Shown here piece by piece: positions 1 to 64,000 of a stretch of DNA of 64,000 nucleotides. Where the stretch lies: positions 1 to 64,000 of the forward strand of contig JAAELL010000137.1 of the NCBI GenBank assembly GCA_024226735.1, given 5' to 3'. The notes beneath the pieces were generated by a model. The model saw nothing but the letters and a program-made list of their open reading frames with translations. It made no database searches and was not told the origin of the DNA. This stretch comes from a bacterium. GTDB taxonomy: Bacteria; Planctomycetota; UBA1135; GCA-002686595. Made by a program: the position numbers and the translations under genes. Every line of letters starts with the position of its first letter. The first letter of the stretch is position 1.

Positions 1-173
1 CAGGCGGCGAGTTCACTGCGGCTCCTGGGCCGCGATTTGACATGGATTGTGGTCATGCCGCTCAGGGTGCCGCCGGGCACAGGGCCTACCAAGGGGACGC
101 TCAGGAGGCCGTCGGACGCTTACATTGGAACGGGGACTACGCTATCGATGGCGGGGGCCGGATTTGAGCACGC

Positions 174-497
174 TTGCCGGAAGGACACCGTGAGCGCGCT
201 CGCGTCGTGCTCGACGTGCAGCGCCACGTGAATCGCCTCGCGCGCGAGATCGCCGCGTCCCGCGCCCACCGCACGGCCGAGACGCACAACGAGAACTATC
301 TCGTGCTGACCGGCCAGGAGGAGTTCACGAACCCGCACACGGGAGAGGTCGAGCTCGACACGAACAACTGGGAGCACCGCTGGGTCACGCCCGATGGCAG
401 CGTGTACCTGACCGACGACGAAGACCGGGACCCGAACGTGCTTCGGGTGGCGAACCGGGACGACTTCCAGCGCTCGCCGGTTCGCAAGCGCCGGTGA
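174..497 (+). pseudogene. C-terminal fragment of an uncharacterised protein
   Basis: The codon use and charged composition look coding, but no full gene is present: the frame is closed by TGA at 165-167, and the first possible start is a TTG at 174 with no ribosome binding site. The C-terminal half carries the pattern LTGQEEFTNPHTGEVE, then EHRWV, then a short acidic stretch, ending PVRKRR. I recall similar tails at the extreme C-terminus of large proteins of unknown function, so this is probably a 3' remnant whose upstream part was lost or lies in another frame. It converges with another 3' remnant 13 bp away. It could be a short real protein, but the lack of a start signal argues against that. 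Confidence 0.45.
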
Positions 498-510
498 CGC
501 GAGCCACTGA

Positions 511-933
511 TCACCGAGGGTCACGAGCCGGAGCCGTGCCCTGTCCGTCGAAGCCGCCATACCGCTGCCGCAGCTTGGCCGTGACAGCCGTGAGGCCAGG
601 AAAGAGCAGCGCACGGTCCACGCCGATCCCCAGCAGGCTGCTCCGAATCCTCGCCCGCTGGCTCCCAGGAATACGAAGGACCTTCAGCGTGCCGGGCCAG
701 AGGTAGTGTGTAGAGGAATAGCGCGTCGGGTGCGCGGTGAAACAACTACGTTGAGCACTGATCCTGGGCACGATGTGTGGCGGGTCGTACCGGTGGATTT
801 CATCGATACCGAAGGGTTCGACTGTCGTGTCCTCCAGCCTTCCGAGGATCCTCGAGCACCATACGGCGCTGTCACACGAAACGCCGGGGTCCTCTACGGC
901 GAAGAACAAGTTCGTAGGCGCCGAGCTGGACAC
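511..933 (-). pseudogene. FRG-domain protein, 3' remnant
   Basis: The translation matches the second half of FRG-domain proteins: the motif FFAVEDPG followed by AVW, then YDPPHIVPRISAQRS with a nearby FTAHP, and a C-terminus with LRIPGSQRARIRSSL, GIGVDRALLFPGL and LRQRYG. The family's N-terminal part (the arginine/glycine-rich start of the domain) is missing, and a TGA closes the frame about 30 codons upstream of the first homologous residue, so the gene is 5'-truncated. FRG proteins are often found in prophages and defence islands, but their biochemical role is not settled. No partner gene is nearby. Confidence 0.6.
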
Positions 934-997
934 CGACCAAGAGGGGACGCCGCCACGCCGACGACGCCCCCTTCATCCAGCATTAGGCGCTACACGC

Positions 998-2515
998 CTA
1001 CAGGATGTAGCCCAGCTCCTGCGCAGGCAGGCCGAGCGTCGTGTAGTTCGGTATCGCCTGATTCATGTCGTTCAACGACAGACCGAGGATCTTGCGCAGC
1101 ATCTCGCCGAAGACAGCGCGGAAGTCGGTCGCCTGACCAACGAACGTCTTCGGGTTCGCGTTCCCGACCGGGCTGCAGCCGAAGTCGCCGTCGTTCGCGG
1201 AGAACATCCCGGGGTACGCACCACTGCCCTGGTTGCCGTTGTAGACCAGGTTGGTCCGCAGGCCCAACTGATCGAACGCCGGCTGTACGCGCGGACCGAC
1301 GGCCCAGACGCAGGTCGCGCCGCCGTGGTCGGTCCCGCCGTTGTCGTTCGCCTCGGAGGTGCGTCCGAACTCGCTGAAGACCACAACGTGCAGACTGGCG
1401 GGCTCGAACATCGGATGGGCGGCCTCGATCCCGACCGTCGTGTTGACGGCGAAGGAGATGGCCTCCAGGAGATCGAACAGCTGGCCGCTCGTGCTGCCCT
1501 GGTTGCTGTGCGTGTCGAACCCGCCCATCTCGATGCCGACGACGCGCACGCTGTCGATCTTGCGCAGGAGCCACATGGCATCCCGCAGGCGGTGGAAGAA
1601 CTCGCGCACGTCGTCGCGGTTCCGCGACAAGCCGGCTACCGTCGGCAGCGGGAAGTTGGGGTTGGTCCCGTGCCCGAACGGGTACAGCGCTCCACCGAGC
1701 GGCACGTAAGGCGCCAGCCCCGAGATCGCGCTCTCGCTCTCGAGCATCTTGAGGCCGACCTTGCGCGAGAACCCGTCGAGCGTGTGCCCCGCCTGGGCAC
1801 CCGAATCGTAGAGCGCACGCAGACCGAACCCGTTGGGCGGCGAAGCCATCGCGCTCTGCCCGCGCAGCTTGTTGTCGATCGTCGCGTTGCCCGTGTCGAG
1901 CGAATAACGCGTCTCCGCATCGTCGGGGAAGCTGAGGATCTGGCGGATGTGGGAGACGATCCGGTCCGGATTGCTGGTCGCGAACAGCTGCTGCAGGTCG
2001 GTCGAGACGCTCGCGGCGCTGAAGCCGCTCAGCGCCATCTGCTGCAGCGTGCGCGTCATCCAGCCCTCTTCGTTGTCGAAGGTGGGCGGCGTCGAGCACT
2101 GCGTGATGCCCGTCTCCCACGTCTGCTGGTCGATGAAGTGCGAGCCCGAGCGAGCCGGGTTGGCGATCGCGTTCAGGAACGCGACGTCGCCGGCATTCAT
2201 CAGCGGCTGCAGTGCGGCCATCCCCGGGTTGAGGCGGAAGAAGGTGTTGCCCGGGATCGGAAGCGTCGAGGCTGTCGGAATGAACGTCGCCTTGCGCAGG
2301 GCCATCGTGTAGCCCGGATCCATGACGGGGATCACGGAGTTGACCGCGTCGTAGCCCCCGCGCAGGTTGATCACGAGCAGCTTGTCGGTCGCGCCCCCTT
2401 GCCCGAATGCTCCGCGCGCGAGGGACGTCCGCGAGAGAGCGCCGAGAAGACCGCCCGCCATGCCGGCCTGGAGCGCCTTGCGGCGACTGAACTTCTTGTC
2501 GTTGTGGTGCGTCAT
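998..2515 (-). CDS. DUF1501 family protein, Tat-exported
   Basis: The 505-residue product starts with a twin-arginine signal (SRRKALQAGMAGGLLGA), followed by the typical DUF1501 opening LLVINLRGGYDAVN and the later conserved motifs FSEFGRTSEANDNGGTDHG and GATCVWAVGP. DUF1501 proteins have an alkaline-phosphatase/sulfatase-like fold and are thought to act outside the cytoplasm, but no reaction is established. I place the start at the ATG at 2515, 9 bases after the stop of the DUF1800 gene. A GTG at 2527 overlapping that stop as GTGA is the alternative and would add four residues. DUF1800-DUF1501 pairs are common in planctomycetes and some proteobacteria, and the two products probably work together. 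The stop codon lies in a small hairpin (984-1000, 6-bp arms). Confidence 0.9.
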   Translation of the reverse strand: MTHHNDKKFSRRKALQAGMAGGLLGALSRTSLARGAFGQGGATDKLLVINLRGGYDAVNSVIPVMDPGYTMALRKATFIPTASTLPIPGNTFFRLNPGMAALQPLMNAGDVAFLNAIANPARSGSHFIDQQTWETGITQCSTPPTFDNEEGWMTRTLQQMALSGFSAASVSTDLQQLFATSNPDRIVSHIRQILSFPDDAETRYSLDTGNATIDNKLRGQSAMASPPNGFGLRALYDSGAQAGHTLDGFSRKVGLKMLESESAISGLAPYVPLGGALYPFGHGTNPNFPLPTVAGLSRNRDDVREFFHRLRDAMWLLRKIDSVRVVGIEMGGFDTHSNQGSTSGQLFDLLEAISFAVNTTVGIEAAHPMFEPASLHVVVFSEFGRTSEANDNGGTDHGGATCVWAVGPRVQPAFDQLGLRTNLVYNGNQGSGAYPGMFSANDGDFGCSPVGNANPKTFVGQATDFRAVFGEMLRKILGLSLNDMNQAIPNYTTLGLPAQELGYIL

Positions 2516-2523
2516 CGGTGGTC

Positions 2524-4392
2524 TCACTTGTGCTGGTTGAGGGTGTGGCAGAGGCCCTTGGTGATGCCCGAGGTCAGACGCGGAATGAACCCGGCCAGTC
2601 CGGCGGCGAACTCGAGCGCCAGCGTCGTCGGTGTCAGCACGCCGTTCAGATCGGTCCGCAAGAAGTTCCAGATGTGGCCCCAGTCGGCTCCGGTCTGCCT
2701 GTTGTTCCAGGCCACGAGCGCGAAGAAGTTCGTGATGCTCGTCTCGTCGGCGAAGTTCACGACCGGCCCCAGGGTCCCGAGGTAGTCGTAGCCGAGGCTC
2801 AGCTCACCGGTCGTCGGGTGCTCGAGGAACGGGAACGGCGTCTGCGCCGTGCCGAGCGTGAAGTGCGAGTACAGCTCCTGCTTGAACCGCGTCGAGCCGA
2901 GGAACTTCAGGGTCGTGTGCAGCTTGAAGCTGTCGGTCGTCGGCCCGTCGGGCGTGGGGAAGTGGAAGTCCTTGTGTTCGACCCGCTCCTTCATCTCCCG
3001 CACGTGCGACATGCGCGTGAGCGTCGTCGCCTGCGTGCCGTCGAACGCGCGTCCTTCCATCAACGCGACGGCCTGACCCATGACCTCGATCGGCCGTCGC
3101 GCGAGGCCGAAACGGATCGTCGTATCGGTGCGGAACTGCGGCGACGTCAACAGGACCGCCAGCACGTTGGAGATGTTGCCACCCTGGTTGCCCCACACGC
3201 TGACGCACTGGAAGATCAACGGATCGGCCGGCGGCGGCTCGACCTCGGAGATGAAGAGCCTGTACAGCTTGCGCGAGATGAACTCCGCGGTCGCCGGGCT
3301 GTTGGCCATGTGCATCAGCAGCGCATCGCCCTCGCTGGTCGTGTTCGGATCCTCGAGCGCCGAGAATACGCCGACGAGCGGGTTCGTGAACGTCTGCGCG
3401 AACATCGTGTTGGTGACCGGGGGAGAGCTCGCGAAGTGCCCGCCCGTCGGCAAACCGCCCGTAAACACGGTGGGCTTGAAGAGGAACTGAATGTCCGGCA
3501 TCGCCGGGTTCAGGGAGGCGTCCTGGATCGACCAGCCGGAGAAGATCCGCGACGCGGCCAGCACGTCCTGGAAGAAGTAGTTGGGAAGGAAGATGAACCC
3601 ACCCGGTCCGACCCACGATCCCTGCGGGCTGCAGGTGTGCAGCTCGAGGAACTCGCGTCCGTAGTTCTGATCGGGCGTCGGGGCCTCGCTCGTGACACCG
3701 TTCAGGTACACGAGCATCGACGGGTGCTTGGCGTTGTAGTTCAGAAGGTCGAAGAACGTCCCCGTCGCGTTGGCGCGGAAGTGGTCGTTCTGCTCCCAGT
3801 AGAAGTACGTCGCGTAGCGGTGCGCGATCGCATCGATCTGCACTTGCGAGCCGAACGCGTACGGCGCCTGCCCGAACATGTTGCGGAAGAACCCGAACAG
3901 GCTCCTGTAGTTCGAGTTGAACAGGTCCTGGAAGAACTCCGTCAGCCGCTCGCGCAGTGGGAACGCCGAGAAGAGCTTGTAGGTGATGTTGATCTCCGAC
4001 AGCTGCTCGATCGTCAGAGTGCTGCCGAACTGCGTGATCGGCGGAGCCGCTGACCACCCGACGATCGCTTCGCCGGTTACGGGATTGATCGGAATGGGGT
4101 AGCCCTGGAGGATGTTGTTCGCCTCCGCGTTCTCGGGGATCGGCAGACCGGTCGTCTGGCTGATCCCCGTGATCTGTTCCGTGAGGAAGTCGTTGATCTG
4201 CTGGTCCTGCGTCCGCGTCGCCGTCGGGAGCAGCGGACCGTAGTCACCGAGGCCGAGGCCGTAGGTCACGCGGCGCCCGACGTGTCCTGCCAGCTCGAGC
4301 TCCGGCTGCGTGAACTGTGCTGGTGCGGTCGCGGAGAGAGCGAGCAGCAGCAGCCCGAACGGCGCCACCCTGCTGTGGAAGCGATGTCTCAT
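2524..4392 (-). CDS. DUF1800 family protein, secreted
   Basis: The product has 622 residues with a Sec-type signal peptide (RVAPFGLLLLALSATAPAQ) and then DUF1800 features: an early HVGRRVTYGLG segment, the NYGREFLELHT motif around residue 245, and LMHMANSPATAEFISRKLYRLF about 100 residues further on. The function of DUF1800 is unknown. It is consistently encoded just upstream of DUF1501, as here, and its stop overlaps or nearly touches the DUF1501 start, which indicates translational coupling. Several long inserts rich in Pro and Thr make it longer than the shortest family members. The start is the ATG at 4392; the next ATG would remove the signal peptide. Confidence 0.88.
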   Translation of the reverse strand: MRHRFHSRVAPFGLLLLALSATAPAQFTQPELELAGHVGRRVTYGLGLGDYGPLLPTATRTQDQQINDFLTEQITGISQTTGLPIPENAEANNILQGYPIPINPVTGEAIVGWSAAPPITQFGSTLTIEQLSEINITYKLFSAFPLRERLTEFFQDLFNSNYRSLFGFFRNMFGQAPYAFGSQVQIDAIAHRYATYFYWEQNDHFRANATGTFFDLLNYNAKHPSMLVYLNGVTSEAPTPDQNYGREFLELHTCSPQGSWVGPGGFIFLPNYFFQDVLAASRIFSGWSIQDASLNPAMPDIQFLFKPTVFTGGLPTGGHFASSPPVTNTMFAQTFTNPLVGVFSALEDPNTTSEGDALLMHMANSPATAEFISRKLYRLFISEVEPPPADPLIFQCVSVWGNQGGNISNVLAVLLTSPQFRTDTTIRFGLARRPIEVMGQAVALMEGRAFDGTQATTLTRMSHVREMKERVEHKDFHFPTPDGPTTDSFKLHTTLKFLGSTRFKQELYSHFTLGTAQTPFPFLEHPTTGELSLGYDYLGTLGPVVNFADETSITNFFALVAWNNRQTGADWGHIWNFLRTDLNGVLTPTTLALEFAAGLAGFIPRLTSGITKGLCHTLNQHK

Positions 4393-4645
4393 GTGTGCCT
4401 ACCTCATCGAGAATCACGGGTTGGATGGACAGGCTCCCACCGCTACGGCTCGCGCGAATGCATCGGCGAGCGCATGCGTGAGGACGGTGCGGGCCTGGCG
4501 AAGCTGTGGGCTGAGCCTCGTTGGAGGCTCCTCTACCTTCTTTGGGCGGCACCGGTGGGCGGGCAGTTCAAGGAAACCCCTGTCTTTGTCGGAGTCGTGC
4601 TCCAATGCCGGAGGTGAGTTCCCACACCTCAAGGAGGAAAGTTTG

Positions 4646-5686
4646 ATGAAGACAAAGCTCCCGTTCGGAGCGTGCGCCGCATTCGCGCTCGCTATGACAA
4701 CCGCAGACGCCCAGGTGACCCTGACTTCGCAGATGCGGCGTGTACGGGCCGTCGCCCACATCGACGATCTCGTGAACTTCGACTCGGATGCCGAAGTCGA
4801 TTGGGCGCCCGGGTTCGGGCCATTCTCGAGCCCGGTCGCGGCCACGGCATCGATCGTCGGCGGCGACACGACCGTCGGCGGATTCCAGGACTCGACGATC
4901 AGCACCAGCGCATTCCGCGCCGAAGGCAGCACGTTCGGCAGCTCGAACATCACGGGCGACCTCGTCCTGGCCGACGCGACGAGCGCTTCGATCTACGAGG
5001 TGCAGTTCTCCGTCGCGAACCCCGTCGCGTACGACTTCGTCGGTGCGCTCTCCGCGAGTGACAGCGGGAGCGTCAGCGTCTCCGTGCGGACGGCGGCCGG
5101 TGACTTCCTGTTCGGCGCGGCTGCGATCACCAACGAGCAGGCGGACGTCGACCTGTTCGGGACCCTCCCGTCGGGCGACTACGTCTATCTGATCCGCGCG
5201 TTCTCGAGCATCTATGCGACGGCCTTCAGCCCCGACTTCTCCTTCAGCGACTACTGCCTCAGCTTCGAGCTGCGTGACGAGCTCGGCACGCGCTTCTGCT
5301 CGGCGGTTCCGAACTCGACGGGCATGGCCGGACGCATGAGCGTCAGCGGCTCGGCCGTCGTGGCGGACGACCACCTCATCCTCCAGGCCACCGACCTACC
5401 CACGGTTTCGAACAACGGCTACTTCCTGATGGGAACCGGGATGGGAATGACCGTCCCTCCCGGCAGCGCGGGCCCGATCTGCCTCGCGGGGAACATCCTG
5501 CGCATCTTCCCGCCCCTGTTGGATACGGCGGACCTGCCCGGCGGCTTCCAGCTCGAGGCCGGCACGGGAGGACCCATCACCGGCGCGATCACGGCGGGCA
5601 GCACATGGAACTTCCAGGCCTGGCACCGCGACGCGAGCGCGGGAGCGTCCAATTTCACGGACGCCGTCAGCGTGACCTTCCTGTGA
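4646..5686 (+). CDS. secreted protein with lineage-specific C-terminal module
   Basis: The protein has 346 residues. The start is fixed by a strong ribosome binding site, AAGGAGG at 4631-4637, and a signal peptide (MKTKLPFGACAAFALAMTTADA) follows immediately. Residues 25-215 form an uncharacterised all-beta-looking domain rich in Ser, Asp and Gly. The last 130 residues begin FCSAVPNSTG and end WNFQAWHRD...NFTDAVSVTF at the extreme C-terminus. This ending is shared with three other loci in the window (12552-13586, 14529-14888 and 30880-33813), so it is a mobile C-terminal module. An inverted repeat (GAGGTG/CACCTC, 4612-4631) sits directly in front of the ribosome binding site and could affect translation. 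No enzymatic motif is visible. Confidence 0.8.
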   Translation: MKTKLPFGACAAFALAMTTADAQVTLTSQMRRVRAVAHIDDLVNFDSDAEVDWAPGFGPFSSPVAATASIVGGDTTVGGFQDSTISTSAFRAEGSTFGSSNITGDLVLADATSASIYEVQFSVANPVAYDFVGALSASDSGSVSVSVRTAAGDFLFGAAAITNEQADVDLFGTLPSGDYVYLIRAFSSIYATAFSPDFSFSDYCLSFELRDELGTRFCSAVPNSTGMAGRMSVSGSAVVADDHLILQATDLPTVSNNGYFLMGTGMGMTVPPGSAGPICLAGNILRIFPPLLDTADLPGGFQLEAGTGGPITGAITAGSTWNFQAWHRDASAGASNFTDAVSVTFL

Positions 5687-5818
5687 CGCAGAAGGACCTG
5701 CCGGACGACCGAGTCTGACCCTGACGCAGGCTGGTCAGAGCTGGCCGGGCACATCGCCGCCCTCAAGACCGCCGTCTCGCCGGAGAGTTGGAGCCCCTGA
5801 ATGTAGAGTGTTGCCACG

Positions 5819-8683
5819 ATGCGACAGACTCTGCTCCTGGCCCTGCTCCTGACCACGAACGCCTTCGCCCAAACGGGCGACAGCTTCGTCCCCCTCTTCA
5901 ACGGCACCGACCTCTCCGGCTGGACGCCCGTCAACACGGCGCCCTCCACCTGGGCGGTGAACGACGGCATGCTGCACTGCACCGGCAAGCCGACCGGCGA
6001 GCTGCGCACGACGCGCATGTACCAGAACTTCGTGCTCGAGCTCGAGTGGCGGCACCTGAAGCCAGCCGGCAACGCGGGCATCTTCGTCTGGGCCGACGAC
6101 ATCACCGCGCGCGGCGTGCCGTTCCACAGGAGCATCGAGGTGCAGGTCCTCGACCACGCGTACGGCAACACGCGCAGCTACACGACCCACGGTGACATCT
6201 TCCCGATCCACGGTGCGACGATGACGCCGGTCAACGGCCGCGGTGGTAGTCGCGCGTTTCCGACCGCGGAGCGCTCGAAGCCCAGCCCGGAGTGGAACCA
6301 CTACCGCATCACGTGCCAGGACGGTGCCATCACGCTGGCCGTCAACGGCGAAGTCGTGACGCGCGGCACCGATTGCTCCCCGCGCAAGGGCTACATCTGC
6401 ATCGAGTCCGAGGGCGGCGAGGTCGACTACCGCAACATCCGCATCCGGGAGCTACCCGACACGCCGATCGCACCGGAACACGTCGCGATGGCGGCGCGCG
6501 GCTTCGAGAGTCTCTACAGCGGCGTCGACCTCGCCGGCCTCGTCGCCGAGGGCGACTGGACCGCCCGCGACTGGGTCCTGCGGCACACCGGCGAGGAGCG
6601 CGGCACGATCGCCACCGAGCGTGCGTACGAGCACTTCGCGTTCGTCCTGGACGTGCGTCGGCGGGAGAGCGCAGGCGCGGCGCAGCTGCTCTTGCGCGGC
6701 GACCCGAACGGTGCCGTCGACCTGGGCTCGGGAGGCGACTGGGGCGATGGCTGGCACCGGCTCGAGGGCGAGCTGCGCGGCGACCGCCTCACGCTGCATC
6801 TCGACGGCGAACGGATCGTGCGGCGCAAGAAGCTCGAAGAGCTACCGGCCCGCGGCCCACTCATCCTCGAAGCCGCGGGCGACATCGATTTCGCGAGCTT
6901 CTACGTACGGCCGGTCACCGGCGTGCAGAGCCCGACGGTGCTCGAGATCCCCGACGTGCACCGCGACGAGGTGATCTGCTTCGCGCTCTACACGGTGCAC
7001 GAGAGGACGCTGAAGATGACGGCGCAACTCTACCCGCTCCTCGCGGGGGATGAGCGCGTCGTGAACCTCGAGCTCTTCGAGGACGGTGCCTGGCGTTCAG
7101 TCGCGAGCGCGCCCGTCGTCGAACGTGGCTGGACGGCGACGTTCCGCATCGACGAGTGGAACGACGGGCGCGACGTTCCCTACCGCCTGCGCCATGGCCC
7201 GCGCGCGGCGTACAGCGGGACGGTGCGGCGCAACCCACGGGACAAGAACGAGGTCGTCGTGTGCGGCTTCACGGGAAACTCGATCCACCCCTCGCACGGC
7301 GGCGACATCCCCAGGAACGACCTGGTCGCGAACGTCCAGCGCCTCGACGCCGACGTGCTGTTCTTCTCGGGCGACCAGGTGTACGACCACAACCGTCACC
7401 TCGCGGCGTGGCTGAAGTTCGGACGCGACTTCGGCGAGATCATCAAGGACCGCCCGACGATCACGATCCCCGACGACCACGATGTCGGGCAGGCCAACCT
7501 GTGGGGGCATGGCGGCAAGAAATCCAAGGTGGGTGCCGGCCACGACGGCGGCTACTTCAAGCCCGTCGCGTACGTGCAGGAGGTCGAGCGCGCCCAGACG
7601 AGCCACCTGCCGGATCCCTTCGATCCTACGCCGATCGAGCGCGGCATCGGCGTGTACTACACCGACCTCGTGTGGGGCGGGATCAGCTTCGCGATCCTCG
7701 AGGACCGCAAGTTCAAGACCGGGCCCTCGGAGCTCATCCCCAAGCAAGGGCCGCGGCCCGACCACATCAGGAACCCCGAGTACGATCCGGCCAGCATCGA
7801 CGTGCCCGAGGCGCGGCTCCTGGGCGAACGCCAGCTCGAGTTCCTCGACCACTGGGCGCGCGACTGGGCGGACGCGCAGATGAAGGTCGCGCTGTCGCAG
7901 ACGATCTTCTGCGGCGGCGCGCACATCCACGGCAAGCTCGACGGCCGGCTGCACGCCGACCTCGACAGCAACGGCTGGCCGCAGACCGGCCGCAACAAGG
8001 CGATCGCCGCCCTGCGCCGCGCGCACGCCGTGCACTTCGCTGGCGACCAGCACCTCGCGACGATCTTCCACCACGGAGTCGAGGACTTCAGCGACGCGAT
8101 CTACTCGTTCTGCGTGCCTTCGATCGCCAACCTCTACCTGCGCTGGTGGTCGCCGCTGGAGCCGGGAGGCGGGCGCGCGCCCGGTCAGCCCGAGATCCTG
8201 GGCGAGCACCTCGACGGCTTCGGCAACAGGGTCACCGCGTGGGCCGTCGCCAACCCCGAGCCGGGCCGCAACAAGGGCGACGCGCTGACGACACGCGCCG
8301 CCGGCTTCGGCGTCCTGCGACTCGACAAGAAGGAGCGCACGATCACGATGGAGTGTTGGCCGCGCAGCGTCGACGTGTCGGACCCCGAAGCTCGGCCCTA
8401 CCCGGGCTGGCCGAAGACGATCCACCAGCTCGACAACGACGGGCGCCACGCCGTGGCCTGGCTCCCCGAGCTCGTCACCGGCGAGTCCGACGCCGTGGTC
8501 GAGGTGATCGAGGAGTCGAGCGGTGAGCTGGTCTACGCCTTGCGCACCTCGGGCGAACGCTTTCGGCCGAAGGTCTACGCCGCGGGGACGTACACGATCC
8601 ACGTCGGAGAAGGTGAGGGGCGACGCACGTTCGAGGGCGTCGCCGCCGGTCCCGAGGACGACCGGGTGCTCACGGTCGACTGA
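5819..8683 (+). CDS. DUF1080-PhoD-like phosphatase fusion, secreted
   Basis: The product has 954 residues and a signal peptide (MRQTLLLALLLTTNAFAQ). Residues 20-215 are a DUF1080 (3-keto-disaccharide hydrolase) domain, opening FVPLFNGTDLSGWTP and including GNAGIFVWADD. Residues 225-370 look like a second, more diverged concanavalin-type domain. From about residue 380 the protein is a PhoD-like metallophosphatase, with the motifs FSGDQVYDHN, ITIPDDHDVGQ, GGAHIHGK and HFAGDQHLATIFHHG supplying likely metal ligands. The expected role is hydrolysis of phosphoesters outside the cytoplasm, with the N-terminal domains perhaps binding glycan, so a phosphorylated polysaccharide is a plausible but unproven substrate. 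Known PhoD enzymes are usually about half this length. The gene converges with a broken S41 peptidase 6 bp downstream. Confidence 0.85.
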   Translation: MRQTLLLALLLTTNAFAQTGDSFVPLFNGTDLSGWTPVNTAPSTWAVNDGMLHCTGKPTGELRTTRMYQNFVLELEWRHLKPAGNAGIFVWADDITARGVPFHRSIEVQVLDHAYGNTRSYTTHGDIFPIHGATMTPVNGRGGSRAFPTAERSKPSPEWNHYRITCQDGAITLAVNGEVVTRGTDCSPRKGYICIESEGGEVDYRNIRIRELPDTPIAPEHVAMAARGFESLYSGVDLAGLVAEGDWTARDWVLRHTGEERGTIATERAYEHFAFVLDVRRRESAGAAQLLLRGDPNGAVDLGSGGDWGDGWHRLEGELRGDRLTLHLDGERIVRRKKLEELPARGPLILEAAGDIDFASFYVRPVTGVQSPTVLEIPDVHRDEVICFALYTVHERTLKMTAQLYPLLAGDERVVNLELFEDGAWRSVASAPVVERGWTATFRIDEWNDGRDVPYRLRHGPRAAYSGTVRRNPRDKNEVVVCGFTGNSIHPSHGGDIPRNDLVANVQRLDADVLFFSGDQVYDHNRHLAAWLKFGRDFGEIIKDRPTITIPDDHDVGQANLWGHGGKKSKVGAGHDGGYFKPVAYVQEVERAQTSHLPDPFDPTPIERGIGVYYTDLVWGGISFAILEDRKFKTGPSELIPKQGPRPDHIRNPEYDPASIDVPEARLLGERQLEFLDHWARDWADAQMKVALSQTIFCGGAHIHGKLDGRLHADLDSNGWPQTGRNKAIAALRRAHAVHFAGDQHLATIFHHGVEDFSDAIYSFCVPSIANLYLRWWSPLEPGGGRAPGQPEILGEHLDGFGNRVTAWAVANPEPGRNKGDALTTRAAGFGVLRLDKKERTITMECWPRSVDVSDPEARPYPGWPKTIHQLDNDGRHAVAWLPELVTGESDAVVEVIEESSGELVYALRTSGERFRPKVYAAGTYTIHVGEGEGRRTFEGVAAGPEDDRVLTVD

Positions 8684-8689
8684 CGGGTC

Positions 8690-9612
8690 TCACTTCACGG
8701 CTTCGATCGCGCGCTCCAGCAACAGGTCGCGCCCTTCGACGACCGCCGCGCGCGTGCGCGCGACCGGGATCGTCGGAAGGATCCCGACGCCGTGGTGCTG
8801 GCTCCCGTCGTGCTTCTCGACGCGCATCCCCGTCCACGAGACGCTGTAGCCGCCGGGCAGCACGAACGGGTTGACGTTGCCGTTCGTGCCCGCCGACGAT
8901 CGCGCCGAGCTCATAGTGCTCGACGATGCCCATGCACGTCTCGGCGTAGCTGATCGCGCCGCCGTAGGTGATGAAGGCTCGCTTGGCCGCGATGTGCGGC
9001 TCCGCCGGCTCGATTTGCCAGTTGCTGTCGTGGTACTCGAGGTCGCGCGTGTCGGGCCGGTCGACGCGCGGCACGCGCCAGCGCGCACTGCTGACCGTCT
9101 CCTGAATGAGGTGCGGGAAGAACGAGTGCGAGCTCAACTTGCGCGGGTAGCCGCGCATGTCGAACACGACGCCCTCGGCGTCAGTGAGGTCTCCGAGCGC
9201 CGCCTGGAACTCGTCCGTGGTGACGCGGTCGAGATCGACGTACCAGATGCCCGGCTCGAGCTCCGCGATGACGTCCGGCTCGGGCTCATGGATCGGAGCC
9301 CTCGATACGACGTAGCTCATCTGCAGCTCGCGTGTCTCGTCCGAGGCGGGATTGGAGAACTCGATCTTCGCCGTAGCGCCGGGCGTGCCGCGCAGAACGC
9401 GATCCACGCTGCGGTAGCGACGCCACTGCGCGGTCGCACCCGAGATCATGGCCTCTTCCTGCTCGAGGCGCTTCTGGGCCGGGACGCCATCGATCGCGAC
9501 GATCTCGTCCCCAGGCTCGAGCTCGTCCGCTGCATCCGCCACCGCCATCACGATGAGCTTGCCTTCGATCCAGTCGACGAGGAACGGCAGCCGCGCCTGC
9601 GCGCGATCACTC
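8690..9612 (-). pseudogene. S41-type peptidase, 5'-truncated and frameshifted
   Basis: Homology begins abruptly near RLPFLVDWIEGK with no start codon, then passes through a PDZ-like segment (LEPGDEIVAIDGVPA), ISGATAQWRR and a peptidase domain with WYVDLDRVT, GVVFDMRGYPR and ITYGGAISYAE. In intact relatives the last segment carries the catalytic Ser region. After GAIVGG one extra base near 8888 shifts the frame, and the continuation (NVNPFVLPGG, GILPTIPVARTRA) is read in a second frame to the stop at 8690. With both the N-terminal half and the reading frame lost, it should be inactive. If only the frameshift were present, a sequencing error would be possible; the missing 5' part makes decay more likely. 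Confidence 0.75.
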
Positions 9613-9670
9613 TTGGGGAACGTACACCTCGGCCGGTTCTTTCCGTGATCTGCAAGTTCCCTCCCGACCG

Positions 9671-9693
9671 ATCGATAATGCGCACTTATCGAT
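9671..9693. repeat. perfect inverted repeat upstream of the VIT/VWA gene
   Basis: ATCGATAA and TTATCGAT, separated by 7 bases, form a perfect dyad between the broken peptidase and the VIT/VWA gene. A second short dyad, CCAAT-CCC-ATTGG, follows at 9713-9723. These could be an operator for the VIT/rhombosortase pair or a scar of the event that truncated the peptidase. There is no T-run to suggest a terminator. Confidence 0.4.
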
Positions 9694-9774
9694 GGGTTCG
9701 TCGATAGTTCGCCAATCCCATTGGGTGCTCAGCGTTTCCTTGTCAGACGAATGACCGTCACAAAGGAGACCACG

Positions 9775-11841
9775 ATGAAACCCTTCCACGAGCTCTCAAC
9801 CTCCATGGGGCTGGCCCTCAGCGGCCTCTGCCTCGTTCTTCCGGCCACGGCGGCCTGGGGCCAGACCATCGACGACGACCTGGGATCCGCGCCTTCCGTC
9901 GCCTCGGTCCAGGGCAAGCTGCACCTGCGATCGCACGACGTCGACGTCGTGATCAACAACGGCTTCGCGACGACGACGATCGACCAGGTGCTCGCCAATC
10001 CGACCGACCGAGCCCTCGAAGCGACATGGTCCTTCCCCTTGCCCGACGAAGCTTCCTTGTCCGAGCTCTCGATGTGGGTCGGCGGGACGCGCGTGATCGG
10101 CGAGGTCATCGAGAAGGGGGAAGCCCAACGCATCTACGAAGAGGAGAGGAAAGCGGGCGAGTCCGCGGCCCTGGCGGAGCGCAACGGCTTCTTCGACTAC
10201 CGCGTCTCCGTCAGCCGCGTGCCCGCCCAAGGCGAGGTCAAGGTGCGGGTCGTGTACTACCAGCCGCTCGACATCGATCAAGGCGTCGGACGCTACCTCT
10301 ATCCGCTGCAGAACGGCAACACCGATGATGCGAACATGAACCAGTCCTTCTGGTCCATGGAGAAGGAGGTCACCGGGGGGATGACGATCGACGTCACGCT
10401 CAAGACGGCCTTTCCAATCGACGGGCTGCACTCGCCGAGCCACGCCGCGCTGACGACGGGGCTCGAGTCCGAGGAGCTGTGGCGGGCGAGCTGGCAGGGC
10501 ACGGGGCCGGTGCTCGACCGCGACTTTGTCCTGCTGTACCGCCTGGCCGAGGACGTGCCGGCGCGCATCGAGCTCTTGACCAGCCGCTACGCCGACCAGG
10601 GTGAGGGTACGTTCATGGCCGTCATCACGCCCGGCGACGACCTTCAGGAGATCACGCACGGGACCGACTGGATGTTCGTCGTCGACGTCTCGGGCTCGAT
10701 GGCCGGCGACAAACTGCGCGTCTCGAGCCAGGGCGTCGTCCAGGCGATGGAGTCCCTCCGACCCGAAGACCGGTTCCAGGTGATCCAGTTCGCAACCAAC
10801 CACCGAGTACTCACGCGCGACTGGGTCCAGCCGGGCACGAGCGAGGCGCGCGCGGCCGCCCTCGCCGTGTCCAACCTTCAGACGGCGGGAAGCACCAACC
10901 TCTTCGGTGCGCTCGACGCCGCGTACGAGCGGCTCGACGCTGATCGCCCGACCGCGATCATCCTGGTCAGCGACGGCGTCGCGAACACCGGACCGCACGA
11001 GTACCGCGACTTCATCAAGATGGCGAAGGCGCACGACGCACGCCTGTTCACGTTCGTGATCGGCAACAGCGCGAACGCACGCCTGTTGGGCGACCTGGCG
11101 TCGCTGTCCGGCGGATTCGCGAAAACGGTCTCCGTCCAAGACGAAGTCGGCGCGCACCTGATGCTCGCGCGGGATCGGATGTCGCACGAAGCCATGCACG
11201 GCGTCCGCTTCCGCATGGATGGCAAGACGGTCGTGCACCCCAAGCGCAAGCCGAGCCTGTACCTCGGCCAGCAGCTCGTCCTCTTCGGCCGCTACGAGAA
11301 AAGCGGTGCGAGCGAGCTGAGCGTCAGCGCCCGCATCTCCGGCGAAGAACGCACGTGGACCGTCCCGGTCGAGCTCCCCGCGATCGACGAGGCCAACCCG
11401 GAGCTCGAACGGCTCTACGCGATGGCGGCAATCGCCGACCTGGAGCGTGCGGAGTGGCTCGACGGCAAGAGCGCCGGTGAGACGCGAAGCGCGATCACCG
11501 ACATGGCCGTCCAGTACAGCTTGGTGACCGATCACACGTCGATGGTCGTCGTCGCCGAAGGACGCAAGGCCGCTTACGGTCTGGGAAACGCCAACGCCGA
11601 CCGTCGCGCGCGCGAGCAAGACGCCGCGCGCACGCGGGCCCAAGCCGGCAACCAGGTGCAGGTTCAGACCGGTGGCGCACCGCTCGGCGGATCGCGTTCC
11701 GCCCATGCGCCCAGCCGCGCACGCAAGCGCGGCCGCAGCGGAGGCGGCGGCGGGGGTGCGCTCGGTCCGGTCGAGCTCCTCGGCATCGCGGGCCTCGTCG
11801 CCCTCGGACTCTCGGGACGCAAGCGGGGCAGACGCGCGTGA
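9775..11841 (+). CDS. VIT and VWA domain protein with GlyGly-CTERM-like tail
   Basis: The protein has 688 residues. The start is set by AAAGGAG 6 bases upstream and by the signal peptide ending AAWGQ. A VIT domain spans residues 45-165 (QVLANPTDRALEATWSFPLP), and a von Willebrand A domain begins near residue 298 with the complete MIDAS start DVSGS at 303-307. The C-terminus is a sorting-type tail: an Arg-rich linker, SGGGGGG, one hydrophobic helix (VELLGIAGLVALGL) and a basic end GRKRGRRA. That pattern matches GlyGly-CTERM signals cleaved by rhombosortases, and the next gene, overlapping by 4 bases, is a rhombosortase. The mature protein is therefore probably cut from its membrane anchor and presented at the surface or secreted, where the VWA domain could bind metal-dependent ligands. 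Confidence 0.88.
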   Translation: MKPFHELSTSMGLALSGLCLVLPATAAWGQTIDDDLGSAPSVASVQGKLHLRSHDVDVVINNGFATTTIDQVLANPTDRALEATWSFPLPDEASLSELSMWVGGTRVIGEVIEKGEAQRIYEEERKAGESAALAERNGFFDYRVSVSRVPAQGEVKVRVVYYQPLDIDQGVGRYLYPLQNGNTDDANMNQSFWSMEKEVTGGMTIDVTLKTAFPIDGLHSPSHAALTTGLESEELWRASWQGTGPVLDRDFVLLYRLAEDVPARIELLTSRYADQGEGTFMAVITPGDDLQEITHGTDWMFVVDVSGSMAGDKLRVSSQGVVQAMESLRPEDRFQVIQFATNHRVLTRDWVQPGTSEARAAALAVSNLQTAGSTNLFGALDAAYERLDADRPTAIILVSDGVANTGPHEYRDFIKMAKAHDARLFTFVIGNSANARLLGDLASLSGGFAKTVSVQDEVGAHLMLARDRMSHEAMHGVRFRMDGKTVVHPKRKPSLYLGQQLVLFGRYEKSGASELSVSARISGEERTWTVPVELPAIDEANPELERLYAMAAIADLERAEWLDGKSAGETRSAITDMAVQYSLVTDHTSMVVVAEGRKAAYGLGNANADRRAREQDAARTRAQAGNQVQVQTGGAPLGGSRSAHAPSRARKRGRSGGGGGGALGPVELLGIAGLVALGLSGRKRGRRA

Positions 11842-12443
11842 AACGCGTCGCGGACAACCTGCTTCCGCGCCTGGGATGCGCCGCTGCTCTGGCCCTCGCG
11901 GCCTGGGCGGCCGGCGCGCATTCCGACGTCTTCGTCCTCGAACGCGCAGCCCTGGAACGCGGCGAGCTCTGGCGCCTGTGGACGGGGCATCTCGTCCACG
12001 GCAACGGCACACACTACGCCTACGACGTCGGCGCGGCGGCGCTCCTGTTCTGCGCGTTCGGGCCCGCGCTGCGGCTCCTCTGGATGGCGCCGGTGATCGG
12101 AGTGGGACTTCTGGTTTCCCAGCCGGACGTGGAGCACTACTACGGTCTCTCCGCATGGCTGCACGCGTGGGTCGTCGCGGCGTGCGCGGACGAGGCTCTC
12201 GCGTCACGCGGCCACAGGCGAATCCTGGCGGCGGCGCTCTTGCTCGGGGCACTCGCGAAAGCGACGTGGGAGGCCCGGCTCGGAGCCTCGGTGTTCACCT
12301 CCGAGCTCGATTTCGGCGGTCCGGTGCTGCATGCATCGCACCTGGTCGGCGCCCTCGTCGGGCTCCTGCCGCTCCTGCAGCGCGCACTCTGGACCGATCG
12401 ACGACGGGGAGGCGGTGCAATCTGTCGGGACGCTCTACCCTGA
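11838..12443 (+). CDS. rhombosortase (rhomboid-family sorting peptidase)
   Basis: The 201-residue membrane protein starts at a GTG overlapping the previous stop as GTGA, so translation is coupled. It has the features of rhombosortases: LWRLWTGHLVHGNGTHYAYD in the first loop, the nucleophile motif YYGLSAWLHA with Ser at 105, and HASHLVGAL with candidate catalytic His at 165 or 168, spread over about six hydrophobic helices. It lacks the extra domains of ordinary rhomboids. Its expected substrate is the GlyGly-type tail of the neighbouring VIT/VWA protein. No other GlyGly-CTERM tail is visible in the window, which suggests a dedicated pair, although substrates elsewhere in the genome cannot be excluded. 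Confidence 0.85.
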   Translation: MKRVADNLLPRLGCAAALALAAWAAGAHSDVFVLERAALERGELWRLWTGHLVHGNGTHYAYDVGAAALLFCAFGPALRLLWMAPVIGVGLLVSQPDVEHYYGLSAWLHAWVVAACADEALASRGHRRILAAALLLGALAKATWEARLGASVFTSELDFGGPVLHASHLVGALVGLLPLLQRALWTDRRRGGGAICRDALP

Positions 12444-12551
12444 GCGAGGTCGCCAAAACTCGGGGAGCGGTCTGGGCGTTACGGAGCGCCCTGGCCGGCC
12501 TACCAGTGCGGTGACCCCGGATTCACGCCTCGCCAAAAAGAGATCGACCCC

Positions 12552-13586
12552 ATGAGACTCGCTCACATCTCCATCTGCTTCGCCCTCACAGCGCCCGCCG
12601 GCGCCCAGTTCTCTGTCTCGGGCGGCGGCGACGTCATCCCCGACCACGGCGGCGGCTGGGACTTCAACAACGTCGACCACGCCTTCTTCGACTTCGGCGA
12701 AGCCTCCGTCTTCGTCCCCGAAGCCGTGCACTGCATCGACTCGGTTACGATCGAGGATCTCGCGCACCCCTGGGTCGGCGACATCATGTTCGTGCTGCGC
12801 GATCCCGTCGGCGTCGGACACGTGCTGACGCTCCGGCCCCGGCTCCTGTTCGGCGCGAGCTTCGGCTGCAACGACACGGTGTCAGGTGAGTTCACCTTCG
12901 TCGCGCCCGGCACGTCGGCCGCGGGTCCCATGCACGCGAATTGCCCCGGCTCTCTCTTCCCGGGGACGTACGACCAGGCTTGGGACACGGGCGCGGGCAT
13001 CACCTGGCCCGAGGGTGACGAGAACACCTTCGGCACGCCGATGAACGAGATCTCGGGTCCGGCCGGCCACTGGACGCTCGAGATCCACGACTTCGCGGGC
13101 CCCGACGCGGGGCGCTGGTCCGCTTGGACCTTGAACGGCAACCGCTGCAAGGTTGGTACGAGCTACTGCGGCCCGGCAGCGAACAACTCGACGGGACAGA
13201 GCGGCACCATCTCCGCGATCGGAAGCGCCGCGATCCTCGACAACGACGTCCGCCTCGTCGCGAGCGCGTTGCCCCCCGGACAGTTCGGGATCTTCCTCGC
13301 CGGCCCCGGTCAGATGACGACCATGCCCGCGACGAGCTGCGGAACGTTCTGCCTGGACGGCGGCGACCCGGCGCTACTGGGTCGCTTCCTGCAGGACCTG
13401 TTCACCGTTCCGGCCAATGGCTCCGCCTCGCTCGCGATCGACTTGACCGCGATCCCGACGGGTGGAGCCCCCATGGCGCTCGTTCCCGGAGACACCTGGA
13501 ACTTCCAGGCGTGGCACCGCGACGACAGTCAGTTCTGCGCGCAGGCCAACAACTTCACGGACGCGGTCTCGATCGTGTTCCAGTAA
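12552..13586 (+). CDS. secreted protein, P-domain-like plus C-terminal module
   Basis: The protein has 344 residues and a short signal peptide (ISICFALTAPAGA). Residues 40-195 resemble the proprotein convertase P-domain: an opening strand pair containing DSVTIEDLAHPWVGDIMF, LRDPVG, then a closing GHWTLEIHDFAGPDAG with WTLNG. P-domains are beta-sandwiches found in secreted proteins, often with Ca2+. Residues 203-344 are the recurrent C-terminal module (YCGPAANNSTG to NNFTDAVSIVFQ). No protease domain is attached, so a binding or structural role is more likely than catalysis. The ATG has only a weak ribosome binding site. The gene ends 20 bp before a converging broken gene. Confidence 0.8.
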   Translation: MRLAHISICFALTAPAGAQFSVSGGGDVIPDHGGGWDFNNVDHAFFDFGEASVFVPEAVHCIDSVTIEDLAHPWVGDIMFVLRDPVGVGHVLTLRPRLLFGASFGCNDTVSGEFTFVAPGTSAAGPMHANCPGSLFPGTYDQAWDTGAGITWPEGDENTFGTPMNEISGPAGHWTLEIHDFAGPDAGRWSAWTLNGNRCKVGTSYCGPAANNSTGQSGTISAIGSAAILDNDVRLVASALPPGQFGIFLAGPGQMTTMPATSCGTFCLDGGDPALLGRFLQDLFTVPANGSASLAIDLTAIPTGGAPMALVPGDTWNFQAWHRDDSQFCAQANNFTDAVSIVFQ

Positions 13587-13606
13587 GTTCCACACCGGCC
13601 TTGGGG

Positions 13607-14410
13607 CTAGAAGCTCGAATCGAGCAATAGCTCCGTCCACGAGCCCGTCAACCACCCGGCGCCCGCTGTGTCCCGCAGGAGCGCCTGGTGGTACAGCACC
13701 AGCGAGTCGACACCGACCAGCAACTCGGGCGCGACCAGGTTCTGAATGAGCGTGCCGGTGGCGGGCACGACGCCGAGAACACGCATCGACTGGAGGGACG
13801 GCGTGCCGAGCAGGAGGACCCCGCTCCACATCGGCCGCAACTCGAAACCCGCGGTCGTCGCGCTCGAGAGGACGACCAGGTCGCCGGGCTGACCGAGAAT
13901 CACCAGGCTGCGCAGCGCCCCTTCGCGCACGACGTTCGGACCGATCAGCGTGCGCCCGTCTCCGGGCAACGTCGTGGACGCTGCTCCGTTCTCGAGGCGT
14001 AGCGGCACGCCGGGGACCGGGTTGCCGGACCCGCACCCCTCTGGTCCGCCGCCGAAGAACGAGTCGAGCGCCGAGAGCTGCGCTGTCGGCCCCGACAACT
14101 GAACGCCGTCGCCGCCGTTGCCACCGGAACAGATGCACAGCTCGCCGTCTCCTCCGATACCGCCCTGCGCGGTCGTGCCCGAGAGGTTGAGGAACAACGG
14201 GATCGCTGCCGTGTCCATGCCGTGAATCCCGTCGCCGCCGTGCCCACCTTCATCGAGGTAGGCGTGGCCCAGGGCCGTGCCGCCATCGCCGCCACGAAGC
14301 ACCGAGTCGTGCACGCTGACCGAGGCGCCGGTAACGATCAGCGCATGGCCGCCCGCGTCGTGCTCACCCCCTTCATAGAACGCCAGCCCATCGCCGCCGG
14401 AACGCCGCGC
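13607..14410 (-). pseudogene. glycine-rich secreted protein, 5'-truncated
   Basis: The minus-strand frame stays open from about 14415 to the stop at 13607, with repeated GGDG and GGNGGDG units (for example VLRGGDGGTALG and SGGNGGDGVQLSG) followed by a beta-rich C-terminal region ending WTELLLDSSF. The coding pattern already runs at the first codons (SGGDGLAFYEGGEHD), but there is no start codon or signal peptide and a TGA lies just upstream, so the 5' part is missing. The break coincides with a nested hairpin at 14404-14446. Intact relatives are probably large secreted repeat proteins of unknown function. Confidence 0.6.
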
Positions 14411-14446
14411 TACGCTTCAGCCAGCCAAGGGCTGGCTTCGCGCGGC
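14404..14446. repeat. nested inverted repeat at a gene break point
   Basis: Outer arms GCCGCGC (14404-14410) and GCGCGGC (14440-14446) enclose inner arms AGCCAGCC (14419-14426) and GGCTGGCT (14430-14437) with a 3-base loop. A further dyad, GTGTCAG/CTGACAC, lies at 14473-14505. The cluster fills the space between the truncated 5' ends of two divergent broken genes, so it may be the end of a mobile element or the scar of one. It encodes nothing recognisable. Confidence 0.55.
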
Positions 14447-14528
14447 TCCCCCGGATAGCAGGGGGCGCGACGGTGTCAGGGGTGAGGCGACAACTACGCT
14501 GACACAGGGGGTCCCCGCCCTCACGACG

Positions 14529-14888
14529 ATGCGCGGGAGCCAGCTAACCGTCGACAATGTAGTCACTCTGCACACGACGCAGCTTCCGGCCAATCCGTTT
14601 GGCTACTATGTCGTCAGTTCGACCGAGATGTTCGTTCAGCCACCGCTCAGCAACGGCTTCCTGTGCGTCGGTCCGAGCGTCGGGCGATACAACACGCAGG
14701 TGCAAAACTCCGGTGCGACGGGCTGGGTGCAAATGGCGGTCGACTTGAGCGCCGTGCCCACGCCTTCGGGGAGCACGGCACCGGTGCAATCCGGCGACTT
14801 CCTGCGATTCCAATATTGGTACAGGGATTGTGGCTAAGTCCCGGCGCGCTCGAACTTCTCCGACGCTGTGCGCGTGCGCTTCCTATGA
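14529..14888 (+). pseudogene. broken copy of the recurrent C-terminal module
   Basis: The frame encodes most of the 130-residue C-terminal module found in three other genes here: LPANPFGYYVVS, NGFLCVGPSVGRY, NSGATGWVQMAVDLS and FLRFQYWYRD. An in-frame TAA at 14835-14837 interrupts it, and translation past that stop continues correctly as RSNFSDAVRVRFL to TGA at 14886-14888. Everything N-terminal to the module is missing. It is therefore a 5'-truncated copy with one nonsense codon, and it helps define the module borders. Confidence 0.75.
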
Positions 14889-14959
14889 ACATCGCATGAT
14901 TGCGTTGGCTCGGTTAGATTCGGTGGGTTCGTCCCCCAACTCTGAAGTGAGCTACGCGC

Positions 14960-17617
14960 ATGCAGCTTTTCCGAGGCAATGCCCTTCGTCCTTCCGTCGC
15001 GACCCTTCTAGCCACAGCACTCCTCGTCGGCGTAGCGGACGGCGCACGATTGCGCGACGGTTTCGAGGGTGTCGTCTTCGTCGTCACCAACCACGGAGCG
15101 TCGCAAGTCCGGGTCTTCGACGAAGTGACCGGGCAGGTACAGACCGTGCTGAGCGACGTTCAGTTCCTGCCTCTCGCGCTCGCTGGCTACGCGAGAAAGG
15201 ACCGCCTGCGGCGCGATCTTCCAACGTTGAGCGAAGGAGCTGCACCCGTGAGCGGCGTGTCGCTCGCCGGCTCAGGATCGATCTACCGCATCGCGCAGGG
15301 CGGCTCCGAATCGCTCCTACTCGTGCGCGGCGACGAGCTGCCGCGCCTGCTCTTGACCATCCCATCCGGGGGCCTCGCCGGCACGATTCACGCCTCGGCC
15401 GACGGGCAGTGGGTCCTCGCCGCGAGTGAGCCCGGGTCCGGTGGTGACGTGTATGCAGTCTCGACGGCGCCCGGATCGACGCCGATCCTCCTGACGGGTG
15501 CGCTCGCTCCGCTCGACGACCTGGACCCCGCGTCGTTGCGCGGCGACGGGTCCGTCGCTTGGTTCGTCGACGACGGTGACCTCTACCGAGCGAGCGTCAC
15601 CCAGGGAGCAAACGCTTCTCCGGTCGACTTGCCCGGATCCGAGCCGGTCTCTCCCGAGCTCCTGATCGCGCACGACACGGGCGCGGTCGTCGCGCTGACC
15701 GAAAGGCCCGACGACAAGCGTCGCGTATTCCTCGTCCAGCCCGACGGCTCGTTCGTGAGCGTCAGCCACACGAACGACTTTCACGAATACTCGCTCCCCA
15801 GCCTCGATCATCCGCTGGGTCCGTTCCTCGCCGTATCGAACGATGGCCGCTTCGTCGCCTTCCGGCGCGAGTTCGGAACCGAGCACGAGCTCGAGCTCTT
15901 CGACGCGAACGCGACCTCGCTCACGGATCTGACCGAACCGCCCGACTATCCCAACTACATCGACAGTATCGGCGTGCTCGCGTTCGCCCAGCCCACTGTG
16001 CTCTGCTTCTTCGCGGGGGACAACCACGCGCATCCGCACGATCCGACGACCTCGATCGCGGCGGCCGACATGTACGCCGTCGACCTGAGCGGCGCGGACC
16101 CGGCCTTCACCAACATCACGCGTACGAGTGGCCAGTCGGTGCCGCCCTTCACCGAGAACGCGACACTCGAGTTCAACCGAGCTCTCGTCGGTCCGAACGC
16201 AGAGCGCATCTTCCTCTTCGGGACGGACCCCAATGAGGGCAGCCTCGCTTGCTTCCGTGTCGATGGCGCCAACAACCCGTTCCTGCCGAACGTTCAGCAG
16301 CTGACGGGACCGCTCGCGGCCGATCCCGGTATCGCGGGCTCGACCCTCGGCCTGCTCCTCCACGCCGCGCCGGTCGAGCCGGTGCCGCCGTACGCCCAGC
16401 CGGTCTCACGCGTCGACTGCAGCGGCGACCCGGCGTGTGAGCCGATCGTCCGCATCCTGGCGAGCGACAAGGAGGACCCGTTCGAGAGCAGCGCGCGCGT
16501 CTGGTTCGACGGCACGGTCAAGCTCGGGCAGACGTTCGTCGCCGACGCAGTAGCCGCGGGCGAGTCGAAGCTAAAGAACGAGACGTACGTGCACGTCTTC
16601 GACCCGCAGAACACGCTCTTGCAGAGCGTCAAGTTCCACACGTCGTGTTCCCAGCCCCTCGAGCTCGGCGACCGCTTCGGGAGCGCGCTGCTCGTCGACG
16701 CCGTCGGCGAAGATCAGCCGCCCGAGAACACGACGGACTACTGCACCTACGGATCGAAGCCGCGCCTCTTGCGCATGAGCTACACCGGCGAGGGCTGCGA
16801 AGCGACCGAGCACGGACAGGCGCCCGACAAAGTCGAGTGCTCGGGCTCACCGAATGCCGCTCCCCTGGTGCACATCCGCGCGAGCGACAAGAACAACCCG
16901 GACGACTCGCACGCCAAGGTCTGGTTCGAGGGCCCGGTCGCGCTGGGAGAAGACTTCTACCTCGACGCGTACTACGCGGGAGAGAATGAGCTGAAATCCG
17001 ACACGCACCTGCACGTCTTCACCGAATCAGGTGTCCTCCTGCAGTACGTGAAGTTCCACACGTCGTGCTCCCAGCCGTTGCGCCCCATGGACCAGTTCGG
17101 CTGCGCGCTGCTGCTCGACTGCGTGCTCGTCGATCCGGTCGACCCCGGTAATGCCTGCGCGGCGGGACGCCCGCGCAGCTTGACGTTCGCGTACCTCGGG
17201 GCAGGCTGCGGGCCCCGGACCCTCGGCCCCGAAGTCCGCAGACTGGGCCCCATCGATCGCATGCTGCCCGGCCATGTCGCCTTCGCCAACCGCACGGCAA
17301 CTCGGCTTCCGTTCACCTTCCCGGAGGGCACGCGAATCGAGTCGATCACCCCAAGTCGCGATGGGCGACGGATCGCCTTCATCCGCCGCACCGAGGCCGG
17401 CCTCGAGCACGCGCACGTCGCGCACATGGGGGTCGGCATCGTTGCGCAGGCGCCCGGCGCGCCTTCCGCCGGGATGCGGGTCGGCTTCTCGCACTCGGGC
17501 GCGCTGGGCGTCGTCCGCAGGGAAACCAGCGGTACCGTGGTCGTCTTGGTCCCGATGCAGGGGCCCGCGGTCACCATCGACTCGACGCCCGGGGCGGCCT
17601 GGTTCCTCACGCTCTGA
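14960..17617 (+). CDS. secreted beta-propeller with nested Cys-rich modules
   Basis: The protein has 885 residues with an N-terminal hydrophobic signal (VATLLATALLVGVADG). Residues 35-480 look like a TolB/WD40-like beta-propeller, with repeated blade motifs such as FVVTNHGASQVRVFD, HASADGQWVLAA and AVSNDGRFVAFRR. Residues 484-750 hold the Cys-rich module seen four times in the SdrD-B protein at 22926-27299 (ASDKEDPF, FHTSCSQPLE, LLVDAVGE). They are in permuted order: one C-terminal half, one full unit (PRLLRMSYTGEGCEATEHGQ onward) and one N-terminal half (GRPRSLTFAYLGAGC). Propeller-like sequence (ITPSRDGRRIAFIRR) then resumes to the C-terminus. The function is unknown; a surface binding role is the best guess. 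Confidence 0.78.
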   Translation: MQLFRGNALRPSVATLLATALLVGVADGARLRDGFEGVVFVVTNHGASQVRVFDEVTGQVQTVLSDVQFLPLALAGYARKDRLRRDLPTLSEGAAPVSGVSLAGSGSIYRIAQGGSESLLLVRGDELPRLLLTIPSGGLAGTIHASADGQWVLAASEPGSGGDVYAVSTAPGSTPILLTGALAPLDDLDPASLRGDGSVAWFVDDGDLYRASVTQGANASPVDLPGSEPVSPELLIAHDTGAVVALTERPDDKRRVFLVQPDGSFVSVSHTNDFHEYSLPSLDHPLGPFLAVSNDGRFVAFRREFGTEHELELFDANATSLTDLTEPPDYPNYIDSIGVLAFAQPTVLCFFAGDNHAHPHDPTTSIAAADMYAVDLSGADPAFTNITRTSGQSVPPFTENATLEFNRALVGPNAERIFLFGTDPNEGSLACFRVDGANNPFLPNVQQLTGPLAADPGIAGSTLGLLLHAAPVEPVPPYAQPVSRVDCSGDPACEPIVRILASDKEDPFESSARVWFDGTVKLGQTFVADAVAAGESKLKNETYVHVFDPQNTLLQSVKFHTSCSQPLELGDRFGSALLVDAVGEDQPPENTTDYCTYGSKPRLLRMSYTGEGCEATEHGQAPDKVECSGSPNAAPLVHIRASDKNNPDDSHAKVWFEGPVALGEDFYLDAYYAGENELKSDTHLHVFTESGVLLQYVKFHTSCSQPLRPMDQFGCALLLDCVLVDPVDPGNACAAGRPRSLTFAYLGAGCGPRTLGPEVRRLGPIDRMLPGHVAFANRTATRLPFTFPEGTRIESITPSRDGRRIAFIRRTEAGLEHAHVAHMGVGIVAQAPGAPSAGMRVGFSHSGALGVVRRETSGTVVVLVPMQGPAVTIDSTPGAAWFLTL

Positions 17618-17622
17618 CCGAA

Positions 17623-20600
17623 TCAGCGAAGGCCGAGCCGACTGAGCTTCTTGTAGAGTCCGGCGCGGCTGATCCCGAGCAGCTTGGCCGCGCGGTCCTT
17701 GTTGCCGCCCGTCGCCTCCAAGGCGCGTGCGACCGCGGCGCGTTCGACGTCTTCGATCCGGAACGAGGCCGGCATCGCCTCGACGGGGGCTCCGAGCGGG
17801 CGCGGCGAACGCACGATCTCTGGGTCGTCGATCGCATCGTCGCTCAAGTAGTAAAGACGCACGACTTCGTTCGTCAGCTCGCGTAGCTCCCCGGGCCACG
17901 GACGGCGCGTCAGAGCTTCGATCACCGCCGGATCGAGAGTCTTTGCCGTCTTCTGCCGCGCGTTGAGCTCGTCCAGGCACTGTCGCGCGAGGGCCGGTAT
18001 GTCTTCGACGCGGTCAGCGAGGGAAGGGACGCGGATCTCGACCGTGTTCAACAGGTAGAGCAGCTCCGGCAAGAACTGGCCCGACGCGATGCGTTGGCCG
18101 ACGTCCGTGCGCCGCGACGCGATGATGCGCAGCTCGGTTCGGCGCACCCCGCGCGCGCCCGCCGGTCGGTAGGATCCGGTCTCCAGGGTCTCGAACAGGC
18201 GCTCCTGGACCTCGAGCGGAATCTCGTCGATCGCATCCAGGAAGAGCGTCCCGCGGTTCGCACGAGCGACGAGGCCGAGCCGGTTGCGCGTCAGCCCCGC
18301 CTCGCTCTTGCGCAGGTGCCCGAAGAGCTCGTCCTCGACCGTGTCCGCAGGCAACGCCGCGATGTGCTGCGAGAGGTACGGGCCGGACGAGCGCGCGCTG
18401 CGCTCGTGACGAGCACGGGCGACGAGCTCCGTCTCCGCGCCGCGCGGCCCGGTCAAGAGGACCGGGAGGTCGGTCCTTGCGAAGCGGGCGATGCGCCCGA
18501 AGAGCTCGACCATCGCCGCACTCTCGCCGACGAGCCCACCCGGCGGCGGAACACCGCCGCCGCGGCGCACGATCGTGCGCAGATGGACCAGCTCCTCCTC
18601 TCGGAACCCGAGCTGTTCCTGCAATCGCTCGTTGAGCGCCTCGACCTGGGCCCGCTGTCGGCGCTCCGCGATCGCAATGGCGACCTGGTCGACGAGCGAC
18701 TGCACGGCTTCGATGTCGAAGTCGTCGAAGACCGCCCGTCCCGGGAAGTTGTCGAGGTAGACGGCGCCGGAGACGCCGTCCATCTCGGGCAGCGGAACGC
18801 TCAAGATCGCGCTCAGCTCGAGTCCGCGAATGCTGTCCACGCCGGCGAACCGTTCGTCACGCGCGGCATCCGCGGTCAGGATGGGCTCGCGCAGGTCGAT
18901 CGTGCGCCGCACGACGGTCCGCGAGAACGAGATCTCTTCCTTCGGCATCTGCTCGTGATCTGCACCGCGCGCGATCTCGACATCGATCTCGCCGTCCTTG
19001 AGCAGCACGAGAAAGCCAGCACGCGCCGAGGTCACCTCGAGAGCCATGTCCATCGTGGCCTGGAGCAGATCCTCGAGGTCCTGCTCGCGCGCCATCCGCC
19101 GGTTCCAGTCGACGAACCAATCGACGCCAATGCGGCCGACCCGAGCGTCGGCTCGCTCGCCACAGGCCAGCTTCGTAAGCCGGTCGAGGACATTCGCGTG
19201 TTCCGCGGCCTCGACGCCATCGGTGAGGGCGTCGGTCATCTCTCGCGCACGCGCCATGACGCGCCGCCGCTCCCTAGGGCGGCCAGCGATGTGCAGTGAG
19301 CGAGCCAGAAGCGGCGTGATGGTCACGGCCAGGTCGGTCCTACCAGCCGACTCGAACTGCGTGAGCCATTCCTCGAGCTGGTCGAGCTCCGGCGTGGCCG
19401 AACGATCGCGGCAGAGCCATGCCTGCTCGCTGCGTCGCTGAACGCTCTCGAGCTCGCCCGCGGCCTTCGTTAACTCCTGGGTCGCCGTCACGTCACCCGG
19501 CGCGAGCGCCAACAACGTCCGCCCCGTGCGGAACCGTTCCGCCGCGTCCTCTTCATCGGATGCGTGCTCGAGCACGCGGCGCAAGTTCGCGATGGCGGTC
19601 TGCGGCCTGCGCCGTCCGAGCGCGAGCACAGCGGTGACGCGTGCAGCCAAGAGCGGTTTCGCTGCCTTCAATCGGGCGACCGATGGATTCGCCATCAGCT
19701 CCCGCGCTTCGCGCAACCGCCCCGCGAGCCCGAGAGCGATGACACGGTGCGCGTCGGCAATCATCAGCTCGACCGTGTAGCCTCCCGCGACGAGCAACGC
19801 GCTCGCTCGGTTCAACCACGTGATGGCGTCGCCGACGTGTCCGGCATCGAGCGCGACGAGCCCCAGATTGCTGGTCGTCACGGCGGTTCCGTGCGCGTCG
19901 CCGCTGCGCCGACGCAGCTCGAGGCTCTCGCGCAGAAGCTCCGCCGCGCGCTCGAGTTGGCCCAAGTCGCGATGCAGTACGGCGAGATTGTTGGCAGCGA
20001 GCCCAGTCATCTTGACATGGTCCGCGCGCTCGAAAGCGCTCTTGGCGCGCTCCAGAGCATGGATCGCCGCGTTGCGCACTCCCGAACGGCGCAAGACGTA
20101 GCCGCGGTTGAGCTCGGTGCGCCCGAGTAGCGTCGGGTCGCTCGCGCACGCGAGCGCTTGGTCGAGCACGACCTGCGCCGCATCGAACTGCCCGAGCTCC
20201 GTAAGAGCTCCGGCGCGCAGGTTGAGCAGCGCGCCGGCGGTCTCGTCGGCATCGTTCGGCGTCGGGAAGCCGTCGATACGGTCGATCGCCCCTTGCGGGT
20301 TCCCGTCGAGGAAGAGGGCGTAGCCCACGCCCAGGACAGCACGCGAGCGATGTGGCCCGGCCGACTCGTTGTCGAGAACGCGTTCGTAGAGTCCGCGCGC
20401 CTCGGTCCGCCGGCCAGCGGCCTCCGCCGCCTCGGCTGCGACGAGCCAAACGTTCGGTGGGGCGCCGGCGAGCTCCGAGCCGTACGCTCGCTCGAGGCCG
20501 TCCGCTGCGGCTCCGGCGTTGCCCTGACCGATCTCGAGGCGCGCCTCGAGAACGCGTGCACGCGCGATGACTGCCTCGCCGGGGTCCTCGATCTTCGCGG

Positions 20601-22380
20601 CGCGCTCGAGGATTCCGGCGACGAGAGCGCGCGCGGCCCCCTGGTGGCCCAACTCGCGCTCACGCTCGGCGACGCCAGTGAGGAGGTCGAGCTCCGCGGC
20701 GCTCGTCGCGATCGCCAGCTCGTGCAGGGCGATCTCGTCCGCGGCGGCCTCGCGTTCGCGCAAGAGCTCGATGCACACTCGGCGCATGCGGACGAGTCGA
20801 TCCGGCGTGACTTCCTTCATCGCCGCATCGAGCAGTCGCTGGTCCGTGACGAGCACGGCACCGCCGGGTCCAATCCCCGCCTCGAGCGCACCCGCGGCGT
20901 AGAGCTCATCGAGGGCTCGGGCGGCATCCGCGGGTTCGAGCCCGGCAAGGCGAGCGAGGCTCGCACGATCGGCGCGGCGACGCAGGAGCGCAGCGGCCAC
21001 GAGGGCGTCGCGCGACGCTTCGGGCAGCCGGGCGACCCGTTCGACGAACGCGGGCTCGGCGACACTCACCTCGGCGCACGCATCGCGCAGGATCTCGAAG
21101 CTCCCCGCGCCCGGGCGCAGAACGCCCTCGTCCGTGGCGCCCGAGAGGCGCCGGTCGATCTCGACACGACGTCCGTCGCACCGCTCGACCAGCGATCGCG
21201 CCAACGCGGCGGCCGTCGTCGGCGAGGCACCGGCCGAGATCGCGTTGAGGTGTTCCTCCACTGCCTCGGCGGAGACGCGCGGGAAGATGACCTCGACGAG
21301 CTCCTGACGCTCGGGGCCCAGTGCGGGCAGGGCCGCCTGCAGGGCAGAGCTCGTCACCACGATCGAGGGACGGCACTCCACGAGGCGCGAGCGCAGTCGC
21401 TCCACCAGCGCATGGCCGTCCACCTCATGCTCGACGGCGATCGGCGGGGCCTCTTCGCGCGTGCTCATCGCGGCGCGTATTCCAAGCTCGGCGACGACGT
21501 CCTCAATCTCTGAGTCGTCCGCGACAGTCAAGACAACGACCTCCCCGTCGCTCACCGCGGTCATCGCGTCGTCCAGGAACTTCGACCGACCGGCGAGCAT
21601 GGGGAGCCGCAAAGGCGGAAGCGCCGCCTCTCCCGCGATCCAGCTCTTCGCCGCGCGCGCGGAGGACGGGCGATCTCCAGGATGACGGCGTACGAGTGAG
21701 CGGATCAGCGGGCCCAGCTCGTCAGGAAGCCCCGTGGGATCCAGACCGGCTGCGCGCCAGAACGGCTGCTGAGGAAAACGAGCCGTGAAGCCGTCGTCCG
21801 GCGGGCCACAGAGGGCGTAGGCGAACATCGCTCCGAGCGAGAAGAGATCCGCTTGCGGCCTGTGCGGCTGCCCCAGCAGGACCTCGGGAGCAACGTGAAA
21901 CGGCGTGCCCGCGGCCGTCGCCTCACCGACGCCCGCAACGAGCTCGAGATCGATGAGGTAGACACCCTCGCCCCCGACAATGACGTTGCTCGCCTTGATG
22001 TCGCGATGAACCAGACCAGCTCGGTGCAGCGACGAGAGCGTCGAGAGCGTCGAGAGAAGCGCGGTCAGCCACGTACAGAGCTGGTCGGTCGACTCCCCCG
22101 CGGCGGCGACGTCAAAGGGTCTCCCTTCCACGTAGGGGCGCAACAGATACGGGCGACCGTCACCCATTTTTCCCCATTCCGTGGACGTAGTTAGACCCGG
22201 GTCCGAGAGGGCACTAAAGGCCGCAAGCTCGCCGGCCCATTCCTCCTCGCTCTCCGGCAGTCGCAAGACCAGCCGTTCGTCCCCACGGCGGACGAGCAAG
22301 AGCGTCGAGCGGCGAGATCGCTTCAGGATCCGTTCGAGGATCAACCCCGAAGGGAGCGACGTTTCCTGAGTAGCATTCAA
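17623..22380 (-). CDS. kinase-like/TPR/GAF/degenerate AAA+/Fis regulator
   Basis: This is a 1585-residue cytoplasmic regulator. Its start is a TTG at 22380, supported by AAGGAGG six bases upstream. Residues 10-250 have a Ser/Thr kinase fold with HRDIKASN (125-132) and APE (164-166), but Arg replaces the ATP-anchoring Lys (LVLRL, residue 40) and DFG is DLE (144-146). A long region of TPR-like helices follows, then a GAF domain (about 1100-1235), an AAA+ domain of the sigma-54 activator type (about 1295-1500) and a Fis helix-turn-helix (ATGGNKDRAAKLLGISRAGL). The AAA+ domain is degenerate: Walker A reads GPRGAETE without Lys, GAFTGA is replaced by SEAGLTR, and Walker B is LFLDAIDEI. It probably binds DNA but may neither hydrolyse ATP nor contact sigma-54. 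It is divergent from the SdrD-B gene, a possible target. Confidence 0.85.
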   Translation of the reverse strand: MNATQETSLPSGLILERILKRSRRSTLLLVRRGDERLVLRLPESEEEWAGELAAFSALSDPGLTTSTEWGKMGDGRPYLLRPYVEGRPFDVAAAGESTDQLCTWLTALLSTLSTLSSLHRAGLVHRDIKASNVIVGGEGVYLIDLELVAGVGEATAAGTPFHVAPEVLLGQPHRPQADLFSLGAMFAYALCGPPDDGFTARFPQQPFWRAAGLDPTGLPDELGPLIRSLVRRHPGDRPSSARAAKSWIAGEAALPPLRLPMLAGRSKFLDDAMTAVSDGEVVVLTVADDSEIEDVVAELGIRAAMSTREEAPPIAVEHEVDGHALVERLRSRLVECRPSIVVTSSALQAALPALGPERQELVEVIFPRVSAEAVEEHLNAISAGASPTTAAALARSLVERCDGRRVEIDRRLSGATDEGVLRPGAGSFEILRDACAEVSVAEPAFVERVARLPEASRDALVAAALLRRRADRASLARLAGLEPADAARALDELYAAGALEAGIGPGGAVLVTDQRLLDAAMKEVTPDRLVRMRRVCIELLREREAAADEIALHELAIATSAAELDLLTGVAERERELGHQGAARALVAGILERAAKIEDPGEAVIARARVLEARLEIGQGNAGAAADGLERAYGSELAGAPPNVWLVAAEAAEAAGRRTEARGLYERVLDNESAGPHRSRAVLGVGYALFLDGNPQGAIDRIDGFPTPNDADETAGALLNLRAGALTELGQFDAAQVVLDQALACASDPTLLGRTELNRGYVLRRSGVRNAAIHALERAKSAFERADHVKMTGLAANNLAVLHRDLGQLERAAELLRESLELRRRSGDAHGTAVTTSNLGLVALDAGHVGDAITWLNRASALLVAGGYTVELMIADAHRVIALGLAGRLREARELMANPSVARLKAAKPLLAARVTAVLALGRRRPQTAIANLRRVLEHASDEEDAAERFRTGRTLLALAPGDVTATQELTKAAGELESVQRRSEQAWLCRDRSATPELDQLEEWLTQFESAGRTDLAVTITPLLARSLHIAGRPRERRRVMARAREMTDALTDGVEAAEHANVLDRLTKLACGERADARVGRIGVDWFVDWNRRMAREQDLEDLLQATMDMALEVTSARAGFLVLLKDGEIDVEIARGADHEQMPKEEISFSRTVVRRTIDLREPILTADAARDERFAGVDSIRGLELSAILSVPLPEMDGVSGAVYLDNFPGRAVFDDFDIEAVQSLVDQVAIAIAERRQRAQVEALNERLQEQLGFREEELVHLRTIVRRGGGVPPPGGLVGESAAMVELFGRIARFARTDLPVLLTGPRGAETELVARARHERSARSSGPYLSQHIAALPADTVEDELFGHLRKSEAGLTRNRLGLVARANRGTLFLDAIDEIPLEVQERLFETLETGSYRPAGARGVRRTELRIIASRRTDVGQRIASGQFLPELLYLLNTVEIRVPSLADRVEDIPALARQCLDELNARQKTAKTLDPAVIEALTRRPWPGELRELTNEVVRLYYLSDDAIDDPEIVRSPRPLGAPVEAMPASFRIEDVERAAVARALEATGGNKDRAAKLLGISRAGLYKKLSRLGLR

Positions 22381-22925
22381 GTGGCACCTCCTTCGAGTCT
22401 AGACGCACGCCCTGGGTGCCAGAGGGCAAACGCGCACCTCACCGTTTACTTTGTGGACAGCTCTCGGGCAGGCCGGCACAAGCTGCTTATTCACAGCCAA
22501 TTGAGGTGATGTCTCTTTCGGAGAAGTACCTCTTTGCATTCGTATCGACGGCCGCGAGGCCCGACCACGGGCGCACGTGGACACGCCAGAACCGAGCCGC
22601 TTCGCCCCCCTTCCAGGGGTCGGGACGCTGGGAGTGCCAGCGAAGTACACAGTCGGAATCGAGGGCTCCGGTCGCCCACGAATACGGGGGCTGCGCACCT
22701 TCCAACGGATTGCCTCGAGTCGCCTGCAAACTTCGTGCACAGAAGGCCGTTCGGGCTTTTGTGTCCACCTTTTTTGCAACACAACAAGCTTCTCCTAATC
22801 GACAAACCTGCAAAGAGAACCCTGATAACTTCTACGGCTCAAGGCGCGGATTCGGGCCGAACGAATGCCCTCTGCGCACAAGAATCGCCCAGCCAACAAT
22901 CTCCTCGGAAGAGGCAATCACCACC
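22381..22925. promoter_or_regulatory. 545-bp divergent intergenic region
   Basis: This region separates the multidomain regulator from the SdrD-B surface protein, so it should hold promoters for both. The regulator's ribosome binding site is at its left edge. The right third (about 22745-22900) is richer in A and T than the surroundings, with a T6 run near 22770, as expected for a promoter, but I could not place convincing -35/-10 boxes or a -24/-12 element. Short frames on both strands have no start signal or coding character. Confidence 0.4.
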
Positions 22926-25900
22926 ATGCATCGCTTCATTGCGCACACGACCATCGCAGCGCTCGCCACCCTTCCGGTGGCGTTGGCGCAGTCGGTGGAC
23001 CGAGCACAGGACAACCGGCAAACCAGCTCCGACTCGGCGGGAACCCACACGAACAACCAGCGGCTCGGCTTCGACAGCCTGCCTCCGGGCACGATCGTCT
23101 CCTCGATCTTCTCCGACAGGGGAATCGGGCCAGTGCTCGTCAACGGAGTCAACCCCGCCCTCGGCGGCGAGAACGCCGCTGTCGTTTTCGACTCGGCGAA
23201 CCCGACCGGCGAGGACCCGGATCTCGGCACGCCGAACGAGGACTTCGGAGGGCCCGGGGTCGGCGACGGCGGCGCGGCCGGAAGCCCGTTCGAGAACTCG
23301 ATGGCGTTGAACCACGTCCTGATCATCGGCGAGGACCTGGTCGACGCCGACATGGACGGCCTCGTCGATGACCCGGATGACGCCGACCTCGTGGGCAGCC
23401 TCCTCGAGTTCGACTTCACGGCCGTGGCGCCGGTCGTGATCCTCGGCATGGCGATCCTCGACATCGAGCAGATCGATGAGAGCGCCAATGTCGAGTTCTT
23501 CGACGAGAACGGGACGATGATCGATGTCGTCGACCTTCCGATGGTCGGCGACAACGGCGCCGCTCGGGTCGCAATGTCCGTCCCGGGCGTGTTCCGCATG
23601 CGCGTGATGGTCAACGGCTCGGGCGCGATCGACAACATCTTCTTCGCCCCCCCGGAGCCCAGCAAGATCGGCGATCGCGTCTGGTGCGATCTCGACAACG
23701 ACGGCGTCTTGGACTTTGGCGAGCCCGGCATCGCCGACGTCACGGTGCGACTCGCGTGCGCGGGCCCCGACGGCATGCTCGGCACGCCCGACGACCTCAC
23801 GGCAACGACGACGACCGACCCGTTCGGTCGCTACATCTTCCTTGGTCTCGAGGCGGATTTGTGTGAGGTCACGGTCGACGAGACGACCGTCCCGGACGAC
23901 AAGGTACGGGGCGAGTGCCCCGGCTCGTTCACCGTTGACCTGGAGCCCGGTGAGTCGTTCCTCGACGCCGACTTCTGCTTCATCACACCCGGCGAGATCG
24001 GCGATCTCGTGTACTGCGACATCGACTTCGACGGCATGCGCGACCCGGGCGAGCCTGGAATCCCCGGCGCGACGGTCAACCTGCGTTGCGCGGGACCCGA
24101 CAACGTGTTCGGGACGCCCGATGACCTGTTGAGCACGACGACGACGAACTCCGACGGCATGTACCTGTTCGTCGACCTGCCCCCGGGGCGCTGTCAGGTG
24201 ACGGTCGATCCGACGACGGTCGGGGACAAGGTCCCCGGGGCCTGTCCACAGATCTTCAACGTGATCCTGATGCCCGGGCAGTCGTTCCTGGACGCCGACT
24301 TCTGCTTCATCTTCGAGCCGGGGCGCATCGGTGATCTCGTCTACTGCGACGAGGACAACGATGGAGAGCGTGACCCGGGCGAGCCGGGCCTTCCGAACGT
24401 CGTCGTCAACCTGACCTGCGCCGGTATCGACGGCGTGCTCGGAACGGCGGACGACGTGACTGACACGACGATGACCGACACGGACGGGGCGTACCTGTTC
24501 ACGGGTGTTCCCGCGCGGCAGATCTGCGTCGTGCGCGTCGATCCGACGACGGCCCCGCCAGGGAAGATCCCCGGTGGCTGCCCGGCCGACTTCGTGGTCG
24601 AGCTCGAGCCCGGAGAGCTGTTTGACGAGGCGGACTTCTGCTTCCGCTTCCCCGACCCGGGCACGATCGGTGACACGGTGTACTGCGACATCGACAACGA
24701 CGGCATCCAGGACCTCGACGAGCCGGGTATCCCGGGCGTGACCGTCGATCTGTTGTGCGCCGGCTTCGACGGAACGTTCGGCACGCCGGACGACTTCGCC
24801 GATACGCGCGTGACCGACGACGACGGCATGTACCTCTTCACCGGCGTCACGCCTGGCGACTGCAGGGTAACCGTCGACGTCTCCACCGCCCCCCCGGACA
24901 AGGTGCCTGGCATCTGTCCGCTCATGTTCGAGATCGACTTGCCGTCCGGCGGCGTCTTCCTCGACGCGGACTTCTGCTTCATCGTTCCGCCCGGGCAGAT
25001 CGGCGACCTGGTGTACTGCGACGAGGACAACGATGGAATGCGAGACCCGGGCGAGCCGGGCATCCCGGGTGCCGTGGTGACTCTCGTGTGCGCGGGCCCC
25101 GACGGGACGTTCGGAACTCCCGACGACTTCACCGACATCGACGTCACGGACATGGCCGGTGCGTACCTGTTCACCGGCGTTCCCGCGGGTGCGTGCCGGG
25201 TGGCCGTCGATCCGACCACGGTCGGCGAGAAGCTGCCGGGATCGTGCCCGCTCGAGTTCGAGATCGACCTCCCCTCGGGCGGGAGCTTCCTCGATGCGGA
25301 CTTCTGCTTCGTCACGCCCGGCGAGATCGGCGACTTCGTGTGGTGCGATCTCGACGACGACGGAAACCAAGACCTGGGCGAGCCCGGGATCGCGGGCGTT
25401 GGCGTCGAGGTGGTGTGCGCCGGCCCGGACGGCGTAATCGGCACCGCGGACGACTTCAGCGAGTCGACGACCACCAACGACGAAGGCTCATACCTGATCC
25501 GCGGCATCCCGCCCGGCCCGTGCCGAGTCACGGTGATCCTCAGCTCGGTACCGCCGGACAAGACGCTCGGCCAGTGCCCGCCGGAGATCACGCTGGTCCT
25601 CGCGCCGGCCGAGTCGTTCCTCGACGCGGACTTCTGCTTCGTCTTCAACCCGCAGGACTGCTGTGAGAACGGCAAGCCGCGCCGCTTGACGATGCTCTAC
25701 ACGGGCGAGGACTGCTCTGCGACCAGCCACACGCAGGACCCCGACAAGGTGTCTTGCGACGGCGACCCCGGGTTCGCCCCGACCGTCTTCATCCGATCCA
25801 CGGACAAGGAGAACCCCTTCGACACGGGCGGCAAGATCTGGTTCGAGGGCCTGGTCGACATCACGACGACCTACGTCATCGACGCGACGCTCGAGGGCGA

Positions 25901-27299
25901 AGACCGCCTTGGCTCCAAGACCTTCGTCCACATCTTCGACCCGAGCGGGAGCACGCTCCTGCAGACCGTCGAATTCCACACGTCGTGTTCGCAACCCCTC
26001 TCGACGGGCAACCAGTTCGGTGCTTCGCTCCTCGTGGACTGCGAGGGCGAGAACGATCCGATCGACGGCGATTGCTGTGCGTTCGGGCGCCCGCGCGTCC
26101 TGACGATGCAGTACACCGGTGACGATTGCACGGCGACGAGCCACGCGCAGGATCCGGACAAGGTCTCCTGCGATGGCGATCCGAACTCCGCCCCCAACGT
26201 CTTCATCCGTTCGACGGACAAGGAGAACCCGTTCGACGTCTCGGGTCGCATCTGGTTCTCGGGCAACGTTGACCTGGACGCGACGTTCGACATCGACGCG
26301 GCTGGCGAGGACCACCTGCGCAGCGAGACGTTCGTGCACATCTTCGACACGACCGGGACGACACTTCTGCAGACGATCGAGTTCCACACGTCGTGCTCGC
26401 AGCCGCTGCTCGTCGGCAACCAGTTCGGAGCCGCGCTCCTGATCGACTGCATCGGCGAGGACGAGCCGATCGAAGGCGACTGCTGTGCCTTCGGCCGCCC
26501 GCGCGTGCTCACGATGGAGTACACGGGCGACGACTGCACCGCGACGACACACTCGCAGGACCCGAACAAGGTCTCCTGCAGCGGCGATCCGGCCTCGGCG
26601 CCGACCGTGTTCGTACGCGCCAACAAGAACGAGAATCCCTTCAACACGGACCGTGTCTGGTTCGAAGGGCTCGTCGATCTGGGCGCGACCTTCGACATCG
26701 ACGCGGCCAATGAGGGCCGCGACCACCTGGAATCCGAGACGTGGGTCCACTTCTTCGACTCGAGCGGCACGACGCTGCTGCAGTCGGTCGAGTTCCACAC
26801 GTCCTGTTCGCAGCCGCTGTTCGTCGGCAACCAGTTCGGCGCGGCGCTGCTCATCGACTGCATCGGTGAGGACCAGCCCGATCCGAACGCACCGTTCGAC
26901 TCGTGCGACGACGGCCGTCCGCAAGTGTTGACGATGCGCTACACGGGCGAGGACTGCTCCTTCACGAACCACTCCCAGGATCCGGGCAAGGTCTCGTGCA
27001 TGGGCGATCCCGCGTTCGCGACGCCGGTGTTCATCCGGTCGACCAACAAGGAAGACCCGAACGACACGGGCGGGCGGATCTGGTTCGAAGGCCAGGTCCA
27101 GCTGGACGGACTGTTCGACATCGACGCGACAGCCGAAGGCGAGAACCGCTTGCCGTCGGCGACGTTCGTGCACATCTTCGATTCGAGCGGGTCGAACCTC
27201 CTGCAGACGATCGAGTTCCACACGTCGTGCTCGCAGCCTCTGATGGTCGGAAACCAGTTCGGGGCGATCGTTCTCGAAGTGTTCACGCCCGAACCGTAG
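22926..27299 (+). CDS. giant SdrD-B repeat surface protein
   Basis: The protein has 1457 residues with a signal peptide ending PVALAQ. I take the ATG at 22926 because the signal peptide starts there and the in-frame sequence upstream is not coding. Residues 25-245 are an uncharacterised N-terminal beta domain (GFDSLPPGTIVSSIF). Six SdrD B-type domains of about 105 residues follow, each opening IGDLVYCDxDNDGxxDxGEPGIPG (Ca2+-binding type loop) and closing FLDADFCF. Four Cys-rich modules of about 125 residues make up the C-terminal third, with repeated LTMxYTGxDC, STDKENPF and EFHTSCSQPL. The last module ends close to the C-terminus with no visible sorting signal or membrane helix. It is likely a Ca2+-stabilised stalk or adhesin; the anchoring mechanism is unknown. 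Confidence 0.88.
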   Translation: MHRFIAHTTIAALATLPVALAQSVDRAQDNRQTSSDSAGTHTNNQRLGFDSLPPGTIVSSIFSDRGIGPVLVNGVNPALGGENAAVVFDSANPTGEDPDLGTPNEDFGGPGVGDGGAAGSPFENSMALNHVLIIGEDLVDADMDGLVDDPDDADLVGSLLEFDFTAVAPVVILGMAILDIEQIDESANVEFFDENGTMIDVVDLPMVGDNGAARVAMSVPGVFRMRVMVNGSGAIDNIFFAPPEPSKIGDRVWCDLDNDGVLDFGEPGIADVTVRLACAGPDGMLGTPDDLTATTTTDPFGRYIFLGLEADLCEVTVDETTVPDDKVRGECPGSFTVDLEPGESFLDADFCFITPGEIGDLVYCDIDFDGMRDPGEPGIPGATVNLRCAGPDNVFGTPDDLLSTTTTNSDGMYLFVDLPPGRCQVTVDPTTVGDKVPGACPQIFNVILMPGQSFLDADFCFIFEPGRIGDLVYCDEDNDGERDPGEPGLPNVVVNLTCAGIDGVLGTADDVTDTTMTDTDGAYLFTGVPARQICVVRVDPTTAPPGKIPGGCPADFVVELEPGELFDEADFCFRFPDPGTIGDTVYCDIDNDGIQDLDEPGIPGVTVDLLCAGFDGTFGTPDDFADTRVTDDDGMYLFTGVTPGDCRVTVDVSTAPPDKVPGICPLMFEIDLPSGGVFLDADFCFIVPPGQIGDLVYCDEDNDGMRDPGEPGIPGAVVTLVCAGPDGTFGTPDDFTDIDVTDMAGAYLFTGVPAGACRVAVDPTTVGEKLPGSCPLEFEIDLPSGGSFLDADFCFVTPGEIGDFVWCDLDDDGNQDLGEPGIAGVGVEVVCAGPDGVIGTADDFSESTTTNDEGSYLIRGIPPGPCRVTVILSSVPPDKTLGQCPPEITLVLAPAESFLDADFCFVFNPQDCCENGKPRRLTMLYTGEDCSATSHTQDPDKVSCDGDPGFAPTVFIRSTDKENPFDTGGKIWFEGLVDITTTYVIDATLEGEDRLGSKTFVHIFDPSGSTLLQTVEFHTSCSQPLSTGNQFGASLLVDCEGENDPIDGDCCAFGRPRVLTMQYTGDDCTATSHAQDPDKVSCDGDPNSAPNVFIRSTDKENPFDVSGRIWFSGNVDLDATFDIDAAGEDHLRSETFVHIFDTTGTTLLQTIEFHTSCSQPLLVGNQFGAALLIDCIGEDEPIEGDCCAFGRPRVLTMEYTGDDCTATTHSQDPNKVSCSGDPASAPTVFVRANKNENPFNTDRVWFEGLVDLGATFDIDAANEGRDHLESETWVHFFDSSGTTLLQSVEFHTSCSQPLFVGNQFGAALLIDCIGEDQPDPNAPFDSCDDGRPQVLTMRYTGEDCSFTNHSQDPGKVSCMGDPAFATPVFIRSTNKEDPNDTGGRIWFEGQVQLDGLFDIDATAEGENRLPSATFVHIFDSSGSNLLQTIEFHTSCSQPLMVGNQFGAIVLEVFTPEP
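23664..25650 (+). repeat. six tandem SdrD-B coding repeats
   Basis: Six repeats of about 315-330 bp lie within the surface protein gene, at roughly 23664, 23994, 24327, 24663, 24999 and 25320. They are clearly related at the protein level and partly at the DNA level (the segment encoding DADFCF recurs nearly unchanged), so recombination could change the repeat number. Confidence 0.85.
25657..27290 (+). repeat. four tandem Cys-rich module repeats
   Basis: Four units of about 390-410 bp begin near 25657, 26074, 26482 and 26905. Each has four to five conserved Cys (CxxGRP, TGxDC, KVSC, HTSC and usually LLIDC). The segment encoding FHTSCSQPL is almost identical between units. I believe the family is DUF7467, but that name is from memory. 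The same unit occurs in permuted form in the gene at 14960-17617. Confidence 0.8.
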
Positions 27300-27330
27300 G
27301 CGGCGTCCGAGGCGACGCGACCAACGCAAC

Positions 27331-27364
27331 GCGCGGCGCGAGCGGTCTTCCGCTCGCGCCGCGC
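27331..27364. terminator. strong hairpin after the SdrD-B gene
   Basis: A perfect 15-bp stem (GCGCGGCGCGAGCGG with its complement) and a TCTT loop lies 31 bp after the stop codon. There is no long T-run, but the position and stability fit a transcription terminator in a high-GC genome. Confidence 0.65.
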
Positions 27365-27556
27365 TCTCGTAGGCCTCCCGGCTGGACCATTTGCAATTTC
27401 GCTCCTCTCGTCACGTGCCGGCCCGAGCGGCCAGGACGCCGCGCGAGGGCAGCAAGAAACCGGCACAATTGCTGTTCGCTCTCGTCCGCGAGATCCAATT
27501 AGTCACGGGAAGCTGCCGCCCTAGGGTGGCTTCAGACGTGTCATCCCTGGGAGAGA

Positions 27557-28216
27557 ATGGGCGAGAGCATCGACGCGCGGCGCGAGCGAATGAGCACCAA
27601 CAACCAACCGAGAATCCCGGATCACTTGCGTGAGTTGATCGCGCGGGTCTGCGGCGGCGATCCCGCCATGTTCGAAGACTTCGTGAAGAAGTACGGGGAT
27701 CAGCTCCTCGCACGGACGCGCAAGATGATCACGCCGGACGTCCGCGCGCTGACCGAGACGCAAGGCATCGTCGACTCGGTCCTGATGCAGGCGCCGGAGC
27801 TCCTCGCCCAGTTCCGCTACGGAGACGAGGAGGCGCTCCTGCGTTTCTTGACGCGCGTCGCCGCCAACAAGGTCTCCGCTTGGCGTGCGCACCTGCAGGC
27901 CGTCAAGCGCGGTGGTGGCAACCAGAGTCCGAACGGCTCCGTGGCGAGCAGGTTGATCGCGCACCAAGCCGACGACGGCCAGAGTCCGAGCGACGCGCTG
28001 TCGGATGCGGAGAACCGCGAGCGGGTCCTGGCCGCCATCGCGCGGCTGAAGGACGACCACCGAGCCGTCATCGCGCTACGCCACCTCGAGGGCCTACCCT
28101 TGAAGACCGTCGGCGAACGCCTAGGGATCTCCGAGGACGCCGCGCGCATGCGCGTGTGCCGGGCGGAGCTGGCGCTTCAGCGCATTCTCCATGACGGCGC
28201 AGATGTGAATCGGTAG
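27557..28216 (+). CDS. ECF-type RNA polymerase sigma factor
   Basis: The protein has 219 residues. Region 2 lies around residues 35-105 (MFEDFVKKYGDQLLARTRKM, with LLRFLTRVAANKV), and region 4 around residues 150-205 (RLKDDHRAVIALRHLEGLPL, with GERLGISEDAARMRVCRAEL as helix-turn-helix). This matches the planctomycete ECF type that usually lacks a classical adjacent anti-sigma gene, and none is seen here. The ATG at 27557 has GGGAGAG upstream; an internal ATG at 27590 is possible but has a weaker site. The stop codon lies inside the left arm of a 23-bp inverted repeat, so the C-terminal end may have been altered by that element. Confidence 0.9.
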   Translation: MGESIDARRERMSTNNQPRIPDHLRELIARVCGGDPAMFEDFVKKYGDQLLARTRKMITPDVRALTETQGIVDSVLMQAPELLAQFRYGDEEALLRFLTRVAANKVSAWRAHLQAVKRGGGNQSPNGSVASRLIAHQADDGQSPSDALSDAENRERVLAAIARLKDDHRAVIALRHLEGLPLKTVGERLGISEDAARMRVCRAELALQRILHDGADVNR

Positions 28217-28266
28217 GTACGGTACCGCGACAATTCATAACGGATTGTCGCGGTACAGTACCTACC
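28212..28266. repeat. long near-perfect inverted repeat (23-bp arms)
   Basis: Left arm 28212-28234 and right arm 28244-28266 are complementary at 22 of 23 positions, with a 9-base loop TCATAACGG. The arms begin GGTAGGTAC and contain GTACCGCGACA. The left arm overlaps the sigma factor stop codon. An 11-base match to the inner arm (TGTCGCGGTAC) and a 9-base match to the right end (CCTACCAAT) recur at the right edge of the window, so this is probably a dispersed repeat (REP- or MITE-like) and may also terminate transcription. Confidence 0.65.
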
Positions 28267-28451
28267 AATTCACTCCTGCGTGCGCGCACCCGATTCGCCT
28301 CGGCCCGAGGGCACGCGAGCGAAGACACCCCATTCTCCGGTAAGGTTTCAGACCCGTTGCACCGGGCACGTACGGACTCAGTGCACGCCATCCCCCCGCC
28401 GCCACCCTTCCGGTGTGGTCGCACAGCCTTCGGTCCAAGCCCCTACCCCCC

Positions 28452-30128
28452 ATGACGGACGTCGTCCACGCCGGAGACCTCACCGATCGCGAGAAGCGAT
28501 TGCTCTTCTGGGCCAGCTTCCTCTCACTCGCCGCCGCTGGCGCGGGTTTCGCGTTCCGGATCGCCAAGCAAGGGGACTACGGCAAGGAGTTCACGCTGAC
28601 CTACCAGGAGGTGGGCAGCATCATGGGGGCCTCGTTCTGGCCCATCGCCGTCACCATGATTCTGTTCAGCCTGGTGGTGGACAGGACCGGATACAAGCGA
28701 CCGATGTACCTGGCCTTCCTCCTGCAGGGAGCGTCGGGCGTGCTGTTCCTCACCGCGGACGGATACCAGGCGCTCTACTACGCATCCGTCTGCGCGGGAC
28801 TCGGTCACGGCATCGTCGAGGCCGTCATCAACCCCGTGTGCGCCGCCGTCTACCCCAAGGACAAGACGACTCGGCTCACGATCCTGCATGCGGCTTGGCC
28901 GGCGGGCGTAGCGGGTGGAACCCTCCTGATCATGGGCGGCGACGCCGTGGGGATCGAAGGCTGGCGCGTCCACGCGCTGTGGATTCTCTTGCCCACCATC
29001 GCCTACGCGGTGATGTACCTGCCCTGCCGTCTGCCCGTTGACGAGCGCGTGCAGGCCGGCGTCCCCTTTCGCCAGATGCTGCAGCAGGTCGGGTTCCTCA
29101 GCGCGACCCTCGCCTCCAGCCTCCTGGTCTACGAGCTTGGCAACGTGTCCGGCCTGGCGAGCGGAAACTGGCTCCGAACGAGCATGATCGTTGGCCTCGT
29201 GATCGGGGCGGCATTTGGATTCGCCGTCCGATCGCTCGGGCGCCCGCTCTTCTTCATGCTCTGCGTGCTCATGATCCCCGTGGCGACAGCCGAGCTGTCC
29301 ACGGACGGTTGGATCCAGAAGCTCGTGGGACCGGCCGTCGAGTCGCTGAACATCAGCGCGAGCTTTGCCATCGTGTTCTCGGCTGGCGTCATGCTCACGC
29401 TGCGCGTCTTCGCAGGCGGGATCCTGCGCTTCTTCTCGCCGCCCGCTTTGCTCTCGATCAGCGGGCTGCTGTCCGCGGTCGGACTCTACTGGCTCTCGAA
29501 CTCGGCGGTCGGAGTGACGGTCTTCATCGCCTTCCTGCTGTATGCGATCGGACAGACGTACTACTGGCCGTGCATCCTCGGCTTCACGGCCGAGCGCTAC
29601 CCCGAGGGGGGCGCGCTCACGCTGAACACGGTCTCCGCCATGGGTCTGCTCTCGCTCGGTGTGATCGGCAACCCGATCCTGGGCGTCGAGTTCGACAAGA
29701 CGATCCACACCGCCCTCACGGAGGAGAGCCCGAGCTTCGTCGAGAAGGCCACCGTTCAAGGCTCGTTCCTGGGGATGACGCACGACACCGTCGACCCCAA
29801 CGTCCTCATCGCCCCCGACGAGGACAAGAACAGCAACACGATCCTCGACCGCGAGGAACGCACGGCTGGGATGAGTGGGGAAGCTCTCGAGAGCCTGCAG
29901 GCCGCCTGGGCCTGGATCGATGGGTTGCCGGAGAACGAAAGGCAGTCGGTGATGGCGACCTACGCCGCAAAGGACGCAGAAGCAGGACGAGCCGTGCTCG
30001 CCTACGCGGTACGTTTCCCTGCCCTCCTCGTGATCGCTTTCGGAGCGATCTTCCTCTGGTTCCGATCCCGCGGCGGCTACAAGCCGATCGAGCTCGACGG
30101 GAAACACCTCGAAGGCGCGGAGATGTGA
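28452..30128 (+). CDS. MFS-type transporter
   Basis: The protein has 558 residues and about 12 predicted membrane helices. The first half carries an MFS signature after the second helix (LVVDRTGYKRPMYLAFLLQG), and the middle has VGAAFGFAVRS-type helix borders. An unusually long hydrophilic loop at about residues 440-520 (FDKTIHTALTEESP to ENERQSVMATY) contains an acidic DEDKNSN stretch before the last helix, and the C-terminus is cytoplasmic. Substrate cannot be told from sequence; relatives are often annotated as sugar or nucleoside transporters. The start is the ATG at 28452, chosen because it begins the hydrophilic N-terminus just before the first helix. It may be monocistronic, as an inverted repeat separates it from the sigma factor. 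Confidence 0.8.
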   Translation: MTDVVHAGDLTDREKRLLFWASFLSLAAAGAGFAFRIAKQGDYGKEFTLTYQEVGSIMGASFWPIAVTMILFSLVVDRTGYKRPMYLAFLLQGASGVLFLTADGYQALYYASVCAGLGHGIVEAVINPVCAAVYPKDKTTRLTILHAAWPAGVAGGTLLIMGGDAVGIEGWRVHALWILLPTIAYAVMYLPCRLPVDERVQAGVPFRQMLQQVGFLSATLASSLLVYELGNVSGLASGNWLRTSMIVGLVIGAAFGFAVRSLGRPLFFMLCVLMIPVATAELSTDGWIQKLVGPAVESLNISASFAIVFSAGVMLTLRVFAGGILRFFSPPALLSISGLLSAVGLYWLSNSAVGVTVFIAFLLYAIGQTYYWPCILGFTAERYPEGGALTLNTVSAMGLLSLGVIGNPILGVEFDKTIHTALTEESPSFVEKATVQGSFLGMTHDTVDPNVLIAPDEDKNSNTILDREERTAGMSGEALESLQAAWAWIDGLPENERQSVMATYAAKDAEAGRAVLAYAVRFPALLVIAFGAIFLWFRSRGGYKPIELDGKHLEGAEM

Positions 30129-30135
30129 GCCGAGC

Positions 30136-30485
30136 TCAGTCCTCGCGCAGCGCTTCGACCGGATCGAGTCGTGCCGCGCGGCTCGCGGCAGGCAGCCCTG
30201 CGAGGGTCGCCGTCAACACGAGCACGCCAAACGCGATGGCGAGCAGCGACGGATCGGCGCGCGGCACGAGGCTCGCCTGATCGCTCCCGGAATCTGCAGC
30301 AGCGTCGTCTTGCCGCTGCCCGAAGGACCGACGATCGCGACGTGTTCGCCGTAGCGGATCGAGAGGTCCACTCCGGCGAGAGCATGCACCGCCTCGGAAC
30401 CCAGATGATAGTTCCGGGTCAAGGACAGCAGCTCGACGCAGGGCCGAAGCGTCGTAGCGGACGAAGGAGCGTCGAGGCTGCACAT
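30136..30485 (-). pseudogene. MacB-type ABC transporter, internal deletion remnant
   Basis: The first 65 codons encode the start of a LolD/MacB-type ATPase ([17 protein letters not shown], then the Walker [13 protein letters not shown]). A few bases later the sequence jumps, in another frame, to the end of a FtsX/MacB-type permease (last membrane helix followed by SRAARLDPVEALRED and the stop at 30136). The rest of the ATPase, including the signature motif and Walker B, and nearly all of the permease are gone. One deletion with end points in an ATPase gene and the following permease gene explains this. The product cannot function. Confidence 0.75.
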
Positions 30486-30879
30486 CGGGCGTTGTGACAG
30501 CCGGACATTGTATGGGCTGGCGGTCTACTTCCGATAGCCGGGCAATCTTCGCACAGGGCCGGACAGACCGCGTCAAGTCCAGGATCTACTCTCCTGTTGC
30601 TCGTTCGAAGAGCGACTCGGACACGCAGAAGTACTCCGATGAGTTATCAGAGAGAATTCGAATCGAATCAATCGTTTGTGAGAGGCGGCGACTAGCCCGG
30701 GCGCCGCAGTAGTCGGCTGGCCGGGGATCCTGTGGATTCCCGGTCAGCCGACTTCGGCGTAACCGACGGCGCCACGGCGTTGCGGCTCCTGCGAAACTCC
30801 ACGAAGTTGCGTCGTCGCCGCTCCTTGTGGCGCGCACACGCGAACTCGGGACAAGACCGCAACTGTCTGCATCACAGCA
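30486..30879. other. non-coding gap with a long hairpin
   Basis: These 394 bases lie between the broken ABC transporter and the FG-GAP protein gene. I see no convincing coding frame: short open frames on both strands lack ribosome binding sites and family resemblance. The middle part (about 30600-30690) is more AT-rich than its surroundings. The most notable content is the hairpin at 30711-30753. Confidence 0.5.
30711..30753. repeat. 20-bp-arm inverted repeat with TGT loop
   Basis: Arms 30711-30730 and 30734-30753 pair at 18 of 20 positions, and both mismatches become G-U pairs in one RNA orientation, giving a continuous 20-bp RNA stem. There is no T-run. It may be a dispersed repeat element or a processing or termination signal for the converging minus-strand genes. 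Confidence 0.6.
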
Positions 30880-33813
30880 CTAGAAGAAACTGACCTCCAA
30901 CCCGTCCGTGAAGTTCGACGTCTGCATCGGGTTGAAGTCGCGGAACCACGCCTGGAAGTACCACGTGTCGCCCGACTGAAGCGCGACGCTGCCGGTCGCC
31001 GTCGGCACGTTCGTCAGGTCCACCTGGATCGAAAACGCGCCCGTCGCACCCGAGTTCTCCACTTGGGTGACGAGCCGCCCCAGGTCGTTGCCAAGAGCGA
31101 GGCAGAGGTTGCCCTGGGACCCCGGCGGCATGAGCAGTCCGCTACCCGAGCTCGCGAGGAAGTAGCCGAATTGGTTGACGGGCAGTCCGTCCGCGTGGAG
31201 GTAGAAGTCGTTGTTTGCGGCAACGGCCGTTCCCGAGGCGAGGATCGACGCGCCCGCGCCGCTCGAGTTGGGCACAGCCGGACCGCAGTACGGCGTTCCG
31301 ATCGACTCGCATACATCGAGGACTCCGTCACCGTCGGAATCCTGCGCCTCGCCGAGCGCGATGTCGCACCAGTCGGCACGTCCATTGCCATTGCAATCGG
31401 GAGCGGCGAACACGTGTACGGCGCCCGCGCCCTGGGCGTTCTCGTCGTCACCGTCCGAACCGATCACGAGGTCCTCGAAGCCGTCCCCGTTCACGTCTCC
31501 CGCCCGGCTCACCGACCGGCCGAAGAAATCGTCCTGCGACTCGCCGCGGCGCGTGTAGAGGATGCTGCCGTCGAGGCCCGAGCGCACCTCCACGCACCCC
31601 TCGTGGTTCGGGCCTCCGTTCTTGGCGCCGACGAGCACGTCGTCGTTCCCGTCACCGTTCACGTCTCCCGCACCCGAGACGGAGTAGCCGAACCGGTCGT
31701 TCTCCGCGGCGCCGTAGAAAGCGTGGAGCTGGCTGCCGTCCGCACCGGAGTACACGTAGGCCGCGCCCCCTTGATCGAAGACCGAATCATTCAGCCGCGC
31801 GCCGACGACGAGATCCGCGTGGCCGTCGGCGTTCACGTCTCCAGCGCCACCGACGGAGAAGCCGAAGTTGTCGTTCAGCGCCTCTCCGAAGAGCGAGTGC
31901 AGGAGCGTTCCGTCGAACCCGGAGTACACGAGCGCCTTGCCCGTCTCGGGGCCGGTCGTGTGATTGCCATTCGGCGCACCCACGATCACGTCGTCGAACC
32001 CGTCGCCATTCACGTCACCGGCACCCGACACGGACTGGCCGAGCGAGTCGCCCTCCGTGCCGTCGATCTGGAACAGGAGGTTCCCCGTGTCGCCGCAATA
32101 CACGAACGCGGCACCTGCGTCCGCCCCACCCCCGTCGTGGAGGTACGCCCCGACGATCAGGTCGTCGTGCCCGTCGCCGTTCGTGTCGCCTGCTCCGCTG
32201 ACGAACCACCCCAGTCGATCGGAGGGCGCCAGACCGTCGAACGTGTGTAGGAGCGAGCCGTCACCGCCCGAGAACACACGCGCGTGGCCGGCGTTGAAGC
32301 CGGCCGCGTCGTGCCACGGCGCGCCGACGATCACGTCCGCGTGTCCGTCACAGTCGACGTCGCCCGCGATCGCGACGGAACGACCGAACAGATCCCCGCC
32401 GGCTGCCCCATCGAACGTATGAATCAACGCTCCGTCGGCGCCAGAGAACACCTGCGCCTGCCCCGAGTCGGGCCCTCCCGCGTCGTCGAAATAGGCGCCG
32501 ACGACCACGTCGGCGAGCCCATCCCCATCGACGTCACCCCCACCGCCGACCGAGTAGCCGAACGCGTCATTCGAAGCGTCGCCACGGACCGTGAATGCCG
32601 GCAGGAGGACGACCTCGTACGGCGCGGACACGTCCGGGAGCACCGTCACCGAGCCCGCGTCCTGTGCAGCCACGTCGCGCCCGTCCGCGCCGAGGAATGC
32701 CGTGCCCGCCTGGACGGCCACGCCGACTCCGAAACCGTCGCCCGGCTGCCCCGCCATAGCGACTGCCCTGCGGCGTTCGCTCCAGAGACTCGCCTCACGC
32801 CGGAACACGAAGACCGCGCCCGCGGCCGCATGCGGAGCGCCGACGAGAGCATCGTCACCCGCCGCCGCCACGGCGCTCCCGAAAGCGGCGCCGGCGGCCG
32901 GCGTGCTCGCGGTGAGCATCTGCACTTCGATCCAAGTCAGCGACAGGCGGTAGACGTACACGGCGCCGGCCCCCGCCTCGGCTCCCGGCGCGCCGAGCAA
33001 GACCTGATTCTCGAGCAGCGCGATGTCGGTTCCGAAGGCGTCGCCGGCGGAGCCGTCACCGGCGAGGAGCTTCTGGGCCTCCAGCCAGAGCCCGGCGCCG
33101 CCGTCGGTGAAGGAGTACGCGCTCCCCGCGTCGAGCCCGGCGTCATCGTCGCCCGGCGCGCCGATGAGCACACGGGCGCCATCGGTCGCCAGCGACGCAC
33201 CGAAGCGGTCGCCCGCTCCCGCGTCCGACGCCGACAGGGTCGCCTCGTCCAGCCACGTCCCCGCGACGTCGCGGAAGACGTACGTCGCGCCTCCGTCCGC
33301 CGGCGTCCCGGGTGCCCCCGCGACGATCAGTCCCGGCGCCAGGGCAACGCACGTTCCGAGCCCCGCAACCGGAACCGGAACCGGCGCCGTCAGCTTGGCC
33401 TCCTGCATCCAGACGCCGGCCGCGTGGCGAAAGACGTAGACCGCACCTGCGTCGGGCGCGGCCGCGTCAGCACCAGGCGCACCGACGACCGCCTGGTCAC
33501 CCGCGATCACGACATCCGCTCCGAACCCGTCCGCGGGCATGCCGTCAGTCGCGACGAGCTTGGCCTCCTCTGTCCAGCTCCCGGACGCGCTGCGAAACAC
33601 GTACGCCGCTCCGCAGTCGACCGCGCCCGCATCGGCCTCCGGCGCACCGGCGATCGCGAGGTCCGTGTCCAGCGCGACACAGGCGCCGAAGGCATCGAGC
33701 TCCGCGGCGTCTGTCGCGCTCAGCTCGATGCCGCACGCCTGTCCAGACGCACTCGCTGTGACGCACGCCCCGAGCCAGAGTCCGAGAGCCCACCTGTACC
33801 GATCCGTTCCCAT
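30880..33813 (-). CDS. secreted FG-GAP double-propeller protein
   Basis: The protein has 977 residues. The start is the ATG at 33813, from which a signal peptide follows (WALGLWLGACVTASASGQ). I count seven FG-GAP-like repeats in the first half (such as FGADVVIAGDQAVVGAPGAD and AGAVYVFR), then seven in the second half with Ca2+-type loops (DVDGDGLADVVVGA, DVNGDGFDDVIVGAP). Two seven-bladed integrin-like propellers are therefore likely. A short EF-hand-like linker (DCNGNGRADW, DSDGDGVLDVCES) joins these to the recurrent 130-residue C-terminal module (YCGPAVPNSSG to SNFTDGLEVSFF). The protein should act outside the cytoplasm in binding; no enzymatic motif is seen. The gene is divergent from the mosaic gene at 34100. 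Confidence 0.85.
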   Translation of the reverse strand: MGTDRYRWALGLWLGACVTASASGQACGIELSATDAAELDAFGACVALDTDLAIAGAPEADAGAVDCGAAYVFRSASGSWTEEAKLVATDGMPADGFGADVVIAGDQAVVGAPGADAAAPDAGAVYVFRHAAGVWMQEAKLTAPVPVPVAGLGTCVALAPGLIVAGAPGTPADGGATYVFRDVAGTWLDEATLSASDAGAGDRFGASLATDGARVLIGAPGDDDAGLDAGSAYSFTDGGAGLWLEAQKLLAGDGSAGDAFGTDIALLENQVLLGAPGAEAGAGAVYVYRLSLTWIEVQMLTASTPAAGAAFGSAVAAAGDDALVGAPHAAAGAVFVFRREASLWSERRRAVAMAGQPGDGFGVGVAVQAGTAFLGADGRDVAAQDAGSVTVLPDVSAPYEVVLLPAFTVRGDASNDAFGYSVGGGGDVDGDGLADVVVGAYFDDAGGPDSGQAQVFSGADGALIHTFDGAAGGDLFGRSVAIAGDVDCDGHADVIVGAPWHDAAGFNAGHARVFSGGDGSLLHTFDGLAPSDRLGWFVSGAGDTNGDGHDDLIVGAYLHDGGGADAGAAFVYCGDTGNLLFQIDGTEGDSLGQSVSGAGDVNGDGFDDVIVGAPNGNHTTGPETGKALVYSGFDGTLLHSLFGEALNDNFGFSVGGAGDVNADGHADLVVGARLNDSVFDQGGAAYVYSGADGSQLHAFYGAAENDRFGYSVSGAGDVNGDGNDDVLVGAKNGGPNHEGCVEVRSGLDGSILYTRRGESQDDFFGRSVSRAGDVNGDGFEDLVIGSDGDDENAQGAGAVHVFAAPDCNGNGRADWCDIALGEAQDSDGDGVLDVCESIGTPYCGPAVPNSSGAGASILASGTAVAANNDFYLHADGLPVNQFGYFLASSGSGLLMPPGSQGNLCLALGNDLGRLVTQVENSGATGAFSIQVDLTNVPTATGSVALQSGDTWYFQAWFRDFNPMQTSNFTDGLEVSFF

Positions 33814-34099
33814 GTATTGCTGCGGGACCTGAAAGACGTGGAGGATCCCGCCTCCTCTGCCACTCACGCTATGCTGCCGTCTCGTTTGAGACCATTGGGT
33901 CTGTCCAGCAAAAGGAGCTCGCCGCGGCCCGTCCCCCCCCCCCACTGTCTCAGTTTCGGACGCACGCGGGCGCGCCGAAGCCCCGGCACCGGTTGGACTT
34001 CGGGCCCCCTCGAATACGCAGACTGCCGGAGCGCGCGATGATTCGGTCTCCCGGCTAAGCTATTCGCACTTTCCCGGCTCCTCCATCCTGCCGCGCAAC
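33814..34099. promoter_or_regulatory. divergent intergenic region with C11 tract
   Basis: These 286 bases should contain promoters for the FG-GAP gene (minus) and the mosaic gene (plus). There is a homopolymer of 11 C at 33933-33943. Such tracts can change length by slippage, which would alter promoter spacing. I could not assign promoter boxes. Confidence 0.35.
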
Positions 34100-37000
34100 A
34101 TGTTCTTTCCGAGCCTGATCCTGGCGTTCCTCGCCCAATCCCCAGCGACTGTTCAGGACGTGCCGGAGACGCTCGGCACCGGGCCCGCGAGTTCGGCGGT
34201 CCGCACTCCGAACCCGTTCCCACCGCTCATCGCGACGCAGCCGTTCCCCTCCTCTGGAGCAGCCGACGTCTCGATCGGTGTCGATCTCGCGTGGGGCTAC
34301 GCGCGCGGAGCCGACGCGTATGAGGTCTACTTTGGAACGAACCCGGCACCGACTCCCGCCGACCTCGTACTGACGACGCAATCGCGCTCGTTCGACCCCG
34401 GTTTGCTCGCGCTGGACACGACGTACTATTGGCGCGTCGACACCGTCAATTCGGTCGCAACGACGACCGGCAACATCTGGAGCTTCACGACAGTCGCCGG
34501 TCCCGGCGGCAGTCTGGTGTTCGACGATGGGTTCGAGAGCGGCGACTACAGCGCCGGCGGATGGGCTACGGCCAACGGCATCCCGCGCGTGCGAGCGGAA
34601 GCTGCCTTCGCGGGCGTGTACGGCGGGGAGCTGCGGCAGACGACTTGGATCGAGAAGGCGCTCGACACGACCGGACTCGACGTCGTGCACGTGGCGTATG
34701 CACGTCGGACCGTCGGGTTGACCGGGTCGGATTCGCTGATCGTCGAGTGGTTCGACGGGTCGAGCTGGAACACGCTCGAGGACACACAGGACACGGCCTG
34801 GAGCGTGATGAGCTTCGACCTTGGCGCGGCGGCGGACAACCCGGCGTTCCGTCTCCGCTTCCGCACGGATGCGGTCGCGAGCGGCACGTTCGCGTACCTC
34901 GATGAGGTCGCCGTCCTCGACGCCCAGCCCGTCAGCATCCTCGAGTCGAGCCTCGACTTCGGAGTCGTCGAGCAAGCGCACAGCCGTGAGCTCCCCGTGC
35001 ACCTCGTCAACATCGGGCCCCAGGCGCGAGCGACGACGGTCCGCTTCCAGTACGGCGCCTCGAGCATGGGGGTCGGCTTCGACTTCTCGGTTGAGGTCGC
35101 GGGGGTGCGCTACCACGGCGCCCAGACGAGTGTCGCACACGCCATCGACCTCGTTCTGCCACCCCAGAGCATCACGCCCGTGTCGGTCTTCTTCGAGCCG
35201 ACCGAGCACCTCGACGACGCGCTCGGGCTCGAGTTCATCGGAACGTTTCCCGACAGCCTCCCGGTCGCGCTACGCGGCTCCGGCAGCGCGAATCCGAGCT
35301 GGGGCTTCCTGCATCCCGTCCTGGAGCACGCCCCGACACTCGTCGTCGACTACGACGACGACGGCAGCGAGAGCGTCCAGATCCTGGGCAACGACTCGCA
35401 CACGCACGAGATCGGCCGGTCGATCACCGGCTACGATTGGCGGAAGGACGGAACGCCGGTCTCGACGGCGACCGACTTCGTTCACACGCTGCCGCTCGGC
35501 CCGACCGAGCTCGAGCTGACGATCACGGACGACTCCGCCCATCCGACGTCCGCGTCCGATGGCATGACGATCGACGTCCACCCACCGCGCGACGTACCCG
35601 GTGTCCTGGCGTACTACTACCACGACCCGGTCAACGGCCCTCAGAGTCTCCTGGACAACGTCCCGTCGTCCGCCGACTACATCGAGCCCCTGTTCGACAC
35701 GCGCGTCACCCAGCAGAACGCCATGGTCGGGAGCTCCCCATTCGCCGCGGACGTCATGGTCCGTCTGAGCGCGCGCTTCGATCTCGTGGTGCCGCAGATC
35801 ATGGAGTTCGCGCCCGTGGGCGGGACCGAGACTCGCGTCGAGATCGACGGCATGTCGATCTCGGGCCCTCAGCAGCTCGCGATCGGCAAGCACGACCTCG
35901 AGGTTCGGTTCGCGGTCATCGGCATCGCCGACCTGCCGCTCGACCTCGATGTCTACGTCGCGGGCCAGCTCGATCCGGACTTCGCAACGGCGCTGACCCA
36001 CGACCGGGTCGGCATCGTCCCGATCGTGCACGGCATGCCGCCCGCAGGCACACCGTTCGGCGGCAACCCAATCGTGATCGAGGGTTTCGGCTTCTACCCG
36101 CCTTCGGACGTCGTCGTCCACTGGGGGTCGATCGGTGACTACTCGGTCGGGTTCGGAAACCTGGAGTGGATCTCGGGGGAAGAGGTGCGGCTCGTCTCGC
36201 CCGCGGCGACGGACGGCACGGTCGCCCTTGTGACGGTCGAGACACCCGCCGGCGTCAGCACCGCGCGCATGTTCGAGTACACGAGCTCGCGCCCGCTGCC
36301 TATCGCGTGGACGAACAAGCCGCACATTCCGATCCCCCGACCGACCGCGGCCGAGTGGGGCCCCGACGGCAGGCTGTGGGTCGCGACGATCCACGGGCGC
36401 CTGTTCGCCATCACGTTCGATGACGACTACGACGCGACGAGCATCGATGAATACGCGGGCATCGACCTCGCGGCGCCGAACGACAGCATTCTCGGACTCA
36501 CCTTCAACCCGTTCGACGACCCGACCGCCCCCGTGCGTGTCTATGTGTCGCACGCGCAGCTGTTCGCGCAGGGGAGCGGGTGCTTGACCCAGCCATCCCC
36601 GTTCCCCGCGCGCGTCTCGACGCTGGTCGGGCCCAACTTCGACGCGCCGACCGTCGTGATCGACAACCTCCCGACGTCGAACCACGACCACTCCGTCAAC
36701 GCGATCTTGTTCGACCACAACGGCGACCTGTTCATTTGCCAGGGAGGCAATACGAACGCGGGCATCCGCGCCTGCGCCCTCGGCGACCTGCCGGAGTCAC
36801 CGTTGAGCGGCGCGCTCCTGAAGGCACGCACCTCGGCACCCAGCTTCGACGGCGTCATCGAGTACGCCGATTCGGTCAACGCCCAGCCGGTCCACGATCA
36901 GCGCTTGGGCGAGAACGTCGACGTCGTCGCCGGCGACATCGAGGTTTACGCGGCCGGGATGCGCAACCCATGGGACGCTGTGCTCACGACGCGCGGCCTC

Positions 37001-38650
37001 CTGTACGGGACGGACAACGGCCCCAACTTCAACTTCGGTACCGCTTCGCTGAGCTGCTCGTCCGCCGGCGCCGCACCGGAACAGTCCGATGAGCTCAACC
37101 TGCTCGAGCGCGGCAACTACTACGGGCATCCGAACCGCAGCCGCGGACGCTACGACTACCGCCAGTGCAAGTACCGCGACCAGACGGGACCGCCGCTGGG
37201 CGGGATCTTCACACAGGCGCTGACCTCGTTGGAGTCGTCCTCGAACGGCCTCGTGGAGTACCGCGCGAACGCCTTCGGTGGAGCGATGCTGGGCACCCTC
37301 GTCGCCCAAAAGTTCAATGGGCGCCCGCGCGTCATGGCGCTCGCGGACGACGGACGCAGCGTCGTCTCGGTCGAGGACCAGCTGATCGACGAGACCCAGC
37401 TAGCTGGCCTCGACGTGACGACTGGACCCGGCGGCGCATTGATCGCGACCGACTATCTCGGTAATCATGTCGAGGTCATCATCCCCAACGACCTCGGTGC
37501 CGTCGGCCTCACCCCCTACGACATCTTCCCGTGGCGCGCACCGGCGATCGGCGGCCAACGCTTTCACATCGGCGGCGCCGGCTTCGGCACGCTCGCGAAC
37601 ACGACGGTCTCGATCGGCGGGCACGCCGCGCCGCTCAGCGAAGTGCGGCCCGGGCGCATCACCGGCACGATCCCGGTCAACCCCGGCGGAGCGACGGGCC
37701 TCGTCGACGTCGTCGTCACGGTCGGCCAGACGAGCGAGACGTTGGAAGAGGCCTTCCGCTTCCTCGCGAACGCGCCTGGGCTCGAGCTCGGTACTTGGAC
37801 GGCGACGCCCGATATGCCGGCGACGCTCAGTGAAGTTGCCGCACTCATCATCGGCCGCCGTATGTACGTGTTCGGCGAAGGCTCCAACGCGTCATTCGTC
37901 TATGACATCTACGCCGGTGTCTGGTCTTCCAGCCCGGCGGTGCGGCCCTTCGCGGGCCACCACCACGCGGCCGAGGTCAAGGGCCAGAACCTGTACCTCT
38001 TCGGAGGCATCGGCAGTGGAAGCGGTAAGGTGCAGATCTACAACGTCCCCGGCAACAGCTGGACGCAGGGCGCCGACATGCCTTGGAACGGCGGCTCGTG
38101 CGGCTCCGCGGAGATCGCCGGCCGACTGTTCGTGTGCGGGGGACTCGTGGGCAACACGACCGTCGGCAACCTGTCGGTCTATGAGCCCATCTCGGACACG
38201 TGGGACCCCGGTGGAGCCTTGCAGCCGATGCCGACGCCCGTTCACCACGCCGCGTCTGCAACGGACGGGCAGAAGCTCTACGTCTTTGGCGGCCGTTCGG
38301 GCGGACACACCTCGGGGCCCGGACTCTCCGCCGTGCAGGTCTACGACCCGGTGACCGGGCAGTGGGACACCTCACGCACGCCGATGCCCCTTCCGCGCGC
38401 GGGCGCGGGCCGCGCTGTCTGCTACTTCGGCGAGTTCTACGTGATGGGTGGAGAGGACGGCGCACAGGTGTTCGACGACGTTCAGGTCTACGATCCGGTG
38501 CGTGACACGTGGCGCCTCGAGGAGTCCCTGCCGGCCGCGCGGCACGGCATCTACCCCGCCCGATTCGAGAACCGAATCTTCGTCACCGGCGGCTCCGACG
38601 CTCCGGGCACATCGGCCAGCGACCGCGTTGAGACCTTCAGTCGGCTCTGA
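34100..38650 (+). CDS. mosaic secreted protein: FnIII-like, TIG, dehydrogenase-like, kelch
   Basis: The protein has 1516 residues and a short signal peptide (MFFPSLILAFLAQ). Domains in order: FnIII-like (about 55-135, ending TTYYWRVDTVNSVATTTGNI), a beta-sandwich with FDDGFESGDYSAGGW (140-280), a choice-of-anchor-like domain (ESSLDFGVV), a PKD-like domain (ITGYDWRKDG), IPT/TIG (PFGGNPIVIEGFGFYPPSD), and a soluble glucose/sorbosone dehydrogenase-like propeller (about 740-1120: AEWGPDGRLWVATIHG, AAGMRNPWDAV, DELNLLERGNYYGHPN). A second TIG (GGQRFHIGGAGFGTLA) and five or so kelch blades (LYLFGGIGSG, LYVFGGRSGG, FYVMGGEDGA) follow. The propeller keeps the typical GMRNPW and NYGHPN-like motifs, so sugar oxidation is possible, but PQQ ligands cannot be confirmed. 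The start lacks a clear ribosome binding site. Confidence 0.8.
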   Translation: MFFPSLILAFLAQSPATVQDVPETLGTGPASSAVRTPNPFPPLIATQPFPSSGAADVSIGVDLAWGYARGADAYEVYFGTNPAPTPADLVLTTQSRSFDPGLLALDTTYYWRVDTVNSVATTTGNIWSFTTVAGPGGSLVFDDGFESGDYSAGGWATANGIPRVRAEAAFAGVYGGELRQTTWIEKALDTTGLDVVHVAYARRTVGLTGSDSLIVEWFDGSSWNTLEDTQDTAWSVMSFDLGAAADNPAFRLRFRTDAVASGTFAYLDEVAVLDAQPVSILESSLDFGVVEQAHSRELPVHLVNIGPQARATTVRFQYGASSMGVGFDFSVEVAGVRYHGAQTSVAHAIDLVLPPQSITPVSVFFEPTEHLDDALGLEFIGTFPDSLPVALRGSGSANPSWGFLHPVLEHAPTLVVDYDDDGSESVQILGNDSHTHEIGRSITGYDWRKDGTPVSTATDFVHTLPLGPTELELTITDDSAHPTSASDGMTIDVHPPRDVPGVLAYYYHDPVNGPQSLLDNVPSSADYIEPLFDTRVTQQNAMVGSSPFAADVMVRLSARFDLVVPQIMEFAPVGGTETRVEIDGMSISGPQQLAIGKHDLEVRFAVIGIADLPLDLDVYVAGQLDPDFATALTHDRVGIVPIVHGMPPAGTPFGGNPIVIEGFGFYPPSDVVVHWGSIGDYSVGFGNLEWISGEEVRLVSPAATDGTVALVTVETPAGVSTARMFEYTSSRPLPIAWTNKPHIPIPRPTAAEWGPDGRLWVATIHGRLFAITFDDDYDATSIDEYAGIDLAAPNDSILGLTFNPFDDPTAPVRVYVSHAQLFAQGSGCLTQPSPFPARVSTLVGPNFDAPTVVIDNLPTSNHDHSVNAILFDHNGDLFICQGGNTNAGIRACALGDLPESPLSGALLKARTSAPSFDGVIEYADSVNAQPVHDQRLGENVDVVAGDIEVYAAGMRNPWDAVLTTRGLLYGTDNGPNFNFGTASLSCSSAGAAPEQSDELNLLERGNYYGHPNRSRGRYDYRQCKYRDQTGPPLGGIFTQALTSLESSSNGLVEYRANAFGGAMLGTLVAQKFNGRPRVMALADDGRSVVSVEDQLIDETQLAGLDVTTGPGGALIATDYLGNHVEVIIPNDLGAVGLTPYDIFPWRAPAIGGQRFHIGGAGFGTLANTTVSIGGHAAPLSEVRPGRITGTIPVNPGGATGLVDVVVTVGQTSETLEEAFRFLANAPGLELGTWTATPDMPATLSEVAALIIGRRMYVFGEGSNASFVYDIYAGVWSSSPAVRPFAGHHHAAEVKGQNLYLFGGIGSGSGKVQIYNVPGNSWTQGADMPWNGGSCGSAEIAGRLFVCGGLVGNTTVGNLSVYEPISDTWDPGGALQPMPTPVHHAASATDGQKLYVFGGRSGGHTSGPGLSAVQVYDPVTGQWDTSRTPMPLPRAGAGRAVCYFGEFYVMGGEDGAQVFDDVQVYDPVRDTWRLEESLPAARHGIYPARFENRIFVTGGSDAPGTSASDRVETFSRL

Positions 38651-38695
38651 GCGGCGCGCTGTACACTCTGGGCCTTCATCCGCCCGGAGGAACAC

Positions 38696-40084
38696 TTGAT
38701 CGCATCCGCCCTGCTCTCGACCCTCGCCCTCACGACTGCGGCCACCGCATCCCAGGAGCCGGAGCTGCTCCCGTCGGCGCCGGACGGCTGGCGCTTCGAG
38801 CACCTCGCCTTCCCGCTCGACTTCGCGCCGGACATCGCACTGCAGGGCTTCGAGGAGCTGCGGTTCGCGCCTGGAATGTTCGACGCCGAAGCGGACGACT
38901 ACTTCACCTACGCCTTCGCGATCCGCGCGGAGTCTGACGAGGCTGTCGATGCGCTTTGGGTAGAGGACTTCCTCGATCGGTACTACCTCGGACTGTGCAA
39001 GGCGGTCGCCGGGAGCAAGGGCGTCCAGATCGATCCCGCGCAGATCGACGCGACGGTCGCAGCGGCCGGCGACGGCTGGACCGCGCGCATCCGCATCATC
39101 GAACCGTTCGTAACGATGAAACCGCTGACGCTCGAGCTCGACCTCGAGGTTCGTCACGGGGCGCGCACGACCGACATCTTGGGGCTCGCATCGCCGCAGC
39201 CACGCGAGGCGGGCGTTTGGAAACCGCTACGTTCGATCGCCAAGAGCTGGAAGGAAGGGATCGCGATGCCCGTCTTCTTCAACCACCTGTACGTCGTGCC
39301 CGACGCCGAAACGTACGCGGCACTGGCGGGCTCGAGCTTCCTGCGCGAGACGTTCGCGGCCTCGGAAGAGCGCACCACGGTGCGGCGCGACATGTCGTAC
39401 ACCGGCGTGTACTTCTACGGAGACCAGACGTACTTCGAGTTCTTGCCACCGCAGGAGTCCGGTGAGCTCGTCATCGGCGCCAGCGCGGTCGCCTTCGGCT
39501 TCGAGGACTCCGGTGCCACGGACGCCTTTGCTGCCAAGCTGAAGGAAGGGGAAGTGCAGACGTTCGTCGGGCCCATCACGCGCGAGGTCGACGGCGAGCA
39601 CGTCCCCTGGTTCCAGATCATGGGCGTGCAGAAGGCGCACGCCGAGTCGCGTTTCAGCATGTTCTCGCTCGAGTACCACCCAGAATTCCTGTCGCGCTGG
39701 CACGCGGCCTCTTCACGCGAGCTCTCCGGAATCGGCCGCCGCAACGTCCTCGCCCGCTACGCGGCCAAGCTCGAGCAGGCGGAACGTCGCGCATCCGCGC
39801 CGCTCGTCGACGTCACGCGCGTCGACCTCGCCCTGGACGATCGCGAGCGCGAACGGTTCCTCCAGGTCTGCCGCGCCTTTGGCTACTCGATCGAAGAGAA
39901 GGCCGGCACCTGGATCTGCGACGGTCCGGGCTACGAGATCGTCGTCTCCACCACCGAGACCCCCGGCGGCATCACCGCCTTTCAAATGTCGCTCCGCGCG
40001 CCGATTGAGCGCGAACCCCTGCACCTGGGCCGCGCCAAGCTCAGCTTCGAAGGTAAGACCGCGACACTCGCGTTCGAGCGGTAG
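38696..40084 (+). CDS. DUF5829-type secreted protein
   Basis: The protein has 462 residues. The TTG start at 38696 is supported by GGAGG five bases upstream and by the signal peptide that follows (SALLSTLALTTAATA). Residues 20-170 form an uncharacterised N-terminal domain. From about residue 190 the sequence matches DUF5829: FNHLYVVPDAETYAAL, SSFLRETFAASEERTTVRRD, YTGVYFYGDQTYFEFLPP. This region resembles the vicinal-oxygen-chelate (glyoxalase) superfamily in architecture, but no metal triad is obvious to me. A basic, more variable C-terminal domain follows. The gene is only 45 bp after the mosaic gene, so it may be co-transcribed. The function is unknown. Confidence 0.72.
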   Translation: MIASALLSTLALTTAATASQEPELLPSAPDGWRFEHLAFPLDFAPDIALQGFEELRFAPGMFDAEADDYFTYAFAIRAESDEAVDALWVEDFLDRYYLGLCKAVAGSKGVQIDPAQIDATVAAAGDGWTARIRIIEPFVTMKPLTLELDLEVRHGARTTDILGLASPQPREAGVWKPLRSIAKSWKEGIAMPVFFNHLYVVPDAETYAALAGSSFLRETFAASEERTTVRRDMSYTGVYFYGDQTYFEFLPPQESGELVIGASAVAFGFEDSGATDAFAAKLKEGEVQTFVGPITREVDGEHVPWFQIMGVQKAHAESRFSMFSLEYHPEFLSRWHAASSRELSGIGRRNVLARYAAKLEQAERRASAPLVDVTRVDLALDDRERERFLQVCRAFGYSIEEKAGTWICDGPGYEIVVSTTETPGGITAFQMSLRAPIEREPLHLGRAKLSFEGKTATLAFER

Positions 40085-40281
40085 ACAACGACCGTGCGCG
40101 AAAGCGCTCGATGATCGATTCTGCTCGACGGCGTTCGCGTGCGCACACGCGAACGTGCAGCGGTTCCGTACGTAACCGAGAACCGGGAGCGGTCTAGTGC
40201 AACTGCTTCCGGAGGACCTGGCCAGGTAACGATCGAGACGCGCACGCGTCTCGCACCAAAAATGGCTTCAATCCATCCGGG

Positions 40282-41546
40282 CTTCTCGGGCTTCCGGTCT
40301 TCGTGCTGTTCGCGTCCTGCGGTGGAAGTGGAGGAGACGCGCCGGGCTCGGCCTCCTCCACGCTGGCACTGGAGGAAGTTTCCAACGGCTTCGGTCAGCT
40401 CGTCCCCCACACGATCCACGTCGTCGACGCGAGCCGCACACCAACGTCGGACATCGTCGCGATTCGCAGCATGCGCGACTTGACCGACAACCTCGTCCCA
40501 GGGAACACGGTGCTCCCGGTGGCGCGCTGGCCCGAAAGCGCGACGCTTCCGAACGGTCAGCCCGGCAACCACTTCCTGTACGCACGTTTCACCCAACCAC
40601 TCGCTGTCCGCACGGTGCTCGACACGAGCCCCGGCGCGCAGGCCACGGCGGGGTTCGGGGGCGCGGTCAGCGTGGTTGCCATCGACCCGATCACGAACAC
40701 GTCTCTGGCGCAGGACCCGAGTTCCTCGAGTGCGACACGTTCGCGCGCGTCGACGTGATCGTGAACGCCGGGCAGCTCGACGACCTGGCGCCCGACCCCA
40801 ATGCCAATCTGTTCGCGACGTCGACGTTCTTCACGACGGGCGAGGGTCCGGGCATTGTGAACGCACCGGTCGCACCGGATGCCGTCTACGTCATGCGCTT
40901 CGGCGCGACCCCCGGACTGTCGGTGCTCGACTTGAACGGATTCGGCGCGGGCACCGGCAATCCGACGTTTGACCGCGACAACCCACAGCCCGGAAACACT
41001 AACTTCCCCAACAACCCAAACATCCAGCCGGGTCAGATCCCGCCTTTGAGCGTGGGCACGTGCACTGTCGACGGTGGGTCTGCAGGCGTCTTCACCCTCA
41101 CGCGCGATAGCTCGCTCGAGAATCTCGTCGTGCGGCCGCCGCTCCTGTCCAGCCTCGGGGACGTCATAATCGGCCACGCGCTCGACACCTCGTTCCACAA
41201 CGGACCGGCGCCGTTCGGCTGCCAGGCGGGCATCGGCAACATCTGCGCGCAGACCCTGCTGAAGCGCTCGACGCCGGTGCCGAACGGCAACACGGTCATC
41301 GAGGGCCTGCCGACACCACAGACGCCGACGCGCATCGCGTTCGAGAACATCATCTCTTGGGCGCCGCACCCCAACCCGCCGCCGCTCACGTTTCCGCCCT
41401 TGTGCATCACCCCCTTCCTCGGCGCACAGGAGCCGACGTCGGTCAATTCTCCGCTGCCGCAACTGCTCGGGCCGGGGGACCCCTTCGGCAACCCGCTGGC
41501 CAGTCCGCCCAGACCGCCGTCTGGGCTCCTGACCCCGGAGCAGAAC
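40282..41546 (+). pseudogene. lipoprotein of unknown function, frameshifted and 3'-truncated
   Basis: A hydrophobic signal with a lipobox-like end (LPVFVLFASC) starts the coding frame, but no ATG precedes it in frame; a GTG at 40303 lies inside it. The frame runs to about 40718, where one missing base shifts it; the continuation EFLECDTFARVDVIVNAGQ then reads on to LLTPEQN near 41546. There the sequence switches abruptly to an unrelated gene in reverse orientation. Pro/Asn-rich stretches (QLLGPGDPFGNPLA) recall large YncE-like lipoproteins of planctomycetes, in which a propeller would follow; it is absent here. Confidence 0.6.
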
Positions 41547-41549
41547 GTC

Positions 41550-41780
41550 TCGCCGTTCGAGCTCGGGTCCCTGCAGAACCTCGTGCCGGACGCCCAGTGC
41601 GTCCAGCACCGCGAGCGCCGCGTGCTCGTATTCGTCGGCGGCATTCGCCATCCAGATCGCGCGCCCGTCTGCGAGAAGAGGGGTTCGCCCCAGGCAGCGT
41701 TCGCCTCGCGCCACAGCTCGAGCGAACGGGCGGCGAGCTCCGCGTGCACCCGCTGTTCACCGTAGGTGTGGCGCAACATG
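41550..41780 (-). pseudogene. fragment of a sarcosine/N-methyltryptophan oxidase-like enzyme
   Basis: In two frames, this piece encodes a segment typical of monomeric sarcosine oxidase/SolA proteins soon after the FAD-binding start: LRHTYGEQRVHAELAARSL, ELWREANAAWGEPLFSQTG, then after a frameshift near 41660 AIWMANAADEYEHAALAVL and VRHEVLQGPELERR. The FAD-binding GxGxxG start and all of the C-terminal domain are absent. Both ends are joined to pieces of other genes. Confidence 0.55.
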
Positions 41781-41930
41781 ACGAGCAGCCCGAGGTCGTC
41801 CTCGAGCGGATTCCGCTCGACACCCGCCTGCAGAAGACGGTAGTTCAGTGTGAAGCGTTGCCGCGCCCGGTCGACCCCGATGTCGGAATCGATGAGGCGC
41901 GCAGCGAAGATCCAGCGCTTCTCGAGATCG
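41781..41930 (-). pseudogene. short fragment resembling an outer-membrane beta-barrel protein
   Basis: About 45 codons in the same frame as, and directly upstream of, the oxidase fragment read RWIFAARLIDSDIGVDRARQ followed by RFTLNYRLL and GVERNPLEDDLGLLV. The alternating pattern and the motif of NYR, G-V-E and NP recall beta-strands of outer-membrane barrel proteins. It has no start or stop of its own and is fused to MLRHTYG of the next fragment at 41780. The family assignment is tentative. Confidence 0.35.
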
Positions 41931-41959
41931 TCGGTGTCGGCTCCACGGACCAACGCACG

Positions 41960-42181
41960 CTCACCCGCGCGGCGGAGGTGGTTCCCGACAGCACGGAGGT
42001 GCGCTTCTGGACCGCCTTCACGATCGCCTCCGCCGGCGACGTGCGCGCCGCCGCCCCCATCTTCCAGTCGGTGTTCGACGAGAACGACAACTGGATCGAG
42101 CTCCTGCAGCGGCTGCCAGCCGCCGGGCTCGGGACGGACGACCTCGTCGAGAAGATCCTGTCGGCGACGAGCAAGCGCTGA
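41960..42181 (+). pseudogene. C-terminal tail of a DUF1028-like protein
   Basis: The last 70 codons of an open plus-strand frame look coding and match the helical C-terminal extension of DUF1028 proteins: VPDSTEVRFWTAFTIASAGD, APIFQSVFDENDNWIELLQR, LPAAGLGTDD and the stop at 42181. The catalytic-like N-terminal DUF1028 domain is missing, since sequence upstream of about 41930 belongs to a minus-strand fragment. It converges with the NSS transporter gene, with 2 bases between them. Confidence 0.5.
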
Positions 42182-42183
42182 AT

Positions 42184-43719
42184 TCAGCGCTTGGAGACGC
42201 GCGCGATGTGGCGATTCAAGAGGAGCAACACGCCGAGCACCAGCGCGAACTGACACAAGACTGTGCCGACGTTCGTCGTGCCGAGCGGATCGAGCCAATC
42301 GGGATCCCAGCTGCGTGACTGGTACAACCACCACCCGAGGAGCACTAGCGCCTGCAGGGGAACCAGCACGCCGATGACGAAGTCCCAGCTGCGGCCGACC
42401 TTCATCTCCGAGTCGGCGTGATTCAGCTCGGCCTCGCGGAAGCGCCGCGGTCCCTCGACGATCACGGCGATCGCGAAGAAGAGCCCAGCCAGCATCAGCG
42501 CGACACCCCATACCCAGTCCTGATTCTGAAAGAACGGACGCGAGAGCGCCGAGGGCACCCCGAGTAGGAAGGCGCCAATGCCGACACCGACGACTGCCCG
42601 CACCCGCGGCACCCCAGCGTCGACGAAGGCGCGGCTCGCCAGCTCGACCATCGCGATCAGACTCGTGACGGCGGCGAAGGCCAGGGCCAGGAAGAACAAG
42701 ATCATGAACACGCGCCCACCGGGCAGAGTCCCGAAGAGCTGCGGCATCCAGACGAACGTCAGGCCCTCGTTGTTCTCGCTGAAGATCGTCGAGCGCATCA
42801 TCTCGGGCGTCAGCTCGCCGCCCGCGCGCACGGCCTCGGCAAGCCCCGGATACGCTGCGAGCGCCTCCGGGTCCTCAGCCAACTGCGACACGAGCGCCGG
42901 CACGATCGAGAACACGGTGCAGAGCACCATGACGCCCGCCGTGAGCGAGATCAGATTGTTCGCCGTCGGCAGGATGATCGCATTGCGCACCGTGTCCTCG
43001 CGCTCGCGCATGTACGCGGCGTAGCACAGCACCAATCCCCATCCCGCGCCCGTGTCCCAGGCATTCTGCGAGAGCGCCTCGAGCCACAGCTGCGCGCGTC
43101 CGAGATCGCTCCACTCGACGCCGAACAGGTAGCGCAGGCCATCGCCCGCACCCGGTAGCGTGACGGCCCGCACAGCCAAAACGACCACCAGCAAGAGCAA
43201 CAGCGGCATCAACACCTTCGCTACGCGCTCGATCACGCCGACTCCGCGCGCGACGACGGCGGTCGCCACGCCCAGCGCCAACGCGTGCGACACCAGCGGC
43301 CAGCGCGACGTGCGGAACTCGGTCCAGAACGCGCCCGGCGACGCGTCGGGGAGCTCGCCCGAGATCGCTGCCGCCGTGAAGCGGAACGTCCAGCCCGCGA
43401 CCACCGAGTAGTACGACATGATCGCGGCGGTGACGAACACGGCAAACGCCCCCATCCACGCCCAGCGCGGCCCCATCATCTCGACGAACGCCCGCACCGG
43501 CCCGCAGCGCAGCCGGCGTCCCATGCCGAACTCGAGGAGGATCAGGGGGATCGACCAGGCGAACAAGAACACCACCCACGCGATCAAGAACGCGCCACCA
43601 CCGTTCTGTGCGGCGATGCGCGGGAAGCGCCAGATGTTTCCGGTGCCGACCGCCATGCCCAGCATGGCGAGCATCATCCCAAGCCGTGACCCGAAACGCT
43701 CGCCGGCGACGCCGCTCAC
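42184..43719 (-). CDS. sodium-dependent amino acid transporter, NSS/SNF family
   Basis: The 511-residue protein has about 12 membrane helices. The first helix carries the family signature [20 protein letters not shown] (residues that bind Na+ and the substrate carboxylate in LeuT), and helix 6 contains [20 protein letters not shown]. The start is a GTG overlapping the stop of the enolase-superfamily gene as GTGA, so the two are translationally coupled. Family members import amino acids or amino-acid derivatives with Na+. The coupled enzyme suggests hydroxyproline, proline betaine or a similar compound as substrate. Fragments of other genes lie immediately downstream, so the operon end borders a decayed region. 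Confidence 0.9.
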
Positions 43720-44819
43720 CGGTGCACCTGGTGCGGCTCGCCGAGCACGTCCATGCGCGGCTCGATCCCGAGTCCGGGCGCGGTCGATGCGGCCAGCCGA
43801 CCGTTGGCACGCTGTGGAGCGCCCGTGGCGATGCTCTTGGTCACGTAGCTGTTGAAGTCGGTCGCCGTGAAGAGCAGCTCGGTCGGCGTCGAATGAGCGA
43901 GATGCGCGATCGCCGCAGTGACGATGTCGCCGCCCCAGGTGTCCTCGATCGTCATCGCGATGCCGAGCGCCGCACAGAGATCGCGCGCCTGGCGCGCCCG
44001 CGTCAGACCGCCCAGCTTGGAGATCTTGAGGTTGACGACGTCCATGGCGCCGTCCGCGTGACCGCGCAGGAGCATGTCGAGACCGTCGATGTTCTCGTCG
44101 AGGACGAACGGGTGGTCCGTGCGCCTGCGGATCGTGAGGCACTCCTCGTAGCTCGCGCACGGCTGCTCGATGTAGACGTCGACGTCCTTCACCGCGCGCA
44201 CAACGCGCGCGGCGTCGTGCATGAGCCAGCCGGTGTTCGCGTCAGCGATCAGGACGTCGCCGGGCCGCATCAGCTCGGCGACCGCGAAGATGCGCTGCAC
44301 GTCGGTATCCGGATCGCCGCCCACCTTCAGCTGAAAGCGCCGATAGCCTTCCTCGCGATAGCCAGCGACGTTTGCCGCCATCGCATCGGGCTCGTCCTGC
44401 GAGATCGCGCGGTACAAATGGAAGTCGTCCGAATACCGTCCACCGAGCAATGTGCAGGCGGGCATGTCGGCCGACTTGCCGAGGATGTCCCAGCACGCAA
44501 CGTCGATCGCGGACTTGGCGTACGGATGACCCTTCAGAGCCTTGTCCATCGTGCGGTTCAGCGCCTCGAGCTGCGTCGGGTCGCAGCCGATCAAGTGCGG
44601 CGCGATCTCGGCGATCCCGGCGCGCGCCCCGGTCGCGAAGGACGGCAGGTAGCAGGGTCCGAGCGGGCAGACTTCCCCGTACCCGACGAGCCCGGTATCC
44701 GTTTCCACGCGCACGACGGTGCTGTCGAAGACCTCGACCGACTTGCCGCCGGACCACTTGTACGCGCCCTCGTGCAAGGGGAGGTCGACCTGATAGACCT
44801 GGATGGCGATGATCTGCAT
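43716..44819 (-). CDS. enolase-superfamily enzyme, hydroxyproline epimerase/dehydratase-like
   Basis: The 367-residue protein starts at the ATG at 44819; an upstream in-frame extension looks non-coding. The N-terminal capping domain includes [20 protein letters not shown], and the barrel has the expected elements: RFQLKVGG (end of strand 2), metal ligands in [13 protein letters not shown] and DENID, the second catalytic Lys in KISKLGGL, and the late motif [10 protein letters not shown]. These resemble the mandelate racemase/muconate lactonising subgroup, specifically the 4R-hydroxyproline-betaine 2-epimerase/cis-3-hydroxyproline dehydratase type (SQDEP after LYRA). The reaction cannot be fixed without structure-based residue comparison. 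It overlaps an NSS transporter gene by 4 bases, which fits uptake and conversion of a small amino-acid-like substrate. Confidence 0.82.
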
Positions 44820-44918
44820 GCGGACAGGGTAGCCCGCCCCGAGCCAGTGAACAGTCGGCGAGGCGCCAGATGGTGACTTCACCGCGACAGGCAGGCGGAC
44901 ACAACCGAGGAGCAGCTC

Positions 44919-45266
44919 ATGACAGACGACCCCAAACCGTCGCGGAACCTCCTGCCGCTGGGGCTGCTGGCCGGCCTTGCCGTGCTGGTCTGCTCTGCTC
45001 TCGTCGTGTATCGGCCGGATCGTCCGGTCCCCACCATCATCCCGGGGTCCTCGTCGGGTCCGGCGTTCGTGGTGCAGATCATCCGGCCGCGCCTCGGGCT
45101 ACCGCTCGGCGGGATCCTCCCGCCACAGGTCTTTGGGCTCGAGGAGCACCTGGGGTTCGAGTCGACGAGCCCGGGCGCCTCCATTGGCGGCGTCGGCTCG
45201 GAGCGCGTCGAGCTCAGCGGCAGCTTCGACCACCTCCCACTGGACGCCGCAGCGAAGCAGCGCTGA
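44919..45266 (+). CDS. small single-helix membrane protein of unknown function
   Basis: The 115-residue protein has one N-terminal membrane helix ([20 protein letters not shown]) and a short outside domain containing the conserved-looking [19 protein letters not shown] lies upstream of the ATG. I do not recognise a family with a known function. It stands alone between the divergent enolase-superfamily gene and the converging regulator gene. Confidence 0.6.
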
Positions 45267-45290
45267 GCCGATCCAGCGGACTCGGCCGCC

Positions 45291-45998
45291 TTACGAGCTC
45301 TCGACGCCGCCGATCTCGTTCGGCGCCGGCTTCGCGATGGAGTAGCCACGGCCGTGCTTCGTACGCACGAACGAGCGACCGCCTTTGTCGAGCTTGCGCC
45401 GCAGACGCGCGACGAGCACCTCGACCACCGCCGTCCCCGGGTCACGTTCGCGACCCCAGACCGCCTTCAGCAGCTCGCGCCGCGAGCACACCTCGCCGCG
45501 AGCTTCGATCAGGACGCGCAGGAGGTCGAACTCCTTGGGGCTGACGTCGATGACCTCGCCGGCGCACCGGACCTCGCGCCGCCCCAAGTCGAGGACGAGG
45601 TCGTGGTGACGCAGGATGGGGATCGTACGGCTGCGACGCACGAGTCCGCTCAGCCTCAGCGCGACCTCCTCGGCATCCCACGGCGCCTGCACGACGTCCC
45701 CGGCCCCTGCGCGCAAGAGTCGCACGCGCTCGGACGCCGAAGCCACTTCACACAGAACGGCGAGTGGCGTCGCCGCGTCCGCGGCGCGCAGGCTCTCGAT
45801 CAGCTCGACGGCCGACGGTACCGCGATGACCAGGACCACGTCGAAGACGCCGTACTGAGCGTCACCGAGCAAGTGCGCGGCCTCCGCCTGCCCGCAGCAG
45901 TGCGGATGGAGCTCCTCGGCCTCGAGCGCCGCGCCCATCCCATCCGGAAGCTCGCCCGCGAGCAGGATCAGGACATTTGCCGACTTGCGAGGAACCAT
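45291..45998 (-). CDS. OmpR-type regulator with degenerate receiver
   Basis: The 235-residue protein starts at the ATG at 45998. Residues 7-125 have the length and helix pattern of a receiver domain, but the phospho-acceptor Asp is missing (FDVVLVIAVPSA instead of D-hydrophobic-hydrophobic-M-P), the acidic pair after the first strand is absent (VLILLAGELP), and the conserved Lys is replaced (DVVQAPWD). Residues 135-228 are a complete winged-helix DNA-binding domain: VRCAGEVIDVSPKEFDLLRV, REELLKAVWG-like helix, and VRTKHGRGYSI wing. It should bind DNA but cannot be switched by ordinary phosphorylation, so regulation by ligand, partner or abundance is likely. No histidine kinase is nearby. Confidence 0.82.
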   Translation of the reverse strand: MVPRKSANVLILLAGELPDGMGAALEAEELHPHCCGQAEAAHLLGDAQYGVFDVVLVIAVPSAVELIESLRAADAATPLAVLCEVASASERVRLLRAGAGDVVQAPWDAEEVALRLSGLVRRSRTIPILRHHDLVLDLGRREVRCAGEVIDVSPKEFDLLRVLIEARGEVCSRRELLKAVWGRERDPGTAVVEVLVARLRRKLDKGGRSFVRTKHGRGYSIAKPAPNEIGGVESS

Positions 45999-46144
45999 GG
46001 CTCGAGCCAGATTCGTCCCGTGCCCGCATGTTCTTGAGATGCGGTCCGCTCGCGTTCGGGTTCGCCCTGACTGGACCCACGAGCGGGTCACGCTTCTCGT
46101 TCGCAGCGGTCCCGATTCCGAGAAGAGGGACCCGGCCTCGGCCG

Positions 46145-49100
46145 CTACCCCTCGCCTTCCTCGTCGGCGTCGAGTGCTTCCAGCTCGGCTTGCGCTGCCA
46201 CGCGGGAGGCGATCTCACCCTCCCAGCGGGCGATCCCCTCCGCATCGCCCTTGGCTCGGGCGGCACGCAGGAGGACCTCGGTGAGCGCCTCGATCCTGGT
46301 CGCCGCCAGGGCGCTGTCGCCGAGCGCGAGCGCGGCGTCCGGACCTTCCGCTTCGAGCACGCGTGCGACCACCTCGGGAACGCGTGCAAAACGTAGGCGC
46401 CGTTCCTGGAGCAACCTGCGCTCGATCGCTTCGGCTCGATCGCTCAGGCCCACAGCGCGGGTGGCGTCGGCGATCCAGAGCTGACGCGACGGCGAGAGAC
46501 CGTCGAGCCCCTCGAGGACACCGATCAGGCGCGCGGACTCCTCGGCGTCGCCCGCCTCGAAGATGCGCCGCGCCAAGAGGGCGAGCGCCATCGTCGCATT
46601 GCTCTCGCGTACGCGCTCGGCCACGATCCACTCCTCGAGAGCGCGCGCGGCGGCGCGGAACCACTCGGCCGCATTCGGCCATTCGGTGAAGTCCTTGGGG
46701 AACAGCCGCCTGAGGTCGGCGTGCCCGATGCTCCCGGGTCGCTCGGGGTAGATGAAGCGATACGGATCGTCGCTGGTGAAGAGCGCGGGGTCGAGCTTGC
46801 ACAGGCCGACCTCGAAGCACGCGAGCGCGCGCTCGGTCTCGCCCGCGCGCGCGAACAGGTGCGCCGCGCGCAGCGCGGTCCGCCGGCGTAGCCCCGAGCT
46901 GAAGTCGGTCGTCGCGTCGCAGATCGCTTCGCAACGTGCCAGCGCCTCCGCCGGACCCGCCAATTCGAGCCAGGTCTCGATCGCGAGGACCTCGTAGCCC
47001 TCCCGCGACCACGTGTCGGCCCCCGGATCAGCGAAGGTCAGGATCGCCTCGATGACCGCCAGCCGGTCGTCTCCCTCGAGCGTCTCCTTGACCTCCTTGA
47101 CGAGAGCGTTGGCGGAGACCGTGCCGCTCGATCCCCAGAAACGACTCGGCGATTGCGTCTGGGTCGCGCACCAGCGGTACAGCCGGGTCGCCTCTTCGTT
47201 GCCGCCCGTGCGCGCGTACGCGCGCGCCACGCGGCGCAGCTGGCCGGCGTCGACGGGGTTCAGGGTACGGACGAGGTCGCCCAAGAGCGTCCGCACGTCG
47301 GGCGTGATCCGCTCCGGATGCTCGTCGAGCAGCGCCAATAGAAGGACGTACTCGATCTTGCCAGCACTTCCGGCGCGCACCGTCTCGAGCAGCTCGTCGA
47401 GCACGACTTCATCGCCGTCTGCAAGCGTCCGCGCACGCAGAATCCCCTCGAACACCGGCTGCATCGAATCGAGTTGCCCCGGCCGCACGGTGCGCACGTA
47501 GCGATCCATCTCGGCCGCGCCGAAACCATGCGCCGCCAGCACCTCCCAGGCGGAGAGCTTGGGCTCCTCGTCCTCCGGCTCTTCTTCCTCGTAGTCGTCG
47601 AAGCCACCGCGCTTCAGCTCTTCGTCGTCCTCGTCCTTCGCCTCGGGCCACTTGAGGTTCGCCGAAGGGTTGTAGTTGCCGAAGTAGATGATCCGCCCGC
47701 GGTTCGAGTTGTCCGGGTACTTGCGCCACACGCGCCGCAGCGTCGTGCGCGACTCCTCTTCCTCGCCCGCCTCGAGCGTCTCCTTGACGCGTTCCATCGA
47801 CGCCGGACGTGTCTTGCCCTCCGGCCACGCGCCCTTCTTCTTGGTCGCGCCCGTCGGTGCGCCCGAGGTCATGACGGTGCCGCCCTGGACCATGACGATC
47901 ACGCCGGGCGGAAGATTCGCGTTCGGATTGGATTCGTCGGGCTCGATCGACCCACTCTTGCGGACCTCGAGCGCGCGCACGGGATCCTTGCGCGCGAGCC
48001 AGCCCTCGTAGAGGCGCTTGCGCTTCTTGGTGTCGTCGGGATCGAGCTCGACGAGCCGGGCGAGCGTCTCCAGCGCGTCGAGTGTCCGTCCGGCACGCTT
48101 GTACTGGCGCTCGAGCCGCTCGAGCAGGTCCTGATCCTCCGGAAAGGACTCGACCGCCGAGGCGATCGCGGCGAGCGTCGCCTCCTCGTCTTCCTGGGAC
48201 TCGAGCAGGTCGATGCGCTTCTTGGCGATCTCGACCGAGTCGCCCTTGTCCGCGGCATCCGCGTCGAGCGCCGCCGTGAAGGCGTCCAGGTGGTCGGGCA
48301 GGAACTCCTCGAAGATGCCGTCGCGCGCACGGTTCTCGTAGTAGTCGCCCTTCTTGCCCAAGAGCCCCATCAACGCCTCGGACGCCAGCTCGACGGCCTC
48401 CTCGGTCTCGCCGGTCTTCAACAGGCTACGCGCGAGGAGCGACGTCACGGTCATGTCCGCCGGCCGCTTCTCCATGAGACCGCGCGTCATGCGCAGGACG
48501 ACATCCACGTTCTCCTCCGCGCCCGCGAGGTCGTCGATGTAGTACTTGATGAAGTCGTCCGCCTCGTCGAGGCTCTCGGTGAACGAGTCGGCGATGAACT
48601 CGCCGAGCTCCTCGCCGAGGGGCTCCTTGAACTCGGCGACGAGCTGGATGAGGAAGGTCGCACGCCCGGTGTTCTGGATCTTCGGCCAGATTCCGCGTAG
48701 CGCACCGGCGCGTGCGGGCGCGGGCAAGAGGCGCAACACGGGGCCGAGCCCGTACGCGTAGCGCTCGCCATATCCGTCCAGGAGTTCCATCACCTGTTCC
48801 TCGGTGACGATCGGCTCGTCGAACGCGTCCTGCAGGCGCGGCAACATCCGGATGTACTTGGACGCCCGCTCGGCATCCTCGAGCACGAGCCCGACGAAGT
48901 ACTCACACAGGCTGCGCTGGCGATCGGTGTCGAGCACGACCTTGCAGCGCTCGATCACCGGTTCGAGCTGGTGCTCGTAGCTCTCGTGCTTGACGTGGAG
49001 TCGGATCCACTCGCGCCCGATGCGCAGCAACAGGTCCTTGTCGTCGAGGTACAGAGCCGCCGAAAAGACGCCCTGAACCGTGTCGAGCGCCTCCTTCTCG

Positions 49101-52100
49101 ACGCCCGCGAAGTCAGTACGCAACAGGAGTGCCGAAGCATCCTGCCCGCGTCCTTCGGCGAGCAGGGGCAGGAACTGCCGCGTCGCTTCCGCCATCGGGA
49201 TCGGCCGGCCGCCGCCGGTTCCGCTGCCCTGACCGACGTTGAACAGCGCTTCGCGCTTGGCGTCGTCCGAGCGACCGCTGTTCTCGATGAGGCCGCGCGC
49301 GGACGCGACGAGCCCCCAGTCGAGCCGCGCCCGGGACAACTCCTCGAGAAGCGCGTCGTCCTCGGGAAACGCCGCTAGCAGGGTGGCGTCGACGGCGTCG
49401 GCCGCGTCGGGACGGCCGTAGGCGATCGCGAGCCGGCGTAGGAGCTCGGTCCGGCGCAAGAGCCGGGGGTAGTGGCGCAACGCCGCGACGTCGTCTTCCT
49501 CGTCGTCGCCGCTCGCCTCCCGCGCGCGCTCCTCGCGCTCGGCCAGCACGAGGGCGAGGTCGGCCTCGATCGACGCGCGCTGCGCGGCGAGGCGCTCGTC
49601 CAGGCTCTCGTCCGCGGGCGTCGTGACGAGCAGCCCCTCGAGCACGCGGGTGTAGTACTGGTCGAAATCGTCGACGTTGCGTGCGGCGAAGAACGCGAAC
49701 GGATCGCCGGACTCCTTCTCCTCGGCCTTGGACGTCGACAGGGGACGGCGAACGAGCAAGAGCTCCACGGCGCGCGCGTACAGCTCGCGCGCGACGTCGT
49801 CCCGTCCCATCTGCTCCTGCAGCTCGCCGACCTTGGCGAGCAGCGAGACGTCGCTCGGCTGGGTCACGAGCACGCGCTCGAAGATGCGCAGCGCCGCCTC
49901 GAGGTAGCCCGCCTTCTCGAGAAGACCCGCGGCCTGCCTCTGGAAGACGTCGTAGTCGGGCAGCTCGTGCGCGAGCCGAAACGTCTTCGTCGCATCGGCG
50001 ACCGCATCGGCCTCGAGGAACGCCTCGCCGAGATCGAGGTAGACCTGCGGCGGCACGATGTCGCCGAGTCCGATCAGGCGCCGGCCGTAGGCGAGATGCT
50101 TGTCCTTGTCGCCCTTCCAGCCACGCACGCCGCCGAACGCGTTGCCTCCGCTGCCCTTGGCCAGGTCCATCAGCTCGCGCAAGACCGCTGGGCGCCGCTC
50201 GCCCGAGATCGAGAGCGAGTTCTCGAGGGCGACGATCATCTGGTCGCGCTCGTCGAGCTCCTCGGAGAGATCCGAGAGGAGCTGGTACAGGTACATCTTG
50301 TCGTGACGCCGCGCGAGCCGCTCGAGCGTGATCCGGCGCGCCCAGCGCAGGACGTCGGGGTTCGCCTCCATGTTCAAGAGGCCGTCGATCGCGATCGTGA
50401 ACTGGTCGTCCTTCTCGGCGGTCTCGGCGAGGAACTGGAACATGCCGACCGCGCGCGCCTGCTGCCCGGTCTCCTTCATCAGGTTCGCCATCAACAGGTA
50501 GCTGTCGATGCGTCCCGGGTTCGCGGCGACGCCGCGCCGGTAGGCCCCGATCGCCTCTTCGCGGAGGCCCGCCAGCGCGAGGACGCCAGCCTCGAACTCC
50601 GCTCGGTCCTCGCCACCCTCGAGCTCGGCGATCTCGCCGAGGACCTCACGCGCTTCGTCGGGCTTGCCGCGCTCGAGCATGCTCATCGCGAGCTGCCGCA
50701 GGTACTCCGGCCGGCCCTCGGGGTCGGCTGCGATCAGCTCGTGGACGGTGCGCTCGTAGTTGTGAAAATCGGTGCACGCGATGTACACGCGCGCCTTCTC
50801 CTGCAGCGCGTCGACGACGCTGCCACCGGAGTGCTTCATGAACTCCTCGATAACCTCGGCAGCGGAGACCGGGTCGCCGACCTTGGTGTAGAGACGCACG
50901 AGGAGACCGCTCTCGCGCTCGTTCGCGGTGCCCGCGGCGAGCTTCTCCTCGAGCTCGATCGCGACGTCGGCGAGGGTGCCGAGGCGCGACGCGACCGCCA
51001 TCAGGCGATCCTCGACGTAGCGCCGGCGCGGGATCGAGTTGATGCGGCGCCAGAGGGTGAGCCAGGCCTCCATCGCCTTCTTTTCCTCGCCGACCTCCGA
51101 GAACAACCAGGCGAGCCGCATCTCGAGGTCCTCGCCCGTCTCGCCCTCGGGACGCGCTGCGCGCACGGCCTCGAGGATCGCGACGGCGCGGTCCAGCTTG
51201 CCGAGCTGTTCGTACGCCTCCGCAAGCTGCATGCGCGCCGCGGCCTCGGGCGGCGCCAACTCGTCGAGCCGCTCGAGCTGCTCTTCGGCCGCCGCAAGGT
51301 CGCCGCGCTCCTTGAACAGCCCGAACAGGAACATCAGCGGCGCACCGGAGTCGCCGCCGTCGGCCAGAAAGCGCTCGGCGCACGCGCGCGCCTCGTCGTC
51401 GAGCCCGAGCTGCGCGAGCGCCTCGGCGCCCCAGAGCAACGCCTCGCCCTTCGCGGCCGACTCGAAGCTCGCCCAGACCTCGCGCGCCTCGTCGCGCGCC
51501 CCGCGCTCGAGCAGGAAGCGGCTCAACCCCTCGCGCCATTCGAGGATGTCGGGCTGCTCCACGATGAGGTCGCGGTAGACCCCGAGCATCACGTCCTCTT
51601 GCCCGGCCTCCCGGTACATCTCCAGGAGCTCGCGCCGCTCGGCGATCGTGAACTGCGCCTCGCGCGCGCCGCGGAACATCTCGACGGCTTCTTCGACGCG
51701 CCCGGTCTCGCGCAGGAGGTCGATCCACACCCCACGCGCCTCGGCAGCGAGCTCTGGCGCTTCGGCGAATCGCGCGATCAACGCATCGAGCGTCTCGTCC
51801 TTGCGATGCGCCTCGACGAGCAGAGTCAGCGCGTAGTTGCGGTCGCGCCGTAGCTTGGCCACCTCGAGCGCGATCCAGGCGTGCTCCTGCGCGACATCGC
51901 TCGCGTCCGCATCGATCGCCCACTGGGCGAGGCGCGCCTCCTGCCGGAAACGCTGGGTCTCGGTCCCCGAAGCGACGAAGAGCTCGATCGCGTCTTGCGG
52001 ACGCTCCGACACGGCGAGCACGACCGCCGCCCGATTGCGCAGCGCCTCGTCGACGGTCCCGACCGCGAACGCGGCGAGCGCGTCCTCGTGCTCGGCGTCG

Positions 52101-52636
52101 CGCGACATCGTCATCATCGCGAGCCGCAGGCGCACGAAGCCCTCGATGTCCGCGGCGGGCTGCACGGCGAGGAGACGCTCGTAGGCCTCGATCGCCTGCT
52201 CGATACGACCCTGCGCGTCCAAGAGGCGAGCGTGCTGCAAGAGCAGCCCCTGATCGGTCGTCTCGGCGGCGAGCTCCGCGACGAGGTCGAGCGCCTGATC
52301 GAGGTCGCCGTGCCGGTGCAGCACATCGGCGAGCAGGCGCTTGGCACCGGCGCGCTCGCCTGCACCGAGCTCTTCGTCGTCGACGCGCTCCTCCAGCGCG
52401 TCGAGCATCCGGTCGACGTCGCCATGGGTGGTGACGCACGCACGGTAGAGCTCTCCGCTCGTGTCGCCCGCACCCGCGCGAACGGTCGCCTCGACGCGGC
52501 CGAGCAGCTGCGCGTCGAGCCCATCGTCGTCTTGAAGGGCAAGGAGCGGGCAGGTCCCCAGGAGCCACACGGGCAGCGCCGATGCGAGTAGCGCGCCGAG
52601 CGCTCGGGGAGCAAGTCGGTCCAGCAGCGTGGTCAT
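46145..52636 (-). CDS. giant TPR protein, last gene of the MoxR/VWA operon
   Basis: The protein has 2163 residues, far longer than the TPR proteins of typical bat operons. The ATG at 52636 overlaps the preceding stop as ATGA, and a signal peptide or anchor follows (LGALLASALPVWLLGTCPLLAL). Nearly the entire length is helical TPR-like repeats with the pattern LAxxYxxxGxxxxAxxxYxxxL (for example AIEAYERLLAVQPAADIEGF and AVAILEAVRAARPEGETGED). Two acidic, less structured stretches interrupt the repeats around residue 1640-1690 (DEDDEELKRG, YEEEEPEDEEP). It probably scaffolds a periplasmic or envelope assembly of the VWA proteins. No catalytic motif was found. Confidence 0.85.
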   Translation of the reverse strand: MTTLLDRLAPRALGALLASALPVWLLGTCPLLALQDDDGLDAQLLGRVEATVRAGAGDTSGELYRACVTTHGDVDRMLDALEERVDDEELGAGERAGAKRLLADVLHRHGDLDQALDLVAELAAETTDQGLLLQHARLLDAQGRIEQAIEAYERLLAVQPAADIEGFVRLRLAMMTMSRDAEHEDALAAFAVGTVDEALRNRAAVVLAVSERPQDAIELFVASGTETQRFRQEARLAQWAIDADASDVAQEHAWIALEVAKLRRDRNYALTLLVEAHRKDETLDALIARFAEAPELAAEARGVWIDLLRETGRVEEAVEMFRGAREAQFTIAERRELLEMYREAGQEDVMLGVYRDLIVEQPDILEWREGLSRFLLERGARDEAREVWASFESAAKGEALLWGAEALAQLGLDDEARACAERFLADGGDSGAPLMFLFGLFKERGDLAAAEEQLERLDELAPPEAAARMQLAEAYEQLGKLDRAVAILEAVRAARPEGETGEDLEMRLAWLFSEVGEEKKAMEAWLTLWRRINSIPRRRYVEDRLMAVASRLGTLADVAIELEEKLAAGTANERESGLLVRLYTKVGDPVSAAEVIEEFMKHSGGSVVDALQEKARVYIACTDFHNYERTVHELIAADPEGRPEYLRQLAMSMLERGKPDEAREVLGEIAELEGGEDRAEFEAGVLALAGLREEAIGAYRRGVAANPGRIDSYLLMANLMKETGQQARAVGMFQFLAETAEKDDQFTIAIDGLLNMEANPDVLRWARRITLERLARRHDKMYLYQLLSDLSEELDERDQMIVALENSLSISGERRPAVLRELMDLAKGSGGNAFGGVRGWKGDKDKHLAYGRRLIGLGDIVPPQVYLDLGEAFLEADAVADATKTFRLAHELPDYDVFQRQAAGLLEKAGYLEAALRIFERVLVTQPSDVSLLAKVGELQEQMGRDDVARELYARAVELLLVRRPLSTSKAEEKESGDPFAFFAARNVDDFDQYYTRVLEGLLVTTPADESLDERLAAQRASIEADLALVLAEREERAREASGDDEEDDVAALRHYPRLLRRTELLRRLAIAYGRPDAADAVDATLLAAFPEDDALLEELSRARLDWGLVASARGLIENSGRSDDAKREALFNVGQGSGTGGGRPIPMAEATRQFLPLLAEGRGQDASALLLRTDFAGVEKEALDTVQGVFSAALYLDDKDLLLRIGREWIRLHVKHESYEHQLEPVIERCKVVLDTDRQRSLCEYFVGLVLEDAERASKYIRMLPRLQDAFDEPIVTEEQVMELLDGYGERYAYGLGPVLRLLPAPARAGALRGIWPKIQNTGRATFLIQLVAEFKEPLGEELGEFIADSFTESLDEADDFIKYYIDDLAGAEENVDVVLRMTRGLMEKRPADMTVTSLLARSLLKTGETEEAVELASEALMGLLGKKGDYYENRARDGIFEEFLPDHLDAFTAALDADAADKGDSVEIAKKRIDLLESQEDEEATLAAIASAVESFPEDQDLLERLERQYKRAGRTLDALETLARLVELDPDDTKKRKRLYEGWLARKDPVRALEVRKSGSIEPDESNPNANLPPGVIVMVQGGTVMTSGAPTGATKKKGAWPEGKTRPASMERVKETLEAGEEEESRTTLRRVWRKYPDNSNRGRIIYFGNYNPSANLKWPEAKDEDDEELKRGGFDDYEEEEPEDEEPKLSAWEVLAAHGFGAAEMDRYVRTVRPGQLDSMQPVFEGILRARTLADGDEVVLDELLETVRAGSAGKIEYVLLLALLDEHPERITPDVRTLLGDLVRTLNPVDAGQLRRVARAYARTGGNEEATRLYRWCATQTQSPSRFWGSSGTVSANALVKEVKETLEGDDRLAVIEAILTFADPGADTWSREGYEVLAIETWLELAGPAEALARCEAICDATTDFSSGLRRRTALRAAHLFARAGETERALACFEVGLCKLDPALFTSDDPYRFIYPERPGSIGHADLRRLFPKDFTEWPNAAEWFRAAARALEEWIVAERVRESNATMALALLARRIFEAGDAEESARLIGVLEGLDGLSPSRQLWIADATRAVGLSDRAEAIERRLLQERRLRFARVPEVVARVLEAEGPDAALALGDSALAATRIEALTEVLLRAARAKGDAEGIARWEGEIASRVAAQAELEALDADEEGEG

Positions 52637-55110
52637 GCGGTCCCTCCGCGGACGTCGCGGCGCCGGTAGTAGATCTCGATCAAGTAGAACAGGAGCGCGA
52701 GCAGCAGGCACGCCGGGCGCCACTCACGCAGTCGGGCGGGTGCGCTCCCGCCGCCGGCTGCGAGCGTCGGCCGAACGTCCGGGAGCATCGTGAAATAGGT
52801 GCCGCCGGTCGCGAGCGCGAGGCGCTCGAGGTCGAGCGCCCCGTCGGGATCGACCTGCAGCTCGCGCGACTCGCCCCGCGCAGCGAGCACGAGCCGCGTC
52901 GCGCCACTGTCGTCCTCGGCTCCGCCGGTGAAGCGCAGCTCGTCGTCCGGACCGGCGGGCACGCGCGCCTGGTAGAGACCTTCCGCGCGCACGTGCATCT
53001 CGATCCGCTCGCCATCGTCGCCGCCTGCGAGAGATGCGCGCAGCCAGGGGGGTCCCGCGCCAGGGCGCAGGCGGCGTGCCGTCACGACGGCGCTCGGCCC
53101 CTCGCGCACGACGTCGAATGCGTACGGCTCGCGGGTGTCGGCCGCCGTGCGTGCGAGCACGCGCGCGAGCCACGGCCCGTAGCCGTCCCAGTCGCGCCAA
53201 CCTTCGGTCCCCGCTCCGGTCGGCTCCGTCATCAGCGCGGTGGCGCGGCCGAGCCCGGGCTGCCACGTCGCGAGCGCGGGATGGCCCTCGCTCTCGGTCT
53301 CGAGCAGCACCTGCGCCGCTGGGCGTGCGCGTGTCTCGACGTAGCCGGCGAGCGGCGGAACTGCGCTTGGGTCGACGTTCCCCCACCACCCGGCGCCGCC
53401 GCGCGCGCGCACGGGGTGCGTTCCGGGGCGGTAGGCGGGGAGCTTCGCGCTCGTCGGCTGCTTGAGCAGGATCTCGGGCAGATTGAAGCGATTCGGCACG
53501 TTGTAGAAACGGCCCTTGCCCCAGTTGGCGAGGGAGACGAGGAACTCCGAGTGCGCTTCCGGACCCACGAGCACCGTCGAGGTCGTGATGCCCTTCTCCG
53601 CCATGCGGCGCAGGAGCGACTCGAACGCACCGGTCTCGACGCCGCCATCGGTCAACACGAGTACGTGCTTGTAGCGCGTCTGCACGTTCTGCAGCGCGTA
53701 GAAAGCTTCCTCGATTGCGGGCAGGATCACGGTGCCCCCGCCGGCGTCGAGACGATTGAGAGCGCGTTCGAGCTCGATCGAGTTCGACGCGGGCTGGATC
53801 GGCGCGGCCCAGTGCTTGGCGCCGTAGAACTCGACGATGCCGACCTTGTCGTGCGGCAGGAGGCGCCGAATCGCGAGGCGCGAGACCTCCTTCGCGAGCT
53901 GCACGCGGTTGCCACCCATCGAGCCGGACGTGTCGATGATGACGACGAGCGTCGTCGACGGGTCGCGCTTCTCTTCCTTCTGCTGAAACTCGACCGGCAG
54001 CACTTCGGCCAGCGGTGTCTCGTGCCATCCGCCGGGCCCGAACGAGGCCGCTCCGCCGGACATGAAGAAGCCGAGCCCGTCCTCGACGACCGCGCGCGCG
54101 AGCTCGCGCTGGAACGCCGCGGGCACGGCGTCCGCGCGTTCATCGTCGAAGAGCACGAGGTCGTAGGTCGCCGCAAGGCTCGAGCCGGCGTCGGTCGGCG
54201 CGGCGCCGGTGTCGATCTCGAAGCCGCGGCCGAGCAGCTCGGCGAGCCGCGCGGCGCCGCCGCGGACGCGCCCGCCCATGTAGAGCGCGCGCAAGGGATC
54301 CTGCACCGCGAACGTGCGTGCGAGGCGGTCGTTGACCGTCAGCGGGTTGGTACCCGCCCGCACTTCGAGATCGACGGACAGCTCGAGGAAGCCCGCCTCC
54401 TCGGGTTCGAACTCGAACAGAAAAGCCGCACGGCCATTCGCCTCGGTGCTGCGTCGTTCGATCTCACCTCCCGGACCGGACAGGGCGACGTCGAAGTCGG
54501 TCGCGCTGCCCGCCACCTCGACGAGGATGCGCGCCGTGTGCCCGACGCGCAGTGTCTCGAGCGTCTCGAGCGAGATCGGGAAGACGTCGTCGGTGCGCGA
54601 CGTCTGGAACGTGTGCACGGGCACTCCGCGAGCGGTCAGCTCCTGGACGACGGCTCCCCAGCCGTCCTCGGTCGCCAGCCCGTCGGTGAACAGCGCGATA
54701 GCGCCCGGGTCGCCGGCGGGTAGCATGTCGAGGGCAGCGGCGAGCGCGGTGCCGAGGGGCGTGCTCGCGCCGTCGCGCGCCAACGCGCGATCCACGGCCG
54801 CATCCGTGGGTCGCACCGGCGCGGTACCGATCTCGACGATCCGCGCATCGAGCTGGTCCGCCAGTCCGCGCGCGAAATCGTTCGCGCGCGCACCCGGCAC
54901 GCCGACGCTCGGCGATTGGTCGACGACGACCGCGTAGCGCGGCTCGGCCTCGTCGAGCAGCGTCACCGGTCGCGCGAGCGCGAGCACGACCGCGGCGATC
55001 ACGACCGAACGCAAGAGCCCGTGCCCGACGTCGGTCACCCGGCGCGGCACGAACCACGCCACGGGGACGAGCAGGAGCAGGAACAGGAGCTCGGGCTGGA
55101 GGAAGGACAT
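52633..55110 (-). CDS. VWA-domain membrane protein with GATase-like regions
   Basis: The protein has 825 residues. The start ATG at 55110 shares its A with the upstream stop (TGATG). Two N-terminal membrane helices (LLFLLLLVPVAWFVP and GLLRSVVIAAVVLALARP) are followed by a degenerate first VWA region (YAVVVDQSPSVGVPG), a second VWA with a complete MIDAS start (VVVIDTSGSMGGN), and beta-rich domains that resemble class I glutamine-amidotransferase-like folds seen in large VWA membrane proteins. A C-terminal helix (ACLLLALLFYLIEIYYRR) re-enters the membrane. It most likely forms an oligomeric membrane complex with the other VWA protein under control of MoxR. Confidence 0.83.
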   Translation of the reverse strand: MSFLQPELLFLLLLVPVAWFVPRRVTDVGHGLLRSVVIAAVVLALARPVTLLDEAEPRYAVVVDQSPSVGVPGARANDFARGLADQLDARIVEIGTAPVRPTDAAVDRALARDGASTPLGTALAAALDMLPAGDPGAIALFTDGLATEDGWGAVVQELTARGVPVHTFQTSRTDDVFPISLETLETLRVGHTARILVEVAGSATDFDVALSGPGGEIERRSTEANGRAAFLFEFEPEEAGFLELSVDLEVRAGTNPLTVNDRLARTFAVQDPLRALYMGGRVRGGAARLAELLGRGFEIDTGAAPTDAGSSLAATYDLVLFDDERADAVPAAFQRELARAVVEDGLGFFMSGGAASFGPGGWHETPLAEVLPVEFQQKEEKRDPSTTLVVIIDTSGSMGGNRVQLAKEVSRLAIRRLLPHDKVGIVEFYGAKHWAAPIQPASNSIELERALNRLDAGGGTVILPAIEEAFYALQNVQTRYKHVLVLTDGGVETGAFESLLRRMAEKGITTSTVLVGPEAHSEFLVSLANWGKGRFYNVPNRFNLPEILLKQPTSAKLPAYRPGTHPVRARGGAGWWGNVDPSAVPPLAGYVETRARPAAQVLLETESEGHPALATWQPGLGRATALMTEPTGAGTEGWRDWDGYGPWLARVLARTAADTREPYAFDVVREGPSAVVTARRLRPGAGPPWLRASLAGGDDGERIEMHVRAEGLYQARVPAGPDDELRFTGGAEDDSGATRLVLAARGESRELQVDPDGALDLERLALATGGTYFTMLPDVRPTLAAGGGSAPARLREWRPACLLLALLFYLIEIYYRRRDVRGGTA

Positions 55111-56816
55111 CAGGGCACGCGCTCCGTGCGGTACAGGATCCACTCGAGCGCCAGGAGCAGGAGTGCCACGAGCACAAGCCACGTCACAACGTCGAACCCA
55201 TCGGCGCCGGGCGCGCGCGTCTGGCCTGGGGAGATCTCGGAAACGGGACCGCGCGTCGTGTCGACGTCGACGAGTGACGCGATGAGCATCCCGTCTTCCG
55301 CCGCGGAGAACGTGTCCACGAGCGGCGGCGTGAACGCAGCGCCGAGGGGGTCGAGCGAGGCGCCCGCGGAGTTGACGTGTGCCTCTCGCGCCTGCGCGAC
55401 CGGGCGACCGGCTGCGACGAACGGAACCGGATCGGACGCGTCCGCCAGCCAACGCACGCTGCGAGCGACGAACAGCGGAAAGGCACGCGAGCGCGTGAAG
55501 TCGTACTCGTCGGACAAGAGCTCGGCCCAGATCCGCACGCCGCGCACCTGCGCCGGCTGCAGGCCGACCTCGATCGGCCGCGCCGTCTCGCTCGCAAGCT
55601 CGGTCACGTCGATTTCGGTCAACCCGAGCGTCTCGAGGACCCCGGTCAGCTCCTCTCCCGCCTCGCCGCTCTCGTGTAGCACGACGAACGCCTCGCGCTG
55701 GCTGTCCATCGCGACGAGCTCCAGCGCGGGGACGGCGCCGCCATCCGCGGTCAGCGCCGGCTCCCCGGCCAAGCGCACGACGACGTCGGGCTCCGCGTCG
55801 TCGAGCACGACGCCACGGTCGAGCGACAGCACCGGCCCCAGGGCTTCGGCGACCGCCGGCGAGAGCGCGACGCGGATCGGCGCGAGCACCGGCAGGCGCA
55901 GTGCGGCCACGTCGTCGAGCGCGAGGGCGTCGGTGTCCGCGAGCCGCACTTCGAGCCTGCCACCGGTCGCGGGCACGTCGCGCAGCGTGTAGGTGCGCTC
56001 GTCCTGGTCGCCAGTGGTCTCGGCCGCGAGCCCGAGCGGCGCACCGTCGACGGTGAAAGTGAGCGCCGGGTCGGCGCCGCCGCGCACCGCGGCGAGGACG
56101 TCGACGCAGTCGGGGCGCGCGGAGCGTGCAGGTCGCACACCGAGCGCCGTGATCCCGGCGTTCGTCGAGGGAGCGCCGGGCTCCGGCCCGGCGCGCCTAA
56201 CGTCGACGTGGTCCGCGAAGAGCGCGCGAAAGTTCGACGGAACCCGGGCGTCGCCGACGACGACGGCCTCCAGCCCGCGCTCGGGATCGGCCGCCGCGGC
56301 CGCGCTCCACAGCGCTCTCTGCACCGTCGCGGGCGCCGCGACTGGGGTGCGCCCCGCGAGCCGCCGCTCGAGCAGGAGCGCCTCCTCCCCAGGCGCGAGG
56401 AGCGTGCGCGGGTATTCGGCGCAGTCGACGACGCGCGTCCGCGAGCGCGGGAGCGTGGCGACCTCGTCGCGCAACGTCGCGAGCGCCGCATCGAAACGTC
56501 CGGGCCACGCCATGCCCGCCGAACGGTCGAGCAGCACGACGTACTCCTTGCCGCCTCCGCGCTCGGTTCGTGGACCGGCGAACGCGACCCACAGCAGCCC
56601 GGCGATCGCGACGAACAAGAGGTACGCCAGCGGATGGCGGAAGCGCTGCACCAGGACGCGCGCCCGCGCTTCCTCGATCGCCTCGCGCCAGAACAGGACG
56701 GTCGGAACCTCGACCTCACGGTGGCGAACGCGGAGCCTCTGCAGGAGGAACAGTGCACCGGCGAGCGCGGCGAGTCCGAGCAGGACGAGCGGCGCGGAGA
56801 GGAGCCCGAAGCTCAT
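55110..56816 (-). CDS. BatA-like membrane protein with aerotolerance N-terminal domain
   Basis: The 568-residue protein has two N-terminal membrane helices bracketing the BatA-type stretch LRVRHREVEVPTVLFWREAI, typical of the aerotolerance regulator N-terminal domain. A VWA-like domain follows, but its MIDAS reads LLDRSAGMAWPG, with Ala instead of the second Ser (DRSAG), so metal binding may be impaired. The C-terminus ends in a membrane helix (LVLVALLLLALEWILYR). Starts and stops overlap with neighbours on both sides (ATGA with DUF58, TGATG with the next VWA gene), so it is part of one transcript. Confidence 0.82.
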   Translation of the reverse strand: MSFGLLSAPLVLLGLAALAGALFLLQRLRVRHREVEVPTVLFWREAIEEARARVLVQRFRHPLAYLLFVAIAGLLWVAFAGPRTERGGGKEYVVLLDRSAGMAWPGRFDAALATLRDEVATLPRSRTRVVDCAEYPRTLLAPGEEALLLERRLAGRTPVAAPATVQRALWSAAAAADPERGLEAVVVGDARVPSNFRALFADHVDVRRAGPEPGAPSTNAGITALGVRPARSARPDCVDVLAAVRGGADPALTFTVDGAPLGLAAETTGDQDERTYTLRDVPATGGRLEVRLADTDALALDDVAALRLPVLAPIRVALSPAVAEALGPVLSLDRGVVLDDAEPDVVVRLAGEPALTADGGAVPALELVAMDSQREAFVVLHESGEAGEELTGVLETLGLTEIDVTELASETARPIEVGLQPAQVRGVRIWAELLSDEYDFTRSRAFPLFVARSVRWLADASDPVPFVAAGRPVAQAREAHVNSAGASLDPLGAAFTPPLVDTFSAAEDGMLIASLVDVDTTRGPVSEISPGQTRAPGADGFDVVTWLVLVALLLLALEWILYRTERVP

Positions 56817-57745
56817 GTAGGACCTCCCGGGTGCGAAACCTCGTACGCGCCGGTTTCGAACAGAGTCGCGAGCTGGGGCACGACCGGTTCGTCCGTGTCG
56901 AGTCGCAGAATGCCGGCACCGCGCTTGCGCGCGAACTGCGCGAGTGCCTTCTCGAAGCGCTCGTACGACTCGGTGTAGCGCTCGAGCACGGCACGGGTGA
57001 TCGACACGTCCGCGCCCGCGCCGCTCTCGCAATCGCGTAGGCGCAGGTCACCCTCGAGCTCGGGCGCGCGATCCGAGGAGCGCACGAGCTGGACGAGCAG
57101 CAACTCATGGCGCACTCCGCGCAAGGCACGCGCGACGGCCTCGATCCCGGCGGCGTCGAAGAAGTCGGAGACGACGACCACGAGACCGCGGCGCAAGCGC
57201 AGGGAGCCGAAGCGCTTGATGCTGTTCGCGAAATCGGTTCCGCCGCCGGCGGGGGGCGGCTCGAGCGACGCGAGCCGGTGGGCGAACTTCATCAGCCGAC
57301 CGCTCCCCGCCTGGGGGGCGACGAGCGTCTGGAGCTCGTCCGCGAAGGGGAAGATCCCGACGCTGTCGTGCTGACCGAGCCCGATCGAAGTGAGCGCCAG
57401 CGTCGTCCGCAGGCCCGCGAGGACCCGCGGCGGCTCCTCGAGCCACGCGCTGCGCGACACATCCGGCAGAAGGTAGAGCGGCAGGTCCTCGAGTTCCTCG
57501 AACAAGCGCAGGAACACCCGGCCCAAACGGCGGTAGATGTTCCAGTCGACCGAACGCAGGTCGTCGCCGGCCGAGTATGGCCGGAAGTCGCGGAACTCGA
57601 TCCCGTGCCCCATGTCGCGCGAGCGCTGGTCCGCGAACCGGCCGCCGGCCGGGACGCGGCGCGCGACCAGTCGCAAGCGCGCGACCGACTCGAGGAACTC
57701 GGGATCGAATAGCTCGTCGAAGGGAATCGGGCCCGTTCGCACCAT
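56813..57745 (-). CDS. DUF58 family protein
   Basis: The 310-residue protein contains the DUF58 signature GIEFRDFRPYSAGDDLRSVD followed by WNIYRRLGRVFLRLFEEL, and then a VWA-like C-terminal half (YLLPDVSRSAWL, LVVVVSDFFDAAGIE). DUF58 proteins accompany MoxR ATPases and VWA proteins in almost all bacteria that carry them, and probably act as adaptors between the ATPase and the membrane complex. The ATG at 57745 is 7 bases after the moxR stop, and the stop overlaps the next start as ATGA. Confidence 0.92.
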   Translation of the reverse strand: MVRTGPIPFDELFDPEFLESVARLRLVARRVPAGGRFADQRSRDMGHGIEFRDFRPYSAGDDLRSVDWNIYRRLGRVFLRLFEELEDLPLYLLPDVSRSAWLEEPPRVLAGLRTTLALTSIGLGQHDSVGIFPFADELQTLVAPQAGSGRLMKFAHRLASLEPPPAGGGTDFANSIKRFGSLRLRRGLVVVVSDFFDAAGIEAVARALRGVRHELLLVQLVRSSDRAPELEGDLRLRDCESGAGADVSITRAVLERYTESYERFEKALAQFARKRGAGILRLDTDEPVVPQLATLFETGAYEVSHPGGPT

Positions 57746-57752
57746 GGACAGA

Positions 57753-58775
<1,023 letters not shown>

Positions 58776-58788
58776 GGTTGTCCTTCGT

Positions 58789-60276
58789 TCAGCTGTCTTT
58801 GCCGCGTAGCGACAGGAAATAGGCACGCACGAGGTCGCGCATCCACGACTCCATCTCGGGCCGTCCGACGCGCCCGACCGGTCCCTCGCGCGGAGCACGC
58901 GCACTGGCGTCGACGGTCACGGACTCCTCGGGCCGGGGCTCGATGCGTTCCTGGGTGATCTTGTTGCGTCCGGGGTTCGGCTGACCCTTCACCCGGTCGG
59001 GTACCGGCACGCCGAGCACGAGCGAGGCGGTGCCGCGCGACTTCTTCGGCTGCGAAGGGCCGCCGCGTTGGTTCGCGTCGGGGTTCTTCTGGTTGCCGAA
59101 GCCGATATTGAGGTCGCGACTCACCGGTGGCTTGCGGTCGCGCAGGGCCGGCTGAACGCCGCCGCGCGACTCTTGATCCTCGTCCTCGTCCTCAGCGTCC
59201 TCGTCGTCCTCGAGCTCGGACTCCTCCTGCGCCGGAACCTGGTCCTTGCTCGACCAGGCGGACGCCGCGGGGTTCTTGGACGACCCGCGCGACGACCCGC
59301 GGCCGGCGGTCGCACCCGAGTTCTCCTCGGACTTGCGCTTGCGTTGCTCGGCCTCCGCGCGCTTCTTCTTCGGCTTCGGAGGCTTGACCGCCTCCTTCTT
59401 CATCGGCTCCTTGGGCGTCGACGTCTGGGCCTGGTTCGAGGGGGCGCCGCGCGATTCGGTCCGTCCGCTCGCTGCCTGCGCGTCGGCCGAGCGACCTTCG
59501 CCCGTCTTGCCCTCGGAACGCTTGGCGTCCTCCGACTCATCCGAGCTCGCGTCGCGACGCTCCGCCCCGTGCTCGCCGCCGGCGGCGGGTGTACGTCGCG
59601 GCGCATCCGGCACCGCGAGATCGGGCAACACGGGCGGCTCCGCCTCGACCTCGTCGCGCGTCTCGCTCGCGGTCGGCCCCGCGTCCGAGGCGTCGGCGAC
59701 GGTATCGTCCTCGGATGCCGTGATCCCTGCCGGTCCCCAGATCCCGAGTCCGACGGCCGCGACCAAGAGGAGCAGACCCGCCGCGAGACTCGCGCCGCTG
59801 CGGCCGGCAGGACGCCAGAGGGGAACGAAGCCCAGGGGCTCGGCCCGCAGCGCGTTCTGGATGGCGTCCTGCGCATCGTCGACCGCGGCCTCCATGAAAG
59901 GCGAGCGGTCCGCGATTCCCATGAACTCGTCGGCGGTCTGCAGGCGCTCGCCGCTGCGCACGGCGTGGTCCATAGCGGCGAGCGCTTCACTGCGCGCGGT
60001 CGGTGACCGGCGCGCGCGCGCACCTTGCACGAGCACGTACAGAGCCGCGAGCGGGATGAGCAGGAGCGCCAACCCGATCGAGCGTGGCGACCGGCCGGCG
60101 ACCACGAGGGCGAGCTGGCCGGCGAACAGGATTCCTCCGACGACGAGAAATGCGACCACGGCGCGCTCGGCGGCGCTCGACGCGGCGCGGCGGCCACGCA
60201 TCGCCCCGATGCGCTCGGAGGCGCGCGCCGCGATCGTGTCGAGTCGGGCGTGCAGGACGGCGGGATCGACGTTCAC
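58789..60276 (-). CDS. membrane protein with long charged linker
   Basis: The 495-residue protein starts at a GTG overlapping the previous stop as GTGA. Two membrane helices near the N-terminus (VVAFLVVGGILFAGQLALVV and IGLALLLIPLAALYVLVQ) and a third around residue 160-180 (SLAAGLLLLVAAVGLGIWGP) are followed by about 230 residues of low-complexity charged sequence (KPPKPKKKRAEAEQRKRKSE, ELEDDEDAEDEDEDQE). A short C-terminal helix ends MRDLVRAYFLSLRGKDS. Its role is unknown; position between the pepsin-like protein and MoxR suggests it belongs to the same complex. The charged region is probably disordered. Confidence 0.7.
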   Translation of the reverse strand: MNVDPAVLHARLDTIAARASERIGAMRGRRAASSAAERAVVAFLVVGGILFAGQLALVVAGRSPRSIGLALLLIPLAALYVLVQGARARRSPTARSEALAAMDHAVRSGERLQTADEFMGIADRSPFMEAAVDDAQDAIQNALRAEPLGFVPLWRPAGRSGASLAAGLLLLVAAVGLGIWGPAGITASEDDTVADASDAGPTASETRDEVEAEPPVLPDLAVPDAPRRTPAAGGEHGAERRDASSDESEDAKRSEGKTGEGRSADAQAASGRTESRGAPSNQAQTSTPKEPMKKEAVKPPKPKKKRAEAEQRKRKSEENSGATAGRGSSRGSSKNPAASAWSSKDQVPAQEESELEDDEDAEDEDEDQESRGGVQPALRDRKPPVSRDLNIGFGNQKNPDANQRGGPSQPKKSRGTASLVLGVPVPDRVKGQPNPGRNKITQERIEPRPEESVTVDASARAPREGPVGRVGRPEMESWMRDLVRAYFLSLRGKDS

Positions 60277-62600
60277 TGGGTGCGCTCCTCGGGGCCTTCG
60301 GGATCGATCTGGATCGCCTGCAGCACCTCGCCCGTCCGTGCGTTGCGGATGCAGCCGACGAGACGCACCTGTGCCGGGTCGATCGCCGTCGACATCCGCA
60401 CGACCGAACCGCCTCCGTCCGCCTCGAGCTCGTCGAGGAACGCCACGTTGGCCTGGACGATCGCGCCGAGGTCCACTGTGAACGGAATGGCCATCGATTC
60501 GTCCGTCGGGCGGTAGGCCGTGTCGACCGCGTCGAGCAGCGACGCGCGCGCAACCATGCGGTGCACGACGACTTCGGTCTTGCCGGGGAAGAGCACGGCG
60601 CGCTCGGCGAGGATCAAGTTGACGTCCAGCTCGTCGCGCTCCGGCCCTTCGATCGTGAACGTCCCGGACAACGCACCGTCCGCCCCGAATCGGGCGTCGA
60701 GCTTCAGGGCGTACGACGACTGCTCGAGCAACGCGAGCTGGATCGCCTTGCGACAGCGGTTGTAGATCTCCTCGCCGTCGCGCCAGCGTCCCGCGCCGGG
60801 CTGGGCCGCGGTGCCGTTGATCAAATGCATCGGACGCTCGATGCCGCGCACGTCGATGACGTGGTCGGAGAGCGCGTTGACCATCGGGTCGGGGTTCGGC
60901 TCGAACAGGTGGTACGACAGGAACGCGACGTTCTCTGGCGGGAAGTGGCCGAGCAGCCCCTGGTTGCCGAGCGCTCCGCCGATCGCCCCGCGGCTACCGT
61001 CGCCCATGTAGGCGTTCGTGAAGAACTCGACGAGCGCCACGCGGCCGGCAAAGTTGATCTCGTCCGCCTCGAACCGCGTCGCCGTGCCGAAGCCACGCAC
61101 CTTGCCTTCGATCATGCGTTCGACGAGGTCGACCGAGAACGGGTCCTCGTCGGGCAGCATCGGCTGCACGCGCTCCAGCGCCTCGATCGCGGCGGGTCCG
61201 CTCTCGACCTTGATGCTGGCTTGGACGTAGCGCGAGAACGCGCGCTTGTAGCGCCCCTCGCTCTCGTAGTAGCGGCCGAGGTTCAGATTGACCATTCCGT
61301 CCTCGGGGATGCCGAACGCGGCCGACAAGAGGTGCCGCCAGGCGCGTCGCCCCTCACCGCCGGCGAGCAGCACCTCGCCCATCTTCGAGTGGACGTTGTG
61401 CACGGCCTCCGGGTAGCGGTCGTCACGCCCCGACGGGATCGCCAGCTCGCCGGCGGCGACCACCCAGCGCGGGAAGCCCTCATCGGCGAGGCCCGTCATC
61501 AGGTCGAGCAGCCGCGTCGCGCGCAGATCCTCCACCGTGGTGTCGCGGATCCACTCGAGCGCAACCTGGATCGCGTCCGCTTCCGGATCTTCGGAGAGCG
61601 ACAGGTCGAGCAGCAGCTCGGCCGCCTCGTGCGCCAGCCGCGCGCCCTCGTGAGCCGCGAGGAACTCGAGCAGCGGCTCGGGCTCCTCGTCGACGCGTGC
61701 ACGGAAGAAGGCGAGGTCCGCCTCGGGAAACTCGGCACGCGCGCGCTGGGTCAGCTTCGCCAGTCGGTTCGTGCGGTCGACCTCGACGCGAAAGTGCTTC
61801 AGAAACCCCAGCCCCGTGACGCCCGCGACCGAGTCCGGATGAACGAGGATGACCTCTTCGGGCCGCAGCGCGACGAACTTCGCGACGTCGATTCCGCCCT
61901 CGATCGTCAGTGGCCCGATGTCGCCGGCAGGCTTGCCGCGCTCATCACAGACGGTAGCGTCGATCCAAGTGTCGTAGCGGGCGGAGCCGATGGCGAGCGC
62001 CGCCGGTTGGCCGTCGCCGTAGCGCACCGGGAGCCACGCCATGCCGCCCTGCAGCGTGATCGGAACGTTGGTCGTTCCCTCCACGACGGGCGGCGGCTCC
62101 GTGTCGCGCGCGCGCGGCGCGGAGAGCTCCATCACTCCTTCGGCGACGTCGAACACGACGTGGTAGTTCTCGAGCACCTCGGCACCGATCACGCCGACGA
62201 CGGCGTTCTCGCCGAGCTCGGCCGCGTGGTACTTGGTGAATTCCTCGAGAAAAGGCTCGTCACCGTGCTCCCGCTTGGGCACGACGAGCTCGAAGCCGGG
62301 CAGGTGCAGCGTGACCGGAATGGCACGTCCATCGGAGGTCTCGATCCGCAGGCCCGCGGCAGCACGGTTGTGCAGCTGCATCCCGCACGCCGTCTCAAAC
62401 TCGACGAACAGATTGACCGGGATACGGCGCGAGGGGCTCGACGCGTCGCACGAAACGACGAGCTTGCCCGCGACGACCCGCACCGGAATCCGTCCAACGC
62501 CGTCCTGGGCGAGAGCGGCCGCCACAGTCGATCCGACGCCCGCGATTGCGGCGAGCACATAGCGCCCCAGGAGCGCAACCGGTACAGGACTCATGGGCAT
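60273..62600 (-). CDS. secreted protein with two pepsin-like repeats and helical region
   Basis: The 775-residue protein has a signal peptide (LLGRYVLAAIAGVGSTVAAALA). Two similar beta-rich segments, closing VVGVIGAEVLENYHVVFD (about residue 135) and VAGVTGLGFLKHFRVEVD (about residue 255), match the end of retropepsin-like aspartyl protease domains (hydrophobic-G-x-x-hydrophobic-L, then a hydrophobic-D strand). The catalytic D-T/S-G is not evident; the first has VEFETACGM where it would be expected. After this come TPR-like helices (VNLNLGRYYESEGRYKRAF) and a beta-rich C-terminal domain. It is the first gene of the operon that runs to 46145. The start may be the ATG at 62600 or at 62594. Confidence 0.68.
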   Translation of the reverse strand: MPMSPVPVALLGRYVLAAIAGVGSTVAAALAQDGVGRIPVRVVAGKLVVSCDASSPSRRIPVNLFVEFETACGMQLHNRAAAGLRIETSDGRAIPVTLHLPGFELVVPKREHGDEPFLEEFTKYHAAELGENAVVGVIGAEVLENYHVVFDVAEGVMELSAPRARDTEPPPVVEGTTNVPITLQGGMAWLPVRYGDGQPAALAIGSARYDTWIDATVCDERGKPAGDIGPLTIEGGIDVAKFVALRPEEVILVHPDSVAGVTGLGFLKHFRVEVDRTNRLAKLTQRARAEFPEADLAFFRARVDEEPEPLLEFLAAHEGARLAHEAAELLLDLSLSEDPEADAIQVALEWIRDTTVEDLRATRLLDLMTGLADEGFPRWVVAAGELAIPSGRDDRYPEAVHNVHSKMGEVLLAGGEGRRAWRHLLSAAFGIPEDGMVNLNLGRYYESEGRYKRAFSRYVQASIKVESGPAAIEALERVQPMLPDEDPFSVDLVERMIEGKVRGFGTATRFEADEINFAGRVALVEFFTNAYMGDGSRGAIGGALGNQGLLGHFPPENVAFLSYHLFEPNPDPMVNALSDHVIDVRGIERPMHLINGTAAQPGAGRWRDGEEIYNRCRKAIQLALLEQSSYALKLDARFGADGALSGTFTIEGPERDELDVNLILAERAVLFPGKTEVVVHRMVARASLLDAVDTAYRPTDESMAIPFTVDLGAIVQANVAFLDELEADGGGSVVRMSTAIDPAQVRLVGCIRNARTGEVLQAIQIDPEGPEERTQ

Positions 62601-62713
62601 TGGCTCATGGGCACATGGGGACGACGCCTCCGCGAGGCATGCTCACGAAGGCGCGAGAAACGGGGGGGAGCCAGCCGGACGACTCCGGAGAGATTGCCGC
62701 GTGAACCGCGGAG

Positions 62714-62854
62714 TTACTCCGGGCGCCCGTCGGACGACTTCGCCAGGACGGGCTTCCCGGCGATTTCGCCGAAGGCCCAGTTGTCCGCTGTCATGGTCAC
62801 GTCAATCTCGGCGCTGGCCGGTACGCTCACGGCGACCGGAACGAAAGCACGGCC
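62714..62854 (-). other. in-frame open stretch after a stop codon, possible gene remnant
   Basis: Directly after the TGA at 62855-62857 the same frame stays open for 46 codons with coding-like sequence (VPASAEIDVTMTADNWAFGE, ending SSDGRPE and TAA at 62714-62716). It has no ribosome binding site. It may be the lost end of the upstream gene, a separate short gene from an internal GTG, or chance. Confidence 0.3.
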
Positions 62855-63895
62855 TCACGACGAGCCGGGGAACATCGCCTTGGCGAGCTCAGTCCCGGCT
62901 TTGAGCTCTTTGATCGTGAACTCCGGTGACTTGCCCACGGGATCCCAGACACGGTACTCCTCGCCGGCCTTCCCGAAGTAGGTGACATCGTCCGGACGGA
63001 TGACGACCTGGCCACCGTTGCGCGCGTAGCGGAACTCGGCCTTCACCGGACCGCCCCACGCGAGCGACGTGCGCTCGCCGCCCGTGACGTCGATCTCGCC
63101 CAGACGGCCGGGCTTGACGTAGGCGACCGACTTGCCGAGGCCCAGCTTGCCCGAGTGCAGGCTGTACGTCTGGGCCGGTACACGGATGCCCTTCTTGAAG
63201 CTCGCCAGGTCGAAGCTGAACTGCCGGTCCGCGCTGCGCACGACCGCCGACAGGAGCTTCCCGTCGGTCTCCAAGCCCGAAGCGAGATCGAGCACGCCGA
63301 CCTCACCCGTGTACGGCTCGAAGTCGATACGCGACCCGTCCGGGGCGACATCGATCTGGTACAGCACGCCGCCGACGTTCACCGCGCGCGAGAGGAACGT
63401 CGCGAACTTCGAGCGACCGATCGTCATCGCGTCTTGACCGAAGCCGTCGTAGCGACCGTCGTTGTTCTGATCGATCAGGCGCACCTTCGTCTCGCCGATC
63501 TTGCCGACCTGCGCGCCGGACGCCGCGAAGTGCCAGCCCTTGCCACTGTCGACGAGGCGCGCCGCGTACTGGAACGGCTTGCCGTCGGTGCCGGTGCCGG
63601 TGAGCGTCACCATCGCGGAGCGCTCGCCCGTGGCGTCATCTTTCTTGCCGGCGACACGCACGTCGGGCGTGCCATCCCCGTCGGTGTCGACCACGAGCGC
63701 CGTGCCGTCGAGCTCAGCCCCGAACGACTCCCCGCTGCAGGAGACGGAAGAGAACCCGCCCGACACCCGGGCGAACTGCTCCGCGGGCAGGACGATATCC
63801 CACTTGCGGTAGGTCTTGTACTCGAGCTCGATGCTGCCGCCACCGATGGGTAGCGCCTGCGGGGCGAGGCTCAGAATGGCGCTGGCGAGGATCAT
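62855..63895 (-). CDS. secreted protein of unknown function
   Basis: The 346-residue protein starts at the ATG at 63895 with a hydrophobic signal (MILASAILSLAPQA). The rest is beta-rich with two Ca2+-loop-like stretches (VDTDGDGTPDV at about residue 70 and DQNNDGRYDGFG at about residue 140). C-terminal features include SFDLASFKKGIRVPAQTYSL and GKAGEEYRVWDPVGKSP. I recognise the type as a recurrent uncharacterised secreted protein of planctomycetes but no domain with a known function. It is separated from the next operon by 254 bases. Confidence 0.65.
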   Translation of the reverse strand: MILASAILSLAPQALPIGGGSIELEYKTYRKWDIVLPAEQFARVSGGFSSVSCSGESFGAELDGTALVVDTDGDGTPDVRVAGKKDDATGERSAMVTLTGTGTDGKPFQYAARLVDSGKGWHFAASGAQVGKIGETKVRLIDQNNDGRYDGFGQDAMTIGRSKFATFLSRAVNVGGVLYQIDVAPDGSRIDFEPYTGEVGVLDLASGLETDGKLLSAVVRSADRQFSFDLASFKKGIRVPAQTYSLHSGKLGLGKSVAYVKPGRLGEIDVTGGERTSLAWGGPVKAEFRYARNGGQVVIRPDDVTYFGKAGEEYRVWDPVGKSPEFTIKELKAGTELAKAMFPGSS

Positions 63896-63939
63896 GACGG
63901 ACTCCAGACGCGGTTCGAAGGACGGATCGATGCCTGAAT

Positions 63940-63979
63940 CCTACCAATCGGGCCACGCGAGGAGAGCCTGTCGCGGTAC
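63940..63979. repeat. partial matches to the 28.2-kb inverted repeat
   Basis: CCTACCAAT (63940-63948) and TGTCGCGGTAC (63969-63979) both occur within or at the edge of the inverted repeat at 28212-28266, in another order and spacing. The window ends before it can be seen whether a full repeat follows. Confidence 0.35.
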
Positions 63980-64000
63980 TCCCCCACAATTCGTGAACAT

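Follow-up and report, generated by a model that had tools for sequence, protein, structure and literature searches.

A VIT/VWA protein with a GlyGly-type tail and its adjacent rhombosortase as a probable dedicated processing pair in a planctomycete

The window, that is, the whole analysed stretch of 64,000 nucleotides of planctomycete DNA, very probably contains a two-gene C-terminal processing cassette, in which a dedicated rhombosortase would remove the tail of its neighbour's product; the cleavage is proposed by analogy with RssP of Vibrio cholerae. Coordinates, reading frames, the GTGA overlap, the GLSAWLHA segment and the late His residues are found in the sequence as the first-pass annotation of this DNA had given them. 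The features of the pair are as follows.

9775..11841, + strand: predicted substrate, a VIT/VWA protein of 688 aa (Pfam VIT and VWA_3; from an ATG start to a TGA stop)
9775..9864, + strand: signal peptide region (...LCLVLPATAAWGQ; covers about residues 1-30, with the hydrophobic window at 7-28; cleavage site placed by eye)
9925..10257, + strand: VIT domain, residues 51-161 (PF08487, 92.8 bits, E=1.9e-26)
10672..11124, + strand: VWA domain, residues 300-450 (PF13768, 63.3 bits, E=3.5e-17)
residues 304-308 of the VIT/VWA protein, inside the VWA domain, + strand: MIDAS-type motif DVSGS (by motif position)
11737..11838, + strand: C-terminal sorting tail, residues 655-688 (leave-window-out tail model; alignment with partner tails)
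11838..11841, + strand: GTGA overlap of the VIT/VWA stop codon and the rhombosortase GTG start (sequence)
11838..12443, + strand: rhombosortase of 201 aa, an intramembrane serine protease of the rhomboid family (TIGR03902; AlphaFold model)
11970..11984, + strand: WRLWT motif, loop L1, residues 45-49 (fits the rhombosortase WRxxS/T signature)
12150..12164, + strand: catalytic Ser105 with His109 at +4 (SAWLH; rhombosortase signature position)
12339..12341, + strand: catalytic His168 (SHLVGALVG; AHxxGxxxG motif of TM6; alignment)

An overlap of 4 bases or 1 base is also present in several homologous pairs, and a promoter and terminator scan gave nothing above chance level. Elsewhere in the window, the secreted proteins encoded at 12552-13586 and 4310-5686 have C-terminal regions that look alike by eye in the list of open reading frames (NSTGQSG/NSTGMAG ... 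FTDAVSIVF/FTDAVSVTF), which is probably a repeated domain.

The assignment of the upstream product as a VIT/VWA protein with an SGGGGGG-helix-basic tail is confirmed by its Pfam domains and by hydropathy, since a 15-residue mean above 1.6 is reached in the tail and the signal peptide only. The tail, GRSGGGGGGALGPVELLGIAGLVALGLSGRKRGRRA, consists of SGGGGGG, a hydrophobic stretch including Pro665, and the basic end RKRGRRA. Haft and Varghese, who named both enzyme and tail in 2011, define GlyGly-CTERM by an extreme C-terminal Gly motif without Cys, a transmembrane stretch and a basic cluster, on a protein that has a signal peptide and no further transmembrane segment (PMC3237569); by sequence, hydropathy and homology to partner tails, the VIT/VWA protein falls within this tripartite definition. 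The glycine/hydrophobic/basic layout is common, upon alignment, to the window protein and the partners of related rhombosortases, and the protein shares 57% identity with the tailed VIT/VWA protein that partners the rhombosortase in genome G338. The window tail is absent from the matches of the library GlyGly model TIGR03501 up to E=10. A tail model made from 27 homologous tails, with the window left out, ranks the window tail first (E=0.006), and a model including it returns the tail at E=4e-9.

The first-pass annotation had made the rhombosortase identity of the downstream product dependent on a match to the family HMM, and such a match exists: the 201-residue protein scores 102.8 bits with TIGR03902, the curated equivalog cut-off being 84, while its score with the generic Rhomboid model PF01694 is below that model's cut-off. 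Of 122 aligned sequences, 121 have the catalytic serine (Ser105) and 120 the catalytic histidine (His168); W45, R46 and T49 are invariant in 37 sequences. The signatures WRxxS/T, SxxxH and AHxxGxxxG described by Haft and Varghese (PMC3237569) take the form WRLWT, SAWLH and SHxxGxxxG in the window enzyme. The best PDB matches of the AlphaFold model (pLDDT 90.4, pTM 0.84) are the GlpG proteins of E. coli and H. influenzae, with probability 1.00 and a TM score of about 0.5-0.65; with Foldseek E-values no better than about 0.006, the sequence match weighs more than the fold match. As modelled, the window enzyme folds like GlpG and has the rhomboid dyad of Ser (TM4) and His (TM6) intact.

The source genome is a draft of 9.0 Mb in 612 contigs, 88.8% complete, and contains one rhombosortase above the TIGR03902 cut-off. 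The next best match reaches 30.7 bits, and such weak matches, being far under the cut-off, were discarded as not being rhombosortases. TIGR03501 found no tail above its cut-off in the genome, its sole match not being C-terminal, which says little because that model misses the window tail, too. With the two home-made tail models, no other match combining a glycine motif with an end-of-frame position was obtained among the scored first-look candidates (150 of 300 for the model including the window, 150 of 495 for the 27-tail model); as these are half and then a third of the candidates, the negative result is support, not proof. Thus, the many further GlyGly-type tails which, according to the first-pass annotation, would speak against dedication were not found in this 88.8%-complete draft with part of the candidates scored. 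Three VIT/VWA paralogues that were read over their full length, on contigs C89, C426 and C108, have no such tail and no adjacent rhombosortase; for a fourth match, on C171, the gene is not cleanly resolved. The C89 paralogue (L099, G000:C89:7223-8989) has a lipoprotein-like signal and no sorting tail, and scores far higher than the window VIT/VWA protein with the marine sortase target model (468 bits). A distant rhombotarget-like lipoprotein of the genome (38 bits, cut-off 150) is also devoid of a tail.

Within a draft genome and partly scored candidates, the combination by which dedicated pairs are recognized, namely one rhombosortase, one target and adjacent genes (PMC3237569), is provisionally present. 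The neighbouring VIT/VWA protein is likely the single substrate of the window rhombosortase, which appears to be dedicated to it as in other single-target genomes. That the enzyme is a genuine rhombosortase serving further proteins, whose genes are unassembled or whose tails have diverged, is unlikely. The incompleteness of the draft, the partial scoring and the shortness of the tails, of which TIGR03501 misses even that of the window, leave room for it; against it stand the first rank given to the window tail by the leave-window-out model, the want of any other C-terminal glycine-motif match, and the association of gene adjacency with single-target genomes, adjacency being absent in other multi-target genomes (PMC3237569).

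Pairs of this kind have been described before. Haft and Varghese reported 21 single-target genomes, 16 of them with the two genes no more than one apart; Rhodopirellula baltica SH1 is entered in their Table 3 among the single-target genomes whose two genes are adjacent, and members of the VIT/VWA family with tails of the GlyGly, LPXTG and PEP types appear in their Fig. 3C (PMC3237569). The first-pass view that a one-substrate pair was undescribed for planctomycetes is contradicted by these data, and the idea that a rhombosortase can take over from a sortase within one protein family has been in print since 2011. The window pair shares with the published pairs, the planctomycete example included, one rhombosortase and one tailed product of an adjacent gene, but the R. 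baltica partner is not stated to be a VIT/VWA protein (PMC3237569), and the window tail is one that TIGR03501 misses. With RssP and VesB of V. cholerae it has in common the enzyme family, with catalytic Ser in TM4 and His in TM6, and a substrate with glycine motif, helix and basic tail (PMC6219818, PMC11389362); RssP, however, takes several secreted substrates, whereas the window enzyme has its one VIT/VWA neighbour. The marine Gram-negative sortase cassette (TIGR03784/TIGR03788) also places a VIT/VWA substrate beside a dedicated C-terminal processing enzyme, but it relies on an LPXTG tail and a cysteine transpeptidase instead of a glycine tail and a rhomboid serine protease. In the window pair the rhombosortase fills the place of the sortase in that cassette, as had been suggested: the window protein scores 227.5 bits with marine_srt_targ TIGR03788, the threshold being 551.65, and no Sortase domain (PF04203) was found in the genome. 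The pair of a rhombotarget lipoprotein (TIGR04179) and a rhombosortase, which is present in several relatives of this genome, is likewise an adjacent arrangement of tailed substrate and enzyme; there, in place of the VIT/VWA protein, the substrate is a lipoprotein of about 260-310 aa that is unrelated to it.

For a survey of the phylum, 101 relatives and 392 genomes spread over the planctomycetes were searched and the surroundings and neighbouring genes of the loci obtained were read, with the 45 planctomycete proteins inside the rhombosortase part of the tree as base. The comparison of neighbourhoods that the first-pass annotation had proposed revealed a tailed VIT/VWA gene beside 34 of these 45 (33 immediately upstream, one at a distance of one gene); seven have a rhombotarget lipoprotein (TIGR04179) as partner, two are located at contig ends, and two (G300, G161) are partnerless. 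Among 23 other rhomboid loci, taken as control, none had a VIT/VWA or rhombotarget partner within 1.5 kb, which argues that the adjacency is not due to chance. The tailed VIT/VWA pair is the usual partner arrangement of planctomycete rhombosortases. Outside the phylum, a scan of contigs with the window enzyme as sole query gave no matches, whereas an alignment of diverse enzymes worked as query. The scan of named genomes yielded 80 loci, 39 of them with a VIT/VWA gene adjoining the enzyme, a fraction biased by a search pattern derived from mostly VIT-paired planctomycete enzymes; the breadth is unaffected and comprises Gamma-, Alpha- and Betaproteobacteria, Myxococcota, Thermodesulfobacteriota and Verrucomicrobiota. 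A glycine-tailed VIT/VWA gene is located closely upstream of about 30 non-planctomycete rhombosortases. One locus of the scan, L149, is identical with that of G032, a member of the window's family, and bears the label Planctomycetota in the public record, in support of the assignment to this phylum.

Other arrangements were encountered in the course of the survey. The rhombotarget lipoprotein pair is the second planctomycete type (L036, L037, L040, L043, L044, L122, L134), and genome G027 has one pair of each type. At L136 (G396:C138, about 1-3600), a frame of 962 aa ends in 11 glycines in a row followed by a hydrophobic stretch and a weakly basic terminus, and just downstream of it lies a rhomboid that has Tyr at Ser+4 and falls outside the rhombosortase clade; this is possibly another pair of tail and enzyme. 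The rhombosortases of Opitutia (Verrucomicrobiota) form a clade of their own (L174, L181, L187, L201, L206, L217, L222) and are preceded by large proteins that belong to other families and have tails of the GGGGGG-APSLWF type.

The residue at Ser+4 was reported to be His in virtually all rhombosortases (PMC3237569). In aligned counts over the rhombosortases of L035-L044, L103-L142 and L151-L222, His is found in 17 of 22 Pseudomonadota enzymes without an adjacent partner and Asn in 22 of 23 VIT-paired ones, while the VIT-paired enzymes of Planctomycetota have Ser in 21 and His in four of 34 cases. The window enzyme retains His, as do two of the three sister enzymes. No demonstration was obtained that Ser+4 would track the partner type independently of descent; the pattern follows clades, and a tree-based test had too few independent pairs. 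We offer tentatively, and with somewhat less than even confidence, the view that VIT-paired rhombosortases are distinct one-substrate branches over several phyla, co-inherited with their substrate as a two-gene unit, with Ser+4 retuned to Asn in Pseudomonadota or to Ser/Thr/Cys in Planctomycetota and possibly setting specificity.

As regards descent, the window enzyme clusters with those of G310, G338 and G279, which belong to another family (support 98/93), and the VIT/VWA protein clusters with the same three genomes (SH-aLRT 100); the shared sister genomes imply that the two genes travel together. Identity of the VIT/VWA protein is 51-57% to the proteins of G310, G338 and G279 versus about 37-40% to those of its own family, and an AU test rejects a tree that holds it together with the same-family pairs of G032, G027 and G045 (p = 8e-45, an indicative value, as the grouping was picked after the BLAST results). 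The window pair was probably acquired from a distant planctomycete lineage or is shared with it through differential loss.

Against this background, it is very improbable that the tail simply anchors the protein in the membrane without being cleaved, the rhomboid working on another target. Glycine-rich linkers do often precede anchors, and cleavage in planctomycetes is extrapolated from V. cholerae, but tail and adjacent rhombosortase co-occur at some 34 loci in planctomycetes and some 30 elsewhere, and the three fully read VIT/VWA paralogues have neither. An accidental neighbourhood of functionally unrelated genes can practically be dismissed, given an adjacency that recurs across families and phyla, is not seen beside control rhomboids (0/23) and goes along with sister genomes shared by both genes.

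For the favoured reading, that is, processing of the VIT/VWA protein by its neighbour, the following scenario can be drawn. As far as can be read from the sequence, the signal peptide would export the VIT/VWA protein, and the hydrophobic stretch and basic cluster of the tail would halt it in the inner membrane with the glycine motif on the periplasmic side; the overlapping downstream gene would supply a rhombosortase with intact Ser105/His168 dyad. In V. cholerae, the cut made by RssP leaves the motif's second glycine exposed, and this residue carries a glycerophosphoethanolamine-containing group (PMC6219818); the cleavage site is intramembrane and needs a helix-breaking residue and leucine (PMC11389362). 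The window tail is RssP-like in its glycine run, its early proline in the hydrophobic stretch and the leucines following it. By analogy with RssP and VesB, the window enzyme would cut inside the glycine motif where the helix begins, close to the helix-breaking Pro665, leaving a new C-terminal glycine that would either be free or become attached to a lipid headgroup containing ethanolamine. Going further, the mature protein would leave the inner membrane and act at or outside the outer membrane. Tail and RssP suffice for membrane association, and outer-membrane export needs a second signal (PMC13393428). A secretin-like protein of the genome matches GspD over its length with 316 bits, below the cut-off of 351, so that the route of outer-membrane export is uncertain. 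Eventually, the mature protein would probably function in metal-dependent adhesion or in matrix binding, a role suggested only by the likeness of its VIT/VWA part to inter-alpha-trypsin inhibitor heavy chains.

Summarizing, the single window locus is one more case of an already described kind. PMC3237569 was the only publication found to mention rhombosortase together with planctomycetes, and the extent of the VIT/VWA pair in this phylum and the Ser+4 pattern were not found in the literature; added here are the co-inheritance of both genes, the sister relation to pairs of a distant family and the Ser+4 pattern. The VIT/VWA and rhombosortase cassette is the usual setting of the enzyme in planctomycetes, a phylum for which no experimental work on the pathway was found, and its one-substrate pairs offer a clean system in which to ask how rhomboids choose their substrates and whether the tail is hydrolysed or the protein is joined to lipid.
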